From Teredinibacter sp. KSP-S5-2 (GTDB taxonomy: Bacteria; Pseudomonadota; Gammaproteobacteria; Pseudomonadales; Cellvibrionaceae), in contig NZ_CP120416.1 of assembly GCF_032773895.1 (NCBI RefSeq), forward strand, positions 1,300,001 through 1,364,000: a stretch of DNA of 64,000 nucleotides, written 5' to 3'. Below are positions 1 to 64,000 of the stretch, piece after piece (positions within the stretch are counted from its first letter, which is position 1; each line of letters starts with the position of its first letter). The translations under genes and the position numbers were made by a program. The notes beneath the pieces were generated by a model that saw nothing but the letters and a program-made list of their open reading frames with translations, ran no database searches and was not told the origin of the DNA.

Positions 1-79
1 CAGTCAACGTAAAGACCAGAATATTCCCATTCATTTTGTTGATGCGGCGTCACCCACTGCGCCTGCACGCATGCAATAG
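1..79 (+). CDS. narJ: Nitrate reductase assembly chaperone NarJ, C-terminal end (partial)
   Basis: Only the last 26 codons are in the window, read in frame 2 and ending at the TAG at 77-79. The stop lies 16 nt before the narI start, the usual narGHJI order. NarJ is the cytoplasmic chaperone that inserts the molybdenum cofactor into NarG. The identification rests on position, because the visible tail has no diagnostic motif. Confidence 0.6.
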   Translation, partial: SQRKDQNIPIHFVDAASPTAPARMQ

Positions 80-95
80 GACAGGAGAAAAGACT

Positions 96-776
96 ATGCC
101 TGATATTACTCATCTTCTTTTTGGTATTTACCCCTACATCGCGTTAGCGGTATTTGTTTTGGGAAGTATCGTCCGTTATGACAGGGATCAATACACCTGG
201 AAAACCAATTCCAGTCAATTGTTGGAAAGCAAACAGTTGCGTAAAGGGAATTATGCCTTTCATATTGGCATTATTGCGATTCTGGGTGGCCATGCCGTGG
301 GTTTATGTACCCCTCACCAAGTCTGGGATGCAATCGGCCTGACACCTTCGGTTAAGCAAGCCTTTGCCATGGGCATGGGCGGTTTTTTTGGTGTGATTTG
401 TTTTTATGGTATGACCATATTAATAAAACGTCGATTGACTAACCCTCGTATTAGAGCCAATAGCTCGCGCATGGATATTGCCATCTTATTGCTTATTTAT
501 CTGCAACTTATTTTAGGCTTAATCAGTATTTTCTTTTCTGCACAACATATGGATGGTCAGGAAATGCTGAAGTTGATGTCGTGGGTGCAAAATACAATTA
601 CCTTTGATGCAGCGGAAGCTGTGGCGGATATTCGCCATGTCGGGCTGATTTATAAGTTACATATATTACTGGGTATGACGTTGTTTTTACTGTTTCCGTT
701 CAGTCGATTGGTACACGTGTGGAGTGTGCCGGTTAAATACCTGTCGCGAAATTACCAAGTAGTACGGGCGCGCTAA
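96..776 (+). CDS. narI: Respiratory nitrate reductase gamma subunit NarI
   Basis: This is the membrane cytochrome b subunit that takes electrons from quinol and passes them to NarH and NarG. The 226-residue product matches the family length and has five hydrophobic segments. The heme-ligand histidines are visible at H56 and H66 near the N-terminus and at H189 and H207 near the C-terminus, the spacing of the Escherichia coli subunit (H56, H66, H187, H205). The ATG at 96 is preceded by AGGAG. An upstream in-frame extension from 36 runs over the narJ end and is not needed. It is the last nar structural gene here. A strong stem-loop follows at 805-873. Confidence 0.95.
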   Translation: MPDITHLLFGIYPYIALAVFVLGSIVRYDRDQYTWKTNSSQLLESKQLRKGNYAFHIGIIAILGGHAVGLCTPHQVWDAIGLTPSVKQAFAMGMGGFFGVICFYGMTILIKRRLTNPRIRANSSRMDIAILLLIYLQLILGLISIFFSAQHMDGQEMLKLMSWVQNTITFDAAEAVADIRHVGLIYKLHILLGMTLFLLFPFSRLVHVWSVPVKYLSRNYQVVRAR

Positions 777-804
777 CCAGAGAGACTAAAATTGTGTTTC
801 CTGA

Positions 805-879
805 CCCCGGAGTGGAGCTAAGAAATTCCCCCAACACGAGTACTCGATATGAGTACTGATTTTCACTCCGGGGATTTTT
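805..879 (+). terminator. Long stem-loop between narI and the PPIase gene
   Basis: A perfect 10-bp stem (CCCCGGAGTG at 805-814 with CACTCCGGGG at 864-873) is followed by ATTTTTA. The loop holds a second perfect hairpin, AGTACTC (839-845) with GAGTACT (851-857). The T-tract fits an intrinsic terminator or attenuator after narI. The nested inner hairpin is more elaborate than a plain terminator needs. Confidence 0.6.
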
Positions 880-978
880 AGGCTTATTTTAAAAGCCTCG
901 CAGGCCAGTGATAAATAAACGTGTCATATCATTTTCAATGAATAGGTATGGGATGATCATTGCTAACAAAGAGATAGT

Positions 979-1752
979 ATGAATAATTCTGATGTAAATG
1001 AAATAAAAGTTAATGGCAAGGTTATCGACGCAGAAAAAATCTCGGAAGAAATGCAATATCATCCAGCAAATTCCCAGAGAGAAGCCATGATCAATGCAGC
1101 ACAAGCATTGATCATCGGTGAATTACTCAAACAAAAGGCATCAACTAGTGGTATCGATACTTCTGTAACGGAAGAAGACTATACTAGCCAACTCTTTGAA
1201 CGAGACATTGAACGTCCTCAGGCTTCAGAGCAAGAATGCCTAACTTTTTATAATAACAATCCGAAAAAATTTATGTCAGCGCCACTTGTTGAAGCGAGGC
1301 ATATCTTAATTACTGCACATGAGTCTGATTTGTCTGAACGGGAACAGGCTAAAGAGAAAGCAAATATAATTTTGCAAAAACTGACTGACAACAAAAACAG
1401 TTTCGAAGAGTTAGCCAAAATGCACTCTAGTTGCCCATCAAAAGAAGTGGGGGGAAGCCTCGGCCAGTTATCCAAAGGACAAACCGTACCCGAGTTCGAA
1501 AAAGTGTTGTTTCTTGCTGATGTTGGGCTCCAAAACCAGCCTGTAGAATCCCGCTATGGGTTTCACGTATTGGATATTGTTAATCGAATTGATGGTGAGA
1601 GACTGCCTTTTGAACACGTCAAAAATGATATTCGTAACTATCTGAATGAAAAAGTAAAAAGAAAGGCCATTGCGCAGTACATACAAGTACTTATTGATGA
1701 TGCTGACATAGAAGGCTTTGATTTTCAGGCTGTTGGGCCGTTGCTTCAGTAA
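979..1752 (+). CDS. Parvulin-type peptidylprolyl isomerase (PpiC/NifM-like)
   Basis: The 257-residue protein has a central parvulin domain at about residues 95-200 (EARHILI, then SKEVGGSLGQLSKGQTVPEFE and ESRYGFHVLDI, typical parvulin blocks) after a helical N-terminal region. There is no signal peptide, so it is probably cytoplasmic. Parvulins of this NifM-like type are often found right after narI in proteobacterial nar operons and are thought to help nitrate reductase mature. Here it follows narI by 202 nt across a stem-loop, so it may be partly uncoupled from the operon. Exact client unknown. Confidence 0.85.
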   Translation: MNNSDVNEIKVNGKVIDAEKISEEMQYHPANSQREAMINAAQALIIGELLKQKASTSGIDTSVTEEDYTSQLFERDIERPQASEQECLTFYNNNPKKFMSAPLVEARHILITAHESDLSEREQAKEKANIILQKLTDNKNSFEELAKMHSSCPSKEVGGSLGQLSKGQTVPEFEKVLFLADVGLQNQPVESRYGFHVLDIVNRIDGERLPFEHVKNDIRNYLNEKVKRKAIAQYIQVLIDDADIEGFDFQAVGPLLQ

Positions 1753-2020
1753 ATACTTTTTTTTCAGGAGTCTGATGTGGACTAAATGGTTTCTTTAATT
1801 CCAATGTAATTATTAGTACTTATGCATATCTTTTAGTTTGATAGCATTTTACAAAATACACGTGATTCCAATATTGGGTTTATTCTTGTAGTTTTGATTG
1901 TGAGAATGATTTTCGTTAACCTAAAAAATAGATAGAATTGTTTTTTATATTACCAGTTAAAATTTCCAAAAATTGAAGATGTATCTATTTGAGGGAATAC
2001 ATAAGACTCTATTTCGCTAA

Positions 2021-2749
2021 GTTGACCTTTTCTTTTATTTTTCCTCGGTTGGTGGTATAAAAACTAAGCTATCAGGCGGAGAGTTTGGTCACGGTTTTGT
2101 CTCCGCTGGCTTTACAAAAGCTATGATGGGGTCAGCCGGCTTTGATTATGTCAACGATAGAGCTTGGCAGCAGGTGGCAGGCAGAACGATCTATGCTGCG
2201 GTTATTGGAGGGACTGTATCCAAGATGACTGGAGGGAAATTTGCCAATGGTGCGGTGACGGCTGCTATGGCACATGCTTTAAACGCAGAATATACTGGAG
2301 CAAAGACTGCTGCGTCACAAGAGTAGCAAAAGGAAGCCGAAGCACTTTACAAAGAGTTTTTGGAGTTAATGAGAGAGTCTGAATCTCCATTCGGTTACGG
2401 ATTGCCAAATGCTGAAGGAGCAACCGTTGTGTATGATTCAGAATATGACGGATGGGCTAAAATTGTGACAGTTCCAAGGATGAAAGGAGTAATAACAGTA
2501 GGAGATAAGTTTTTCACCGATAGGCTTATACCTGAAGAAGCTACCGCTGAACAAGTTAAGTTTCTCGATACTTTATCTGATCATCAACTAAGGCTGTTTG
2601 CTTTTAGGCATGAAAATGCACATAGGCATCCCAAAAATCTAAACTATCAACTTGGTGATGTTAGTTCGTCTAGGATTAATAGTAAGCCTGAAATACATGC
2701 CACGACTGTAGGTGTTGATTGGGCTCGGAGGGTGTTCAAAAATGACTAA
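2021..2749 (+). pseudogene. Remnant of a polymorphic (RHS-like) toxin with a HExxH C-terminal domain
   Basis: One frame stays open from 2021 to 2749 except for a TAG at 2324-2326. The upstream part carries a glycine-rich segment (GEFGHGFVSAGFTKA, then GGKFANGAVTAAMAHALN) typical of the region just before the toxin tip in RHS and contact-dependent toxins. It has no good start codon and begins after a stop at 2018, so the large N-terminal body is missing. Past the TAG the same frame runs on for about 140 codons with a candidate zinc-protease motif HENAH at 2609-2623. Re-initiation could occur at TTG 2360 or ATG 2369. I read it as an orphaned, nonsense-interrupted toxin tip. The toxin family is not firmly identified. 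Confidence 0.6.
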
Positions 2750-3437
2750 ATTGAAGTTTTATAGTTTGTCAGTGATGATCTTTTTTCTTCTCTTTCCTAG
2801 TTTACGTAGTTCGGCGGAATCGTTGCAGTACGTCGGATTCTCTGAGCCAAGTTTGAAGTTAAAAAAGTTTGCTATTAGCAGTGAAAGCGGATTAATTGGA
2901 GAGGATGGTCGAGATTATTCTTTGGCGCTTCGTAGGTGTGAATCTAATTCAAAATGGAAGTGTCTGCTTTTGCCAAATAAAGGTGTTATTTTTGCACTCC
3001 CGAACCGTAAGTTGGTTGTAAAAGAAAAATGGCTTTTTTCCGGGTATGAATTTACTTTAGATGATTGTGAAGATACTACGGCAGGAAACGTTTATTTAAT
3101 TAGCGCAAAGCTCAGGACGGTATTTACATCAGAAGACGATTATGTGGGGGATCATCGTCAATCAATCCAGTATTTGTATGATGAAGAAAAAGGAATTTTA
3201 GGTTGGGTTTTTGAAAAGATGATTTCAAAAGATGGTTCTATCCTTGAAAAAGAGGTTTGGGTTAACGCTAATGTTTCCGAAGGATTTTCTAGTTGGTACT
3301 CTAGGTTACCAGTCTCTACAGTTCTCTCTGAAAAAGCCGAACGGAAGTTAGAGAATAAAGATCTTACGTACAAAGAATTTGTTAATTTATACTTGGGCTG
3401 GCCTGCTTCGGAAAAGGAAATAAGGGACAGTCCCTAA
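2742..3437 (+). CDS. Secreted hypothetical protein, candidate immunity protein
   Basis: The 231-residue product begins with a clear signal peptide (MTKLKFYSLSVMIFFLLFP, cleavage likely near SSA-ES). The rest is a mature domain I do not recognise, with two cysteine pairs. Its start overlaps the end of the toxin-tip frame by 8 nt (ATGACTAA), the tight coupling usual for toxin and immunity genes. Export to the periplasm would suit neutralising a toxin delivered there. A terminator follows directly. The role is inferred only from position and signal peptide. Confidence 0.55.
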   Translation: MTKLKFYSLSVMIFFLLFPSLRSSAESLQYVGFSEPSLKLKKFAISSESGLIGEDGRDYSLALRRCESNSKWKCLLLPNKGVIFALPNRKLVVKEKWLFSGYEFTLDDCEDTTAGNVYLISAKLRTVFTSEDDYVGDHRQSIQYLYDEEKGILGWVFEKMISKDGSILEKEVWVNANVSEGFSSWYSRLPVSTVLSEKAERKLENKDLTYKEFVNLYLGWPASEKEIRDSP

Positions 3438-3445
3438 TTAAACAA

Positions 3446-3475
3446 AAAGCCCGGTGAATGCCGGGCTTTGTTGTT
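3446..3475 (+). terminator. Intrinsic terminator after the candidate immunity gene
   Basis: Perfect 9-bp stem, AAAGCCCGG (3446-3454) and CCGGGCTTT (3461-3469), with loop TGAATG, followed by GTTGTTTT. It sits 9 nt after the stop codon at 3437. Confidence 0.85.
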
Positions 3476-3490
3476 TTAGGCTACGGATAT

Positions 3491-3673
3491 TTACTCATCT
3501 TTCTTCTTCAGTGCGGTAATAATCAGTTTATTGCTTTGCCGTTCGACAAGGTACTGACTGCCGATGGTAAAGCCAATCTCTTGTAACCATCAGCCATGTA
3601 AATAAGTCACCGGCACCTCACGTCTTTTATTAATCCGTGCTCCTAGGGAAATACATTGATTCGGGTGTAGTTT
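3491..3673 (-). pseudogene. symE: Broken symE-like type I toxin gene
   Basis: On the minus strand one frame reads REVPVTYLHG, a TGA stop, then WLQEIGFTIGSQYLVERQ and LIITALKKKDE before a terminal TAA at 3491-3493. This matches the SymE pattern of a Gly, one variable residue, Trp-Leu, then a GF..G....V core. The TGA replaces the variable residue before the Trp. No ATG is present upstream before a stop. The gene therefore looks inactive by nonsense mutation and loss of its 5' end. It lies next to the polymorphic-toxin remnant. Confidence 0.6.
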
Positions 3674-3693
3674 GATCTATTTTTTTGTTTTTA

Positions 3694-5445
3694 TCACTTC
3701 TTCGCAAACAATGCAATCAGCATAATAATCAACATGACCCAAAAGCCGGAAAGCAGTTGCCAAAAGAGTAGTTTTCCCTGGTCTTTTTCCGGTATAGGCG
3801 CGTTGCGAATAAATTCCGGGTTAGGTTGGGTGAGATCAGTTAATAAATCGTCCAATGTGGTATAGCGTTTTTGTAAATCAAAATTTGCTCCTTTAGCTAG
3901 TGCTTTATCAAACCACGCCGGGATAATTGGGTTAAAGGTGGTGGCGCTGCGGTAGCGCAGTCGGTCGTAATCAAAGCGGCTGGTACACTCGTTGATTTTT
4001 TTACCGTAGGGCAAGTGTCCGGTAAATAGTTCGTAGGTAATCGTGGCCAGGGAGTAGATATCGCCTTGTAAGCCTGGGTTATGTCCCAATAAATAATAGG
4101 GGTCAGAATAGGTGGCCGTGCCCAGGACACCTTCGTGCTGCACCGGGCTGAACATTTCCGCGATGCCAGCAACAAACACGGAACCAAAGTCGACAATAAC
4201 AGCCTGGTTCTCAGGTGTAATCATGATGTTGGCCGGTTTTAGATCCTGATGTAAGGTTTCCTTTTCGTGAAAGGCTTTCAGGCCTTCGGCAATGTGTTTG
4301 ATAATGGTAATGGCTTTTTTCGGGCTGGGGCGTGGGTTTTCCTCCATCCATTTATCCAACGATATGCCTTCAACTTTTTCCATTAAGTAATACAGAAAAT
4401 GCCGCTGGCTCTGTTGTTCGATAATTTTGACAACATGTTCGTTATTAATGCGTTTGCCAATCCATTCTTCCTGGATAAAACGGTCAATATATCCTGTGTC
4501 GTCTTCATAGTTAGGCGACGGTGTTTTCATTACCATCTGCTGGCCGCTTGTTTGTTGTGTAACAAGGTAGAGTTGGCTTCGAGAGGACGCGAATAATTCC
4601 TTTTCAACTTTATATCCGTCAATAATCATGCCGGGTTCAAGAGGCGGTGGGAAAGGCAGGCGCGTGAGCTTTGCGTTGTAATCGTCCAGGGTTTCTGACG
4701 GTGTGTTTTCAATGTAAAGTAGCGCACCGCTGATGTTGTCATCACTGCCTGTTTCCTGTGCTTCCTTACACAGACTTTCTATCTGCCGGTTTAAGTCCTG
4801 GCTGGCATCCAATTGTTGCGCAAATTTTTCCAGATCGACGAAGTCATGTAAGCCGTCGGTAGTAAGGAGAAAAAAGTCCCCTTGTTGTAATTGTTGTTTG
4901 CCGTAATCGATATTCAGTGAATTATCCATGCCCACCGCTCGGGAAAGCGTGGCCTGCTTACCGCCTAGGTTGGCAACATGGTCTTTGGTGAGCTGTTGTA
5001 GCTTGCCCTGGCGAATGCGGTATATTCGACTGTCACCTACATGAAAAAAATGCGCCGTGGTGGATTTAACTATGAGTGTGCTACTGGTACACAAATAACC
5101 TTTTACTTCGTGAATAAATTCATGGCTTTTTTTGTATAAGGCAAGGTTAATGGCACTGAGAATTTTTTGTCCGGCGTGACTGACAGACCAGGTATCCGGT
5201 GTTTTGTAATAATCCTCAATTAAGTGGTTAACTGTGGTATAGCTGGCTTCTTTTCCTGCCTCGGCGCTGCTGACGCCATCGGCAATGGCAACCACCACAC
5301 CCTTGTAGGTCAGCGTATGGGGGCTGACAGGAAGCTCAGCCTGAACGGCATCTTCATTTTGCTCTTTTATGCCGGTACGTGTTGCGGTGGCAACACGTAC
5401 TTGGAGTTGAGTTGTAGAAACTTCAGCTATAGAGGGTTCAGTCAC
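3694..5445 (-). CDS. Bifunctional PP2C phosphatase / Ser-Thr kinase, membrane-anchored
   Basis: The 583-residue protein fuses a PP2C-type phosphatase (about residues 15-250: ADGVSSAEAG, GDSRIYRI, TTDGLHDF, DNISG metal-site motifs) to a eukaryotic-type protein kinase (about 270-540). The kinase has an invariant-lysine candidate in QQMVMKTP, the catalytic loop HQDLKPAN at 399-406 and DFG at 419-421. A hydrophobic segment near the C-terminus anchors it to the membrane with both enzymes cytoplasmic. The same frame could both phosphorylate and dephosphorylate a target. It ends the leftward cluster with the narK-type gene just upstream (30 nt gap), so they are probably co-transcribed. Substrate unknown. 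Confidence 0.9.
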   Translation of the reverse strand: MTEPSIAEVSTTQLQVRVATATRTGIKEQNEDAVQAELPVSPHTLTYKGVVVAIADGVSSAEAGKEASYTTVNHLIEDYYKTPDTWSVSHAGQKILSAINLALYKKSHEFIHEVKGYLCTSSTLIVKSTTAHFFHVGDSRIYRIRQGKLQQLTKDHVANLGGKQATLSRAVGMDNSLNIDYGKQQLQQGDFFLLTTDGLHDFVDLEKFAQQLDASQDLNRQIESLCKEAQETGSDDNISGALLYIENTPSETLDDYNAKLTRLPFPPPLEPGMIIDGYKVEKELFASSRSQLYLVTQQTSGQQMVMKTPSPNYEDDTGYIDRFIQEEWIGKRINNEHVVKIIEQQSQRHFLYYLMEKVEGISLDKWMEENPRPSPKKAITIIKHIAEGLKAFHEKETLHQDLKPANIMITPENQAVIVDFGSVFVAGIAEMFSPVQHEGVLGTATYSDPYYLLGHNPGLQGDIYSLATITYELFTGHLPYGKKINECTSRFDYDRLRYRSATTFNPIIPAWFDKALAKGANFDLQKRYTTLDDLLTDLTQPNPEFIRNAPIPEKDQGKLLFWQLLSGFWVMLIIMLIALFAKK

Positions 5446-5475
5446 AGAAGTATCCTTAACTGAATTTAATCAGTA

Positions 5476-6951
5476 TTAGTCTACATCAATTAAATGCACG
5501 GTTCCGTCTGGCAGTGTTTCGGCAATTTTTCCCTTAGGTTCTTCTAAAAACACACAGGCCGCAACAATAAAAATAGCGGATGCAGCAATGACCAGAAAGA
5601 AAGTGCTGTAGTCGACAAACGATAACACGGTCAGGTAAGTGACGGCACCAACATTGCCATAAGCTCCGGTCATTCCGGCGATCTGTCCTGTCATGCGTCG
5701 CTTAACTAAAGGAACGATGGCAAACACTGCACCTTCACCTGCCTGCACGAAGAAGGAACAACACATGGTGGCGATTACAGCGAGGGGAATCCACCATTCA
5801 CCGTCTATTTGGCTTAACACGAAATAGCCAACGGCTAAGCCGCCCACTAACACCATTAAGCTTTTTCTGCGACCGAAGTAATCGGAAAACCAACCACCGG
5901 TTGGTCGCGCGACTAAATTCATAAAGGCAAAGCCGGAGGCGAGTAAACCCGCTTTTACCGGGTCGAGTCCGTCGAAGGTTTCGATAAAGAACAGCGGCAA
6001 CATGGACACAACGGCAAGCTCGGAACCAAAGGTGACGAAATAAGACACACTGAGTATAGCGACTTGTTTAAATTTATATTTTTCTAGCTCGGGTACGCCT
6101 TGTTCCAAATGTTCTTGATTAACATGCCATATCCCTTGGGTTTGAACAATAAACAGGACGACCAATACGCCCCAAAGAACATACATTACCGTCTCTGAAA
6201 AAAGTTTTACGCCAGCAGGGGAAAGTTTCCAGGCCAGCACCCCCAGGGCAATATACATGGGAACGTTCATGGCCAGATAAAAGAATAAATCACCGTAACT
6301 GGTCACTTCCAGGCCGCGGCTTTTTTTCGGTTTAAAGTAAGTGGAGCCTTTAGGCGTATTTTTTGCGGTAAAGAAATAAAACACACCGTATATTAGCGTG
6401 ATAACTCCGGTTAACGCCAATGCATAACGCCAGCCATCGTCTCCGCCAAACAGAAGGGCAATAGTGGGTAAGGTCATGGCACCCGCTGCGGAACCAAAGT
6501 TACCCCAGCCGCCATAAATGCCTTCGGCGATACCAACCTGTTTTGCTGGAAACCATTCGCCAACCATGCGAATACCAATAACAAAACCAGCACCAACAAA
6601 TCCAAGTAAAAAGCGGAAGATGGCTAATTGTTCGTAATTTTTTGCCTGGGCAAATGCGAAGCAGACAAATGAAGAGAGCACCAATAAGCCGCTGTACACT
6701 TTGCGCGGCCCATATTTGTCCACCATCATACCAATAATAATACGCGCGGGTATGGTCAGGGCCACGTTAAGAATTAACAGGGCTTTTACTTGATGGCTGG
6801 TTAAATCGAACGCCTCTTTAATAAATACCATGAGTGGTGCATGGCTGAACCAGACAACAAATGTCAGGAAAAAGGCGAACCAGGTTATATGGAGGGTTTT
6901 AATTTTGGGATCGCCAAAATTGAACAGGTTTAGTTTGCTGTCAGCGCTCAT
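5476..6951 (-). CDS. narK: NarK-type MFS nitrate/nitrite transporter (large form)
   Basis: The 491-residue, roughly 12-helix major facilitator protein carries the nitrate signature in helix 5 ([17 protein letters not shown]) and an RMVGEWF block typical of NarK proteins. The start at 6951 is chosen because GGGAG lies just upstream on the minus strand. The frame stays open to 7041, but that extension has no good start signal. The protein would import nitrate or exchange it for nitrite. It is divergent from a second, shorter NarK homologue, and the space between holds NarL-like and FNR-like sites. The kinase-phosphatase gene lies 30 nt downstream. Confidence 0.9.
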
Positions 6952-7021
6952 TTTTATCTCCCGCTTTAGCAGATGGATAGTGAATCTGGCTCTAGTGTCG
7001 GTAATCATCCATTTGGAAAAG

Positions 7022-7035
7022 CTGACATGGATCAA
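7022..7035. promoter_or_regulatory. Weak FNR/Anr-like box upstream of the large narK
   Basis: CTGACATGGATCAA fits the FNR pattern TTGAT-N4-ATCAA with a perfect right half and two mismatches in the left. It is centred about 77 nt before the narK start at 6951, a distance compatible with a class II activator site. Confidence 0.45.
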
Positions 7036-7072
7036 TCGCAATTCACCTGAAAAATATGCGGATTGAGGAAGC

Positions 7073-7088
7073 TATCCCCAAAGGGGTG
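7073..7088. promoter_or_regulatory. Degenerate NarL 7-2-7 site
   Basis: TATCCCC-AA-AGGGGTG is an inverted pair of heptamers close to the NarL consensus TACYYMT, arranged 7-2-7. It lies between the divergent transporter genes, together with a single heptamer TACCCCT at 7104-7110. Confidence 0.4.
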
Positions 7089-7127
7089 GTGTCATGTTCT
7101 TTCTACCCCTTGGTATTTCTGGTCGTA

Positions 7128-7143
7128 TACCTCTGAAGAGGTA
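7128..7143. promoter_or_regulatory. Perfect NarL-type 7-2-7 operator
   Basis: TACCTCT-GA-AGAGGTA is a perfect inverted repeat of two NarL heptamers (consensus TACYYMT) with the preferred 2-nt spacing. It is located between the two divergent NarK-type genes, about 107 nt before the start at 7250. It argues for nitrate-responsive control of one or both transporters. Confidence 0.65.
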
Positions 7144-7249
7144 TAAAGGTTGTGGTGTTTTCACTGGATGAAGTTATTCGGGATAAATACTTATTTCCCA
7201 CTGCCGCTTTCTTTAAGGTAAGGGGGTAAGAGTAACCGGAGTTGATGAC

Positions 7250-8518
7250 ATGCAGTTCCAAAAACATTTATCCCACCGAGCGTTGTGGGCGGCAACGTTT
7301 GCATTTGCAGCCAACTTTTCTGTGTGGACGCTCTATGCTGTTTTAGGGGTAGAAATTCGCAGTGATCTGGATTTGTCCGCTACGGAATTTGGTTTGTTGC
7401 TGGCAGCCCCCATGTTCACCGGAGCAATTATTCGCTGGCCGGTGGGGATTTATGTGGAGCGGGCGAATGGCAAACGGTTTTTTGTTTGGCAAATGGTGTT
7501 AACTCTGCCAGCTTTACTCATCCTGCCTTCTGTAAAAACCTATTTCGATTTTTTATTAGTGGGTTTATGGCTTGGTGTTTCCGGCGTGTCGTTTACCATT
7601 GGTATACGCTACATCAGTGATTGGTTTGAAAGTAAGTTCCTCGGCACGGTGATGGGGGTATTTGGTTCCGGTAATGCGGGGGCGGCTGTGACTTTGCTCT
7701 TGGTACCGCTGTTGATGGATTATATCTCCTGGCGTTGGGTTGGTTATGTCTACGCCGTCGGTTTTTTTCTGGTTATCGTATTTTTTGCATTTATTGCACC
7801 AGCGCCTTTACCTTATATGCAGGAAAAGGCCAGGGAAGTTGAAGCCATCAATCCGTATCTGGATATTCGAATCTGGCGATTCAGCTTGTACTACTATTTT
7901 GTCTTCGGCAGCTTTCTGGCACTGATCCTTTGGTTGCCACAATATTACATGAGCGCCTATGAGCTGAGTTTTATTCAGGCCATGAATCTCACACTATTGT
8001 TTACTTTCGTCTCCAGTACGGTACGTGCGCTTGGTGGTTATTACGCGGATAAGTATGGTGCGCGTACCGTCAACTGGAGCGTGTTTTGGGTATGTCTGGT
8101 CTGTTTGTTTTTTCTCAGTTATCCACCCACCACCATGACCATTCATGGCATCCGTGGTGAAGTGAATTTATATCTCGAAATAAACGTGTGGGTATTTACC
8201 AGTCTAATTCTGGTTATCGGTATTGCCCAAGGGTTTGGCCGCGCCAGCGTATATAAAATTATCCACAATTATTATCCAAATCATATGGGGCAGGCGGGTG
8301 GTTTTGTTTCATTTATTGGTGCATTAGGTGGTTGTAGTTTGCCGGTTCTATTTGGTTTGGCTGACGATCTAGTCGGCGTTCACAGTGCGTGTTTTATGTT
8401 GCTGTATGGTTTACTCGCTGGTTGCATGATTATTATGTTTTATGCCAACAAAGCGGATGAATATCAGCAACGATTGAAACAGGCCATTGAACATAATTTT
8501 TTGGAAATAGATGACTAA
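7250..8518 (+). CDS. NarK-type MFS nitrate/nitrite transporter (short form)
   Basis: The 422-residue major facilitator protein has about 12 hydrophobic helices and the nitrate signature in the fifth (GVFGSGNAGAAVTLLLVPLL), with an RYISDWFESKFLG block. It is distinct from the 491-residue homologue across the divergent promoter, matching the common pairing of a nitrate/proton symporter and a nitrate/nitrite antiporter in denitrifiers. Which one performs which reaction cannot be told from the sequence. The ATG at 7250 is preceded by GGAG at 7230-7233 in a purine-rich leader. Next gene downstream is an FNR-boxed porin. Confidence 0.9.
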   Translation: MQFQKHLSHRALWAATFAFAANFSVWTLYAVLGVEIRSDLDLSATEFGLLLAAPMFTGAIIRWPVGIYVERANGKRFFVWQMVLTLPALLILPSVKTYFDFLLVGLWLGVSGVSFTIGIRYISDWFESKFLGTVMGVFGSGNAGAAVTLLLVPLLMDYISWRWVGYVYAVGFFLVIVFFAFIAPAPLPYMQEKAREVEAINPYLDIRIWRFSLYYYFVFGSFLALILWLPQYYMSAYELSFIQAMNLTLLFTFVSSTVRALGGYYADKYGARTVNWSVFWVCLVCLFFLSYPPTTMTIHGIRGEVNLYLEINVWVFTSLILVIGIAQGFGRASVYKIIHNYYPNHMGQAGGFVSFIGALGGCSLPVLFGLADDLVGVHSACFMLLYGLLAGCMIIMFYANKADEYQQRLKQAIEHNFLEIDD

Positions 8519-8550
8519 ACATGAAAAACGAAGCCACTGTTTGCATAAAA

Positions 8551-8579
8551 GTGGGTAGAGCTTTGGGGCATTGTGGGTA
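8551..8579. promoter_or_regulatory. Two NarL-like half-sites upstream of the porin
   Basis: GTGGGTA occurs at 8551-8557 and again at 8573-8579 in the same orientation (reverse TACCCAC, one mismatch to the NarL heptamer TACYYMT). Both lie just upstream of the FNR box at 8594. Confidence 0.35.
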
Positions 8580-8593
8580 GTTGAAATAGGCTG

Positions 8594-8607
8594 TTGATTT
8601 TTGTCAA
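8594..8607 (+). promoter_or_regulatory. FNR/Anr box upstream of the porin gene
   Basis: TTGAT-TTTT-GTCAA matches the FNR consensus TTGAT-N4-ATCAA with one mismatch. A start near 8642 would place it at -41.5, with TATCTT at 8629-8634 as a possible -10. The downstream gene starts at 8677. Confidence 0.7.
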
Positions 8608-8676
8608 AAGTGATAATACTTGCCAGCGTATCTTACGGGGTAATCAGTCTAATAACGAATGACAAGGTGGAGCCCA

Positions 8677-9885
8677 ATGACCAAAACTTTCGTCTCTTTA
8701 AAATCATTCCCGTTAAAAATCGCCATAGCTTCTTCAGTAGTTGCTTTTGCTAACGTATCTTATGCCGAAAACGTAAACTCTCTCACTGATGCGGTGAAAG
8801 AGGGGAAGACTCAGGTCAATATGCGTTATCGTACAGAGTTTGTCGATCAGGATGGTATGGATAAGGAAGCCTATGCTTCAACCCTGCGTACGCGTTTTAC
8901 ATACTCCACCGCGAGTTGGTCCAATTTAAAAGGTGTGGCAGAGTTTGATGTGGTATCACTGATTGGTAATGATTTATATAACAGCACAACAAACGGTAAA
9001 GTAGACCGTCCGGTTGTGGTTGATCCAGAAGGTACGGATTTAAACCAATTTTATCTGCAATATAACCAGGACAATTTAAAAGCCACTTGGGGACGACAAC
9101 GAATTCTCCATGGTAATCAACGTTTTGTTGGCGGTGTCGGCTGGCGACAGAACGAACAAACCTACGATGGTTATCGATTTGAATATGTTGCAAATCAAGT
9201 CACTGTGGATGCGAGTTATGTCTATAACATCAACCGAATAGTGGGTGAAGATCATCCTGTTGATGATTTGGACGGTTCTTTTTACCTTACCAATGTGGCG
9301 TATGCTGTAAACAAATCCCACAAGGTCACACTGATGAATTATTCGTTGGATTTTGATGCTTTAGCAAATGCTTCCAGCCAAACTTGGGGAATTAATTACG
9401 ATGGCCAGTTTGATAAACTGAACGTTCATGCCGCTTATGCCAGGCAAAGTGATTGGGCGGATAGTAACCTGGACTATACGGCTGACTATAAGAATCTGGA
9501 AGTGGCCTATAACTTTGGCCCGGTGACGGTGAAAGCGGGCAACGAAGTACTGGGTTCAGACAATGGTGCGAGTTTTACTACACCACTTGCAACTTTGCAT
9601 AAATTCCAGGGTTTTGCCGATAAATTCCTGGGGTTCCCTGCAAACGGAATGGATGACAAATACATTGGAGCAAACGGTAAGGCTAAGCAATGGAACTGGG
9701 CTGTGACATATCATCAGTTTACATCTGACGAGGGAAGTGTTGACTACGGTAGTGAATGGGATGGCAGTCTCGGTTATTTGGTTAACCCTGACTTAAATCT
9801 ACTGCTGAAAGGTGCGTATTACCAAGCGGATGATTTTGCTACGGATACCCTTAAGCTGTGGTTTATGGTCAGTAAAAAGTTTTAG
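8677..9885 (+). CDS. Outer-membrane porin, alginate-export-like beta-barrel
   Basis: The 402-residue protein starts with a signal peptide (MTKTFVSLKSFPLKIAIASS, cleaved near SYA-EN). The rest is alternating amphipathic strands (QVNMRYRTEFVDQDG, LKATWGRQRILHGNQRFVGG) ending in a Phe, LWFMVSKKF, the usual terminal strand of outer-membrane barrels. The GRQRI..GNQRFVG block resembles alginate-export-type porins. The ATG at 8677 is preferred over 8659 because AAGGTGGAG lies ahead of it. It sits after the nitrate transporter and behind an FNR box, so an anaerobic outer-membrane channel role, possibly for nitrate or nitrite, is inferred but not shown. Confidence 0.8.
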   Translation: MTKTFVSLKSFPLKIAIASSVVAFANVSYAENVNSLTDAVKEGKTQVNMRYRTEFVDQDGMDKEAYASTLRTRFTYSTASWSNLKGVAEFDVVSLIGNDLYNSTTNGKVDRPVVVDPEGTDLNQFYLQYNQDNLKATWGRQRILHGNQRFVGGVGWRQNEQTYDGYRFEYVANQVTVDASYVYNINRIVGEDHPVDDLDGSFYLTNVAYAVNKSHKVTLMNYSLDFDALANASSQTWGINYDGQFDKLNVHAAYARQSDWADSNLDYTADYKNLEVAYNFGPVTVKAGNEVLGSDNGASFTTPLATLHKFQGFADKFLGFPANGMDDKYIGANGKAKQWNWAVTYHQFTSDEGSVDYGSEWDGSLGYLVNPDLNLLLKGAYYQADDFATDTLKLWFMVSKKF

Positions 9886-9895
9886 CCTCATATAT

Positions 9896-9923
9896 GTACA
9901 AGCCTGGCATAACGGGCTTGTAC
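9896..9923. terminator. Possible bidirectional stem-loop
   Basis: GTACAAGCC (9896-9904) pairs with GGCTTGTAC (9915-9923) between the convergent porin and lipoprotein genes. There is no clear T-tract, so termination is only likely. Confidence 0.4.
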
Positions 9924-10071
9924 AATCTCTTGATTGCTTCACTCACGTTTTTTCTCTCCACTCAAAGCTTAATCTTTCTGTGGTACTAGAAGCGATTCCA
10001 CTGTGTGACGTGAATTGCTGGAAAGGCCCGCTTGTATGCAAACCTTTTCATCGTTTGGTGGCAGGCTTTCG

Positions 10072-12303
10072 TTAAGGAATCGCTAATTTTAAAAACCCTT
10101 CTGCTCCTGCCTGATAAATACCGCTACTGTGCAGTGTTACATGGTCCGATTTCGCCAGCGCTCCCAGTATTTGGGTTTCAGCGGTATGCACATTAACTTT
10201 AAGTAAATAACTCGATACGCTGATGTAAATATGGTCTTGGTTATCGTAGGTTAATGTGTAGTGCTTTTTACGCACAAGGGACATATCTCTTGTGGGGCTG
10301 CGAGGGACATTAAATTGCCATAGCATCTCGTTCCGAATTGGGTCGTATTTATAGATGACCCCGTCGTCTGCTGTGCTAGAGGTTTTTTTACCAAAACCGA
10401 TAATCGTGTCACCAATGCTGGCAACATAATGCGGGTCAATGCCGGGAATAGACGTGACTTCCAGATTACCTCGTTCAACATCGTAAATTAATAATTTGCC
10501 ACCATCCTCAAGACAGGACATCACCATATATCGTCCATCTTGAATCGAAGCCATGCTAATAGGTTTATAGTGGTCGATGGGTAACCCCCTTAAAGCTTCG
10601 GTTGCCGGGTCATACCAAGCGATGCCACCACCAATACGGACACGAGAATAATAGCCGGAATAATAAATTTTATTATCAATGCCTTTGGCTATGCCCGCTA
10701 ATGGCCAATGAGTATTAACGTGAGAATTGTGGGGAATCGTTTTATACGTCATGGTGGGAATATCGTATTCCCGCATAATGAAGTTGGGGTACCCGGCAAT
10801 ATAGACTTTATCGCCAATGGTGGCGACTGAATAGGTGGCTAATGATTTTGCAGAAAATGAAAATGCCTGTCCATTTGTTGGGTTGTAGAACACATGATCG
10901 CCGTAGTGAGGGGCAGAGCCGTAAAGATAATCGCCGGCACTGCCAATCATGTGGTAACTATCTTTAAACGGCATCAGGTGTGCGGCTTGCGTTTCTGCGT
11001 TGCCAAGGTAGTTATATTCAATATTCATGTCGCCATCAAGAGTGGGGTAAACGGTATCCTCGTTCACCTTTGGAGGAGGGTTGGCGCCTTCCTGAACCGA
11101 AGGGTGAATATATACTGGTGTAAAAAAGCTTTCGAAATAGGGGTATTTATTCTGTAATGGATGACGATCAAGGTTGGCAATTTGGTCGCCTTCCCTCAGG
11201 GTGGTTGGTATTAATTCGCCTTCATCGCTGGCAATAAACTGCCAATATTTCATGGAGCTTGGATCGTCATATACTTCCTCAGAAAAAATAATAATTGACT
11301 GGTCTTTTTGCTTGTACATGTCGAAAGTTTTTCGACTACCTCTACCGGGAATTTCACGGAACACTTTCCAGGTACTTGTCTTGAAGTTATAACCGACCAA
11401 ACGCCAGGGGTAGGACCCCCAACCGGCGATAATCCAATCACCGACCGCACGAGTCATGAAATAGGTATAGTCCGACAGTCCTTCATGCTGGATAGGAAAC
11501 TTTGTCGACATGGTGAGTTGTTCGGTAAATGGATTGTATTGATAAAACCAAAGGTGGCTTCCGTCGGGTGTTCTTCCACTTGCGCGAATAATGCCTTGAT
11601 CATTGGCATCTGAGACCACCATCTGGAAATCTTCATGGGGAATAACAAAAGGTTCACGAAATTTGTTGGTGGCAATATCGTAGGTCAGGATTACCTCGTT
11701 CTGGTAATTGGTTTGAACGGGCATAAGCACTCGGTCGGTATATACAAAACGCTTGGCGCCTAACCGGGGGGAATATTTGATATCGTAAACCGGGTCATCG
11801 GGCTTTTGGTAATAGGGTGGAATGTAGCCCAGCGTTGTAATGGCGTTGTTTTTGTCATCAACGTTAAATGAAATGATGGCTCCGACATCCACATATTTGG
11901 GAGAATAGGGGAGCATAATATTCCAACTGTCTCCATTGGGAATATAACTGATACCTCGGTGCTCGATAAGTGATGGAGCAGGGCCAACGATACTGCTGTC
12001 GATAAGCCCGTGTTGGACTAACTCTTCCTCGGTGATGTCTTTTGGTTTTGGTTCGATATTGCCACCAGATGAGCTGCTACTGCTGCCACCAATTGAACCA
12101 CTGCTTGAACTATTACTGCTAGATGAGCTGTTAGAGCTACTGGATGTTGAACTCGTTGATGAGCTACTAGAACTACTGGATGTAGAGCTCGTTGATGAAC
12201 TGTTGCTGGATGATTTTCCATCGGTGTTAATTTCGTCAGACGAGCCACCGCCACAGGCACTAAGTAATAAGATCACACTAGCAAGAAGAGTAGAGCGAAG
12301 CAC
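10072..12303 (-). CDS. Lipoprotein with long poly-serine linker and beta-propeller-like body
   Basis: The 743-residue protein begins with a lipoprotein signal peptide and lipobox LSAC-GGG (lipid-bearing Cys at residue 17). Residues about 28-85 are almost only Ser with Thr, Asn and Gly, a flexible linker of the kind common in Cellvibrionales secreted proteins. The remaining 650 residues show repeated blocks of the form W..Y.P.T / IGDKVYIAGYP / YDVERGNLEVTSI, suggesting kelch or YVTN-like propeller repeats. It is probably exposed on the outer membrane. No catalytic motif is evident. It is monocistronic, with a 1.1-kb intergenic region upstream. Confidence 0.75.
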   Translation of the reverse strand: MLRSTLLASVILLLSACGGGSSDEINTDGKSSSNSSSTSSTSSSSSSSSTSSTSSSSNSSSSSNSSSSGSIGGSSSSSSGGNIEPKPKDITEEELVQHGLIDSSIVGPAPSLIEHRGISYIPNGDSWNIMLPYSPKYVDVGAIISFNVDDKNNAITTLGYIPPYYQKPDDPVYDIKYSPRLGAKRFVYTDRVLMPVQTNYQNEVILTYDIATNKFREPFVIPHEDFQMVVSDANDQGIIRASGRTPDGSHLWFYQYNPFTEQLTMSTKFPIQHEGLSDYTYFMTRAVGDWIIAGWGSYPWRLVGYNFKTSTWKVFREIPGRGSRKTFDMYKQKDQSIIIFSEEVYDDPSSMKYWQFIASDEGELIPTTLREGDQIANLDRHPLQNKYPYFESFFTPVYIHPSVQEGANPPPKVNEDTVYPTLDGDMNIEYNYLGNAETQAAHLMPFKDSYHMIGSAGDYLYGSAPHYGDHVFYNPTNGQAFSFSAKSLATYSVATIGDKVYIAGYPNFIMREYDIPTMTYKTIPHNSHVNTHWPLAGIAKGIDNKIYYSGYYSRVRIGGGIAWYDPATEALRGLPIDHYKPISMASIQDGRYMVMSCLEDGGKLLIYDVERGNLEVTSIPGIDPHYVASIGDTIIGFGKKTSSTADDGVIYKYDPIRNEMLWQFNVPRSPTRDMSLVRKKHYTLTYDNQDHIYISVSSYLLKVNVHTAETQILGALAKSDHVTLHSSGIYQAGAEGFLKLAIP

Positions 12304-13457
12304 GGTTTTAGTGTCCTTTTATCTGGTTCTTATTAGTTGAGTATGCCGCTTGATACAGGCGCACTTGTAATAACACTGAACGCAATCAACCAAACGCATA
12401 ACTTAAGTACTTTGCATCAGGGGTAGGGGTAATTCTATAAACCAATACACAAATTTTGCTTGAAAACGGACATGCTTAGAGCAGATGTTCCGCGTGTATC
12501 AGGTGAATTCGCAATTTGAACAAAAGCTGGGAGTGGCACAGAACAGTTAACCCTATTTAGGGATAATAAAGCGATGAATATGTACAAAAAACGCTTTCGA
12601 TTTTACCCCCTGATATTTTCAATATCCCTTCTGGCTTTGCCACAGGTTTAATTTCAGCATGCTAAGCTGCCAAGCGCTGCTTCAAAAAGCTTATCAAACA
12701 TAATCACAGTGTACTAAGAGAAATAGTGACGGGTAGCATAAGAAGCTACAACGAGGGGCATAGGGAACAATAGTCAATATGCCAATATTCGTTCTGAGCT
12801 TTCTCATCAATCGATAAGAGTTCGAGAGCGGGGTAAAACCACTGAGGTATGATTATCCAACCAGAGAGATCCTAAAAATAGGAAAGTACATATTAAGCGG
12901 AATTGTTATTCCAGCTTACTGTGGGGTGTTTTAGCTCGTCTTGTTTAAGTGAAGTGCGAATCAGATTGTCAACTGTAAGATTGTTCAGTTACCCATTTGT
13001 GAACAGGATTGTCTGATGGTTGAGGCGATTATGTGAACTGTGTTGTAAAATATTTTTATCATATTTGGCTTTTCTTTACTGTCTTCCTCGGCATTCTAAA
13101 CAACATTTGGTTTGTCGTTTTATATTTCATTCTTCTCGCCTAATTTTGCACTTGCTATTTTAATATGCAAATTTATCTTAAATTTGACATTTATTGTCGA
13201 ATTCTTGCCACTAATATTACAGTTTTTTTAATTTTACCTGGCGTTTTTTACTACCTTTTTTATCCGTTTTGCGAAGCGTAAATAGCGTCTAAATCACCAT
13301 TCTAATTATCGTTTATTTGCTGTTAGTGATAAAAATAATTGTCAACAAAGACGCAACAGTTAATCAACGTTATTGATCTATATAACCTCAATATCTTCAT
13401 GTGTAATTGCCTCGCTTTTTATTTTTAGATGAAGCTTATTTGATCAGGAGAATGTTA
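12304..13457. other. 1.15-kb intergenic region, no convincing gene
   Basis: Both strands are stop-rich and AT-rich. A 25-codon frame at 12574-12651 looks like an orphan signal peptide (MNMYKKRFRFYPLIFSISLL) that ends at once in TAA, possibly the stump of a lost gene. An imperfect palindrome at 13181-13203 (AATT.GACA and TGTC.AATT arms, 5-nt loop) lies about 250 nt before the glutathione transferase gene and could be an operator. Promoters of the 10072-12303 and 13458 genes must lie here, but no clear -35/-10 pair was identified. Confidence 0.5.
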
Positions 13458-14096
13458 ATGAAGGTATTAAAGCTGTTGTGTCACCCAATGTCCGGCCACT
13501 CTCACCGGGCAGAATTAATGCTTTCCCTATTGGACTTGCCTTTGGAAAAGATCACCGTTGATTTAAAAAATGGTGAGCAAAAAACCACCCAGTTTAAAAA
13601 ATTAAATTTCCTTTGCCAGGTACCTGTACTGATAGATGGCACGGTTTCGATATCCGATTCCAATGCAATCTTGATATATCTGGCAACAAAATATGATGAG
13701 AGTCGTCGTTGGTTACCGGAAGACCCGGAAAAACAAGCATTAATCCAGCGTTTTCTTTCTATTGCGGCGGGGGAGCTGGTAAATGGGCCAGCGACTGCGC
13801 GAGCGGGAAAACTTTTGGGTAAAGATGTGAATTATACCGGTGCTGTTGAAGTTTCGATCCGCTTGTTCAATCAGCTTGATGAATATCTGGAGAAGAAAGA
13901 GTGGCTGGTTGGTGAACATACGACTATCGCGGACATTGCGCTGTATGCCTACATAAAAATGGCGCCACTAGGGGGTATTGGAATGGAAATGTATTCCAAT
14001 ATTTTACGTTGGTTGGAAAACGTAGAAAACCTGAATGGTTTTGTACCTGCGCCTTCCATGCAACCTAAACCTGAAAAACAAACGGCGACGTCTTAA
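13458..14096 (+). CDS. Glutathione S-transferase family protein
   Basis: The 212-residue protein has a thioredoxin-like N-terminal domain (LCHPMSGHSHRAELMLSLL, then VPVLIDGTVSISDSNAILIYLA, the cis-Pro and glutathione-binding SN/DS block) and an all-helical C-terminal domain with TTIADIALYAYI. The start at 13458 is chosen because AGGAG at 13446-13450 is 7 nt away. The ATG at 13452 is too close. It is the first gene of the rightward oxidative cluster, with 53 nt to the diheme gene. It may add glutathione to, or isomerise, an electrophilic intermediate, but the substrate is unknown. Confidence 0.85.
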   Translation: MKVLKLLCHPMSGHSHRAELMLSLLDLPLEKITVDLKNGEQKTTQFKKLNFLCQVPVLIDGTVSISDSNAILIYLATKYDESRRWLPEDPEKQALIQRFLSIAAGELVNGPATARAGKLLGKDVNYTGAVEVSIRLFNQLDEYLEKKEWLVGEHTTIADIALYAYIKMAPLGGIGMEMYSNILRWLENVENLNGFVPAPSMQPKPEKQTATS

Positions 14097-14149
14097 CGAT
14101 TCATTTGTTTCAAATAAGCACTCACTCATAACACTAAGTAGGGCGAAAC

Positions 14150-15568
14150 ATGAAGAAAATTCAATCCTGTATAGCATTAATAATAAGTGGTATTGCTGTT
14201 TTGCCGAGTATGGCAATGGCTTTCTGCCCCCCGGATTATCCAGAAAAAGGCGTACTGGGTACGCATCTGGAACATCCTGATTTGGCAAATGGCCACGCAC
14301 CTCTGGATAAAATCATCGACGAAGGGCGACGATTATTTACCGCACAGTTTAATAAATGTGATGGTATTGGTCGCCCTGCGACTACCGGTGGTGGTGTCAA
14401 ACGGGAAGCAACGCAACCGATGTTTATTCGTACATCCTCACCCGAAACAAATTCCTGTGCAGGTTGTCATGCACAGCCATTTGTGGGCGGTTCCGGTGAG
14501 TTTGTTACCAACGCGTTTATTCTTGCACAACGTCTTGACCCGGTGACTGAATCGGTTTCAAACCAGTTCAGTAACGAACGAAATACTTTGGGCATGCATG
14601 GTGCCGGCGCAATAGAAATGGTTGCCCGTGAAATGACCTATGACTTGCGTGCACAAGCGGCTGCTTTACCCGATGGTGAACATACCATTTCATCAAAAGG
14701 TATCGACTTCAAAATTGTCAAAGAGAACGGAGAGGTAACGTACAGCGAGGGCATTCGTAAAGATCTCATGGTTCGTCCTTTTGCCCAGTCTGGCAATATT
14801 GCTTCTATTCGTCACTTCACTATTGACGCGATGAATCACCACCATGGTATGCAAGCAGAAGAACGGTTTGACTTATTTGCCGGCAAAAACTTTGAAAGCG
14901 ATCATGATGAAGATGGTGTGCATCGCGAACTTTCCATTGGTGATATTACTGCGCTCACCGTTTTCCAGGCCGCTCTACCTGTCCCAACGCAAGTGCTTCC
15001 AGAATCTCATGAAGAGCGTGTTGCAATCCGTCAAGGTAAGAGGCTCTTCAAAGAGATAGGTTGTGCTTCCTGCCACAAGCCCAAGTTGGTGTTAAGTAGT
15101 CCATTGTTCAGTGAACCCAGTCCACTCAATGCGGTACATACCTTTAACGATGTTAGCCAATCAATTGTCTGGGATATGACCTCCGAAGGTCCATCGCCGA
15201 GATTAGGCCGTGACAGAAAAGGCAATGTTGTTGTTCGCGCGTACACCGATTTGAAATTACACAACCTGTGTGATGACGAAAGTCGTTTAGATGCAATTCG
15301 TTTTTACTGTAATGAAACGCTGGATCAAGACCGACAAGCACATGGTGATAAGCCCGGTAGAGAGTTTTTCTTAACACGAAAACTCTGGGATGTGGGCAGT
15401 TCAGCACCTTATGGTCATCGCGGAGATATTACAACAATTACGGAAGCCATCCTTTATCACGGCGGAGAAGGTCGAGTTTCTCGAGACAATTTCGAGAACC
15501 TGCCTCCTGTGAAACAAAAGAAAGTTGTTGATTTCTTAAAGAGTTTACAAGTCGTAGAAAATAATTAA
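14150..15568 (+). CDS. Periplasmic diheme c-type oxidoreductase (DHOR/DUF1111 family)
   Basis: The 472-residue protein has a signal peptide (MKKIQSCIALIISGIAVLPS, cleavage after AMA). It carries two covalent heme sites, CAGCH at 103-107 and CASCH at 305-309, within a layout typical of the diheme 'putative peroxidase/thiol oxidoreductase' family. The C-terminal block LWDVGSSAPYGHRGD is also characteristic. It would work in the periplasm in electron transfer or oxidation. Finding it between a glutathione transferase gene and cytoplasmic oxygenase genes is unusual. It may oxidise an exported product or act as an electron sink. The gap to the next gene is 40 nt, consistent with one operon. Confidence 0.85.
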   Translation: MKKIQSCIALIISGIAVLPSMAMAFCPPDYPEKGVLGTHLEHPDLANGHAPLDKIIDEGRRLFTAQFNKCDGIGRPATTGGGVKREATQPMFIRTSSPETNSCAGCHAQPFVGGSGEFVTNAFILAQRLDPVTESVSNQFSNERNTLGMHGAGAIEMVAREMTYDLRAQAAALPDGEHTISSKGIDFKIVKENGEVTYSEGIRKDLMVRPFAQSGNIASIRHFTIDAMNHHHGMQAEERFDLFAGKNFESDHDEDGVHRELSIGDITALTVFQAALPVPTQVLPESHEERVAIRQGKRLFKEIGCASCHKPKLVLSSPLFSEPSPLNAVHTFNDVSQSIVWDMTSEGPSPRLGRDRKGNVVVRAYTDLKLHNLCDDESRLDAIRFYCNETLDQDRQAHGDKPGREFFLTRKLWDVGSSAPYGHRGDITTITEAILYHGGEGRVSRDNFENLPPVKQKKVVDFLKSLQVVENN

Positions 15569-15608
15569 CCCGATGTATGCACCTACAAAATAGAGTAAGG
15601 GGATAAGA

Positions 15609-16763
15609 ATGAGTACTGTAAATAAAGTAAATCTGGTTCGACGAGATGATATTCCATCTATGAGAACTGTTGTGGTGGATGGTGTTGAACACTGGTTAGG
15701 TCATGTTAAAGATTTCACCAAGCATTCAACCTTGGTTAACTTTTTACCTAAAGATAACCGTATTTCTATGGCGTGGGTGCGTCTGGAAGCGGGAGAACAA
15801 TTGGATGAACATATTCATCCCGTTGAGTCCATGATTTTGCTTTGTGAAGGCAGCGCGGAAACTTTGGGTGATGTACAAGCACCTATGCAAGCCGGTGATG
15901 TATTGGTTGTTCCTCCGGGCAAAGAGCACGGGTTTATTGGCGGACAACCAAACGGTTTCTGGGGCTTGTCACTTCAGTTTGACTCCCGTGGTTTGTATGA
16001 GGATATTGATGACCCCTGGGCTTCTTTTGACGAGTATTCTGAAGTGGATTACTCAAAAATTGATGACCCTGCAGAGTTACTCTTCAAGAAAAACGAATAC
16101 TTTATGGAGCGCTTTGATAAGCACCGTTTATTCGCGCTTGTGCGTAAAGGCTTGATTAAACGCCCGGCACAAAAATCCCGTTTTCTGGATTGCTTCCAGG
16201 TTTGGTCAAACTATTTCCAGAAAATGGTTATTTCCAGAGTATTAAATACTCAGGATCCATGCCATGAAGCACTGGCTTGGGATCATTTTATGGAAGAGTT
16301 GGGGCATAACAAAGACCTCTCTGAATCAAGAGACAATGCCACTACCGTATTCGATCCGGTTTTAGAATCGTCTTCTGCCTGGTTCCAGAATATCATTCCG
16401 TCATTGAGTGATCTGGAGAAAGTCGTTCTCGTTCACTTGGTCGTAGAAGCCTCAGCGACATTTTTCTACAAGCATGTTAAACCAGCTATGGATGGGACTG
16501 CTTCCAGTGAACATTTTACTGCGCACAATATTGACGACCATGAACACGTTCAGATGGGATATCAGTTTATTCGTGAAACGCCTATTACGGATGTAAAACC
16601 TTTATTGGATATTCAAGAGAAAGGTTGGGCAATGTTGTCTGTGGTTATGGGACGTATTGCTGATTTGGTTGTTCACTATTCTGCCGATGATGATGCTAGT
16701 GAGAAATTGGAAACAGCTGAACAAACCAAGGTTGTTGAGGAAGCGGAACTGGAGACTGCGTAG
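15609..16763 (+). CDS. Cupin / heme-oxygenase-like diiron oxidase (HDO-like) fusion
   Basis: The 384-residue protein has an N-terminal cupin (about residues 50-120: H68-x-H70 metal motif, second motif PPGKEH ending at H107). The C-terminal domain (about 170-365) is all-helical and resembles heme-oxygenase-like diiron oxidases. Candidate iron ligands are E229/E230 in MEELGH, E280 in HLVVEAS, and a H306-x3-D310-x2-H313 motif. That last spacing is the one known from the HDO domain of SznF. SznF also joins HDO and cupin domains, but in the opposite order. The start has AAGGGG upstream, and the stop overlaps the GTG of the Rieske gene by one base. Reaction unknown; N-oxidation or oxidative cleavage are options. 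Confidence 0.7.
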   Translation: MSTVNKVNLVRRDDIPSMRTVVVDGVEHWLGHVKDFTKHSTLVNFLPKDNRISMAWVRLEAGEQLDEHIHPVESMILLCEGSAETLGDVQAPMQAGDVLVVPPGKEHGFIGGQPNGFWGLSLQFDSRGLYEDIDDPWASFDEYSEVDYSKIDDPAELLFKKNEYFMERFDKHRLFALVRKGLIKRPAQKSRFLDCFQVWSNYFQKMVISRVLNTQDPCHEALAWDHFMEELGHNKDLSESRDNATTVFDPVLESSSAWFQNIIPSLSDLEKVVLVHLVVEASATFFYKHVKPAMDGTASSEHFTAHNIDDHEHVQMGYQFIRETPITDVKPLLDIQEKGWAMLSVVMGRIADLVVHYSADDDASEKLETAEQTKVVEEAELETA

Positions 16764-17992
16764 TGACTGCCTTGAATACACAACCCCGAAAGGGGTTGTT
16801 CTACGTTTCGCCAGAAGTTTACACCGATAACCGCATATATCAGGATGAGGTTAATCGCATATATAAAGGTGAGTCCTGGAATTATCTCGGCTTGGAATGT
16901 GAGATTAAAAATCCAGGAGATTTTGTTCAAACTTTTATTGGTGATATTCCTGTTGTGGTGGTGCGCAATAAAGAACAGCAAGTTAGTGCATTTGTGAATC
17001 GTTGTACGCATCGAGGCGCTAAGGTTTGTTCCAAACGCAAAGGCAATACTAAAGCATTTGTTTGTCCTTACCATGACTGGTCATTTAATCTCGACGGCGA
17101 GTTACGGGGCGTGCCCTACAAAAATGGCGTGGATGGTAAGGGCGGTATGTCTGAAGCGTTTGATATGAAAAGCCATAATTTGACACCGGTTCGTATCGCG
17201 ACACGTAACGGTGTGATTTTCGGTACCTTTTCTCCCTCGACACCTTCACTGACAGAATACTTTGGCCCAAAAATTACCAAATATTTTGATCGGGTGTGCG
17301 ACGGGCGGCCATTAAAAATAGTTGGCAAGATGCGACACGTCGTGAACGCTAATTGGAAGCTGCAAATCGAAAATGTAAAAGATCCCGTTCACGCGGCCAT
17401 CCTGCATTCATTTTTTACCACCTTCGGTATTTGGCGGTCGGATCAGGATACCAATGTCATTATTGACGATTCTGGTAAGCACAGCGTGTTGGTGTCTTGT
17501 GCAACGTTTAGCAAAACTGAGAAAAAAACCACGAAACAGAGCGATTTTAGCCTGGAAGACACACGGCTTATTGATCATCAGCGCGAGTTTGAAGGTGGTA
17601 CAGGGGCAGTCATGACTATCTGGCCGAACCTGATTTTTCTACAACAGTTAAATTGTCTGGTGATGCGCCACGTTAAACCGGAAGGGCCAAATCGTAGTAT
17701 TCAAACCTGGACATTTTTTGGTTATGAAGATGAACCAGAAGCGTTAACTGAACGCCGTCTAAATCAAGCGAACTTATTGGGGCCTTCGGGGTTGGTCACC
17801 ATTGATGATAATGAAGTTCTGGCAATTACGCAGGAACATGCTGCCAACTCGCCCGAAATTCCGATGGTTTACGAATTTGGCCAAGGTGATACCGACGCAG
17901 ACTATATGGTAACAGAGGCGGCTATTCGTGCTTTCTATAACGCGTATTTTTCCGAAATTGGGGACAAGGTTAGATGGATGAACGATTGCTAA
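16763..17992 (+). CDS. Rieske non-heme iron oxygenase, alpha (catalytic) subunit
   Basis: The 409-residue protein has an N-terminal Rieske [2Fe-2S] domain with ligands C81, H83, C101 and H104 (CTHRG and CPYHDW). The catalytic domain carries the mononuclear iron site DPVHAAILH after a conserved NWKLQIENV. It belongs to the ring-hydroxylating dioxygenase family, which adds dioxygen to aromatic rings or performs N-oxidation and dealkylation. The start is GTG, overlapping the upstream stop by 1 nt, and the 3' end overlaps the beta subunit by 19 nt, so translation is coupled. No ferredoxin or reductase gene is nearby, so electrons must come from elsewhere. Confidence 0.92.
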   Translation: MTALNTQPRKGLFYVSPEVYTDNRIYQDEVNRIYKGESWNYLGLECEIKNPGDFVQTFIGDIPVVVVRNKEQQVSAFVNRCTHRGAKVCSKRKGNTKAFVCPYHDWSFNLDGELRGVPYKNGVDGKGGMSEAFDMKSHNLTPVRIATRNGVIFGTFSPSTPSLTEYFGPKITKYFDRVCDGRPLKIVGKMRHVVNANWKLQIENVKDPVHAAILHSFFTTFGIWRSDQDTNVIIDDSGKHSVLVSCATFSKTEKKTTKQSDFSLEDTRLIDHQREFEGGTGAVMTIWPNLIFLQQLNCLVMRHVKPEGPNRSIQTWTFFGYEDEPEALTERRLNQANLLGPSGLVTIDDNEVLAITQEHAANSPEIPMVYEFGQGDTDADYMVTEAAIRAFYNAYFSEIGDKVRWMNDC

Positions 17993-18465
17993 AAAATATC
18001 ATTCGACAAGAGATTTCGTCTTTTTATGCAGACTATTGTCAAGCGTTGGATAGTAGTGATGTTACCCGGTGGCCTGACTTTTTCTTCGACGATTGTGAAT
18101 ACCGTTTAACAACTCGTGAAAATCTGAATGATGACCTCGAACTGGCATTTATACGTTGTATTGGTAAATCGATGTTACGCGATCGAGCCGAAGGGTTAAA
18201 AAATGCGGTGTTTTATCGTGAGAGACTACAGCGAAGACTTGTAAGTGGTATCCAGGTGGATTTTGTAAAAGCCGATTTAACCCGGTTCGAATGTAAGACC
18301 ACCCTGGCGCTCATCGAAAGCTATGATGGTCAGCCATCTTCGTTGCTTGTTTGCGGAGAAACTCAAGATTCGATTGTAGTCGATCATGGCGAATACAGAT
18401 TTCAAAAAAGAATGTGCATTATCGATTCGGACACCATACCGGATTCCCTGGTTTACCCTCTATAG
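17974..18465 (+). CDS. Rieske oxygenase beta (small) subunit
   Basis: The 163-residue protein is of the SnoaL/NTF2-like type found in ring-hydroxylating dioxygenase small subunits: YADYCQALDSSDVTRWPDFF at the N-terminus, RERLQRRLVSG in the middle and a YRFQKRMCIIDSDTIPDSL tail. The product lacks cofactor motifs and would be structural in an alpha3beta3 oligomer. It begins inside the alpha gene (19-nt overlap), with an AAGG ribosome-binding site in the alpha coding sequence. Confidence 0.88.
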   Translation: MDERLLKNIIRQEISSFYADYCQALDSSDVTRWPDFFFDDCEYRLTTRENLNDDLELAFIRCIGKSMLRDRAEGLKNAVFYRERLQRRLVSGIQVDFVKADLTRFECKTTLALIESYDGQPSSLLVCGETQDSIVVDHGEYRFQKRMCIIDSDTIPDSLVYPL

Positions 18466-18510
18466 AAAAAATTTGTTAAAGCACATAACGTTAATAATTG
18501 GAGAATAACT

Positions 18511-20391
18511 GTGAAAGCAAAAATATCTGATCATCCAATGAAAAAGGTGGCAGTAATCGGCGCCGGATTATCAGGCTTGGTGACGATCAAAGAACTAATC
18601 GAAGAAAGTCATTCTGTCGTTTGCTTTGAGCAGGAGGATGATATTGGCGGTGCTTTTTATAATAAAGAATCGAAAGGTGGGATATATAACGAAATGCATC
18701 TTACCGTTTCCAATTATTTTATGTCCTTTTCTTCGCATCTTCCAGAAGATTTAAAACGCCGTTTTTGGACTGCGTCGGAGTATCTGGAGTATTTGCACAG
18801 TTTTGTTGAAAAATTTGCACTGAAGAAGTTTATCCGTTTTAAAACTGAGGTGGTGAATATCACTCAAGTTGATGAAGAAACCTGGAAGGTGTTTTATAAA
18901 GATCAAAGCGGGGATTTGCAATCGGAGTACTTTGACTCTATCGCTATATGCAGCGGAAAATTCCGCAACCCGAATGTGCCGAATATACAAGGCCTGGAGA
19001 GTTTTAAAGGAAGAATTCATCACAGTTTTAATTACAAAACACCAGAGCAGTTTGAAGGCAAAAAGGTGGTGTGTATTGGTATTGGAGAATCCGGTTCGGA
19101 TATCGTTCACCAGATATCAAAAGTAGCAGATGCAGCGCATCTGGTGGTGAATCGGCCAAAAAGCATTATTTCACGTATTATTTTTGGTGATACGGGGGAT
19201 TCCAGAACCACTCGCGCTGCACATTACTCGTTTTTGGTGAATCAATCTATTTTTGAGGCATCATTGAAAAAACGCGTTATGGCGAGAGGAATTCGTCATT
19301 ACCAAAATAAAAATCAGGGTCAGTTAAGTGCAATCTGGATGTGGAAGTATCTGGTTAAATTTGGTTTGCATGGTGAGTTTACCAACAAAAACGATGTGTT
19401 TTTCCAGGATATCGACTTCGAACGACTCAAGCTGCATATGTTCGGCATTGATCATGTGGTTGAAGATGGTGTGGTATTGAATGATGGATCAAAAATCGAA
19501 TGTACAGATATTATGCTGTCCACTGGCTACAAAACCCAGTTTGATGTGATTGATCACCCTGCAGCGAATGAGGTTGCGGACAATGTGCGTAATAACTATT
19601 GTCATATGATTCACCCGGATTTGCGGGAGTCCCTGGTGTGGATCGGTTTTGTTCGCCCTGATGTCGGAGGTGTGCCGACAATCGCTGAATTACAGGCGAG
19701 ATATTATGCTTCTTTATTATCCAAACGCCGTGAGTTACCTGCCGACGATGTCTTGCGAGAAAAAGTTAAAACTATGAAAGCTAAAGAGGAGTTCTATTTT
19801 TCTCTGGAGCCTGATAAATCAGAAAATGTTCGTTATTTGAAGTTTACTACCTACTTAGCCGGGCTGATTGGAGCGGAAGCTAAGTGGTATAAGCTAATCC
19901 TTAATCCTCGTTTATTCTTTAATTTTTATCATGGCAGTATGGTTGCTGCACAATTCAGGCTGCAGGGGCATGGTAAAAACTATAAGGCTGCAAAAGACTT
20001 TATTAATAAAAAGGTCGGGGTTACCCGAGCGCCACTTTCTCACTTGGCTTTCTTTATCCCACTTGGAACTGTATTGAGTGCGGTTGCACCGGTGTTTCGT
20101 CGGATAGTGAAAATGCTAAATATTGAGGATGTGGATTTCAATATGAAAAATGACTTTCTGTCGATAGAAGATATTATTCGATATCAATGGCCCGGAGGGA
20201 AAAGTATCTCTCATTTAAACTCCTCTACACCATTAAAACAGATTTTCACCAAAGACTATGAATGGGAAGGGTTCCGCTATTTCCTTCGAGAGCGATATGC
20301 CGTTGATCCAAGAATAACCGTCAACTCGACGATTACTATTGGAGATCTAGACCGAATGCTTCAGACCGATACCGAAGTCGAGCCGGCTTAA
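18511..20391 (+). CDS. Flavin-containing monooxygenase with long C-terminal extension
   Basis: The 626-residue protein has the FAD Rossmann motif GAGLSG (about residues 18-23), the class B monooxygenase fingerprint FKGRIHHSFNY and the NADPH motif GIGESG. It is clearly homologous to the two tandem FMOs at 56812-60047 (shared EMHLTVSNYFMSFSS-like block). It has roughly 100 more residues, partly as a C-terminal tail (IEDIIRYQWPGGKS region). The start is GTG 18511 with GGAG upstream; ATG 18538 is an alternative. FMOs hydroxylate nitrogen or sulfur or carry out Baeyer-Villiger oxidation. Next to the Rieske and HDO-like genes it suggests sequential oxidation of one substrate. Confidence 0.88.
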   Translation: MKAKISDHPMKKVAVIGAGLSGLVTIKELIEESHSVVCFEQEDDIGGAFYNKESKGGIYNEMHLTVSNYFMSFSSHLPEDLKRRFWTASEYLEYLHSFVEKFALKKFIRFKTEVVNITQVDEETWKVFYKDQSGDLQSEYFDSIAICSGKFRNPNVPNIQGLESFKGRIHHSFNYKTPEQFEGKKVVCIGIGESGSDIVHQISKVADAAHLVVNRPKSIISRIIFGDTGDSRTTRAAHYSFLVNQSIFEASLKKRVMARGIRHYQNKNQGQLSAIWMWKYLVKFGLHGEFTNKNDVFFQDIDFERLKLHMFGIDHVVEDGVVLNDGSKIECTDIMLSTGYKTQFDVIDHPAANEVADNVRNNYCHMIHPDLRESLVWIGFVRPDVGGVPTIAELQARYYASLLSKRRELPADDVLREKVKTMKAKEEFYFSLEPDKSENVRYLKFTTYLAGLIGAEAKWYKLILNPRLFFNFYHGSMVAAQFRLQGHGKNYKAAKDFINKKVGVTRAPLSHLAFFIPLGTVLSAVAPVFRRIVKMLNIEDVDFNMKNDFLSIEDIIRYQWPGGKSISHLNSSTPLKQIFTKDYEWEGFRYFLRERYAVDPRITVNSTITIGDLDRMLQTDTEVEPA

Positions 20392-20475
20392 TAGGTGTTT
20401 ATAAAATACACACTAGTCTAGCCTAGACTTTGTCTGCTTAGATCTGTGTTATGGCCTTTATTTGGGAGTGTCGGG

Positions 20476-21411
20476 TTGATACGTGGTTTATTGAAAGAAA
20501 ATATAAAAGCGGTGTATACACTTTTATCTTTACTTGCTGTGGGAACGCTGTTGTCGTTATCGGTATCCCTGAGCAAGTTTGCCTATTTAGACGGTATTGA
20601 CCCGATTGCGTTTCTGTTTGTGTCATCAACGATTGCCGGCTGCATTCTGCAAATTGTTTCCCTGTCGATGGGATACCGCTTTTTCCCCAGCCGTATTGCC
20701 TACGAATACGCTTTGGTAACAGGAATTGTTTTTGCGTTGACGAACGTGATGTCTTTTTTGGTGGTGAATCGGGTTGGTGTGGGCTATTTGTCAATATTGT
20801 TAACCTTCCCAATATCGATCACCTGGTTTTTATCCATATTTATGGGCCTGGCGGCGCTTAGGGTAAAACAATTACTGGGAACCATGTTGTGTATCGCTGG
20901 TGGTGTACTGCTTTCGTTATCAACCAATCAAATTGCACCGCAGTCTTATCCTTGGAGCTATATTGCCTTATTGATTCCAATAGTTATTTCGGTCGGGAAT
21001 ATTTATCGATCCTGTCGTTGGCCTGATGGTATTCATGCTATTCAACTGGCATCTGTGATGCTTCTTTCATCCAGTGCATTAATATGGGGAGTTCAGTATA
21101 CCCTGTCCAGTTCCTGGGAGGCGGATATTATCGGGGTTTTTGCCCAACCAAAGTGGTTGATAGGGGAAGTGATTGTTTACATTTTTATGTACTATTTGTT
21201 TTTTGTGGTACAGCGGCTTTCCGGCCCGGTATATATCAGCCTGATTGGTGTCATTGCTTCGATGACGGGTGCGTTAATTTCAGTGACATTTTTAAGTGAA
21301 ACTATCTCTGTCGGTATGATGGCTGCGATTCTTGTCATTATTCTCGGCCTTGCCGTGTTTGGCATTATGCCCCAAAAGCCCCAGTTACAGGAAATAGAAG
21401 GCCAGACATAA
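20476..21411 (+). CDS. EamA/DMT-family membrane transporter
   Basis: The 311-residue protein is almost wholly hydrophobic with about ten helices and two internal homologous halves, as in EamA (drug/metabolite) exporters. The start is taken as TTG 20476, where GGGAG is correctly spaced. A GTG at 20446 keeps the frame open but has no ribosome-binding site. As the last gene of the cluster (84 nt after the FMO) it is a natural candidate to export the pathway product. It is convergent with the LysR gene, with only 14 nt between the stops. Confidence 0.8.
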   Translation: MIRGLLKENIKAVYTLLSLLAVGTLLSLSVSLSKFAYLDGIDPIAFLFVSSTIAGCILQIVSLSMGYRFFPSRIAYEYALVTGIVFALTNVMSFLVVNRVGVGYLSILLTFPISITWFLSIFMGLAALRVKQLLGTMLCIAGGVLLSLSTNQIAPQSYPWSYIALLIPIVISVGNIYRSCRWPDGIHAIQLASVMLLSSSALIWGVQYTLSSSWEADIIGVFAQPKWLIGEVIVYIFMYYLFFVVQRLSGPVYISLIGVIASMTGALISVTFLSETISVGMMAAILVIILGLAVFGIMPQKPQLQEIEGQT

Positions 21412-21425
21412 ATGCCTTTCGCAAG

Positions 21426-22316
21426 TTAAATATGATCAAACTGCTTGGTCAAAAAATCGATGAACAGGCGGACTTTATTCGGAATATATTCCCTGTGGGG
21501 AATAATCGCGTACAGAGAAAATGACAGGTTGGTTTGATTGGGTAAAAGTTCGATCAGTTTTCCAGTATGTAAATCATCCTGAATCATAAAGGTGGGCAGT
21601 AAAGCAATACCTAACCCTTTTACCGCCAGTTTTCGAATGGTTTGAGGGCTGTTGATGGTAATGATTGGTTGAACTTCAACGGATTCCTCTAACGGTTCAC
21701 AGGTTTTGAAGGGCCATTTGGATTTTATCGTCAGGTTTGAATCGATAATACACTGATGTGATGTTAACTCCGATGGGTTTTGTGGCGCACCATAACGACT
21801 GATGTAGATCGGCGATGCACAGAGTTTAAAGCTGAATTCCGATAATTTACGAGAGATCAGATTTGAACTGACGGTTTCTCCAACCCTAATGGCCAGATCG
21901 ACGCCTTCTTCCAGCAAGTCAATTTTTCGGTTGGTTAGTTGTACATCCAGATGCAGGTCAGGGTAGGTTTCAATAAATAACGGAAGTTTTGGGGCGAGTA
22001 ATAATTCGCCAAAGGTAACCGAGGTGCTTATTTTGAGTGAACCTTTTAATACGCCTTTTTTCTCTGATACCACATCCACCAGTGAGGAAAATTCACTCAG
22101 TAATACCAGGGATTGGTTGTAATATTTAACACCGGCTTCTGTTGGCGCTATTTTTCTTGTGGAACGATTGAAAAGCCTGACGCCAAACTGGTTTTCAACT
22201 GTACCCACATATTTGCTGATCAAAGCCTTGGATAAGCCCAAGCGTTCACCGGCTGCTGTAAACGAACCCGTTTCAACAACAGCAACAATGGTTTTTATTC
22301 CATCAAGTGTATCCAT
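21426..22316 (-). CDS. LysR-family transcriptional regulator
   Basis: The 296-residue protein has an N-terminal winged helix-turn-helix (FTAAGERLGLSKALISKYVG, then LFNRSTRKIAPTEAG) and a periplasmic-binding-protein-like effector domain of normal length. It resembles the CrgA/PA-type LysR group. It is convergent with the EamA gene, so if it controls the oxidative cluster it must act at the distant promoter before 13458. Ligand unknown. Confidence 0.9.
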   Translation of the reverse strand: MDTLDGIKTIVAVVETGSFTAAGERLGLSKALISKYVGTVENQFGVRLFNRSTRKIAPTEAGVKYYNQSLVLLSEFSSLVDVVSEKKGVLKGSLKISTSVTFGELLLAPKLPLFIETYPDLHLDVQLTNRKIDLLEEGVDLAIRVGETVSSNLISRKLSEFSFKLCASPIYISRYGAPQNPSELTSHQCIIDSNLTIKSKWPFKTCEPLEESVEVQPIITINSPQTIRKLAVKGLGIALLPTFMIQDDLHTGKLIELLPNQTNLSFSLYAIIPHREYIPNKVRLFIDFLTKQFDHI

Positions 22317-22845
22317 GGTTTAAAAAAAACTACAAAGAATGAGAAATAAAACAGGTTTGATCATTTTATTCGCGTCAATAGATGGTTGAGAACTCGAACG
22401 GCTGGTCAATATTGGTGATTTTTATATTAACAGATAGAAATAGTCTCAGTTATTTCTTTCATAAAAAATTGGACATTAGTCTTAGTTGAATTCCACTTTT
22501 CATTGGTTGAAATTGTTGCGTACTACTTGGTAATGAGACCTATGTCGATAATTCTTATCAATATATTTTATTTCGTTTTCCATAGTATTTTCTTGGGAAA
22601 TTTTAGATTGTGTCAACTGTAAGTTATTACATTGATTTCAATGCGAATTTGAATTTTGTTTTACGAGTTGAAGCTGATTGTAAACCCCGTATTGATTAAT
22701 AGGGGTGGAGTGTTAATGTCGCCGATTTTATTTTCTTATGTTTTGGGTAAGGTAGAAAAGTATGTGGAAAATGTACGGGAGCTCTGGTCACAGCGAAATT
22801 ATATTTTTGTTTATGGTATGACCAGAGAAGGATGTTTAAAGCGAC
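22317..22845. other. 530-nt intergenic region, no convincing gene
   Basis: AT-rich sequence between the LysR start and the nsrR stop. It should hold the LysR promoter. A plus-strand frame at 22656-22928 has no family features and overlaps nsrR antisense, so I do not call it. Confidence 0.5.
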
Positions 22846-23280
22846 CTAACCGATATTTAACAGTTTTTGCAGTTCTTTCCGTTTGTTCTTGGGGACAAGA
22901 TCTGCCAGGGAATAATTATCTAAGGTAGAGAAGAAGCTCTCCAATGCTTCGGCGAATACCGTTTTCAAGTGGCAGGCGGGGGTAATAACACAGGTCCCAT
23001 TCTCACCAAAGCACTCTACCAGTGGCGAACCTTGTTCCATTTCACGAACCAGTTGGCCAAGGTTTATGGATTCTGCTTCCACTCCCAAAGTGACACCACC
23101 ATTTTTGCCTCGTGTCGCTTTCACATAGCCTTTATTGTTCAGTGCCTGAACCACTTTCATTAAGTGGTTTTTAGAAATGCTGTAGTTATCGGCAATCTCT
23201 TGAATGGTGGTCGAGCCTTCCCGTGTTGCAAGGTACATCAGTACGCGTAAGGAATAGTCGGTATAACGGGTGACGTGCAT
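22846..23280 (-). CDS. nsrR: Nitric-oxide-sensing Rrf2 repressor NsrR
   Basis: The 144-residue Rrf2-family protein has an N-terminal winged helix (TRYTDYSLRVLMYLATR) and the NsrR iron-sulfur cysteines C90, C97 and C103 (ECFGENGTC, then PAC). It represses NO-detoxification genes until NO destroys its cluster. It is divergent from ric and norZ. Two strong NsrR-type operators lie in the 167-nt gap, so it probably controls both directions, including itself. Confidence 0.92.
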   Translation of the reverse strand: MHVTRYTDYSLRVLMYLATREGSTTIQEIADNYSISKNHLMKVVQALNNKGYVKATRGKNGGVTLGVEAESINLGQLVREMEQGSPLVECFGENGTCVITPACHLKTVFAEALESFFSTLDNYSLADLVPKNKRKELQKLLNIG

Positions 23281-23335
23281 GACGGTTCTGCTCCTGATAC
23301 CTGAATCGGCAGCAATATTCGTTGCTATCTACTTA

Positions 23336-23358
23336 AACATGTATTTATTTTACATCTT
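23336..23358. promoter_or_regulatory. NsrR operator, nsrR-proximal
   Basis: A 23-bp partial palindrome with arms AACATGTATTT (23336-23346) and TTTTACATCTT (23348-23358) around one central base. It matches the 11-1-11 NsrR consensus of AAGATGYATTT-like arms. It is centred about 67 nt before the nsrR start. Confidence 0.7.
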
Positions 23359-23385
23359 TAATAAATAGGCGTAAACTCCAGTTTA

Positions 23386-23408
23386 AAGATGTAATTTATA
23401 TGCATCTT
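23386..23408. promoter_or_regulatory. NsrR operator, ric-proximal
   Basis: A 23-bp site with arms AAGATGTAATT (23386-23396) and ATATGCATCTT (23398-23408). The outer AAGATG and CATCTT are perfect inverted repeats and match the NsrR consensus closely. It is centred about 51 nt before the ric start at 23448. Confidence 0.78.
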
Positions 23409-23447
23409 ATAGGTTTCTACTGCATTTATTCTATTTGGGAGGTCATC

Positions 23448-24116
23448 ATGAGTCTGTTGCATACGCCGTTAAGCGAAATAGCTTGCAAGATACCCGGCTC
23501 AACTGCGGTTTTTCACCGTTACCGGTTGGACTTTTGTTGTGGAGGTCAGCAGGTATTGGGCGAAGCTCTGGCGAAAAAGAACCTGGATGAAGAGGAGGTG
23601 CTAAGTGCACTGGAGAGCTTGCAGTTGGGGGCTCAGGTGAATCATACAGACTGGAGTGAGGTAGAGGATTCTGCACTTATCGACCACATCCTTACCCGTT
23701 TCCATGCTGTTCATCGCGAGCAAATGCCAGAACTAATTCGTCTGGCTCAGCGTGTAGAAGCTGTGCATGGTGATAAGCCGGATTGCCCGGTGGGATTGGC
23801 TGACCATTTGACTGCTGTACATCAGGCGATGCTGTCACATATGCAGAAGGAAGAGGCAATTTTGTTTCCAATGCTACAAAACGGCCAGTATCAAATGAGC
23901 GGTGGTCCTATTGGTGTGATGCGTCAGGAGCACGATAGCCACGGTGCTGACTTAGCTAGAATCGATATGCTGACCAACAACATTACGCCTCCGGAAAATG
24001 CGTGCAACACCTGGCAAGCACTTTACTCTGCGTTAGCGACGTTTAAAGCCGATCTGATGGAGCATATTCACCTGGAAAACAATGTGCTATTTGCTCGCGC
24101 GCAAAAAGGGGCATAA
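23448..24116 (+). CDS. ytfE: Iron-sulfur cluster repair diiron protein RIC (YtfE/ScdA/DnrN)
   Basis: The 222-residue protein has the N-terminal ScdA domain with FHRYRLDFCCGG, then a hemerythrin-like four-helix domain with diiron ligand motifs HAVHREQMPEL, HMQKEEAILFP, RQEHDSHG and EHIHLEN. It repairs iron-sulfur clusters damaged by NO in the cytoplasm. The ATG at 23448 matches the family N-terminus (MSLLHTPLSEIA); the frame open to 23400 crosses the NsrR operator. It ends 2 nt before norZ, so the two are co-transcribed under NsrR. Confidence 0.93.
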   Translation: MSLLHTPLSEIACKIPGSTAVFHRYRLDFCCGGQQVLGEALAKKNLDEEEVLSALESLQLGAQVNHTDWSEVEDSALIDHILTRFHAVHREQMPELIRLAQRVEAVHGDKPDCPVGLADHLTAVHQAMLSHMQKEEAILFPMLQNGQYQMSGGPIGVMRQEHDSHGADLARIDMLTNNITPPENACNTWQALYSALATFKADLMEHIHLENNVLFARAQKGA

Positions 24117-24118
24117 CC

Positions 24119-26419
24119 ATGAGGCAATATTACAAACATTGGTGGACATTAATTGGCATCCTTGCTGTGACCTTTGGTTTACTGGGGTTCTTTGGTCACG
24201 AGGTATATCGCAATGCACCTCCTATTCCAGACCGGGTACTTTCGCCTTCCGGGGAAGTATTAATGACTCAGGATTCCATTTTAGATGGCCAGACTGCCTG
24301 GCAATCTGTCGGAGGAATGCAGCTTGGCTCGATATGGGGGCATGGTGCCTACCAGGCACCGGACTGGACTGCTGACTGGTTACATCGCGAGTTAATCCAT
24401 TGGCTTAACCTTGCTGCCCAGGATGAATACGGCAAATATTATGATGAGCTTGGCGGGGCAGAGCAGAATAACCTGCGTTATGAACTGGTTCAGGCCTATC
24501 GCTCAAGCAGTTACAACGCAGAACAAAAAGCACTGGTATTAAGCGAAAGGCGTGTGCAAGCCATTGCGTTAACGGCGGATTACTATAATCGCCTGTTTGG
24601 TGGCTCACCTGAATTACAGGGAACTCGTGAAAGCTATGCGATGAAGGAAGTGACGCTTCCAGATGATGAGCGTAGAGAAAAACTGACACAATTCTTTTTC
24701 TGGACTGCCTGGGCCGCTGCAACCGAACGTGAACCTGATGGTGCAACCTATACCAATAACTGGCCACACGAGCCACTGATAAATAATGTTCCCACAGCCG
24801 AAAATATTGTTTGGTCTATCGTTAGCGTCGTGCTGTTAGTTTTCGGCGTGGGTAGCCTGGTTTGGATATGGTCATTTGTTCGTAAAGAAGAAGATGTTGT
24901 ACCTGTTCCTGCGGCAGATCCATTGACAACGTTTCAGTTAACACCTTCACAAAAAGCATTGGGGAAATATTTATTTGTGGTGGTGGTGTTGTTTACCTTT
25001 CAGGTTTTTCTTGGCGGTTTTACTGCCCACTATACGGTTGAAGGGCAGGGGTTCTACGGTATTCAAACATCCGAGTGGTTTCCCTATAGCCTGGTGCGTA
25101 CCTGGCATATTCAATCTGCGTTATTTTGGATTGCAACGGGTTTTCTTGCAGCGGGTTTATTTTTGGCTCCGATTATTAATGGCGGTAAAGATCCCAAATT
25201 TCAAAAGCTGGGTGTAGACGTGCTTTTTGGGGCGCTTATTGCCGTGGTTGTGGGTTCATTTATTGGTAATTATTTGGCCATTGCCCAAGCACTTCCTCCC
25301 GAATGGAGTTTTTGGTTGGGGCATCAGGGGTATGAATATGTTGATCTTGGTCGGTTATGGCAGATTGGTAAATTTACCGGTGTTGTTCTTTGGTTAGTGC
25401 TTATGTTGCGCGGTATTGTGCCGGCGTTGCAGCAGCCGGGCGATAAAAATCTGCTGGCTCTGTTGACTGCATCCGTCACCGCGATTGGTTTGTTTTACGG
25501 TGCTGGCTTCTTTTATGGTGAGCGAACTCACCTTTCCATGATGGAATACTGGCGTTGGTGGATTGTTCATTTATGGGTAGAAGGCTTCTTCGAAGTTTTT
25601 GCCACAACCGCGCTTGCATTTATTTTCTGTAACCTTGGGTTGGTCTCGAAAAAAGTGGCAACGGCTGCTTCACTTGCATCGGCGTCATTATTTTTATTGG
25701 GTGGTGTGCCGGGTACTTTCCATCATTTATATTTTTCCGGTACCACCACGCCGGTCATGGCGGTCGGTGCAACTTTCTCTGCGCTTGAGGTCGTACCTTT
25801 GATCGTACTGGGTTACGAAGCTTGGGAGCACTGGCGATTAAAGCGTGCTGCGCAGTGGATGGAATACATTAAATGGCCATTGATGTGTTTTATCGCTGTG
25901 GCTTTCTGGAATATGTTGGGTGCGGGTGTACTGGGTTTCGCCATTAATCCGCCCGTGTCGCTTTATTATGTGCAAGGCTTAAATACAACAGCAACCCACG
26001 GACATGCAGCACTATTCGGTGTGTATGGGTTTCTGGCATTAGGTTTTACGCTGCTGGTGTTACGTTATATCCGACCTCATTTGGTGTTTGATGACCGATT
26101 AATGAAAGTGGGGTTCTGGTGGTTGAATGCTGGTTTGGTATTAATGCTGTTTACCAGTTTATTACCTATCGGTGTTATTCAGTTTATCGCCAGTGCTTCG
26201 GAAGGGTTGTGGTACGCGCGTAGTGAAGGCTTTATGCAAAGCGGTGTGTTGGAAAATTTACGTTGGATACGAACCGTGGGTGATGTGGTATTTATCATCG
26301 GTGCGCTTGCGGTAACCTGGCAGGTAGTCAAAGGTGTGTTTTCTTATTCCACTGCGAGTGTTGATCAATCTACGGTTGAGTCTCTTGATTTAGTTGAATC
26401 AGGAGAGTCTGTGGCATAA
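24119..26419 (+). CDS. norZ: Quinol-dependent nitric oxide reductase (qNOR)
   Basis: The 766-residue single-subunit enzyme reduces NO to N2O with electrons from quinol in the inner membrane. The N-terminal part (about residues 1-270) is the NorC-like extension with a periplasmic domain. The rest is the heme-copper-oxidase-like core, with metal-site elements in WWIVHLWVEGFFEV, TFHHLYFSG and ATHGHAALFGVYG. Length and order fit qNOR rather than the two-subunit cNOR. It follows ric directly, and the pair forms an NO-detoxification operon. Two repeat elements follow it. Confidence 0.94.
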   Translation: MRQYYKHWWTLIGILAVTFGLLGFFGHEVYRNAPPIPDRVLSPSGEVLMTQDSILDGQTAWQSVGGMQLGSIWGHGAYQAPDWTADWLHRELIHWLNLAAQDEYGKYYDELGGAEQNNLRYELVQAYRSSSYNAEQKALVLSERRVQAIALTADYYNRLFGGSPELQGTRESYAMKEVTLPDDERREKLTQFFFWTAWAAATEREPDGATYTNNWPHEPLINNVPTAENIVWSIVSVVLLVFGVGSLVWIWSFVRKEEDVVPVPAADPLTTFQLTPSQKALGKYLFVVVVLFTFQVFLGGFTAHYTVEGQGFYGIQTSEWFPYSLVRTWHIQSALFWIATGFLAAGLFLAPIINGGKDPKFQKLGVDVLFGALIAVVVGSFIGNYLAIAQALPPEWSFWLGHQGYEYVDLGRLWQIGKFTGVVLWLVLMLRGIVPALQQPGDKNLLALLTASVTAIGLFYGAGFFYGERTHLSMMEYWRWWIVHLWVEGFFEVFATTALAFIFCNLGLVSKKVATAASLASASLFLLGGVPGTFHHLYFSGTTTPVMAVGATFSALEVVPLIVLGYEAWEHWRLKRAAQWMEYIKWPLMCFIAVAFWNMLGAGVLGFAINPPVSLYYVQGLNTTATHGHAALFGVYGFLALGFTLLVLRYIRPHLVFDDRLMKVGFWWLNAGLVLMLFTSLLPIGVIQFIASASEGLWYARSEGFMQSGVLENLRWIRTVGDVVFIIGALAVTWQVVKGVFSYSTASVDQSTVESLDLVESGESVA

Positions 26420-26463
26420 CGATTGTATTTACGCACGCCGTATGTGCAGTTCAAAATGAGGAA

Positions 26464-26554
26464 ACGTATTCACCTTTGAAGACTATCGGAGGCAGGAAGC
26501 CGACGATAAGCGTATAGGGATATATTTACAGCGAGTCTGAAAAGGTGAATACGT
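26464..26554. repeat. Hairpin repeat element, copy 1
   Basis: Perfect 14-bp terminal inverted repeats, ACGTATTCACCTTT (26464-26477) and AAAGGTGAATACGT (26541-26554), enclose a core with GGAGGCAGGAAGCCGACGAT and AAGCGTATAGGGATATAT. The core recurs at 53071-53143 and, more diverged, in copy 2. The element is non-coding and folds into a long stem. Confidence 0.8.
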
Positions 26555-26660
26555 TGCCGAAAAGGAAACAAGGTGTAATCGTGTTTCAGGCGAACCAAAA
26601 AATAGTATCTGGAAGGGTAGAATGCAAAATAAGCTGAGTGATAAGAGGCGTTCATTTAGT

Positions 26661-26806
26661 GGCAACCTTTCCGTCTTGGTAGACCTTCGAAGGCATCGGT
26701 GCAGGGAGCACCTTATTAGAATAACGTAGGAGCCGTTATCGAGGATGCCGACGGTGAGCGTACAGGGAAGTGCTCACAGCGTGTCTGTAAAGGTTGAAAG
26801 GTTGCC
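26661..26806. repeat. Hairpin repeat element, copy 2
   Basis: Perfect 11-bp ends GGCAACCTTTC (26661-26671) and GAAAGGTTGCC (26796-26806). The right half (GATGCCGACGGTGAGCGTAC, then CACAGCGTGTCTGTAAAGG) is a diverged version of copy 1, while the left half carries an extra segment. It lies about 106 nt after copy 1 in the 640-nt gap between norZ and the HPP-CBS gene. Confidence 0.7.
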
Positions 26807-27061
26807 TGAGAGTTTGAACTCCTTAATACTTCATCGCGAGCATTTTGGTTATACCGCTTTTGCCAGATAGTATTTTTATAATAGTAACTAATTAGTTAAA
26901 TCAGTAATTCCCGTAAGCATTGTCTTACCTCAATAGAGATAATCGCGTTCTGCCCGTTATTGGTACAATTTAAACAAAAAATTAACCAGGCAAAAATATT
27001 AAGACTTACCCATCGTGGATAAAAGGGTAGGGACAGTTAACGTATCGTATATTGATATATC

Positions 27062-28231
27062 ATGAAATTATTCAAATTTATGGGCCTAGTCAGCCATTCG
27101 CCAGCCAGCCATCAACGCTGGCCGCATCGAATAAAAACTATGATTGCGGTTTTTATTACCTTGTTATCCATGTCTTTACTAACCGAGTGGATTACGCCGG
27201 GTATGGATAAGAACCTGCTGGTTGCCTCAATAGGAGCCAGTACAATTCTGGTTTACATCCTCTACACCAGCCCCGTGTCTCAACCTTATGCGCTTATTAT
27301 GGGCAATACAATGGCGGCGGCAATTGGGGTCGGGTGCGCGTATCTACCATTTGATTTTTATATTAGTGCGGCCCTCTGTTTAACGCTGTGTTTTTTCATG
27401 ATGTTTGTATTTAATTGCATCCATCCACCGGCAGGAGCAACGGCACTTATGCCGGTTATACTTGGATACGATGTAGTACATGGGGTGAATTTTATTGTTT
27501 TTCCTGTGTTGACGAATGTCGTTATTCTTATTTTCATGGCGATTATTTTGCATCGTTTTTGGCTCAAAACCGAGTACCCGGCAAAACCCTTGGCTCGTAA
27601 GGATATTGCCCATAAACGGGAAGAACTCAGTCCACTCTCTCGTTTCGGTATTGAACAGCTGGACTTAAAAAGTGCATTGAAGGAATACGATGCATATTTG
27701 AATATCAGTGAAAAAGATTTAGCGCTGGTTTATCGTTTTGCACAACAGCATGTATTTTGTCGGCGATACGGTGATATTCGTTGTGTGCATGTTATGTCGA
27801 AAAACGTCATTAGTGTAACGCCGGATACCGAGCTGGAAGTTGCATGGGGATTATTAAAATACCATAAAATTCAGATGCTACCGGTGGTTAATCATGAAAA
27901 CAAACTACTTGGCGTGGTATCAACTGTGGACTTCTTAAAGAAGGAGTCCATTGCGATGTTGAATACAAAACAAACCGGCTTGCAACCATCACTTAGCCGT
28001 TTGGTGAAGTTGGTTAAGAAAAAAACGATGATGGTAAAAGACCTCATGACTGTTGAAGTGAGCAGTGTCTTGGAAAACAATTTGCTTGCCGAAGTAGTGC
28101 CCTTATTTACCGATAAAGGGTTACATCATATTCCGGTGATTGATCATGGAGGAAAGTTAGTGGGCATTATTACCCAATCGGATGTGATAGCAGCACTGTA
28201 TTCCAGTGCTGTTCATTTTCAACCAGAATAA
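27062..28231 (+). CDS. HPP-family membrane protein with two CBS domains
   Basis: The 389-residue protein has an N-terminal HPP domain (about residues 20-170) with four hydrophobic helices and the name-giving motif NCIHPPAGATALMPV. The C-terminal half has two CBS modules (MSKNVISVTPDTELEVAWGL onward, and MTVEVSSVLENNLLAEV onward), which usually bind adenine nucleotides. Some cyanobacterial and plant HPP proteins transport nitrite. That would fit the nitrogen-oxide genes around it, but it is only an analogy. No clear ribosome-binding site precedes the ATG, so ATG 27080 is a possible alternative. Confidence 0.85.
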   Translation: MKLFKFMGLVSHSPASHQRWPHRIKTMIAVFITLLSMSLLTEWITPGMDKNLLVASIGASTILVYILYTSPVSQPYALIMGNTMAAAIGVGCAYLPFDFYISAALCLTLCFFMMFVFNCIHPPAGATALMPVILGYDVVHGVNFIVFPVLTNVVILIFMAIILHRFWLKTEYPAKPLARKDIAHKREELSPLSRFGIEQLDLKSALKEYDAYLNISEKDLALVYRFAQQHVFCRRYGDIRCVHVMSKNVISVTPDTELEVAWGLLKYHKIQMLPVVNHENKLLGVVSTVDFLKKESIAMLNTKQTGLQPSLSRLVKLVKKKTMMVKDLMTVEVSSVLENNLLAEVVPLFTDKGLHHIPVIDHGGKLVGIITQSDVIAALYSSAVHFQPE

Positions 28232-28262
28232 TTGGTTGCGGGTTAAATCGTGGTTGAGTTGT

Positions 28263-29882
28263 CTATACTTTAAATCGTTTGGTAATGGCATTCATGATTT
28301 CAACATGGTCGCCGAGGTTATTAATCATGCTGCTTAATTGCTCCGTTGCATGCAGTGTTTCGTCAGTTTTCACTTGAATATCGTTAATGTGTTCGACAAT
28401 GGTTACTGATACGGTTTGTTGTTCTTCCGTGGCTGTGGCAATGTTGTTGTTCATCTTGGTAATGATATCTACCGTATCGGAAATCAGCTTAAAGCTTTCA
28501 CCGGCCTTGCCCGCATTAGTGACACTTTCTTCTACGCATTTATAACTGCTTTCCATGGAGTTGGCGGTACTGCGCGCGCCACTTTGTAACTCATTAACAA
28601 TGGTGTTGATTTCTTCTGTGGACTCTTGAGTTCGCATTGCCAGGCTTCTCACCTCATCGGCAACCACGGCAAAGCCGCGGCCCTGTTCGCCGGCTCTGGC
28701 AGCTTCAATTGCGGCGTTCAATGCGAGCAAGTTAGTTTGTTCTGCGATGGCTTTAATCACATCCAGCACAACGTTCACTTTGGATGTGTCTTCTTCCAGC
28801 TTTTTGACATCTTCCGCTGTGCGAGACATGGTCTGTGCAAGTGATTGAATACTATTTACCGTATTGGCAATTTCCATATCACCTTGTCGCATGGCGTCAT
28901 TAGCCTTACTTGTTGCGTCTGCGGCTTCGGCAGCACTGGTGGCAATATGGTTAACGCTGGTATTCATTTCCTCTACGGCATATTTGGAGCGTTCGGCACT
29001 TTGTTTTTGTTGGTTAAGTGTCTCCACATTTTGTTGTGTCATTGCAGTGACATTTGAAGCTAAATCGACCATCGGTTGATTTGATTGAACCAATTCTTTA
29101 ATGATGATGCGTAATGTGTCGGTGAATTGATTAAACGAGTTCACCAGATCACCCACTTCATCTTCCGCATTCGTATGAATTTTGTGGGTTAAGTCACCGT
29201 TATCTTCCGCGATATTTTTGAGTGAGGTATTAACAGCCAAAATATTGCGGCGGATGGTGATGGCAATCGGGAGTGAAATGAGAAAGATCAGTAAAATAGT
29301 CGCCGCTCCGAGGATTACACCAAGATAAATGGTGTTGTTTGACGCTTTAATAATTTGTTTGAAAGAAGTGTCCAGCTCTTTGGTTTTCTGGTTTTTCAAT
29401 TCGGCTAGTGCGTTGTTTGTTTTATCCAGTTCAACTTTAATCTCAGCACTGCGTTTACCCAGGTCTTCAAAATTGATATTGCCATCAATGAAATCTTTTG
29501 ATAATGCATACGCAAGCGTATAGTAATTGGAGAACGTATCTCTGATTTTCTCGATCTCCCTCGAGCTGGAAGGAGAGACAGCAATGGATTTTTCAATGTT
29601 GGATAAAACCTGTTTTTGTAACTCGCTTGTGTGCTCCAGTGCATCTTCATCTGCTGAGGAGGCGGCATAGCTGAGTGTTTCTTTGATTTTCTCAGTTTTA
29701 ACAATGATTTCTTCAGTAAGTTGAAGAGAGGGGTATTTTTCGTTTTTAACCAAATCAATGTCAGTTAAGGTGCTGAGCGTTGAATAAATGCTGACAAATA
29801 AGTAAATGAGGAAACCCGAACTGCCTATTATAGGGATAAGTAAAATTTTGTTTCTTACGGAAGTTTTGGTAAATAGTTTCAT
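28263..29882 (-). CDS. Methyl-accepting chemotaxis protein with helical periplasmic sensor
   Basis: The 539-residue chemoreceptor has a first membrane helix (about 12-34) and a roughly 150-residue helical periplasmic domain. A second membrane helix (about 185-207), a HAMP domain and a cytoplasmic signalling domain follow. The signalling tip [20 protein letters not shown] is intact. There are no cysteines in a heme motif, unlike the chemoreceptor at 46407. Ligand unknown. It is convergent with the HPP-CBS gene. Confidence 0.92.
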
Positions 29883-30279
29883 AGATTACGATCTTTTCCG
29901 TGGTCGAGTTTTTTATGGACTGCATTTTGTCACCTTAATAATAGGCTATCTTGAAAAAATGGCCGTTTTGTAAGGTGAATATGTATAATATTGCGCCAAA
30001 AAATGAGGTTGGCGTCACATTGTTGTACGTATTGTTGCGTGTTTTGTATGTTATGAGTGTGGTTTCTTCTATATCAAGGTTAACGGCAGGCATGTTAATT
30101 TCTTTGATGCAAAGTTCATAAACTTTGCCGTTCGTCAAAAAATAAAAAATATCTAACCGGCTTAGCCCGGTTTTTTAAATTTTGCATTTTTAATTTGCTA
30201 ATACTATATAAATACAAACTTTAATAAATTATTCGTCTTTTTATTAATGAATAAAATGGGTCTAAAAAAGGAATCCGGT
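29883..30279. other. 397-nt intergenic region
   Basis: AT-rich divergent spacer between the chemoreceptor and the porin. It contains a small terminator-like hairpin (30155-30177) but no gene I can support. A minus-strand frame at 29935-30138 has no recognisable features. Confidence 0.45.
30155..30177. terminator. Terminator-like hairpin
   Basis: AACCGG (30155-30160) and CCGGTT (30167-30172) with a 6-nt loop and a T-tract. No plus-strand gene ends just upstream, so it may be a leader attenuator of the porin or a relic. Confidence 0.4.
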
Positions 30280-31371
30280 ATGAAGAGACATACATTATGG
30301 CCGTGTCTGGTGGCTATATTAATGCCGCTAAATAGTGTTGCTATTGAATTAGATCGTTTGGATGTGAACGGTTATTTTAGTTTTGAATACGAAAAAATTG
30401 TAGGTGGTGACAAATACATTGGTGGGGATCCCAATGAACCAACAGGCGATGTAGATGGTTCATTTGATGCGGATTTGTTTGATCTGGTCCTTAACTTTCG
30501 TGCGACGGACAACCTGCGCCTTGCCGCGGATTTAACCTGGGAGCATGGTACGGCGACAGAGGATGATCGAGGTAACGCCGCTGTTGAATATGCATTCGCG
30601 GAGTACACCATTAAAAATTGGGCAAAGGTACGCGCGGGGAAAATGTTTGTGCATTTCGGTATCTATAACGAGATTCACACCGCGAAACCGGCTAACCTGA
30701 CGATCAAGGAACCTCTCTCTACTAATAAAAACAATAAATTGGGCAGTGACTTCAGGTTTTACCCTAGATGGGGCAATGGTTTAGCCCTTACGGGGAATCA
30801 TTATGTGGGAGATATGGATTACGACTACATCGTTCAGGTTTTAAATGGTGATTCGGATAACGATGAAGCCAATCCTTACGAAGAAGATGACAACGTCAAT
30901 AAAGCTGTCAATATGCGTTTCCGTATTAACTTATTAGAAGAGTTGCGCGTTGGTGCTTCAGCGTATCGCGATAAGTTGCAGTTTGATAATTCCAGTGCGG
31001 ATTTAAGCACTTATGGCCTTCAAGCGGAATGGACCGCTAAACCAGTAGGTGTGGAGTTTGAGTATATTTTTGGCGATGTGAATTACTCTGATTCTGCGGA
31101 ACCGGATGTCAGCCGTTACGCATACAGTTTGATGGCGTATGTACCTGTTACCGAAAGAATTACACCCTACGTCCGGTATGAATTTCTTGATCCTAATGAT
31201 GATGTTGGTGATGACGAAGGTGTTGTCTCTATTTTGGGGGTGAACTTGCTGGTTGATAAAAATATGTATGTGAAGTTCGAACTCTACGATGTCAATACAG
31301 AAGAAAATAATAGTGAATTTTCAGGTGCTGATTTCACTGAATTCAAAGCATCTTTATCCATTGGATTTTAA
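30280..31371 (+). CDS. Outer-membrane porin-like beta-barrel protein
   Basis: The 363-residue protein has a signal peptide (MKRHTLWPCLVAILMPLNSV, cleavage near AIE) and a body of alternating strands (LNFRATDNLRLAADLTWE, VRAGKMFVHFGIYNE). It ends in FKASLSIGF with a terminal Phe, typical of outer-membrane barrels. It is Asp/Glu-rich in loops. The ATG at 30280 is chosen because it opens directly into the signal peptide with AGGAA upstream; the frame itself is open from 30247. It is followed after 13 nt by a small periplasmic binding-protein-like gene, probably in the same operon. This suggests anion or phosphate handling, but that is inference. Confidence 0.78.
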   Translation: MKRHTLWPCLVAILMPLNSVAIELDRLDVNGYFSFEYEKIVGGDKYIGGDPNEPTGDVDGSFDADLFDLVLNFRATDNLRLAADLTWEHGTATEDDRGNAAVEYAFAEYTIKNWAKVRAGKMFVHFGIYNEIHTAKPANLTIKEPLSTNKNNKLGSDFRFYPRWGNGLALTGNHYVGDMDYDYIVQVLNGDSDNDEANPYEEDDNVNKAVNMRFRINLLEELRVGASAYRDKLQFDNSSADLSTYGLQAEWTAKPVGVEFEYIFGDVNYSDSAEPDVSRYAYSLMAYVPVTERITPYVRYEFLDPNDDVGDDEGVVSILGVNLLVDKNMYVKFELYDVNTEENNSEFSGADFTEFKASLSIGF

Positions 31372-31384
31372 GGGAGTGTGATAC

Positions 31385-31798
31385 ATGAGACGACTATATA
31401 TAGCAAAATTGTTCGTTACGGTACTTGTTGCCACATTCTCACTTATTCCCGTTTTTAGTCATAGTGAGACTTTGGTTGCGCATAAAAGTCTGTCGGCAGA
31501 AAGCTTAGATATAAATCAGGTTAAACGTATTTTTCTAGGTAAAATCACCCGGTTGGATTCAGGCGAAACCGTACGACCATGTTACCTGGCTGATGATGCT
31601 TTCTTTAATGTGATAGAAAAAACTGCAAGTCAATTTGATGCCTATTGGAATAAGCGCATTTTTTCCGGAACGGGTATAAAACCTGCGATGCTGGAAAGCG
31701 TTTCGTCGGTGTTGGATTTTGTGGAGAATAACGAAGGCGCCATTTGTTATGCCACCGGGGCGCAAGCGGGTGATGGAATGGTTACACTAAGCTTTTAA
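31385..31798 (+). CDS. Small PstS-like periplasmic binding protein
   Basis: The 137-residue product has a signal peptide (MRRLYIAKLFVTVLVATFSL) and a single domain with the pattern LDINQVKRIFLGKITRLDSGE, FDAYWNKRIFSGTG and VENNEGAICYATG. These are short phosphate-ABC-transporter substrate-binding (PBP-like) proteins. It is about half the size of a true PstS, and no ABC transporter genes are nearby. Such short forms often sit beside an outer-membrane porin, as here. A perfect terminator follows. Confidence 0.75.
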   Translation: MRRLYIAKLFVTVLVATFSLIPVFSHSETLVAHKSLSAESLDINQVKRIFLGKITRLDSGETVRPCYLADDAFFNVIEKTASQFDAYWNKRIFSGTGIKPAMLESVSSVLDFVENNEGAICYATGAQAGDGMVTLSF

Positions 31799-31809
31799 TT
31801 TCTGTAAAT

Positions 31810-31840
31810 AAGCCATCTGCGAAAACGCAGATGGCTTTGA
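31810..31840. terminator. Intrinsic terminator between convergent genes
   Basis: Perfect 12-bp stem AAGCCATCTGCG / CGCAGATGGCTT with an AAAA loop (31810-31837). It serves the small PstS-like gene and perhaps the chitin-binding-like gene on the other strand. Confidence 0.85.
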
Positions 31841-31847
31841 CTCAAAA

Positions 31848-33242
31848 TCAAATCTCGCAAACAAATTCCCAAGCATTGTTTGAACCAGGCGTGGCTTGTG
31901 TCCACCACAATGCTCGATAGACGGAATTGTTATACTTCATCAAATCGCCTTCATCCGCGTGGGAGGGGTTTCCTTGCCAATCAAGTCTTGGCCAATTTGG
32001 ATAAGCATTTATATCTGAAGGATTATTACCTTCACATGGCCCGGAGTGGTAAACAATATCATGGGTTTCAGTCACGATATTTTGTTCATTATCCAGGGTA
32101 GTAATTTGGAAGCTGGTGGTGCCTTCCTCTACTTGCCAGAGATAAGTATTTACCCTGCCGTGTTTTAGGGTGAAACGGCCTAGATCTACTGAAATAAGAG
32201 GGTCTTGAATGATGTTGTTTAACGAAACATCTAATGAAATAATGCCTTTCCTATCTAATGCCTGTACGTCGATAGCGATAGTTTGCCCTAATTTTAAATT
32301 GTCAGGTTGCGAAACTTGAATAACAGGAAGACCATCAGCGGGTAACGCATTGACTTCTGTTACTACAGCATTGGCTGTGTTTTGAGGTGAATAAGATGCA
32401 GAGATCAGGTATTTGCCTGGAGTGTTTGCTGTCCAATGATAATCTTGCCAGTAGTACCATTCCGTTCCTCCACCACTACTGCTACTACTCGCAGAAAAGC
32501 CAGAGCCTCTGGTGACGGTTAACTCCGGTGTAGCAAAAACATAGTAATCACTTGATGGATACCCAGAGCTATATCCACTAATTTTGGTGGTTCCCTGCTC
32601 TCCGGTAAGAATAACTTCAGGTGAGTTTACGGTAAAAGGGCTTCTATAATATTTTATCTCGAACGGTTCAGATTTGGTTGTTTGGTTACCACTTGCATCG
32701 GTGACTTTTACTTCGAAAACATATTTTCCCCAATCAGTCCACGTCCATAAGTGCGACATAGATATTTTATCCGTAGCCGACACATCTTCCGCAGCAATAA
32801 CAGTCGGGTTTATGAGTTCTCCATTTATGTCCTGATGGATAATAAATTCCCAGCGAACAATATCTCCGTTTAAATCGTAGCTGCCAGCCTTAAAATTAAC
32901 CTGATTGACATTGTTCATATCCTTTTCACGAATCAGACCAATGATAATTTCCGGTGTTTGGCCATTAACTGCTGATTCACAATTTCCCAAGCTTTCCCAA
33001 GCTGTGCCCCAGTACTCGCCAACACCCGGTTCATATGCCCAGCCTCCGGTATTGCACCAGCCTTCGACATTGCAACGGTATGCTTTACTGTTGTGTTGCA
33101 CTTCTTCCGCCAACGTGATTTGTGCGTTTGCATCATAGAGAGAAAGTGTTGTGCAGTCGTAAGCCGAAGCTATGTTGGAAAGAGTGAACATACTCGAGCA
33201 TAGAAGAGGGATCGAGAGTGGCGTTTTTATTGATATATTCAT
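31848..33242 (-). CDS. Secreted protein with chitin-binding-like modules at both ends
   Basis: The 464-residue protein has a signal peptide (MNISIKTPLSIPLLCSSMFT, cleavage near ASA-YD). A first module contains YRCNVEGWCNTGGWAYEPGV and WESLGNC, and the C-terminal module contains YPNWPRLDWQGNPSHADEGD and VYRALWWTQATPGSN. Both resemble CBM5/12-type chitin-binding repeats. Between them are two or three Ig-like or PKD-like beta domains. No catalytic motif is seen. ATG 33242 is preferred because it begins the signal peptide; the frame is open to 33386. The protein probably binds chitin or a similar glycan outside the cell. Confidence 0.78.
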   Translation of the reverse strand: MNISIKTPLSIPLLCSSMFTLSNIASAYDCTTLSLYDANAQITLAEEVQHNSKAYRCNVEGWCNTGGWAYEPGVGEYWGTAWESLGNCESAVNGQTPEIIIGLIREKDMNNVNQVNFKAGSYDLNGDIVRWEFIIHQDINGELINPTVIAAEDVSATDKISMSHLWTWTDWGKYVFEVKVTDASGNQTTKSEPFEIKYYRSPFTVNSPEVILTGEQGTTKISGYSSGYPSSDYYVFATPELTVTRGSGFSASSSSSGGGTEWYYWQDYHWTANTPGKYLISASYSPQNTANAVVTEVNALPADGLPVIQVSQPDNLKLGQTIAIDVQALDRKGIISLDVSLNNIIQDPLISVDLGRFTLKHGRVNTYLWQVEEGTTSFQITTLDNEQNIVTETHDIVYHSGPCEGNNPSDINAYPNWPRLDWQGNPSHADEGDLMKYNNSVYRALWWTQATPGSNNAWEFVCEI

Positions 33243-33929
33243 GTATATAGTCCTTTTGGTATTTATTATTAATTTATTGACACCGGGGCTAATCGAATAA
33301 ATACAACCCATAATTTGCATTATGAGCGACTCCGTCATTCGATGATGGCCGAGGAGTTTTTTCATCTTATTTTTTTCTTTATCCATAGGCTAGGAATCTA
33401 GCGTCAATATGAGAAATTGTTATGTTTTAAATAGTGTTTGCTTTTTTCCCGGTTTTGTTTCTTTGGCATTTAAAACTTTCAATTGTCATTTGAGTGTGAA
33501 AAAATCATCCAAGGAAGCGAATTATTATTCTCTTCATTTTGCGTTTTCATAGGTTAGTTTTCCGTCTTTTTTGAGTACAAGGTAACGTTATCCCTAATCT
33601 ATGTCGTGGATCGAAGAAATGAGTTTGATTTGAACCTAGTGTGCTGGTCTGTTTCTCTGCCGTGTTATCGTAACGAATGTATTAGTGACGAAATGATTAA
33701 AGACGATAGTTTACGCTCCGATATTGATACAATGTATTGTTTAGCGCGTTTATTGATGGTGGGTGTATGGTTGTTCTGTTGGACTTAAGACTAATTCCAT
33801 ATGAAATATACGTAACTTTAGGATGGTCTTTGCGTGGTCAATAAAGCAGCCAGGTATCTATCGCTTTACCTTTGCTCGGCTAAACTTTAGAACATTCCTT
33901 GTTTATTTAGATGTTATAGGCTGTTTTAG
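33243..33929. other. 687-nt intergenic region, no convincing gene
   Basis: AT-rich divergent spacer between the chitin-binding-like gene and the efflux adaptor. A plus-strand frame at 33606-33788 has no family features. I see no clear repeat, hairpin or operator. Confidence 0.5.
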
Positions 33930-34961
33930 ATGCCCGGATTTGGTATGAAAAAAATATGGTTTTTGGCTGGTTTACTCTTATCTCCGTTGGTGGATTCTGC
34001 TCCAGTTCCTGTCGAAATCGCTGAAGTTCAATGGCGTCCTTTCTCTACTAAAATTGAAGCGCTTGGCAGCTTGCAGGCCAATGAATCAGTCACCTTATCC
34101 GCAACTGTGACGGAAACTATCCGTGCGATTCACTTTAAAGACGGTCAGGTTGTGAAAGCGAATCAGGTTCTGGTTGAGATGACCAGTAATGAAGAGCACG
34201 CCTTATTAGAGGAGGCTCGTTCTGAATACAATGAGGCTAAGCGTCAATTTGATCGGGTTAAGTCTCTTGAGGCGAAACAGCTGGCCTCGTTGTCTTTGCT
34301 GGATGAACGAACTCAACTGCTTGAAGCGTCCGAGGCGCGTTTACTGGCTACTCAGTCAAGGCTGGAAGAACGCTTGATTATTGCGCCGTTTTCCGGTGTG
34401 GTGGGCTTGCGGGACATCAGTGTTGGTGCCCTGGTCAAACCGGGCGATGAGATCGTGACATTGGATGATTTAACCCAAATGAAGTTGGATATCTCTTTGC
34501 CTGCCGTTTACTTGTCCACAGTGCAAAAAGGGATGGCCATTACCGCGACAACGCCCTATATAAATGGGGAATCTTTTTCTGGTGAAGTTTCCAGCATTGA
34601 TTCGCGAATTGATACGAGTACGCGGGCGATTCGGGTTCGGGCCATATTGCCAAACCCAAAAGGTAAATTGTTGCCCGGTATGCTGATGACGGTGAACTTA
34701 ACCACCCCGGTTGTGGATCAGTTGTTGATACCTGAAGCCTCTCTGGTGCAAGAGGGGTTCCGTCAATATGTGTATGTGGTCGCTCCCGCTGATGGTGTAG
34801 ATAAAGTCAATAAGCAACAGGTCACAACGGGCGCAAGAAATAATGGTGAAGTGGTGGTGATGTCTGGCTTGAATGCCGGTGACAGAATTGTGGTGCACGG
34901 TATTTTACGTTTGCGGGATCAAAGCGAAATTCGGATCCTTCCAGCCAATTTTTCCAAGTAG
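33930..34961 (+). CDS. RND efflux periplasmic adaptor (membrane fusion protein)
   Basis: The 343-residue protein has an N-terminal signal peptide (MKKIWFLAGLLLSPLVDSA from ATG 33945; ATG 33930 adds five residues). The hybrid domain halves flank an alpha-hairpin (about residues 90-160, EARSEYNEAKRQFDRVKSLE). The LIIAPFSGVVGLRDISVGAL block is diagnostic of HlyD/MexA-type adaptors. It bridges the inner-membrane pump encoded 47 nt downstream and an outer-membrane channel. No TolC-type gene is in the window. Confidence 0.93.
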   Translation: MPGFGMKKIWFLAGLLLSPLVDSAPVPVEIAEVQWRPFSTKIEALGSLQANESVTLSATVTETIRAIHFKDGQVVKANQVLVEMTSNEEHALLEEARSEYNEAKRQFDRVKSLEAKQLASLSLLDERTQLLEASEARLLATQSRLEERLIIAPFSGVVGLRDISVGALVKPGDEIVTLDDLTQMKLDISLPAVYLSTVQKGMAITATTPYINGESFSGEVSSIDSRIDTSTRAIRVRAILPNPKGKLLPGMLMTVNLTTPVVDQLLIPEASLVQEGFRQYVYVVAPADGVDKVNKQQVTTGARNNGEVVVMSGLNAGDRIVVHGILRLRDQSEIRILPANFSK

Positions 34962-35008
34962 CGTCTGTGATTTATTTGAGTATTCAGTTTTTATAGGTTC
35001 GGTCCTAG

Positions 35009-38000
35009 ATGATCATTTCTGATGTATGCATAAAACGTCCCGTATTTGCTTCGGTGATTTCCCTGTTGCTGATTGTATTTGGTGTGATCGCCTTTGATCG
35101 CCTGCCGCTTAGGGAGTATCCGGATATTGATTCGCCGGTTGTTTCTATTCGCACTGATTACCCCGGTGCGGCCGCCAGTGTGGTAGAAAGCCGAATCACC
35201 CAGTTAATTGAAGATCGGGTGGCTGGTCTTGAAGGGATTAAATTTATTTCCTCAAGCAGTCGGGATGGTCGATCCAATATCGATATTGAATTTGATTTGA
35301 GCCGCAATATCGATTCCGCGGCAAATGATGTGCGCGATAGAGTCTCCCGGATAATCGACAACCTGCCGGTTGAAGCCGATGCGCCGGATGTCGAAAAAGT
35401 CGATTCCAACGATGATGTCATTATGTGGTTAAACCTCACCAGTGACCGTATGACAGTGCCACAGCTCACCGATTACGCTGAACGTTATCTGGTAGACCGT
35501 TTTTCGATTGTCGATGGTGTTGCACGAGTGCGTGTCGGAGGCGGGCAAAGCTACGCGATGCGTGTTTGGGTTGATCGTATAAAACTTGCCGCACACCAAC
35601 TTACCGTTTCCGATATTGAGAAGGCCTTGCGAGCGGAAAACATTGAATTACCGGCCGGTAGTTTTGAATCGGTGGAGAGACAATTTGCGGTGCGTTTGGA
35701 GCGCGTCTTTGTCGACCCCGAAAACTTTCGTCAGCTGGTATTAAAGCGGGGAGACAATGGCCACTTGGTACGTTTAAGTGATGTCGCCACTGTAGTGAAA
35801 GGGACACAGGAATACCGTCTGGATTTTCGCGGCAATGGCGAAACGATGGTCGGTATTGGCATTACCAAACAGTCGACGGCCAATACCATGGAGGTTGCCC
35901 GTGCGGCAAAATTGGCCGCATCCCGTATTGAGGCGTTGTTACCGGAAGGTATGGCCATAAAACAGAGTTACGATACCTCGGTTTTTATTGAGGAGGCAGT
36001 TGACGAAGTCTATAAAACTCTGGCGATTGCCATTTCCCTGGTCATCTTTATTATTTTTCTTTTCCTCGGTAGTGTGCGGGCCATGTTGGTTCCCGCGGTG
36101 ACGGTGCCCGTCTCGCTGATTGCGACCTTTATTATTATTTGGGTGATGGGGTTTACCGTTAACTTGCTTACCTTACTTGCTTTGGTGTTAGCCATCGGCT
36201 TGGTGGTGGATGATGCGATTGTGGTACTGGAAAATATTCACCGGCGCATGGAGGAATACGGTGAGTCCGCGTTAGTCGCGGCGTATCAGGGAACCAGGCA
36301 AGTGGGGTTTGCTGTTATTGCCACAACCGCAGTGCTTATTGCTGTATTTGCGCCAATTGCGGTGATTGAAGGGGACATCGGTCGTCTTTTTTCTGAGTTT
36401 GCACTCACCATGAGTGCTGCAGTGTTTTTTTCCAGCCTGGTGGCTTTGACGTTATCGCCAGTTATCGCGTCGCTTTTTTTGAAACCGCATTCGGGTAAAC
36501 ACACTCTCACAGAAACGGTTGATAAAACGTTTATCCGTTTGCGCAATCGTTATCGAAAAAGTCTGGACGTTTCCTTGCGTCATCCCTGGTACGTGGTGGG
36601 GGCGTTTGCTCTAGTTGTGGCAAGTAGTGTGTGGTTGGTAAAACTTTTACCATCGGAATATGTGGTTAAAGAAGACCGCGGCGCATTTTTTGTGTTGGTA
36701 AATGGCCCAGAGGGGACGTCTTATCAATACATGAAAAAATATATGGATGAAATTGAAAAACGTTTAATGCCATTTCACGAAAACGGTGAAGCAGAGCGAA
36801 TTCTGGTTCGTGCGCCGCGCAGTTTTGGCGGTACGATTTCCAATTTTAATTCCGGTATTGTGATTGTCGTACTCAGCCCCTGGGATGAGCGACGCCCAGC
36901 CAACGAAATTATGAAAGAGGTGAGAGAAAAGCTGACAGATTTACCGGGTGTGACGGTGGCCACGATCATGCGTCAGGGTATAGGTGGACGGGTTGGTAAA
37001 CCGGTGGAGTTTGTACTCGGTGGTGGCAGTTATGAAGAACTGGCCCAGTGGCGCGATACGCTGGTGGAAGCGATTCAACAGGATAACCCCGGCTTAATCA
37101 GTATCGATAGTGACTACAAAGAAACCAGCCCGCAAATAAGAGTGGTCATCGACTATCAACGTGCCGCTGATTTGGGGGTGTCTGTGCAAAATATTGGCCG
37201 GACTTTGGAATCCATGTTGGCCTCCAGACGGGTGACAACATACATCGATAACGGCGAAGAGTACGATGTATTAATTGAAGGTATTCGCGATCAACAAAAT
37301 AATCCACAGGATCTCGCCAATATTTATGTGCGTTCGGAAAATAGTGGCAAGCTTATACCTCTGGCCAGCCTGGTGGATTTTCAGGAGTTTGCCGCCTCAC
37401 AAACCTTGAATCGATTTAATCGCACTCGCGCAATTACCATTGAAGCAGATTTGGATGATAATTTATCGCTGGACCGCGCACTTGAGTACCTTGAAATAAA
37501 AACCCGTGAGTTGCTGCCAGAATACGCGGTGATTGACTACAAAGGCCGTTCTCGTGATTTTAAATATTCTACCGAGTCAAACATCTGGTTATTTGGTTTG
37601 GGCGTGGTGGTCATGTTTTTGGTATTGGCAGCGCAGTTTGAAAGCTATATCAGCCCATTTATTATTACTTTGACCGTTCCACTGGCGATGGCCGGCGGCC
37701 TGCTTGGGTTATACCTGACGGGGAATACCTTGAATTTATACAGCCAAATTGGTTTGGTGATGCTTATCGGGCTGGCAGCAAAAAATGGTATTTTGTTGGT
37801 GGAGTTTGCCAATCAATTACGTGATGAAGGAAAGCAGGTTGGGGATGCGATTGTCGAGGCGGCAGAAATTCGTTTGCGTCCGATTGTTATGACCAGTATT
37901 ACCACAATCGCCGGGTCTATTCCGTTGGTTGTTTCCAGTGGTGCAGGCTCGGAAGCGCGTGAAGTACTTGGGGTTACTTTGTTCTCTGGTGTATTGGTTG

Positions 38001-38119
38001 CAACTTTCTTTACCCTTTACCTGGTTCCTGTTGCCTATCGTTACCTGGGTAAATACACCCATAGTCCTCATGCCAAGGAAAAACAATTACAACAGGAGTT
38101 GTCCGAGGACAAAATGTAG
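35009..38119 (+). CDS. RND-family efflux pump (HAE1/AcrB-like)
   Basis: The 1036-residue inner-membrane pump has 12 transmembrane helices in the usual 1+5+1+5 arrangement, with two large periplasmic loops. The proton-relay aspartates are visible in VVDDAIVVLENIHRR. The N-terminus SDVCIKRPVFASVISLLL is typical of the hydrophobe/amphiphile exporter group. It works with the adaptor gene just upstream. Substrate cannot be inferred. Only 70 nt separate it from the esterase gene. Confidence 0.95.
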   Translation: MIISDVCIKRPVFASVISLLLIVFGVIAFDRLPLREYPDIDSPVVSIRTDYPGAAASVVESRITQLIEDRVAGLEGIKFISSSSRDGRSNIDIEFDLSRNIDSAANDVRDRVSRIIDNLPVEADAPDVEKVDSNDDVIMWLNLTSDRMTVPQLTDYAERYLVDRFSIVDGVARVRVGGGQSYAMRVWVDRIKLAAHQLTVSDIEKALRAENIELPAGSFESVERQFAVRLERVFVDPENFRQLVLKRGDNGHLVRLSDVATVVKGTQEYRLDFRGNGETMVGIGITKQSTANTMEVARAAKLAASRIEALLPEGMAIKQSYDTSVFIEEAVDEVYKTLAIAISLVIFIIFLFLGSVRAMLVPAVTVPVSLIATFIIIWVMGFTVNLLTLLALVLAIGLVVDDAIVVLENIHRRMEEYGESALVAAYQGTRQVGFAVIATTAVLIAVFAPIAVIEGDIGRLFSEFALTMSAAVFFSSLVALTLSPVIASLFLKPHSGKHTLTETVDKTFIRLRNRYRKSLDVSLRHPWYVVGAFALVVASSVWLVKLLPSEYVVKEDRGAFFVLVNGPEGTSYQYMKKYMDEIEKRLMPFHENGEAERILVRAPRSFGGTISNFNSGIVIVVLSPWDERRPANEIMKEVREKLTDLPGVTVATIMRQGIGGRVGKPVEFVLGGGSYEELAQWRDTLVEAIQQDNPGLISIDSDYKETSPQIRVVIDYQRAADLGVSVQNIGRTLESMLASRRVTTYIDNGEEYDVLIEGIRDQQNNPQDLANIYVRSENSGKLIPLASLVDFQEFAASQTLNRFNRTRAITIEADLDDNLSLDRALEYLEIKTRELLPEYAVIDYKGRSRDFKYSTESNIWLFGLGVVVMFLVLAAQFESYISPFIITLTVPLAMAGGLLGLYLTGNTLNLYSQIGLVMLIGLAAKNGILLVEFANQLRDEGKQVGDAIVEAAEIRLRPIVMTSITTIAGSIPLVVSSGAGSEAREVLGVTLFSGVLVATFFTLYLVPVAYRYLGKYTHSPHAKEKQLQQELSEDKM

Positions 38120-38189
38120 CGTTGCGGTCACCGGTTTTTTCTGCACAATGTGCCGTCACATATAAATTATTCATTATGATGTCGGCGCA

Positions 38190-39104
38190 ATGCAGAGTAT
38201 TCGTAGTAAGTTAGTCCTTTGGTTAATCAAACATCGTCACTTTTTTAAATTCAAGCTCTCAGCCGATGTGGTGGACGAGCATTTTTCGGTTGAACAATTC
38301 CGTCAAGATATTGATAGGCTGAGTGCGAAAATGCGCACGCCGAAAGGTGTAATCATAGAAAAAATTGCTATAGGAAAAATACAAGCGGAATGGATTCGGC
38401 CCGTTGATACGTGCACAGACAAGGTACTTATGTACATTCACGGAGGCGGCTTTATTTCCGGTTCTTGTCTGACTCACCGTATGCACGTTGCAAAATTTGC
38501 CAACGAAAGTCGATTGCCCGCGCTGGTTTTTGATTATCGGCTAGCGCCTGAACATCCTTTTCCTGCCGCCTTGGAGGATTGCGAGGCTGTTTATACTTGG
38601 TTGTTGCAACAAGGTTTTACTGCGCAAAATATTGTTGTGGGAGGAGAATCTGCGGGAGCAACCTTAACGCTTTCGCTACTTTTGGCATTGAAAGAAAAGC
38701 AACTTGCCTTGCCTCGTGCTGCCTTTTCAATTTCCCCCGTGACGGATTTACGTTGTCTTGCAGATTCCTTCACTTATAACGCGAGTAAGGACATTGCGCC
38801 TATTGGATCCTGGAATCTTTGGACACAATATTATATTGCTGATCATGATCCAACTGACCCAATGTTATCCCCGCAGTTCGGTGACTTTCACGGCTTGCCG
38901 CCAGTGTATATTTGTGTTGGTTCCCACGAAATTCATTTGGATGACTGCCTGAATTTTGCTGCAAAAGCAAAAGAGCAGGGAGTGAAGGTCACCTTAAAAG
39001 TCTGGCCAAAAATGGTGCATGCTTTTCCGTTACTGTCGCCGTTATTTCCAGAAGCGAAACAGGCGTTAGCTGATATCTGCCGATTTATTCAGACACCGTG
39101 TTAA
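38190..39104 (+). CDS. Alpha/beta hydrolase, hormone-sensitive-lipase-type esterase
   Basis: The 304-residue cytoplasmic enzyme has the oxyanion-hole motif HGGGF, the nucleophile elbow GGESAGA, and a catalytic Asp/His arrangement in SHEIHLDD and MVHAF. These are features of the HSL esterase family, which hydrolyses short acyl esters. It follows the RND pump gene and converges on the sigma-54 regulator (6 nt between the ends). Substrate unknown. Confidence 0.9.
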   Translation: MQSIRSKLVLWLIKHRHFFKFKLSADVVDEHFSVEQFRQDIDRLSAKMRTPKGVIIEKIAIGKIQAEWIRPVDTCTDKVLMYIHGGGFISGSCLTHRMHVAKFANESRLPALVFDYRLAPEHPFPAALEDCEAVYTWLLQQGFTAQNIVVGGESAGATLTLSLLLALKEKQLALPRAAFSISPVTDLRCLADSFTYNASKDIAPIGSWNLWTQYYIADHDPTDPMLSPQFGDFHGLPPVYICVGSHEIHLDDCLNFAAKAKEQGVKVTLKVWPKMVHAFPLLSPLFPEAKQALADICRFIQTPC

Positions 39105-39110
39105 TCCGCC

Positions 39111-40406
39111 TTATGACTCCGGCTTTAATGCGGCCAGTTTTCGATACAGGGTTCGTTCGCTAATACCCAATGCCTTGGCTAAATCCCGTTGGTTGCCCTG
39201 AAAATGATACGAAACCTGTTTTAGATAATCCGCTTCCACAGAGACCAAAGATTTAATTGGCTCAAGTAAAAAGGTCGGTTCGATATTATTGGTGGCGATA
39301 TCCATGACCGGAGTGGTGGGGGTGATGTGCTGTAGTTGAATGTGGTTACCGTCCGCTAAAATGGTGGAGCGTTCAAGCAGGTTGCGTAATTCGCGAATAT
39401 TTCCGGGAAATTCTTGCTGCCGTAACCATTCCTCTGCTTCCTTGCTGAGTTTTTTGTGGTGTTTCCCTTTGTTCATACCTTTTAATAAGTGTCGGGCTAT
39501 TGCAGGAATATCGTCGCGTCTTTCTCTTAATGCTGGAATTTGGATTGGGAAGGGGCTGATTCGATAATACAAATCGTTACGGAAACTTTTTTCCTGCACC
39601 ATGGTATCGATGGATTTATGCGTGGCACAAATAAGGCGAAAATCCGAATGCTTTTCTTCCACGCTGCCCACCGGGCGAAAGGTGCCGGACTCAATTAAAC
39701 GCAATAGTTTTACTTGCAAGGCCAAAGGGACATCACCAATTTCGTCGAGAAACAAGGTTCCACCATGTGCGGCTTCGACCAGCCCCATTTTTCTATTTAA
39801 TGCACCGGTAAAGGCACCTTTTTCATGGCCAAACAATTCACTCTCAAAAAGCGTCTCCGTCAGGCCGGAGCATTCAACTGTCACAAATGGTTGATCGGCT
39901 CGAGCACTTTTTTCATGTAAATAACGGGCAGCCAGTTCTTTACCCGTGCCGGATTCGCCAAGTAATAAAACACTGATATCCGCTTTAGCTCCTCGGTTGA
40001 GCAGATTCAACATCTGGTTAAAGCTGGCGGTGTAGCCAATCATATGGCTGTCGTGTTGAACAAGCTCGTTAATCCGTTTCATCCGCTCAACAAAGTACTC
40101 GGTTTCTCCCCGCTGGTTTTGTATGGGAATCAACTCAACATCCACATGCTCTTTGCCATGTGAGGTATTGTGAATGTGCAAGACACGCTGAGTTTCGCCG
40201 GTTAACGATGCTTGTCGCAGAGGGCAGGATTCCCCAGCCTGGTCACAGGGTACCGAATAACCATGTGAAATCTGATAACAGGTGTGACCCACGGCACGCT
40301 GGTTAAATTCATCCAGGTAAGCGTTGTTCGCCGCAATAATTCGATAGTTGCGATCGAGCAGAATGGCGGGGTCTTGAATGACATTAAGAATGGTTGTGTC
40401 GGTCAT
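39111..40406 (-). CDS. Sigma-54-dependent activator with Cys-rich PAS sensor
   Basis: The 431-residue regulator has an N-terminal PAS domain holding an unusual Cys/His cluster, C43, H48, C54 and C61 ([20 protein letters not shown]). It also has an AAA+ central domain with Walker A GESGTGKE and the sigma-54 contact loop GAFTGA, and a Fis-type helix-turn-helix ([18 protein letters not shown]). The Cys cluster could bind a metal or iron-sulfur cluster or act as a redox switch. ATG 40406 is taken as start; a GTG at 40433 is possible. It is divergent from the cyd genes, and the spacer contains a sigma-54 promoter plus a repeated palindromic motif. Confidence 0.9.
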
Positions 40407-40444
40407 GGCCTTAGTCTGTGCCAGGATAATCACTGTGTCAATTC

Positions 40445-40466
40445 TGGCATGCCATATTTGGCATGC
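40445..40466. promoter_or_regulatory. Repeated GCATGC motif, candidate activator binding site
   Basis: TGGCATGC occurs twice (40445-40452 and 40459-40466), each with a self-complementary GCATGC, 14 nt apart. It lies about 100 nt upstream of the sigma-54 promoter, the distance expected of an upstream activator sequence. Confidence 0.5.
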
Positions 40467-40558
40467 GGTTCTGATTTCTTCTGCGTTTATTGGTCGTTAG
40501 TCGCTCTCTATACCTTGTTATTCCTGCTTATAACGGTTTTGTCACTTTTATTAGTAAA

Positions 40559-40576
40559 TTGGCATATAAGATGCAG
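40559..40576 (+). promoter_or_regulatory. Sigma-54 (-24/-12) promoter for the cyd operon
   Basis: TTGGCATATAAGATGCA has GG at 40561-40562 and GC at 40573-40574 with exactly 10 nt between, and matches TGGCA...TGCA. Transcription would start near 40586, about 45 nt before cydP. Confidence 0.7.
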
Positions 40577-40630
40577 TAAGTCATATCAAGTTCAAAATAA
40601 GCCAATTTAGTCATAAGAAAAGTCTAATGT

Positions 40631-40858
40631 ATGAATGCTAAACCCGGTGCACAAAGCTCAATCTTTGCCATACCTCTGGTTCGGGAGATATCCCTGGTAC
40701 TCATCGTGAAGCTGATTGCAATTGTGGTGATTCGTTGGCTGTTTTTTTCGCAACCGGTTGATTTGGGCAATAGCGAACAGGGAATCGATCAGCATTTCGG
40801 TTTGGGGGAGCAAAGCCCGGTTTCCGCTTCACAAGCTACTCATGGGGAATCTCTATGA
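40631..40858 (+). CDS. cydP: Cytochrome bd-associated small protein CydP
   Basis: The 75-residue protein has a short N-terminal cytoplasmic part ([15 protein letters not shown]), one membrane helix, and a Gly/Ser-rich tail. The position directly before cydA (ATGA overlap) and the REI.LVL.VKL...I..W.FF pattern match CydP. Its role in the oxidase is not well defined. Confidence 0.8.
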
Positions 40859-42441
40859 TTGATGAATCCGTGGTGGACTTATCGCGTCTGCAATTTGCGA
40901 TAACCGCGTTTTACCATTTTTTATTTGTGCCGCTGACTTTGGGGTTGGCATTCATTCTCGCCATTATGGAATCTGTTTATGTCATGACAGGCAAGCAGGT
41001 ATACAAGGATATGGTGAAGTTCTGGGGCAAGTTATTCGGCATCAACTTTGCGCTCGGTGTCACGACCGGTTTAACCATGGAGTTTCAGTTTGGTACTAAC
41101 TGGGCTTATTACTCACACTATGTTGGTGACGTGTTTGGCGCGCCTTTAGCAATTGAAGGCTTGATGGCGTTTTTTCTTGAGTCGACATTTATCGGTTTGT
41201 TCTTTTTTGGCTGGGACAGATTAACCAAGCTACAGCATCTAGTGGTGACTTGGTTAGTGGCGTTGGGTTCCAATTTATCGGCTTTGTGGATTCTGATTGC
41301 CAATGGCTGGATGCAAAACCCGGTAGGTGCGGAATTTAACTTTGAAACCATGCGCATGGAAATGGCGAGTTTTTCCGATGTGATTTTTAATCCGGTTGCT
41401 CAGGTCAAGTTTGTACACACCGTTGCGGCGGGTTACGTCACCGGTGCCATGTTTGTATTGGCGATTTCCGCCTATTACATGCTGAACAAGCGCGACCTAC
41501 CTTTTGCCCGGCGTTCCTTCGCCATTGCATCCAGTTTTGGTATGGCGTCGATTTTGTCCGTTATTGTTTTAGGCGATGAATCTGGTTATGAGCTTGGGGA
41601 TGTTCAGGAAACCAAGTTAGCCGTTATTGAAGCGGAATGGGAAACGCACCCGGCGCCGGCGGCGTTTACGGTGGTGGGATTTCCAAATGAAGACACCATG
41701 ACCACCGACTTCGCGATAAAAATTCCCTTTGCTCTGGGATTAATTGCCACACGATCGATTGATGAAGAAGTGACAGGCATTAAGGATTTAATTGTTCGTC
41801 ATGAGCAGCGCATTCGCAATGGCATGGTGGCTTACGATTTATTGGAACAACTTAAATCGGGTGAGAAGAGTGCGGAAAACATTGATGCGTTTAATCGTGT
41901 TAAATCCGATTTAGGTTATGGCTTGTTGTTAAAGAAATATACGGAATCGGTTAGCGACGCATCGGAAGAACAAATAAAACAAGCTGCTCGGGATACCATT
42001 CCCGCTGTTGCGCCCATGTTTTGGAGTTTTCGTATTATGGTGGGCTTGGGCTTACTTATGCTGATCCTTATTGGCTTAAGTTTTTATCATGCCACCAAAC
42101 ACAACGCCGAGCATCAGCGTTGGTTGTTAAAAGCATTAATCATTTGCTTGCCCGCACCCTGGATTGCATCGGAAATGGGTTGGTTTGTTGCTGAGTTCGG
42201 GCGTCAGCCCTGGTCAATAGGGGAGGTCTTGCCCACTGCACTGTCGGTATCATCCCGTTCGGCTGGTGATCTCTGGCTGAGTCTTTCCGGTTTTATTATT
42301 TTTTACAGTGGCCTGCTTGTTGTGGAAATGTATTTAATGATTCGTTTTGCCCGCCTAGGGCCGAGTTCACTTGGAACCGGGCGTTATTACCACGAACAAA
42401 AGAATCTGGAAGAAGTAAACGCGGAGGTTGGCCATGCTTGA
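40855..42441 (+). CDS. cydA: Cytochrome bd quinol oxidase subunit I
   Basis: The 528-residue membrane protein carries quinol-oxidase hallmarks: the N-terminal [21 protein letters not shown] with a heme-ligand His, and the C-terminal [12 protein letters not shown] motif. A hydrophilic Q-loop of normal size lies between. It oxidises quinol and reduces oxygen at very low concentrations. Start overlaps cydP (ATGA), and the 3' end overlaps cydB by 8 nt. Confidence 0.97.
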
Positions 42442-43570
42442 TTATGAAATGCTGAAAATTATCTGGTGGTGTTTAATCGGTGTTTTATTAATTGGCTTTG
42501 CCGTTACCGATGGCTTTGATATGGGGGCGGTTGCACTGATTCGGTTTGTCGGTCGTACCGACGATGAACGGCGTGTCGTATTAAATACGGTTGGCCCTCA
42601 TTGGGATGGCAATCAGGTTTGGTTTATTACTGCAGGCGGCGCTATTTTTGCCGCCTGGCCTATTGTTTATGCGGTGGCTTTTAGTGGTTTGTACTGGGCA
42701 TTGCTTCTGGTGTTGTTTGCACTGTTTTTTCGACCGGTTGGTTTTGAGTATCGGTCAAAAATAGAGGATCTTCGCTGGCGTACTGCATGGGATTGGCTAA
42801 TGACAGCAGGCAGTGCGATTCCCGCTTTGGTTTTTGGTGTTGCCTTTGGCAATTTATTTTTGGGTTTACCTTTTGTGCTGGATGAGTACATGCACAGTGC
42901 CTATGAAGGAACTTTCTGGCAATTGCTTTCTCCCTTCGCGGTATTGTGTGGCGTAGTGAGTCTGGCAATGTTAATTATGCATGGTGGTTGCTATTTGCAA
43001 ATGCGAACAAACGGCGAACTGGCACAACGTGCAGTGAAAGCGACAATGATCTCTGCAAGCGTTACGCTGGTCGCATTTGTTCTCGCCGGCGTATGGGTGG
43101 CAAACATAAAAGGTTTTGTTGTGACCGAAATGGTTGATCCGCAGTTGGCAATGTCTCCGCTGGATAAAAATGTTGTAACTGCCGACGGTGCCTGGCTAAA
43201 TAATTATTCTGCCATGCCTTTAACCATGCTTGCGCCGATTAGTGCAATTTGTGCTTTGTTGCTCACTTTGGCTTTTAGCGTGTTTAAACGTGCGGGCTGG
43301 GCCTTTTTCTTCAGCTCCGTTGCGTTAGCGGGAATTATTTTGACTGCCGGGCTGAGTCTGTTTCCATTTATTATGCCGTCCAGCATTAACCCGGATTTTA
43401 GTTTAACCTTGTGGGATGTGGTGTCGAGTAAATTGACCTTAACTGTTATGTTTTGGGTGGCGGTTATTTTTGTTCCTATAGTTTTGAGTTATACCCTGTG
43501 GGGATACGTGAAAATGTGGCGAAAATTAGATACTGATTTTATTGAAAACAATCGTCTTGGAACCTATTAA
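42434..43570 (+). CDS. cydB: Cytochrome bd quinol oxidase subunit II
   Basis: The 378-residue membrane protein has the family opening [21 protein letters not shown] and VTDGFDMG, then multiple helices and [15 protein letters not shown] 42434 overlaps the cydA end and has GGAGG upstream; the frame is open from 42428. It is the structural partner of CydA. Confidence 0.97.
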
Positions 43571-43582
43571 GGGAGAAAAATT

Positions 43583-43690
43583 ATGTGGTATTTTACCTGG
43601 ATTCTTGGTGTGCTATTGGCCTGCTCTTTTGGCATTGTTAATGCTCTGTGGCTTGAGGTGAATGAAAACCTGGATAGGGAATCAGAATAA
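43583..43690 (+). CDS. cydX: Cytochrome bd small subunit CydX
   Basis: The 35-residue single-helix peptide reads MWYFTWILGVLLACSFGIVN followed by ALWLE, nearly identical in pattern to CydX, which stabilises the heme b595/d region. GGGAG lies 8 nt before the ATG, 12 nt after the cydB stop. It is short enough to be missed by ordinary gene callers. Confidence 0.93.
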   Translation: MWYFTWILGVLLACSFGIVNALWLEVNENLDRESE

Positions 43691-43695
43691 TCCAT

Positions 43696-44010
43696 ATGAG
43701 CGGGAATCATTCTTATTTCAGCATTGAAAGTCTGAGTTGTTGGTATTGGAAAACCGTTTACGCATTCCCTGTGCGCCTATTAACATTTTTCGTATCTTTT
43801 CTTTTTGCTGGTATTACTTTGGCGATGCCGTTGTGGTTAACTGAAGATGCCGTTAACCACGATATGATCAGTTTGGGAATGCTTGGTATGAGTGCTGGTT
43901 TTGTTGTTGGCGTTGGGTATATCCCCGAATTTTGGTTATGGCGAATTCTTTTTAACCCTTTTTCTGCCTGGTTGTTAATGGGTGTTGTTGTGTTAGGGGT
44001 GATTTTTTGA
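43696..44010 (+). CDS. ybgE: YbgE-family protein of the cyd operon
   Basis: The 104-residue protein has three predicted membrane helices. Its C-terminal half (LGMLGMSAGFVVGVGYIPE, then LWRILFNPFSAWLLM) matches the Cyd operon protein YbgE. Function unknown. It begins 5 nt after cydX, so it is part of the same transcript. Confidence 0.75.
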   Translation: MSGNHSYFSIESLSCWYWKTVYAFPVRLLTFFVSFLFAGITLAMPLWLTEDAVNHDMISLGMLGMSAGFVVGVGYIPEFWLWRILFNPFSAWLLMGVVVLGVIF

Positions 44011-44051
44011 GAATAAAGATATAAATAAAAAATAGTTTAGAGGAATACAAA

Positions 44052-44642
44052 ATGCGCACTTTTTTACGTACCACATTGGCGATTGGGGCAGGAGTATTTT
44101 TCACCGGGTCTTTATTCGTTGTTGCTGAACCACCTGTAACACCGCCAGAAAGTAAAATGGATCAAATTGAGTTTGATCGGCAGGCGATGGCTAAGATCCG
44201 AAGCTTCGCCATAGAATTAAAAACCCGATTAAAAACCGGGATTCAGGATGGTGGCCCTACGAAAGCCATTGCAGTATGTCATGAAGAAGCGGAGAAGATC
44301 GCTGCCAAGCACAGTGAACAGGGCTGGTTGGTTCGTCGTGTGTCAGACCGTCCGCGCAACCCGAATAATGCTGCGCAAGGGTGGGAAGGTAAAATGTTAA
44401 CGGATCTGAAAAAAAACTACGATGTTGGTAGTGAGAAAAAATACTTGTCCGAACAGGTTGGTAATGAGTTTCGGTTGATGAAAAGCATCGCTATTGACGC
44501 CGTGTGTTTGACCTGCCATGGAGAAAACATTCAGGGAGAGTTAAAGGATAAGTTGGACGCCTTGTATCCGAATGATCTTGCCCGAGGGTATAAGATGGAG
44601 GATTTTCGTGGTGCTTTTTCCGTGACCTATACCGCTGAATAA
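44052..44642 (+). CDS. Periplasmic DUF3365 (Tll0287-like) c-type heme protein
   Basis: The 196-residue product has a signal peptide (MRTFLRTTLAIGAGVFFTGS) and one covalent heme motif CLTCH (C152, C155, H156) in a domain of the Tll0287/DUF3365 type (ICAVCHEEAEKIAAKHSE-like helix, then VRRVSDRPRNPNN). Such domains serve as redox or gas sensors, alone or fused to kinases. GAGGAA lies 6 nt before the ATG. It follows ybgE by 41 nt and may extend the cyd transcript. A stem-loop follows. Confidence 0.85.
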   Translation: MRTFLRTTLAIGAGVFFTGSLFVVAEPPVTPPESKMDQIEFDRQAMAKIRSFAIELKTRLKTGIQDGGPTKAIAVCHEEAEKIAAKHSEQGWLVRRVSDRPRNPNNAAQGWEGKMLTDLKKNYDVGSEKKYLSEQVGNEFRLMKSIAIDAVCLTCHGENIQGELKDKLDALYPNDLARGYKMEDFRGAFSVTYTAE

Positions 44643-44667
44643 CGATTTATGTGAGCTTAAACCCAGC

Positions 44668-44697
44668 AATCGTCTCTTTGCTAAAAGGAGGCGATTT
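44668..44697 (+). terminator. Imperfect stem-loop after the heme protein gene
   Basis: AATCGTCTCTTT (44668-44679) pairs imperfectly with AAAGGAGGCGATT (44684-44696), followed by TTGTC. It could end the cyd transcript. Confidence 0.5.
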
Positions 44698-45015
44698 GTC
44701 AAAGTCGGATTCCATTCAGGTTTTATCCCTTGTGTTCCTCTCTCTGTTCAAATTGACCGATTAAATTCTTGCTAAAAACCAACAAAGCGTGTAAATAGCA
44801 TGGTTTCGCCCAGGTTGAAACTGCGCTGCCGAATCCGTCAGGATCTGTTGTGCCCGAGCATCGTTCAGTGTTCAACTCCAACTGTTTAAATCCAATTGCG
44901 CATTCATCTTGTTTTGCCTATAGCGGAGCAAGCCTGTATGTTTTGCTATTGCAATAGCAGTGGGCTTTTCTTCATTTAGCTTTGTGTTTGGATTGTTGGG
45001 GCTGGGTAAGACTTT
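44698..45015. other. 318-nt intergenic region
   Basis: No gene supported. It presumably holds the promoter of mgtC and the 2OG oxygenase gene, but I see no convincing box or repeat. Confidence 0.45.
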
Positions 45016-45519
45016 ATGAATATAACAACCATACTTTCTGTAATAACCGATGTATCGCCTTTTGAATGGCACTCCATAGGTGCGTCAGTATTTTGTGGTG
45101 CTGTTGTCGGATTGGAGCGGCAAATACGTGGCAAGCCGGTTGGTATTCGCACATCCTCGCTCATTACCCTTGGAACTTATTTATTTATTACCAGTGCCTT
45201 CTTGTTACAAGGTGAGATTGTGGATCCGTCCCGCGTTATCGGCCAGGTAATTACCGGTATTGGTTTCCTTGGGGCTGGGGTAATGTTGGCTAAAGACGGT
45301 GCAGTGGTGGGTGTGACTTCTGCTGCAACAATTTGGGTTCTGGCGTCCCTTGGTGTAATGATTGGCGTGGGCTATTTGATTCCCGCAATAAAGCTCTCGC
45401 TTTTGGTGGTGGCCATTTTATATGGCGTCGATGTATTGGAAGACCGTTTAAAGGTTCTGAGCCGTGGCGTTCATTCGCGGGTTAAGTTTTCTTTTTATAA
45501 AGGACAGCAAAATAAATGA
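45016..45519 (+). CDS. MgtC/SapB-family membrane protein
   Basis: The 167-residue protein has four to five membrane helices with the family motif AVVGLERQIRGKPVGIRTSS and an ITGIGFLGAGVMLAKDGAVVGV block. MgtC proteins help growth in low magnesium or acid and modulate the F-type ATPase in some bacteria. Its stop overlaps the start of the 2OG oxygenase gene by ATGA, so the two are coupled. Confidence 0.88.
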   Translation: MNITTILSVITDVSPFEWHSIGASVFCGAVVGLERQIRGKPVGIRTSSLITLGTYLFITSAFLLQGEIVDPSRVIGQVITGIGFLGAGVMLAKDGAVVGVTSAATIWVLASLGVMIGVGYLIPAIKLSLLVVAILYGVDVLEDRLKVLSRGVHSRVKFSFYKGQQNK

Positions 45520-46187
45520 ACGCATTATCTCAATCTGTTTCAGAGGTTGATGGTTTCAATGAAGATACGCTGTTCGCACGTATTGCAGAGGATATTTTAC
45601 AAACAGGCTATAGCATAAATCCGGCAGCGCTCCCGCCAACTTTGACCGAAGCTCTGTACCGCCATTCGCAACTCATGAGCCCGTCACAATTTGTCTCTGC
45701 TGGCATAGGTCGGGCGGATGACTATTTAAAGAATGATTTTGTCCGTACCGATGAAATATGCTGGATAACAGGTGAGTCTGAAGCAGGCACAGCCTGGTTA
45801 CACTGGTGTGCGGAATTACAAAAATACCTAAATCGCCGCTTATTTCTTGGCTTGTTCTCCTTTGAGAGTCACTTTGCACATTACAAAGCGGGCGACTTTT
45901 ATAAGCGTCATGTGGATGCCTTTAAAGGCGAAAGTAATCGCAAATTATCGGTAGTGGTGTATTTGAACTCCAACTGGTACACCGAGGATGGTGGGGAGTT
46001 GGTGATATACCAGAACTGGCAGGAGGAGAAAGGTATTCGGGTAACGCCCTTGATGGGAACTGTTGTGGTTTTCCTCAGTGAGGAGTTTCCCCATGAGGTT
46101 CTGCCAGCCAAGCGGGACCGGTATTCCATCGCCGGGTGGTTCAGGGTGAATACGTCAGTGGCGGAAAGAGTCGACCCTCCTCAATAG
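45516..46187 (+). CDS. 2-oxoglutarate/Fe(II) oxygenase, prolyl-4-hydroxylase-like
   Basis: The 223-residue protein has the iron triad H-x-D (FYKRHVDAF) and a distal His (FPHEVLPA) followed by the 2-oxoglutarate-binding Arg (RDRYSIAGWFR). GGELVIYQNW between them is typical of the SM-20/PKHD group. It probably hydroxylates a protein side chain in the cytoplasm. The coupling to mgtC is odd, and I know of no established link. Confidence 0.9.
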   Translation: MNALSQSVSEVDGFNEDTLFARIAEDILQTGYSINPAALPPTLTEALYRHSQLMSPSQFVSAGIGRADDYLKNDFVRTDEICWITGESEAGTAWLHWCAELQKYLNRRLFLGLFSFESHFAHYKAGDFYKRHVDAFKGESNRKLSVVVYLNSNWYTEDGGELVIYQNWQEEKGIRVTPLMGTVVVFLSEEFPHEVLPAKRDRYSIAGWFRVNTSVAERVDPPQ

Positions 46188-46406
46188 CCTGCCAGATGTT
46201 GGTTTTCTGTCCAGTTTGGCGTTTGTAGGCTAGGGTTAGTATATAGGACGCTCTGAATAACCCCATATATCTCAAGCTTATTTTCCGGCCTCAGGGGTAA
46301 ATCAAAAATCCTATAGGCGGTGGCAGGTGTCCCATTTACCTGGCTTGGTTGTTCAGGCTAATGGGGCCCGTTTCCCTTTCGTTGATCTTGGCGGGAGGCA
46401 TTAAGC

Positions 46407-48017
46407 GTGTTTAGTCGTTTCTCCATTCGAACCTTAATTCTGGGGGTTCTGGCGGTTGTTTTTACCCTGGTATTGGCTTTTAACGTTATTTATAGCAGCG
46501 AAACCCAGCAAAGCCGAATGGAAGAGTCTTCCCGTCATCAGGTTTACAGCCTGTCCAAGTCCTACTTTGATGCGCTCAATACCATGATGCATACCGGCAC
46601 CATGGCGAATCGACAACTTCTTAGAGAGAAAATGCTGGCTACGCCCAATGTGGAAGATATTCGTATTGTCCGCGGCGAACCGATTTCGGCGCTCTACGGT
46701 TCTGGTCTTGATACGGAAAAATCCAAAGACCCCTATGATAATCGCGGCCTCTTAGGTGAGGCGGTGGACGTTATTCAGCAAAACGATAACGGAAGGTTGT
46801 TGACGATTGTTGTCCCTGTTAGAGCACAATCTGATTATCAGGGCAGTAATTGCCTTGCCTGCCATCAAGGACCGGAGAATCAGGTTCTGGGGGCTATTCG
46901 AATCGACTATTCGCTGGCAAGCGAAGATGCAGAACTTTGGCGATCCGTATTAACCCATGGAGTTATTCAAACCCTTTTTGCCGTGTTTGGGTTTGTGCTT
47001 ACCGCATGGGTGCTGAATCGGATTGTGATTCGGCGGTTGCGATATTTGCAGATAAAAATGGGCGAAATTGCTGAAAATTCAGACCTGACTATTACGTTGA
47101 AAGTAAATCGTGACGATGAAATCAGTTCCGTATCTCACGCGTTTAACCGGATGATAAAGCAAATTCATTCAAGCCTGACTGCTGTGACGAACAACGCATT
47201 ACAAGTAAATGACGCGGCAAAATCGATTACCGGTTTGGCCGAAGCCACGGAAAAAGAAGTTTTAGAACAGAAGTTGAAAACTGATCAAGTGGCAACCGCG
47301 ATGACAGAGATGGCGGCTTCCTCGACAGAAGTAAAAAATAACGCTGGCGTTACCCGAAATGAATCGGAAAAAGCCGCAGAAATTACCGCACAAGGTGAAA
47401 CCAAAGTGCAGGGTGCTGTGGAGGGAATCGAGGCGTTAAATCGATGTGTTCAGGAAGGCGCGGAAAAAATTGATAAGTTAAACCTGCGCACAGATGACGT
47501 GGCCTCTATTCTTGAGGTGATTTCCAGTATTGCAGAGCAAACAAACCTGTTAGCGCTGAATGCGGCTATTGAAGCGGCGAGGGCGGGAGAGCAAGGCCGA
47601 GGCTTTGCCGTGGTCGCGGATGAGGTGCGTTCTCTGGCATTTAGAACACAACAGTCAACGGAGGAAATTCGTCGAACCATTGAAGCATTGCGACTTGAGG
47701 CAAGTGAATGTGTGACCATTATGAGCCGCGCATCTTCGCATGCGGAACAGCAAGTGCAAGTTATCATGACTGTTGCAGAAGAGTTGCGTGGTATTTCTCA
47801 GGTGGTGGGAAGCATCAGTAAACTCAATGCGCAAATGGAAGTTGCGGCATCCGAACAATGTCAGGTTGCAGAAAGCATCAATCAAAATATTAACGATATC
47901 AGCCATTCTGCCGAAATTACCTCCGGCGATGCAAAAAAATCCGCTGCTGTTGCAGAACAGTTATTGGGATTAGCCAATAAATTGCAGACCACCGTCAGCG
48001 ACTTTAAATTAAAATAA
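46407..48017 (+). CDS. Methyl-accepting chemotaxis protein with periplasmic heme-c sensor
   Basis: The 536-residue receptor starts with GTG (GGGAGG upstream). After one membrane helix (about 10-30) comes a periplasmic domain with a covalent heme motif CLACH (C149, C152, H153). A second helix (about 183-205), HAMP domain and a standard signalling domain with [20 protein letters not shown] follow. Heme-c-bearing receptors sense redox state, oxygen or NO. It fits near the cytochrome bd operon and the DUF3365 heme protein. The partner chemotaxis genes are elsewhere. Confidence 0.92.
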
Positions 48018-48021
48018 GTTT

Positions 48022-50199
48022 TTACCCGAGCATATGAAGGTGGCGTTTACGAACGCCGGATAAAGAAAATATTGCGTTGGATATCGCCGGAGCAATCGTG
48101 GTAACAGCAAATTCGCCTGCACCGGCGGGCGACCTTTCCTGAAAGCTGAAAAGCTCAGTGATCATTTCCGGCGTTTCGTGCATTTTAATTAGCGGCATAT
48201 CGTGAAAATTACTTTGTGCAATTCTGCCGTTGATCACGGTAACCCCGCCATGAATAACCGGGGTTAGCCCCCAAATAATACCGCTTTCTATCTGACCTTT
48301 TACTAAGTTAGGGTTGATCACCAAACCAATATCCGCAGCGGTATATACCTTTTTGAGTATGTATTCTTCACCAACTAATTCGATTTCCACCACCTGGGCG
48401 CAAAAACTGCGATCGTGAAATGCAGAAATAGCCACACCCAAGCCTGTGTTTGCTGCACGTGGTGTATGCCAGTTGCTAAGTTTTGTTACGGCTTCCAAGA
48501 GTTTTATTTGCATATCTTTTATAAAAGATAATGTGCTCAGTATTTCTTTATTGTGCTGGTTAAAATAATTTTCGGGTGAAGGTCTTTTTAGTTGACTTAT
48601 GCGGTAGGCAATCGGATCTTTACCAGCAGCATGAGCCAGTTCATCGATAAAAATTTCCCGTGAAAAACTATCCAAGTGTGGTACTACACTTCGCCATGAT
48701 CCCCAGGGAACAATGGAGTCCGCATAATGCTGGCTGGTGACCTTCAGATTTTTTAATCCATAACCATAGGGCATTTCACCGCCACCCCATTCATGGGTAC
48801 TGACAACATTCAATGCTAGGGTTTCGATGTTGCCGTCTTTATCTAAACCACACTGATAATAATCTTTGCGCAGTGGGTGATAGTGGCCAAACTGAATTTC
48901 GTCTTCCCGTGTCCAAATCAGTTGAATAGGGCGTTTAACTTCTTTCGAAATAAAACTTGCTTCCAACAAAAAATCGCAAAAAAAACGGCGGCCGTAGCCG
49001 CCTCCCATAAAGCAGGGATGTACAACAATGGTATCTTTCTCGATACCGAGGATAATAGAGAGATGTCTGGTTGAATGCTGTGGGGATTGTGTGCCCGTCC
49101 AGATTTCTAAATGTTTGCCATCACTGAAATCGGCAATGGCGTTTAAGGGCTCCATCAATCCGTGGCCAATAAACGGGCTGGTGTATTCCGCCGATACATG
49201 TTGGTGCGACTGATTGATTGATTGCTCAGATACGCCAGCGGTTTGGCAAGGTGTGGTATTTGGATTTCGGAATGCATCAAGTTGGGCGTAGAGATCCCGG
49301 CAACTTTTGGTTTGTAATACGCCGTGATCCCATTCAATTTCTATTTTATCTCTGGCGGATAAACAATCCCAGGTCGATTGGCCGACAATCACTAAGCCGC
49401 CGCGAATACCTTTGTTAAACACTTCTTTGGATGTCCGTTCCTGCATTGGATAGATCGCAACAATTCCTGGCAGCTTCAGTGCTTCTTCAGCGTTATAACG
49501 TTTTATTTTTCCTCCCAGCACGGGTGGTCGAATAATGGTTGCGACCAGCATGCCGGGCACTTTTATATCCAGGCCGTATTTCAGTTTACCCTGTACGATA
49601 TTTTTTGTTTTTAAGCTGCTGTGTGGTTGACCAATAATCTGATACTGGCTCTGAGGTTTGAATTGATTTATTTCCGGCACTGGTATATTCGCGGCTTCCT
49701 GAGCGAGTTCGCCGTAACTGCGTTTTCTCCCCGTTGGCGTATGAATGACAAACCCTTTCTCCGTTCGGCAATTTGAAGGGTTGGTATGCCAACTGGCCGC
49801 AGCGCAGGCGATGAGCATGGCTCTGGCACTTGCTCCGGCTGAACGCATTAAACTCCACTCAGTTTCTATTGAATAACTGCCACCCGTATCAAACCGTCCC
49901 CAGTCGGATTGGTAGTTTTCAATATTTTTATCGTAACTAAGAAGTTTAATGTGAGTGCTCGACCAGTCAGCATCCAATTCTTCCGCCGCAATCATAGCGA
50001 TTCCCGTTGCGGCACCTTGTCCCATTTCCTGTTTGTAGATAAAAATGGTGACGTCGCCATTGGTATCGATTTGTATCAGCGGGCCAACCATATTGGCAGA
50101 CGAGGATGATTCTCTAATTTGGGTTGCTGGCAGGTTTAGCGACAGCAATAAACCACCGGTGGTCAAAGCGCTGGCTTTCAGGAAATCTCTGCGTTTCAT
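48022..50199 (-). CDS. iorB: Molybdenum-containing aldehyde/isoquinoline oxidoreductase, large subunit (IorB-type)
   Basis: The 725-residue protein has a twin-arginine signal (MKRRDFLKASALTTGG) for folded export. It contains molybdopterin-binding segments (CFMGGGYGRRFF, and the catalytic-glutamate block AGAGEFAVTTIAP). It belongs to the xanthine-dehydrogenase-like periplasmic group with separate [2Fe-2S] and molybdenum subunits. ATG 50199 is chosen because it begins the Tat signal and overlaps the small subunit stop as ATGA; the frame is open to 50277. Substrate is likely an aldehyde or N-heterocycle. No dedicated cytochrome subunit is adjacent. Confidence 0.88.
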   Translation of the reverse strand: MKRRDFLKASALTTGGLLLSLNLPATQIRESSSSANMVGPLIQIDTNGDVTIFIYKQEMGQGAATGIAMIAAEELDADWSSTHIKLLSYDKNIENYQSDWGRFDTGGSYSIETEWSLMRSAGASARAMLIACAAASWHTNPSNCRTEKGFVIHTPTGRKRSYGELAQEAANIPVPEINQFKPQSQYQIIGQPHSSLKTKNIVQGKLKYGLDIKVPGMLVATIIRPPVLGGKIKRYNAEEALKLPGIVAIYPMQERTSKEVFNKGIRGGLVIVGQSTWDCLSARDKIEIEWDHGVLQTKSCRDLYAQLDAFRNPNTTPCQTAGVSEQSINQSHQHVSAEYTSPFIGHGLMEPLNAIADFSDGKHLEIWTGTQSPQHSTRHLSIILGIEKDTIVVHPCFMGGGYGRRFFCDFLLEASFISKEVKRPIQLIWTREDEIQFGHYHPLRKDYYQCGLDKDGNIETLALNVVSTHEWGGGEMPYGYGLKNLKVTSQHYADSIVPWGSWRSVVPHLDSFSREIFIDELAHAAGKDPIAYRISQLKRPSPENYFNQHNKEILSTLSFIKDMQIKLLEAVTKLSNWHTPRAANTGLGVAISAFHDRSFCAQVVEIELVGEEYILKKVYTAADIGLVINPNLVKGQIESGIIWGLTPVIHGGVTVINGRIAQSNFHDMPLIKMHETPEMITELFSFQERSPAGAGEFAVTTIAPAISNAIFSLSGVRKRHLHMLG

Positions 50200-50672
50200 G
50201 ATTTCACCTCCGCAGCCAGGTTGGTCATATGTGCCGCTTGTTTTATGGCCTTTCGAATACGTGAGTAGGTTCCGCATCGACAGATATTGGTCATCTTTTG
50301 GGTGATGTCTTCTTCGCTCGGGTTTTTGTTATGGGCCAGCAGATCTGCTGCGCTCATAATTTGTCCAGGCTGGCAATAACCGCACTGAGGAACATCCTGT
50401 TCAATCCAGGCTTGTTGCAGAGTGTTAAATTGTGTTTTCTCCAAGCCTTCAATGGTGGTGACATTCATTCCGTTTACTGCACCCAGAGGAAGGCTGCATG
50501 AAGGTGTTGCATAGCCATTAACATGAACCGTGCATGCGCCGCATAAACCCTTACCACAACCGTATTTTGTTCCAGTAAGCTGTTGTTGATCACGCAAAAA
50601 CCACAGTAGAGGTTTGCTCATATCTTCGTTGTCGATAGTGACGGTTTCGCCATTGAGCGTGAAGGTGACCAT
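50196..50672 (-). CDS. iorA: Molybdenum oxidoreductase [2Fe-2S] subunit (IorA-type)
   Basis: The 158-residue subunit has the plant-type ferredoxin motif CGKGLCGACTVHVNG and the second cluster motif CGYCQPGQIMSA with NICRCG, as in xanthine dehydrogenase small subunits. It passes electrons from the molybdenum subunit. No signal peptide is present, so it would be carried out by the Tat signal of its partner. Overlaps the large-subunit start by four bases. Confidence 0.93.
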   Translation of the reverse strand: MVTFTLNGETVTIDNEDMSKPLLWFLRDQQQLTGTKYGCGKGLCGACTVHVNGYATPSCSLPLGAVNGMNVTTIEGLEKTQFNTLQQAWIEQDVPQCGYCQPGQIMSAADLLAHNKNPSEEDITQKMTNICRCGTYSRIRKAIKQAAHMTNLAAEVKS

Positions 50673-50877
50673 ATTTTGATATCCAAGTGTTCAGTTTGCG
50701 CTTGAACAAGTTGTTGTTGTCTCGAAATCAAAATAGGTCTGCAGGCCTCGCCACACAAGGAATATGTGATAAGACGGACTGAGAAAGTGATAAGTTACAC
50801 CGGGAAATACTTGGCTTGGTTTGCCCTATATGAACGGCAAAAAACAAGCGCAATAATTCAATTCGTGTTAATACGCT

Positions 50878-51774
50878 CTAGCTGGCAAGAAAGAGTTGCT
50901 TTAGTGGTGTGGCGTATTCTTGCCGCAGTTTCTTGGCGTAGTGTCTGCTGACGATAGCATCCTGACCACTGGATAATGTTAATTTAATTTCGCCATGTGT
51001 TGCTGTGCGTACTTTCTTCACCGCATTTTTATTAATAATGCTCGAACGGTGAATTCGGATAAATAAACCTTGATCCAGGGATTGCATAACGCTTTTCATC
51101 GTCGCCCGATGCATATACTGTTTGCCGGAAAATGTACATAAGACAACATAGTTTCCCGAAGCTGAAATGTGTTCAATATCTGGAATATCAATCGGTTCAG
51201 TTCCCTGGCGGGTCTCCACTAGCAGTGATTCGACCTGTTGGATTGAGTCTGACGGCGGGGGTGGAGAAGATATTTTGGATATTTGATAGCGCCACAAAGT
51301 TAACAAGCAGCTTGTCGCAACCAGAAAAAGCGGAATTTCTTTAACGAGTGTTGTATAAAAAACAGAAACTTTTGCGGTGGAATCGGTGGTATTAAATGAT
51401 TGAAAAATACAAAAGCTTATTGGTAGAGCTAGCCCCCAGGTTATGGTAATGAGAAGTATTTTTTTTACCAATAACTGTATATTCCAATATGCATCATCCA
51501 GTTGTTTGGCATGGTTGATCAGAAAAGGTGTGAAAAGTATCCAGGGTAGCCATCGAATTAATGTGTGTTCGAATGAAATAAAAAAGTTGGATATATTCGG
51601 ATGGACGATTTCGGTGTATATGAAACAGTGCAAAGCATTGACTAACGCGACGCATACCCAGAATAGGCTCACTAATATCCAGCCAGTGTAGGTTATATTA
51701 GTCCAGCTTGATATTTGCGTAAGTTGCGTGAAAGATTCTTTTACTGCTTTTTTGACGGAACCTATCGTATTCAT
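50878..51774 (-). CDS. LytTR-type transcriptional regulator with membrane N-terminus
   Basis: The 298-residue protein has about four hydrophobic helices (residues 25-160) and a C-terminal LytTR DNA-binding domain (EHISASGNYVVL, FIRIHRSSIINKNAVKKV, LSRHYAKKLRQ-like ending). No receiver domain is present, so it likely senses a signal in the membrane and binds DNA directly. ATG 51774 is preferred; the frame is open to 51792. It lies upstream of iorAB in the same direction and is divergent from the reductase gene at 51878. Confidence 0.88.
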   Translation of the reverse strand: MNTIGSVKKAVKESFTQLTQISSWTNITYTGWILVSLFWVCVALVNALHCFIYTEIVHPNISNFFISFEHTLIRWLPWILFTPFLINHAKQLDDAYWNIQLLVKKILLITITWGLALPISFCIFQSFNTTDSTAKVSVFYTTLVKEIPLFLVATSCLLTLWRYQISKISSPPPPSDSIQQVESLLVETRQGTEPIDIPDIEHISASGNYVVLCTFSGKQYMHRATMKSVMQSLDQGLFIRIHRSSIINKNAVKKVRTATHGEIKLTLSSGQDAIVSRHYAKKLRQEYATPLKQLFLAS

Positions 51775-51877
51775 GATTAATTGATACACCAAAATGAATA
51801 GTTGAACGCTTATTGAAGTTTAGCAAGTGTTAGGTAAAACTAGCTTAAACAGACTCTAGAGAAAGGTATTAAAGTAC

Positions 51878-52468
51878 GTGAAATGTTTGGTGGTTATTGC
51901 TCATCCTCAGCAAAATAGTTTGTGTTCGCATTTGGCAAAGGAAATCATTCAGTGTTTATCTAATAGGGGGGTGGATATTACCGAAGAAAACCTTTATCAA
52001 CAGAATTTTGACCCAGTATTATCTAAAACAGAAAGAGATTCTTATTACGCTGATGCATATCATTATCAGGCTGTTGAATCTTCGATTAATCGACTTCTTG
52101 CTGCAGAGTATTTGGTGCTGGTTTTTCCGACATGGTGGTTTGGCTTTCCGGCCATTCTAAAGGGATGGTTTGATCGAGTATGGGCTCCAGGGTTTGCTTA
52201 TGATCATGCCAGTGATTATGGGCCAATTACACCGAAGTTGAATAACCTAAAAAAAGTGTTGGTGGTCACTACTTTTGGCGCACCCTGGTGGGTGGATAAG
52301 TTGGTTTTGTGGCAACCTGTTAAACGGGTTGTTAAGTATGCTTTGCTGGGGGCATGTGCAAGGAAGGCTAAGTTAACATTTTTACCGCTTTATAAGTGTG
52401 AGAGTGTCGACTCGGGTCGAGTCAACAAGTTTGTTTTAAAGATTAAAAAAGTGTTAAACCAATGGTAA
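51878..52468 (+). CDS. Flavodoxin-fold NAD(P)H oxidoreductase
   Basis: The 196-residue protein starts at GTG and has the NQO/KefF-type pattern: CLVVIAHPQQNSL at the N-terminus and VLVFPTWWFGFPAILKGWFD for FMN binding. These enzymes reduce quinones or act as accessory proteins of K+ efflux systems. It is divergent from the LytTR gene (103 nt apart), which may regulate it. Confidence 0.85.
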   Translation: MKCLVVIAHPQQNSLCSHLAKEIIQCLSNRGVDITEENLYQQNFDPVLSKTERDSYYADAYHYQAVESSINRLLAAEYLVLVFPTWWFGFPAILKGWFDRVWAPGFAYDHASDYGPITPKLNNLKKVLVVTTFGAPWWVDKLVLWQPVKRVVKYALLGACARKAKLTFLPLYKCESVDSGRVNKFVLKIKKVLNQW

Positions 52469-52500
52469 TTTCTTATTTTTAAAATAAGTTTTCGAAAGTA

Positions 52501-52690
52501 AATATTCACAGTGTGTTAGTAAAGGTAAAAAGGTTACTGAAATAGATTCTGTGAGCGAAGTTGAGACGGTTTTTATCTAAAGTTGTAGTAATGCTAAAAA
52601 TACACATTAATGCAAAGCAGGTGCTATTTGCTCGACACGCCGTGAAAACATCTTTGTTGGCTCGTCGCCAGCATCCCTGCTGTCGACGGT
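52501..52690. repeat. Direct repeat, copy A (with hairpin-repeat right end)
   Basis: About 190 nt sharing nearly all bases with 52822-53011. Shared landmarks are GAGACGGTTTTTATCTAAAG, ACACATTAATGCAAAGCAGG, GCTATTTGCTCGAC and CTGTCGACGGTC. The left end AATATTCACAGTGTGTTAG is a diverged right end of the hairpin repeat. Confidence 0.8.
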
Positions 52691-52757
52691 CTTGCTCATA
52701 GCATCTGCTTTGCTTCTGATATTCTTGCCGTCGGTTCTGCATTGGGAAAGCATTCTT

Positions 52758-52848
52758 ACCTTTGTTGATGATGAACTGTATCCACGCCCTAAGGGGAGAA
52801 TGCATGGGCGCATTCGAGTTAAATGTTTACAGCGTGTCAGCAAAGGTG
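52758..52848. repeat. Hairpin repeat element, diverged copy
   Basis: ACCTTTGTTGA (52758-52768) pairs with TCAGCAAAGGT at the other end (about 52838-52848) with two mismatches, and the right end ACAGCGTGTCAGCAAAGGTG matches the core of the other copies. It overlaps the start of direct-repeat copy B. Confidence 0.55.
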
Positions 52849-53011
52849 AAAAGGTTGCTGAAATGGATTCGGCGAGTGAAGTCGAGACGGTTTTTATCTA
52901 AAGTTGTAGTAAGGTTAAAAATACACATTAATGCAAAGCAGGTGCTATTTGCTCGACGCTCCGTAAATCCATCCATGGAGGCTCGTCGACAAGCTTCCTT
53001 GCTGTCGACGG
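52822..53011. repeat. Direct repeat, copy B
   Basis: The second copy of the roughly 190-nt unit, offset 321 nt from copy A, with a few substitutions and one small gap. Confidence 0.8.
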
Positions 53012-53067
53012 TCGAAATTGCAGCTCATGACAAGTATTCTACTTAGCAGGCTTTGTTGCCTTGTGCT

Positions 53068-53143
53068 GACCATCGGAGGCAGGACGCCGACGATGAGCGT
53101 ATAGGGACATATCCATAGCGTGTCAGCAAAGGTGAAAAGGTTG
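53068..53143. repeat. Hairpin repeat element, copy close to copy 1
   Basis: CATCGGAGGCAGGACGCCGA, then GAGCGTATAGGGACATAT and AGCGTGTCAGCAAAGGTGAA closely match copy 1 at 26485-26550. A 7-bp inverted repeat (TGCTGAC and GTCAGCA) brackets it. Confidence 0.75.
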
Positions 53144-53159
53144 CTAAATGAATTTAGAG

Positions 53160-53573
53160 CTATTGCTGATTAATACAGTTACCAAATTGATCCAGTCGGC
53201 CAAAACAACCGCTTCCTGGACCAACGGATCCGCCACCACCGCCTGCTGCACAGGGCAGAGTTCCAGTTTGGAAAAAAGTCTGTCCCGTATTGAGTTCGGC
53301 AATAAATTGATAGCCGGCATTCGAATGAGATGAACTGCAGTTGGCAATCATGGAACCTGTTGACTGAGCAACAATAACGCCACCATATGTGATCTGCCAG
53401 GTTTGAGACACCAATTGAGCGTTAAGTCCATCACCTGGAGAGTTGTCTACCGGGAAGGTATCGCAGGCATATTGACCCTGTCCCACTTGCTCACAACCGG
53501 TAACAACGTTATCCGCGTAAACAAGTTGTGTAAGCAAAAGCGTAGCACTGATAATTAAATAGTGAATCTTCAT
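53160..53573 (-). CDS. Small secreted cysteine-containing protein, unknown function
   Basis: The 137-residue product has a signal peptide (MKIHYLIISATLLLTQLVYA, cleavage before DNV) and a mature part with six Cys. It ends in a glycine-rich segment (AAGGGGGSVGPGSG) followed by CFGRLDQFGNCINQQ, a short Cys-bracketed tail. I recognise no family. Its start has a purine-rich leader. It lies downstream of the large cytochrome gene on the same strand, after a strong terminator. Confidence 0.6.
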   Translation of the reverse strand: MKIHYLIISATLLLTQLVYADNVVTGCEQVGQGQYACDTFPVDNSPGDGLNAQLVSQTWQITYGGVIVAQSTGSMIANCSSSHSNAGYQFIAELNTGQTFFQTGTLPCAAGGGGGSVGPGSGCFGRLDQFGNCINQQ

Positions 53574-53657
53574 TATTTTTCCTCAAGTTAATTCCTCCGG
53601 TATTTAGGAGTGAGGAAAGCGTATCGGTTTAAAGCCTATGTGAGAGGCTTGTTGGTA

Positions 53658-53749
53658 CAAAAAAAATACCTCAGCGTCTAAAAAATAAGTCACCTCTTAG
53701 CTAAAAGCGATGACTCATTTCTCATTCAGTTTTTTGGCGTTGAGGTATT
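53658..53749 (-). terminator. Long imperfect hairpin terminator of the 905-residue cytochrome gene
   Basis: On the minus strand AATACCTCA (53749-53741) pairs with TGAGGTATT (53673-53665), with further pairing inside (the TGACT/AAGTCA arms), followed by eight T. It begins at the cytochrome stop codon. Confidence 0.75.
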
Positions 53750-56465
53750 ATTGATTTGCCGTCAATAATTGTTCAACTAAATAGGCGTCAGGTGTTAGTG
53801 GGTCGGTACCCAATGTCTTTTCGTCACCGTCGTATATGCCGTCTTCATCGTGGTCAATACCCATCCAGATGCCTGAGCCGGGCGGCACACAGGTAAAGGT
53901 GAGAGTCTGATTATGTTTGCTTACCAGCTTACGCAGTTCTGAGTCATTCAACACCTCCTGGATTTTGTCACTTTGATAACTGCCATCCGCATGCATTAAA
54001 TAGCTACGTTGTTGACCATCAATAACGCCTTTTACCACCAGGTCACATTCTTCCCTCGGTGTGACAATTTGTGCGCGGGATCGTAGCAGATCAATTCTCT
54101 CATGCACTTTTGTGTCACTGTGTTTGGTTAAGGTGATTTGTTGTCCGACAACCGGGGCAAGCTCGCTATCAATGGCGAGGATAAAATCCACGACCTGATC
54201 GCGTTTAAGGTCGGTTTCAAAATGGAAGTTAGGGCTTTTTAAAAACTTATCCAGAGTGTCCAGTGTGCCATCGTGTAGGAAACCAAACCCTTTTATCTGT
54301 TCCCCATAATCAATGCCGTCCGTGAAAAACCGACCGGAATTGCCAAAGCGTCCTATCTTTTGATAGAGGTTACGTAGATGGGGGACTTTAAATTCCTGAG
54401 TTATATCGGGGCCGGCAAGTACCGATAAAGCACCTGTTCCAAACTTATTGTTGACCGGGTCTAAAACATGACATTGATTGCAGGCATGAACAGGTTGGGG
54501 GACGCCAGTCGTAATATCATTGTTATAGACATCAAGACCGGCTTGTTGCATCGGTGTCAGCGAGTTATCCAACGCCCGGATTGGATTGGGAGGGTAGGTT
54601 ATCTCCAGTCCAAATCTAGACAGTTTATCAATGTCCGTTTCACTTAATTGATTTTCCCGTCCGACCAAGCCGGTAAATGCGGCATTAAATTCTTTTAGTG
54701 CTGCAAATTCAATACTTTCACCTTCTTTCGCTTGTGCGCCGGTTCGGTCTCCACGCCAGTGCATTGGCCCGTTACCTTTTAGGCCGCGCATACTTTGTGT
54801 GGTCATTGGCCCTTTTAGAGGATGGAAATAAGGTGTGTAAGGCGGTGTTACTTTCTCATCGACGTAACCGTTAGGGTTAAGTTTCATTGGTGCATCCGGG
54901 TCACCAAGGTCCCAGGCTAAACCATCGAAATCTCCATAGACATGACAAAGTGCGCAGGAAGAATCGCCGCGACTGGATGTAGCAATGGAATCGTATAAAA
55001 ACGGCCGTCCTTCGATCACACTGTCAGGTTCGGGGTTGTACATTGCAACGCGGGATACTTCATTTTTTGATTTTGTATCAATGACTGAAACACTGTTGTC
55101 AAAACGTGTTAATACATACAAACGGTTGTTTGTTTCATCTAAAGCGATACCGGAAGGGCCGCCGCCAGAAAGACGAATATATTTTTCCGGACTGGGTTGA
55201 AAACTATTATTCTCCAACTCTTGCGTATTTATGACGGCAATATTACTGGAACCGAAACCGGCTACATATAACGTCTTTCCATCCGAGGTAATGGCCATAT
55301 CCGTTGGATATGAAATTGCTGAGTCTCGTTCGGTTTTCGTGCCGGGGAATTGAGTGTAATCAATGTGCTTGTTTAAATGTCGTGGACTGACACTATTGTT
55401 TTTAATAACGCTAATATGATTTTCAGTAAAGTGACCACGAACACTGGATGCCATAGTGCCGGGTCCTTCAAACCTATTTACATTTAATGCTTCCAGATTG
55501 GTGACATAAAGCGCGCCATTTCTTGGGTTTGTAATCATATTTAGCAAAACCGTACCCACACCGCTGTAGGGAGTTCCGCTCAGTTTTGGTTTTTTGCCGT
55601 TTTCAATATCAATGCGGAATACATCATAGTCAGGCAAAGAAAATAAAACACGGCTGCCGTAATTTGTTCCGTTTTGATCTGCAGCGTTACCATTCTCGTC
55701 AACCCACTGGTTTCCGTCGAATTGAACAATCAGGCCGGTATCCGGTTGTGGTGTTCCGTCAATACTTGTGGTTGGGCCGTGTTTGGCAAAGTACTCCACT
55801 CCCAAGGACGTTGTTTGGTTGCCTGAAAGAAAGATGGAGGCAAAAACACTTTTTCCATCGGGGCTTACCGTTAGAGATCTTGGGGTGTCGCCAAATAAAT
55901 TGATCACATCAACCGGGTCGCCCCCAATTGTTTCGCCCAGATTCATGGTGTCAAAAACCCAAACATCAGCGCGACCGATTCCGGGTTCAGTAAGCTTGGC
56001 ATCAATAGGTCTATCATCTCGCCCGTTTTGTCCTCTGTGGGCAGCGGTAATAAACGCATACCTATTATTATTCCCTGCGAACACAATGTCTCTCGGCTCA
56101 TCGCCTACCAGAAGAGTGCGAATAATTTTTGCGGGCTTCTCACTGATATCAATAATACTGACACTATCTGAAAGGTGATTTACCACCCAGACTTGTTTGT
56201 TGCTGAGTACGGCGATGGATGTTGGTTCCATGCCAACATCAATGCTTTCTGATAAAGACAGTCCACTGCTGGTAACGGAAAATATTTCCAGAGAACTGTT
56301 TGGCGTGTTGAGTGCAAAAATATTTTTTCCGTCATCTGATATGGCTATCGGGTTAACCTGGCCTGTTTCGAACGTAACAAAATTATCTCCTCTCGATGTG
56401 GCTTTGCAAGAACTTAAATGAAATACAGTAAAGCACATAAATAATAGTTTATAAAAATTATTCAT
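53748..56465 (-). CDS. Beta-propeller / diheme cytochrome lipoprotein (MauG-like C-terminal half)
   Basis: The 905-residue protein begins with a lipoprotein signal peptide and lipobox HLSSC (Cys 20). Residues about 35-480 form YVTN-type propeller repeats (ISDDGKNIFALNTPN, IAVLSNKQVWVVNHLSDSVS, LTVSPDGKSVFASIF). The C-terminal half has two heme-c sites, CALCH at 504-508 and CNQCH at 662-666, of the diheme peroxidase/MauG type. It ends in an Asp-rich GIDHDEDGIYDGDEKTLGTD calcium-type motif. It probably sits on the outer membrane and oxidises a protein or small molecule. It is monocistronic. Confidence 0.85.
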   Translation of the reverse strand: MNNFYKLLFMCFTVFHLSSCKATSRGDNFVTFETGQVNPIAISDDGKNIFALNTPNSSLEIFSVTSSGLSLSESIDVGMEPTSIAVLSNKQVWVVNHLSDSVSIIDISEKPAKIIRTLLVGDEPRDIVFAGNNNRYAFITAAHRGQNGRDDRPIDAKLTEPGIGRADVWVFDTMNLGETIGGDPVDVINLFGDTPRSLTVSPDGKSVFASIFLSGNQTTSLGVEYFAKHGPTTSIDGTPQPDTGLIVQFDGNQWVDENGNAADQNGTNYGSRVLFSLPDYDVFRIDIENGKKPKLSGTPYSGVGTVLLNMITNPRNGALYVTNLEALNVNRFEGPGTMASSVRGHFTENHISVIKNNSVSPRHLNKHIDYTQFPGTKTERDSAISYPTDMAITSDGKTLYVAGFGSSNIAVINTQELENNSFQPSPEKYIRLSGGGPSGIALDETNNRLYVLTRFDNSVSVIDTKSKNEVSRVAMYNPEPDSVIEGRPFLYDSIATSSRGDSSCALCHVYGDFDGLAWDLGDPDAPMKLNPNGYVDEKVTPPYTPYFHPLKGPMTTQSMRGLKGNGPMHWRGDRTGAQAKEGESIEFAALKEFNAAFTGLVGRENQLSETDIDKLSRFGLEITYPPNPIRALDNSLTPMQQAGLDVYNNDITTGVPQPVHACNQCHVLDPVNNKFGTGALSVLAGPDITQEFKVPHLRNLYQKIGRFGNSGRFFTDGIDYGEQIKGFGFLHDGTLDTLDKFLKSPNFHFETDLKRDQVVDFILAIDSELAPVVGQQITLTKHSDTKVHERIDLLRSRAQIVTPREECDLVVKGVIDGQQRSYLMHADGSYQSDKIQEVLNDSELRKLVSKHNQTLTFTCVPPGSGIWMGIDHDEDGIYDGDEKTLGTDPLTPDAYLVEQLLTANQ

Positions 56466-56811
56466 TAATTTATCTCCTTGGTTAATGTAAGGGGTTGGGT
56501 TTTTATGGGTATTTTGATAAATAAAAATTTATGTCGTAAAAAATTATTTATTTTTATTGTGACTTAATTGTTTCAAGAAAAAATAATTAAATATCAATTT
56601 AACAATTCGAAGATATTTTATATATAAAATTATTAAAAATTTGTTTTTGGTGTGGACATCAAAAACGTTTGAATATAGATTTGTCGGCAAGATGGCTAAG
56701 GGATTAGGGTTTTAATGACATTTTGAATTATTAGGTCACATTATATGATTTTATTGGTCATTGCGTTATTCAGAGTGACAGTTAATAAACTAAAAATACA
56801 AAAGGCTAAAA
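56466..56811. other. 346-nt divergent AT-rich promoter region
   Basis: Very AT-rich spacer between the cytochrome gene and the FMO operon, including a long run of A/T from about 56515 to 56650. It must hold both promoters. No operator with a recognisable consensus was found. Confidence 0.5.
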
Positions 56812-58398
56812 ATGTCTACTACTAACAATTTGAATGTGTGTGTGATCGGTGCTGGAAGTTCTGGCTTGGTGGCAATAAAAGAGCTTCTGGATGAAAATCA
56901 TTCGGTAGTGTGTTTTGAGAAGTACGATCAGGTTGGTGGAAACTTTTACAGGAATGATGAGGTGAAAGACACTGGTGCCTACGATTCCACAATGTTGACT
57001 ATCTCGAATTATATGATGGCGTTTTCCAGCTTTCCGCCTCCCTTAAGTGAAAAAAGAAAGTTTTGGAGTGGGGCTGAATATCAGGAATATCTGAATCGTT
57101 TTGCTCAAGAGTTTTCTCTCAATGAGTGCATTCAATACAATAAAGAAGTAATAAGTGTTAAAAATATTGGCTCAGGCGACAATGATCGATACGAGGTTGT
57201 GGTTAGGTCGTTAGCTGACGATAGTGAACAGGCCTTTATATTTGACGCGGTGGCCGTGTGCACCGGTAGTAGTCGAGTGCCGAAGTATGTTGAATTAAAA
57301 GGCAAAGAAAAATTTAAGGGCGAAATCTATCACTCGGCATATTATAAAAACGCCGAACCCTATTCCGGGCGAAAAGTATTATGTGTTGGAATGGGTGAAA
57401 CTGGTGTGGATGTGGTTAACGAGCTGGCTGGGGCTGCAGAGAAATGTGTTCTGTCTGTTCGTCAATATCAGCCCGTGATTGAACGTTTTCCCTTGTTGCG
57501 GGAACATACCAGTGACGCTTATACCTCTCCGTTTTTGTATGCGCAGCCGATTTCAGCCGCCAATGCCAGAATGAAGCTGCAATTTGTGTTAACAAAAAAA
57601 TATTCAAAAATTGATCAGCAAAAAGCCTTTGCAGACTGGAATCTGAAGGCCGGTGGTTACTTCAATGGATTTAATATTAAAAGTGAAATATTTGTCGACC
57701 GTATTGTAGAAGACAAACTTATCATCAATGACAGTGGTGTTGATTACCTGGAAGAGCATCATGTTGTGTTCAAGGATGGGCGGCGTGAAGAAATTGATAT
57801 GGTGATGCTCAACACCGGTTACATGGATAAATTCTGCTTTTTAAAAGATGTAGATGTTACTGATGTACGTATGTTGTATAAACATATGATTCACCCTGGC
57901 TTGGGTAAGGGAATTGTCTTTATTGGCTGGGCAAGGCCTGCTGTGGGTGGTGTGCCAGCCTGTTCTGAAATGCAGAGTCGCTATTTCGCGTTACTATGCA
58001 GTGGAAAGAAAAAATTACCTGAGCCTAAGAAGCTGATGAATATTATCCGGCGCCAGGCGAAATATGAAGATCAGGTCTACCATAAAAATCCCGCTTTACG
58101 TTCCCTGGTGAGCTACACCAAGTACATGAATGACTTTGCCAAAGTAATTGGTTGCAGCCCCTGGCGTATTCGAACCTTCCTGAATCCGGTACTTGCATAT
58201 CGGCTGTGGATCGGTTCGCAAATGCCTACCATTTACCGGTTATACGGCCCTCACAGTGATTATCACAACGCTAAGAAAAGCATTTTCAATGTGCCTGTTG
58301 CATTCGGGGCGGTTGAAACTGTGATCTTGACGTTATATACCGTGGTCACAAGGTTACTGGCATCTTTCAGGGTAATTACACCTGATCCTAAATACTAA
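56812..58398 (+). CDS. Flavin-containing monooxygenase, tandem copy 1
   Basis: The 528-residue enzyme has the FAD motif VIGAGSSGLVAIKELL (about residues 11-26), the FMO fingerprint FKGEIYHSAYY and the NADPH motif GMGETG. It closely resembles the next gene across its whole length, including the shared MMAFSSFPPP, CTGSSRVPKYVE and LNTGYMDKFCF segments. It is also related to the FMO at 18511. No signal peptide is present, so it is cytoplasmic. It is the first gene of a five-gene operon ending at 63810. Likely reactions are N- or S-hydroxylation or Baeyer-Villiger oxidation. Confidence 0.92.
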   Translation: MSTTNNLNVCVIGAGSSGLVAIKELLDENHSVVCFEKYDQVGGNFYRNDEVKDTGAYDSTMLTISNYMMAFSSFPPPLSEKRKFWSGAEYQEYLNRFAQEFSLNECIQYNKEVISVKNIGSGDNDRYEVVVRSLADDSEQAFIFDAVAVCTGSSRVPKYVELKGKEKFKGEIYHSAYYKNAEPYSGRKVLCVGMGETGVDVVNELAGAAEKCVLSVRQYQPVIERFPLLREHTSDAYTSPFLYAQPISAANARMKLQFVLTKKYSKIDQQKAFADWNLKAGGYFNGFNIKSEIFVDRIVEDKLIINDSGVDYLEEHHVVFKDGRREEIDMVMLNTGYMDKFCFLKDVDVTDVRMLYKHMIHPGLGKGIVFIGWARPAVGGVPACSEMQSRYFALLCSGKKKLPEPKKLMNIIRRQAKYEDQVYHKNPALRSLVSYTKYMNDFAKVIGCSPWRIRTFLNPVLAYRLWIGSQMPTIYRLYGPHSDYHNAKKSIFNVPVAFGAVETVILTLYTVVTRLLASFRVITPDPKY

Positions 58399-58475
58399 TA
58401 AAAATAATACAGAATTTTTCGCTTAGTCATTTCTTCTATAAAGAAAATAAAAATTTTACCTGATAAGGAAGACCT

Positions 58476-60047
58476 ATGTTTACACAAAAAAAACATGTCT
58501 GTGTTATTGGTGCCGGAAGCTCAGGCCTTACCGCTATTAAAGAGCTTCTGGATGAGGGGCATGAGGTAACCTGTTTTGAAAAATATGGTCAGCCCGGAGG
58601 CAATTTTTATCGTAGTGATAATAAAGAGACGGGTGCCTACGACTCTACATTGCTGACCATTTCCAATTATATGATGGCTTTCTCCAGTTTTCCGCCTCCA
58701 ATGAAAGATCAACGACGTTTCTGGACCGCTGCGGAATACCAGCAATACCTGGTGGATTTTGCCCAGAAATTTGGTTTGGATGAAACTATTGTGTATTACT
58801 CGGAAGTCTCCAACGTTGAAAAAAATGGTGAAGGGAAGTATATCGTTGACGTCATGTCTACTGAGGATCAGATGACCCGGCAATATGCGTTTGATGCTGT
58901 TGCTGTGTGTACCGGTAGTAGTCGTGTGCCCAAATATGTCGAAGTGAAAGGTCTGGAAGACTTCGAAGGGGATGTCTTCCACTCAGCGTATTATCGTAAC
59001 GCGGATCCTTATAAGGGACGTAAAGCCCTATGTATTGGAATGGGAGAAACCGGCGTTGATGTGGTCAATGAAATTTCCCAGTTAGCCGAAAAATGTGTGC
59101 TTTCGGTCAGGCAGTATCAACCTATTATCCAGCGCTTTCCTTTTGGTGGAGTTCACACCAGTGATGCCTATACCTCTCACGCTTTAAACGCCACGCCTGT
59201 TGTTGCCGCTAACGCACGGATGAAATTCGCATTCAAAATGATATCTAAACACTCGAAGGACCCAGAAGAGCGGGAATACGCCAAGTGGAACCTTAAAGCA
59301 GGGCATTACTTGAGTGGATTCAATATTAAAAGTGAAGCATTTGTTAAGCGGATAGTTGATAACAAATTAAATATCAATGATTCAGGTATTGATCATATCG
59401 GTAAAGACTACGTCATGTTTAAAGATGGCAGAAAAGAAGAAATCGATATGATTATGCTGAATACGGGTTACATGGATAAGTTCTGTTTTATTAAAGATGC
59501 GGATGTGACAGATGTTCGGCACTTATATAAGCATATGATCCACCCTGAGTTAGGTGATGAAGTTGTGTTTATCGGCTGGGCACGTCCTGCAGCAGGTGGA
59601 GTCCCTGCCTGTTCGGAAATGCAGGCCAGGTATTTTGCGCTGTTATGCAGTGGTAAAAAGAAATTGCCAGAAAAAGAAAAGCTGATGATGTTAATCGATC
59701 AGCAGGCCAACTACGAAGATAAAGTTTTCTATCGTAATAAGAATGTACGATCGCTCGTCCAGTATTCGAAGTATATGAGTGATTTCTCGCGAGTGATTGG
59801 TTGTTCTCCCTGGCGAGCATCGACTTTCCTGAATCCGTTATTAACCTATCGGCTGTGGTTTGGTTCGCAAATGCCAATTATTTACCGGTTGCACGGTCCA
59901 CACAGCGATTATCAGAAAGCCAAAAAGCTGATTTTTAATGTGCCGGTTGCATTACCGTTGTTTGAGATGATTTTGATGTCCATATATGCACCCATTTCGC
60001 ATATTTTGGCGAACATCGGTGTCATTGAGCCTGATCCGAAGTACTAA
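58476..60047 (+). CDS. Flavin-containing monooxygenase, tandem copy 2
   Basis: The 523-residue paralogue of the previous gene has FAD motif VIGAGSSGLTAIKELL, fingerprint FEGDVFHSAYY and NADPH motif GMGETG. AAGGAAG lies ahead of the ATG. The pair clearly arose by tandem duplication, and differences cluster in the middle and the C-terminal tail, so they may have divided the work. The ribosome-binding and spacing pattern (77 nt from copy 1, 21 nt to the next gene) supports one operon. Confidence 0.92.
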   Translation: MFTQKKHVCVIGAGSSGLTAIKELLDEGHEVTCFEKYGQPGGNFYRSDNKETGAYDSTLLTISNYMMAFSSFPPPMKDQRRFWTAAEYQQYLVDFAQKFGLDETIVYYSEVSNVEKNGEGKYIVDVMSTEDQMTRQYAFDAVAVCTGSSRVPKYVEVKGLEDFEGDVFHSAYYRNADPYKGRKALCIGMGETGVDVVNEISQLAEKCVLSVRQYQPIIQRFPFGGVHTSDAYTSHALNATPVVAANARMKFAFKMISKHSKDPEEREYAKWNLKAGHYLSGFNIKSEAFVKRIVDNKLNINDSGIDHIGKDYVMFKDGRKEEIDMIMLNTGYMDKFCFIKDADVTDVRHLYKHMIHPELGDEVVFIGWARPAAGGVPACSEMQARYFALLCSGKKKLPEKEKLMMLIDQQANYEDKVFYRNKNVRSLVQYSKYMSDFSRVIGCSPWRASTFLNPLLTYRLWFGSQMPIIYRLHGPHSDYQKAKKLIFNVPVALPLFEMILMSIYAPISHILANIGVIEPDPKY

Positions 60048-60068
60048 TTCTTCCATAAGGAATCCTGT

Positions 60069-61094
60069 ATGAACCAAGATAATAAAACACATATCGACCC
60101 GTTAAGCGCTCCTGAATTTTCGGATTTGATCTTTAATGAATTGAATTGGAACTCTGAGGAAGAAATTCCTGAAGGGGTAAAAATATTTGATTTGGAAGAG
60201 TTAGAAAAAGGTTTGAGGTTGGATGAACTTAAAGAATCATTGGAAAAGTCTTATCCCTTCTATATTAAAAACTTCGGTATACACGAAGACGAAGTTGAGA
60301 ATATCTTTAATACAACCAGACGTTTCTTCAGAAAGTCGGAAGCGGAAAAGCGAGCCATGGTGCATGAACGCTTGCCCATTATTCTTCGTGGTTACTCTGC
60401 CTATGGTACTGGTGCGTATGAAAACTCGATCAACAATGGTAAAGCGATTAATCAGTACGCCAAATATGCTTGGGGACCGTCCGAAAATGTATATCCGGAT
60501 GACGGATTTAAAAATACCTTTCAAGACATGATTGACAAGTTAATTCGCGTTTCAGACCGAACGATGGATTGTATTGGTAAAGCGCTGGATTTAAAACAGC
60601 ATCCAGAATGGGATAACCTGTTTGATGGAGAAGACACCGTACTTCACTGTCAATGCTATTACCCGGAGAAACCTTTGGGTGTAGACAGAATGGTCACTCA
60701 TGCTGATGCATCCTCTATTACCTTGCTTACTCAACTACCTGCGCGAAACGGCCACGTTGGGTTAAAAGCCAAAATGGATGATAAATACGTGCCGATTCCT
60801 CCTGTTCGTGGCTCTATTGTAGTCATGACAGGGGAGACAATGAACTCATTGACCAACGGCCGAGTTCAACCCGTTATGCACGCAGTGACTGGTCCTGCAA
60901 CGGATATTGAAAATAGCGAACGCAGTTCCATGCCGTTCTTTGCTAACCCTAAAAATACATTCAAGATGCAGCGTCCCCCAGTCAGTACACACCATAAGTT
61001 TTACAACGAGGATAACTCCACAACCTTTGGTGACTATTCCAATAATATTGCTGTGGCGTACAAGCAAACGGAAGAAGTGGCTGAGGCTGTTTAA
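60069..61094 (+). CDS. 2OG/Fe(II)-dependent oxygenase, isopenicillin-N-synthase-like
   Basis: The 341-residue protein has an N-terminal DIOX_N-type region (YPFYIKNFGIHEDEVENIF, FFRKSEAEKRAM) and a jelly-roll with the iron triad H211-x-D213 and H271 (VMHAVTGP). An R-S-S follows shortly after in ENSERSSMPFF, the usual 2-oxoglutarate-binding RxS. These enzymes hydroxylate, desaturate or cyclise small molecules. AGGAA lies just before the ATG. It sits between the FMO pair and a lyase gene, all 21 nt apart. Confidence 0.92.
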   Translation: MNQDNKTHIDPLSAPEFSDLIFNELNWNSEEEIPEGVKIFDLEELEKGLRLDELKESLEKSYPFYIKNFGIHEDEVENIFNTTRRFFRKSEAEKRAMVHERLPIILRGYSAYGTGAYENSINNGKAINQYAKYAWGPSENVYPDDGFKNTFQDMIDKLIRVSDRTMDCIGKALDLKQHPEWDNLFDGEDTVLHCQCYYPEKPLGVDRMVTHADASSITLLTQLPARNGHVGLKAKMDDKYVPIPPVRGSIVVMTGETMNSLTNGRVQPVMHAVTGPATDIENSERSSMPFFANPKNTFKMQRPPVSTHHKFYNEDNSTTFGDYSNNIAVAYKQTEEVAEAV

Positions 61095-61139
61095 CAATAA
61101 CCGTTCCACAGGGATGTGGTGGTATCGATAGCATCAAAT

Positions 61140-62504
61140 ATGAATACTGTCTTCGAACCCTATAGAATTAAAAGTGTTGAGTTGTTAAAAGTCACCACGG
61201 AACAAGAGCGAAAGGCTTTGTTGCGTGAGGCTTTTTACAACGTCGCCTTACTAAAATCTGATGATGTGTTACTGGATTTTCTAACCGACTCTGGTATATC
61301 TGCGATGAGCTCCAATCAGTGGGCGGCTGTGCAGCTTGGTGACGAAAGTTATGTTCGTTCTCCGTCTTACGAAAAGTTTCAACAGTCTCTGCGGGAAATT
61401 ATTCCTTTTAAACATATTATTCCAACCCATCAAGGACGTTCTGCAGAAAGAATTCTGGCCAGCCTGGTGACCAGCGAAAATACCATTATTCCCAATAATG
61501 CCCATTTTGATACCACCAAAGGTAACATTATGAGTATGGGGGGTGAGGCCGTAGATCTATTAGTAGATGAGTCACGAGACCTGAATAGTGATTACCCGTT
61601 TAAAGGGAATATGGATATCGACCGTTTGGCTTCCCTGTTGAAAGAGCATAGCGAAAGCATTCCTCTGGTTTTTCTTACCATCACAAATAACTCTGCATTG
61701 GGACAACCGGTTTCGATGCAGAATATCCGTGCAACACGGGACTTGTGTCATACCTTTAATATTCCTCTTTTTTTCGATGGTTGCCGCTTTGCAGAAAATG
61801 CATACATGATTAAACAGCGGGAAGAGGGCTACGCAAATATCCCTGTCAGAGAAATTATCCAGGAGATGTTTTCTTATGTTGATGGTATGACCATGAGTGC
61901 TAAAAAAGATGCTTTGGTCAATACCGGAGGCTGGTTAGCATTAAATGATGATGATTGGGCAAAAAAAGCCTTAAACGAGTTGTTGCTTACCCAAGGTTTT
62001 GTGACTTACGGTGGTTTGAGTGGCAGAGACCTTGAAGCCATTGCTGTGGGCGTGCAGGAAGGTGTGGACGAGCATTACCTGAAGCACAGAATTAAATCCG
62101 TCGAACGCTTGGCGAGTGGTCTGGATAAATTGGGTATTCCTGTAGTGAAACCCTACTCATCTCATGCGGTATATGTCGATGCAACGCGCTTTTTCAACCA
62201 TATTGATGCCGCACATCACCCTGGGCAAACATTAAATGTGGCCTTGTATGAAAGTGGGGGTATACGCGCGTGCGAATTAAATTCGATTAAGTTGGATAAC
62301 GCTTTCGATAAGCCTGAGGCTTCCGGTCGCTGCCTTATTCGAATGGCTATCCCCCGGCGGGTATACACCCAAAGTCATTTGGACTATGTGGTCGAGGTGT
62401 TTGACCATATTAGTAAAAATAAAACTCGTTGGTCAGGGCTGGATAAAGTTTCGGATGCGGACCCGTTGTATTACTACGGTGCCAAATATCAACCTGTGAC
62501 TTAA
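61140..62504 (+). CDS. PLP-dependent beta-eliminating lyase, tryptophanase/tyrosine phenol-lyase family
   Basis: The 454-residue product aligns end to end with tyrosine phenol-lyase and tryptophanase (N-terminus EPYRIKSVELL, LTDSGISAMSSNQWA). Catalytic features are kept: the Tyr in DESYVRS, PTHQGRSAE, the pyridine-binding Asp in FFDGCRFAENAY, the PLP lysine in TMSAKKDALVN and the carboxylate-binding Arg in MAIPRRVYT. HFDTTKG keeps the Asp specific to tryptophanase. GGIRACELNS has a Leu where tryptophanase has Ile and tyrosine phenol-lyase has Arg. A tryptophanase His near the C-terminus appears replaced by Tyr. ATG 61140 matches the family start; GTGs at 61116 and 61119 also lie in frame. Confidence 0.9.
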   Translation: MNTVFEPYRIKSVELLKVTTEQERKALLREAFYNVALLKSDDVLLDFLTDSGISAMSSNQWAAVQLGDESYVRSPSYEKFQQSLREIIPFKHIIPTHQGRSAERILASLVTSENTIIPNNAHFDTTKGNIMSMGGEAVDLLVDESRDLNSDYPFKGNMDIDRLASLLKEHSESIPLVFLTITNNSALGQPVSMQNIRATRDLCHTFNIPLFFDGCRFAENAYMIKQREEGYANIPVREIIQEMFSYVDGMTMSAKKDALVNTGGWLALNDDDWAKKALNELLLTQGFVTYGGLSGRDLEAIAVGVQEGVDEHYLKHRIKSVERLASGLDKLGIPVVKPYSSHAVYVDATRFFNHIDAAHHPGQTLNVALYESGGIRACELNSIKLDNAFDKPEASGRCLIRMAIPRRVYTQSHLDYVVEVFDHISKNKTRWSGLDKVSDADPLYYYGAKYQPVT

Positions 62505-62562
62505 GAATAATTATGTTGTTGTAAATAAATTGTCTCTGTGTAAATAGAAAGTGGAAGTGAAA

Positions 62563-63810
62563 ATGAAAAGTGATTTCGAGGTAGTTATTGTTGGCGCTGG
62601 CCAGGCTGGTTTGTCTGTCAGCTACTACTTGGCAAAGGAAAATATAGACCACGTTATCCTGGAGCAGGATAGTGTTATTGCTTCCTCCTGGAAGAAAAGA
62701 AAATGGGATTCGTTCACACTCATTACGCCAAACAGTATGAATCAGTTACCGGACTTTCCGGCACAGGGCTTTGGTGAGGACGAATTTCTTACCAAAGAGC
62801 AGGTGTGTATGTATGTCGATGACTTCGCAGGACAATTTGATAAAGAAATACGTTTTAATGTCCGGGTTTCTGAGGTGGTAAAAGAAGATGATCGCTTTGT
62901 GTTACGCACGAATAATGGTGTTTTTACTGCAAAGCAAGTTGTGGTTGCCACTAGCGCATTTAATAAGCCTCGAATCCCCGAATTTTCCAATGCGATATCA
63001 TCAGGAGTTACGCAGACTCACTCTTCTGAGTATAAGAACCCTGAGAGTTTACCTGACGGCGCGGTATTGGTTGTGGGGGTAGCTCAATCCGGTGCGCAAA
63101 TTGTTGATGAATTGGTTGAAGCGGGCCGTGATGTCTTTTGCTCTACCAGTCGTACTATGAAAATGGCTCGACGTTACAGGGGAAAAGATACCACGAAGTG
63201 GGCGAGGTTGATGGGCTTTCTGGAAGCAAAAGTCCCTATGACAAAAGAGCTCGGCGGTAAATTTCCTTCTAGCCCGCAGGTATCTGGTAAAAACGGCGGA
63301 AAGGAAATTCATCTGCAAGAGTTGGCGCGTTCCGGCTTAAAACTTTTGGGGAAGATGAGTCACGCCGATGGCGATAGGTTATTTTTTGATTCGGACTTGG
63401 TCGAAAATATGACGTTCATCGCTAACTCCAGTACTCAGTTTCTGAAAAAAGTGGATGAGTTTATTGAAACGGAAGCGTTGGACTGCCCTGCGCCAGATTA
63501 TATCGAACCGCCGTTGGACGATTATGCCGGCGCACCTCAGGAGCTCTCCATTAGTCAATGCAATATCAGCTCGATAATTTGGGCTTCCGGTTATCAGTAT
63601 GATTTTAGCTGGATTCATGAAGATGTCTTCGACGAGTTTGGTTACCCCATTGCTGAGCGTGGTGTGACTCAGTGCCCAGGATTGTATTTTGTTGGTATTC
63701 AAGGGGTCGATTTAAATAAATCGACTTTGCTTTATGGTGTAGGGCAGCATGCAAAGTATATTGCTGAGTGTGTTCAGAAAGCTACAACCAAGGCTGCTGC
63801 TGTAATTTAA
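62563..63810 (+). CDS. FAD-dependent monooxygenase, CzcO/YUCCA-like
   Basis: The 415-residue enzyme has FAD motif VIVGAGQAGLSVSYYLA, then WDSFTLITPNSMNQLPDFP and the NADP motif VVGVAQSG. The C-terminal IIWASGYQYDFSWI is the ATG-like motif of these enzymes. It belongs to a different branch from the two FMOs upstream. ATG 62563 is chosen because GGAAG sits 7 nt before it; GTG 62551 is in frame. As the last gene before a terminator it closes the operon. Substrate is probably a product of the lyase or FMO step. Confidence 0.9.
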   Translation: MKSDFEVVIVGAGQAGLSVSYYLAKENIDHVILEQDSVIASSWKKRKWDSFTLITPNSMNQLPDFPAQGFGEDEFLTKEQVCMYVDDFAGQFDKEIRFNVRVSEVVKEDDRFVLRTNNGVFTAKQVVVATSAFNKPRIPEFSNAISSGVTQTHSSEYKNPESLPDGAVLVVGVAQSGAQIVDELVEAGRDVFCSTSRTMKMARRYRGKDTTKWARLMGFLEAKVPMTKELGGKFPSSPQVSGKNGGKEIHLQELARSGLKLLGKMSHADGDRLFFDSDLVENMTFIANSSTQFLKKVDEFIETEALDCPAPDYIEPPLDDYAGAPQELSISQCNISSIIWASGYQYDFSWIHEDVFDEFGYPIAERGVTQCPGLYFVGIQGVDLNKSTLLYGVGQHAKYIAECVQKATTKAAAVI

Positions 63811-63841
63811 AGTAATCGTAGAGAATACTAGTGTAAAAAGT

Positions 63842-63866
63842 AATCCACTTTTTAAGGTGGATTTTT
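63842..63866 (+). terminator. Intrinsic terminator of the FMO-lyase operon
   Basis: AATCCAC (63842-63848) pairs with GTGGATT (63857-63863) with an 8-nt loop, followed by TTTTA. It lies 31 nt after the last stop codon. Confidence 0.75.
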
Positions 63867-64000
63867 ATTTCTGTTTAGAGTCATTTTCTATGTTGATTAG
63901 GCTCTAATCGGTGATATGTCCAAATAGGATATGAGTTGAAATTCCTGGCCTTCTTTTGAAACACGCAATAAATACGTCTATGTAAGCTCGTTGTCAGCGT

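Follow-up and report, generated by a model that had tools for sequence, protein, structure and literature searches.

A gene cluster that continues beyond the window

What is made by an operon that encodes three flavin enzymes, a 2OG oxygenase and a lyase of the tryptophanase family? The question is raised by a locus of Teredinibacter sp. KSP-S5-2 lying at the end of the stretch of DNA analysed (64,000 nucleotides, contig positions 1300001-1364000; hereafter the window). Positions past this end are window-equivalent numbers, which are obtained as the genome position minus 1300000. The original prediction was that the lyase of a five-gene operon releases indole or phenol from an amino acid and that four oxygenases modify it. 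The observation itself has held and the interpretation has held in part: the gene identities and their arrangement stand, whereas the tyrosine phenol-lyase (TPL) option and a simple indole/indigo chemistry do not fare well. The features of the locus are the following:

56466..56811, intergenic region of 346 nt with 24% GC, presumed promoter region of the operon, common to a divergent gene
56812..58398, + strand, FMO1, class B flavin monooxygenase of 528 aa, tandem paralogue of FMO2 (PF00743, 6.5e-68)
58476..60047, + strand, FMO2, class B flavin monooxygenase of 523 aa (PF00743, 1.5e-64)
60069..61094, + strand, 2OG-Fe(II) oxygenase of 341 aa (PF03171, 2OG-FeII_Oxy, 4.5e-13; PF14226, DIOX_N, 1.5e-8)
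61116..62504, + strand, tryptophanase/TPL-family PLP beta-eliminating lyase of 462 aa from GTG (Beta_elim_lyase, 2.1e-69; PRK13238, 582 bits)
62551..63810, + strand, FMO3, smaller flavin oxidoreductase of ArsO/MSMEG_0569 type, 419 aa from GTG (Pyr_redox_3, 2.4e-27)
63842-63863, + strand, terminator-like hairpin downstream of FMO3 and ahead of the NRPS-like gene, perhaps leaky
64212-66905 (genome 1364212-1366905), + strand, A-PCP-TE NRPS-like gene, the next co-directional gene after FMO3
66949-67914, + strand, TauE/SafE-type exporter, a membrane protein, 43 nt past the NRPS-like gene
67953-67972, GC-rich terminator-like hairpin after the exporter

ORFs and Pfam domains agree on five intact, closely spaced genes on the + strand, separated by 77, 21, 21 and 46 nt, and the Pfam domains together with active-site motifs bear out the identities assigned to them (two FMOs, a 2OG oxygenase, a tryptophanase-type lyase and a third FMO). 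The real starts of the lyase and of FMO3 are likely the ATG codons at 61140 and 62563, respectively. The GC content is 43% in the operon, 43.6% in the window and 24% in the upstream gap; the AT-rich stretch of 346 nt that had been described as a promoter is right in length and composition. A promoter scan of the region returned no more sigma-70-like matches upstream of the operon than expected by chance. Across this gap, a divergent gene (53748-56465, - strand) encodes a beta-propeller protein of 905 aa that carries two c-type haem motifs (CxxCH).

The five genes are not the complete cluster, which is cut by the end of the window (position 64000), and the NRPS-like gene and the exporter come next, with a GC content (43-44%) equal to that of the operon. 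The next large gene past the exporter lies on the opposite strand. The terminator that had been placed at the operon end does correspond to a hairpin, but an AT-rich and modest one (-9 to -10 kcal/mol, z -1.8). The operon and the NRPS-like gene may be separate units because FMO3 ends 401 nt before the likely ATG of the latter, with this hairpin in between. No sigma-70-like match was found in the same gap (0 found, about 10 expected; scan over locus L017, 300-4600), and transcription may therefore run on from the operon. Either one transcript with attenuation or two units could comprise the operon, the NRPS-like gene and the exporter.

A single-module NRPS-like protein

Counted from a TTG at 64188, the NRPS-like protein has 905 aa, the ATG at 64212 being its likely start. 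It is a single-module A-PCP-TE protein in which the A3, PCP and TE motifs are intact and Asp235 of the A domain is present. Loss of this Asp is shown by the aryl-pyruvate A-T-TE synthetases of the atromentin/ralfuranone type, an identity that was rejected here because Asp235 is kept; its presence points to an amino acid, and not to a keto acid, as the substrate. The A-domain code, taken by alignment to GrsA, is DACTVAAVCK; the GrsA sequence was validated by the recovery of its known Phe code, DAWTIAAICK, with the same procedure. The code of the NRPS-like protein resembles that for Phe, except that Cys takes the place of Trp239, a change that may be read as a wider aromatic pocket. A closely written code, DAWTVAAVCK, has been predicted to specify Phe in lunaemycin (PMC9866976), and no match to DACTVAAVCK, with Cys at 239, was found in the literature searched. 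Given this gene and the exporter downstream, the chemistry of the locus likely moves to an adenylated, carrier-bound amino acid.

The flavin monooxygenases

FMO1 and FMO2 are class B flavin monooxygenases according to their two Rossmann motifs, their fingerprint, the PF00743 domain and a fold match. They hold the FAD and NADPH sites (GAGSSG and GMGETG), the FAD motif GAGxxG being present in all three FMOs of the operon, and the fingerprint FxGxxxHxxxY appears as FKGEIYHSAYY in FMO1 and FEGDVFHSAYY in FMO2. The two proteins share 67% identity and group as sisters in the tree (support 99/98), and the duplication would therefore have occurred after the split from their actinobacterial relatives. 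The latter, which are the nearest relatives of FMO2 (53-55% identical), come from six actinobacteria, or seven with a truncated Streptomyces glaucescens contig. Their genes are found directly after a P450 gene, and within 10 kb or less of them there are A-PCP or adenylation/AMP-ligase genes, TE, SDR and aminotransferase genes, as well as a halogenase in two cases. On a plasmid of Agrobacterium vitis, a more distant FMO match is located inside an annotated adenylation-domain protein.

The best VIA matches of the FMO2 model (pLDDT 78) are ancestral vertebrate FMOs (Z 34-37) and DiatB (Z 34). They are followed by the LbmA Ox-ACP didomain (Z 31.7), in which an FMO is linked to a carrier and of which there is a crystal structure with ethyl glycinate, an insect alkaloid N-oxygenase (Z 30) and the garlic S-allyl-cysteine S-oxygenase (Z 27.7). 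AetF, a single-component halogenase, scores Z 26 against the 34-37 of the ancestral FMOs, and such a role is less favoured for FMO1 and FMO2. Oxidation of an amine by these two enzymes is plausible by analogy: the FMO SCO7468 has been shown to convert tryptophans to aldoximes by N-hydroxylation, its sister clusters carrying a tryptophanase (PMC3617294), and in the necroxime pathway an OXY domain has been proposed to help convert the glycine primer to an oxime (PMC7318616). S-oxidation or Baeyer-Villiger chemistry may also be carried out by enzymes of this sequence, and their substrate may be either carrier-bound or free.

FMO3 is of a different type. Its fingerprint is the variant SGVTQTHSSEY, its PDB match is 4usr (2.2e-23), and its score against the MSMEG_0569 family TIGR04046 (366.5 bits) is below the cut-off of 498.35.

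The 2OG oxygenase

The 2OG oxygenase is distantly similar to DAOCS and ACC oxidase (best PDB match DAOCS, 1.4e-23) and retains the HxD...H triad (H211, D213, H271) and the RxS motif (R285, S287) of 2OG-Fe(II) oxygenases. Its relatives are rare. Outside its own genome, one was detected at E 1e-40 in a single genome of the 369 of the class sample, none at the same threshold in the 398 of the phylum sample, and none at E 1e-30 in the 144 genomes of the family. The relative found in the class sample (G087, gammaproteobacterial), 36% identical and encoded in a reduced genome of 1.4 Mb, keeps both the triad and the RxS motif. Its gene adjoins a stand-alone adenylation ORF, and close by lie another ORF of adenylation type and one that resembles a 4'-PP transferase, the roles of these neighbours being read from their translations. 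This complete-looking genome appears to hold an NRPS-like cluster (contig 7, L021) comprising adenylation proteins, an acyl-CoA dehydrogenase, an MFS exporter and PPTase-like ORFs, which is unusual for a reduced genome.

A tryptophanase-family lyase with a changed ring pocket

The lyase conserves the PLP lysine, the phosphate/PLP contacts and the general-acid Tyr (K264, Y79, D221, R224, N192, QGR 106-108 and R409). It exceeds the cut-off only of the subfamily PRK13238 (582 versus 285), remaining below those of the NCBIfam equivalogs NF053783 (490 versus 750), TIGR02617 (399 versus 826) and TIGR02618 (454 versus 721). Its closest relatives (50-52%) are canonical tryptophanases from other genomes of the phylum and from a Limnohabitans plasmid.

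Five positions discriminate tryptophanase (Asp137, Phe304, Val394, Ile396, His463) from TPL (Thr124, Met288, Met379, Arg381, Phe448) (PMC5805759). The lyase shows Asp132, Phe295, Cys386, Leu388 and Tyr453 at them; three of these residues follow tryptophanase and not TPL (agreeing or conservative), Cys386 being also found in close relatives. A TPL identity, which had been offered as the phenol-releasing option, was consequently rejected, as none of the five TPL residues is found in the lyase. The ring pocket also departs from that of tryptophanase. His463-Phe464 corresponds to Tyr453-Tyr454, so that the C-terminal motif LRHF (LRFF in TPL) is LYYY in the lyase; tryptophanase-type relatives carry His at the first of these positions (one carries Gln). 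Tyr-Tyr occurs in none of the 29 distinct aligned relatives, all of which are R-H-F or R-F-F except for one R-Q-F.

The meaning of this substitution can be judged from the H458A mutant of Proteus vulgaris tryptophanase, which retains 1.6% of kcat and 0.4% of kcat/Km on Trp, while its kcat/Km on S-ethyl-cysteine is 10-fold higher (PMC11301627). Since loss of the His nearly abolishes the cleavage of Trp and not that of S-alkyl-cysteine, release of indole from plain Trp by the KSP-S5-2 lyase is doubtful, and the sequence predicts an altered aromatic or a thiol as the leaving group.

These data weaken the simple indole/indigo chemistry that had been put forward. Under such a model the five genes would be self-contained: the lyase would free indole from Trp (or phenol from Tyr), the four oxygenases would convert this compound to an indigoid or a hydroxylated aromatic, and the NRPS-like gene would have no part in the pathway. 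The tryptophanase fold with all its catalytic residues, the tryptophanase-like pocket residues (Asp132, Phe295 and a hydrophobic side chain at position 396), and the hairpin after FMO3 are in agreement with this model, as is the fact that IptB- and AetE-type tryptophanases act in natural-product clusters, AetE alongside a flavin enzyme (PMC3617294, PMC12210266). However, the replacement of His463, the absence of the TPL residues, and the A-PCP-TE gene and exporter that follow on the same strand make it unlikely.

Another reading is that the operon is devoted to sulfur chemistry, with FMO1 and FMO2 S-oxygenating an S-substituted cysteine, the lyase cutting the C-S bond in an alliinase-like manner, and the TauE/SafE protein exporting a sulfur acid. 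The match to the garlic S-oxygenase, the improved use of S-ethyl-cysteine upon loss of the His and the family of the exporter are compatible with this scheme, but the A-domain code is aromatic-like and not Cys-like, the residue that serves the NH of indole (Asp132) has been retained, and the substrates of the TauE family vary. The scheme is considered quite unlikely.

Proposed pathway

The explanation preferred here, which is given about an even chance of being correct, is that seven or more genes form a small orphan biosynthetic cluster around the single-module NRPS-like protein, directed to an oxidised, perhaps N-oxygenated, aromatic amino-acid derivative. In this pathway, the A domain would activate an aromatic (Phe/Tyr-like) amino acid and load it onto the PCP. 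FMO1 and FMO2 would oxygenate the amino acid, most likely at the amine (at the N-hydroxy or oxime level), the 2OG enzyme would hydroxylate or desaturate the side chain or the ring, and the TE would free the product. With its changed ring pocket, the lyase might act on a modified aromatic amino acid by beta-elimination or by the reverse reaction (beta-substitution). It would thereby either supply an unusual building block or split the oxidised product so that a modified aromatic is set free. FMO3 could add one more flavin-dependent oxidation, and an acidic product would be exported by the TauE-type protein. The substrate, the order of these steps, the oxidation of the amine on a carrier, the product, its export and the joint action of the seven genes are part of the proposal, whereas the set of genes, their intact active sites, the type of the lyase pocket, the A-domain code and the occurrence of FMO and 2OG relatives near NRPS genes were observed directly. 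Because no relative carries the whole set, the linkage rests on adjacency and on the differing partners found elsewhere.

The cluster is of a small NRPS-like kind that is already known, with one unusual enzyme. It would join FMO amine oxidation and tryptophanase-type cleavage, which are known separately, to a single-module NRPS, and its lyase represents a case of a tryptophanase-family enzyme without the residue needed for tryptophan. A bolder and rather doubtful version of the proposal is that this lyase is the first member of its family with a pocket reshaped (LRHF to LYYY) for an oxidised, N-oxygenated or noncanonical amino acid, supplied by the duplicated FMOs and the 2OG enzyme on the single-module NRPS, in which case carrier-bound oxidation followed by PLP-dependent beta-elimination or substitution would give a new class of small oxidised metabolite.

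Comparison with known systems

Actinobacterial indole prenyltransferase clusters (IptA/IptB; SCO7467/SCO7468) are likewise small, and they modify an aromatic amino acid before a tryptophanase or an aldoxime-forming FMO acts on it (PMC3617294). These two enzymes define separate cluster types, whereas both enzyme types are together in the KSP-S5-2 operon, the likeness to SCO7468 being drawn from its published activity and not from sequence comparison. The KSP-S5-2 cluster encodes a 2OG enzyme as well as an A-PCP-TE protein, and its operon has no prenyltransferase. A pair of the IptA/IptB type, with a tryptophan dimethylallyltransferase directly before a tryptophanase, was observed on a plasmid of Streptomyces sp. 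CL7 (L040, 4792-7443).

The aetokthonotoxin pathway also combines a tryptophanase (AetE) with an FMO-fold flavin enzyme, the halogenase AetF (PMC12210266, PMC10306068). FMO2 is nevertheless nearer to ordinary FMOs than to AetF, the KSP-S5-2 operon lacks the nitrile-forming diiron enzyme, and its lyase lacks the tryptophanase His. The oxime-forming Ox/OXY domains of the lobatamide and necroxime synthases have an FMO fold linked to a carrier protein and act on an amino-acid starter (PMC7318616), whereas the FMOs of KSP-S5-2 are separate proteins, are present in duplicate and are accompanied by a stand-alone A-PCP-TE protein and a 2OG enzyme. The clusters of the nearest FMO relatives, namely the actinobacterial P450-FMO-NRPS clusters (L008-L012, L014), have a P450 where KSP-S5-2 has the 2OG oxygenase. 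No lyase gene was found in their fetched flanks, nor was any relative of the 2OG oxygenase at E 1e-20 in the corresponding genomes. In the sources searched, none of these known systems brings tryptophanase-type and FMO enzymes together with both a 2OG enzyme and an A-PCP-TE protein.

The set was also sought in genomes and plasmids, in sampled or seed-based searches of a kind that can miss rare orthologues. In the overlapping samples (58 genomes of relatives, 369 of the class, 398 of the phylum and 144 of the family), FMO2 was recovered at 1e-80 only from its own genome, and a pattern-seeded scan of 84,980 genomes detected FMO relatives without a 2OG oxygenase or a lyase in their flanks. The plasmids searched yielded none with the five-gene set. 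The search for the same gene order that had been suggested as a check therefore returned no second copy, and the view that no described pathway has this gene content agrees with the open-licence literature searched.

Other oxygenase and lyase loci

A catabolic or detoxifying operon, in which an exogenous aromatic amine or amino-acid conjugate is oxidised and cleaved, is improbable: degradation often involves FMOs and 2OG oxygenases, and another aromatic-oxidation gene (an AndAc-like Rieske enzyme) lies elsewhere in the window, but the unit holds no ring-cleavage or uptake gene, the duplicated FMOs have NRPS-associated relatives, and the A-PCP-TE gene is adjacent.

The Rieske oxygenase belongs to a second oxygenase cluster (15609-21411, + strand), which also encodes a cupin-containing protein of 384 aa, a SnoaL-like protein, an FMO of 626 aa and an EamA exporter, and is followed by a LysR regulator (21426-22316, - strand). 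This FMO is 36% identical to FMO2 and has some 110 extra C-terminal residues. On a Vibrio cyclitrophicus plasmid (L024), an FMO with 40% identity is paired with a redox enzyme that contains iron and with a DMT exporter. Finally, the same contig of KSP-S5-2 encodes, at 2356192-2362725 (L018:6192-12725, - strand), a PKS-type protein of 2177 aa with a KS, an embedded Beta_elim_lyase domain and a terminal reductase domain, which resembles the PLP lyase domains of leinamycin type (PMC3870968).
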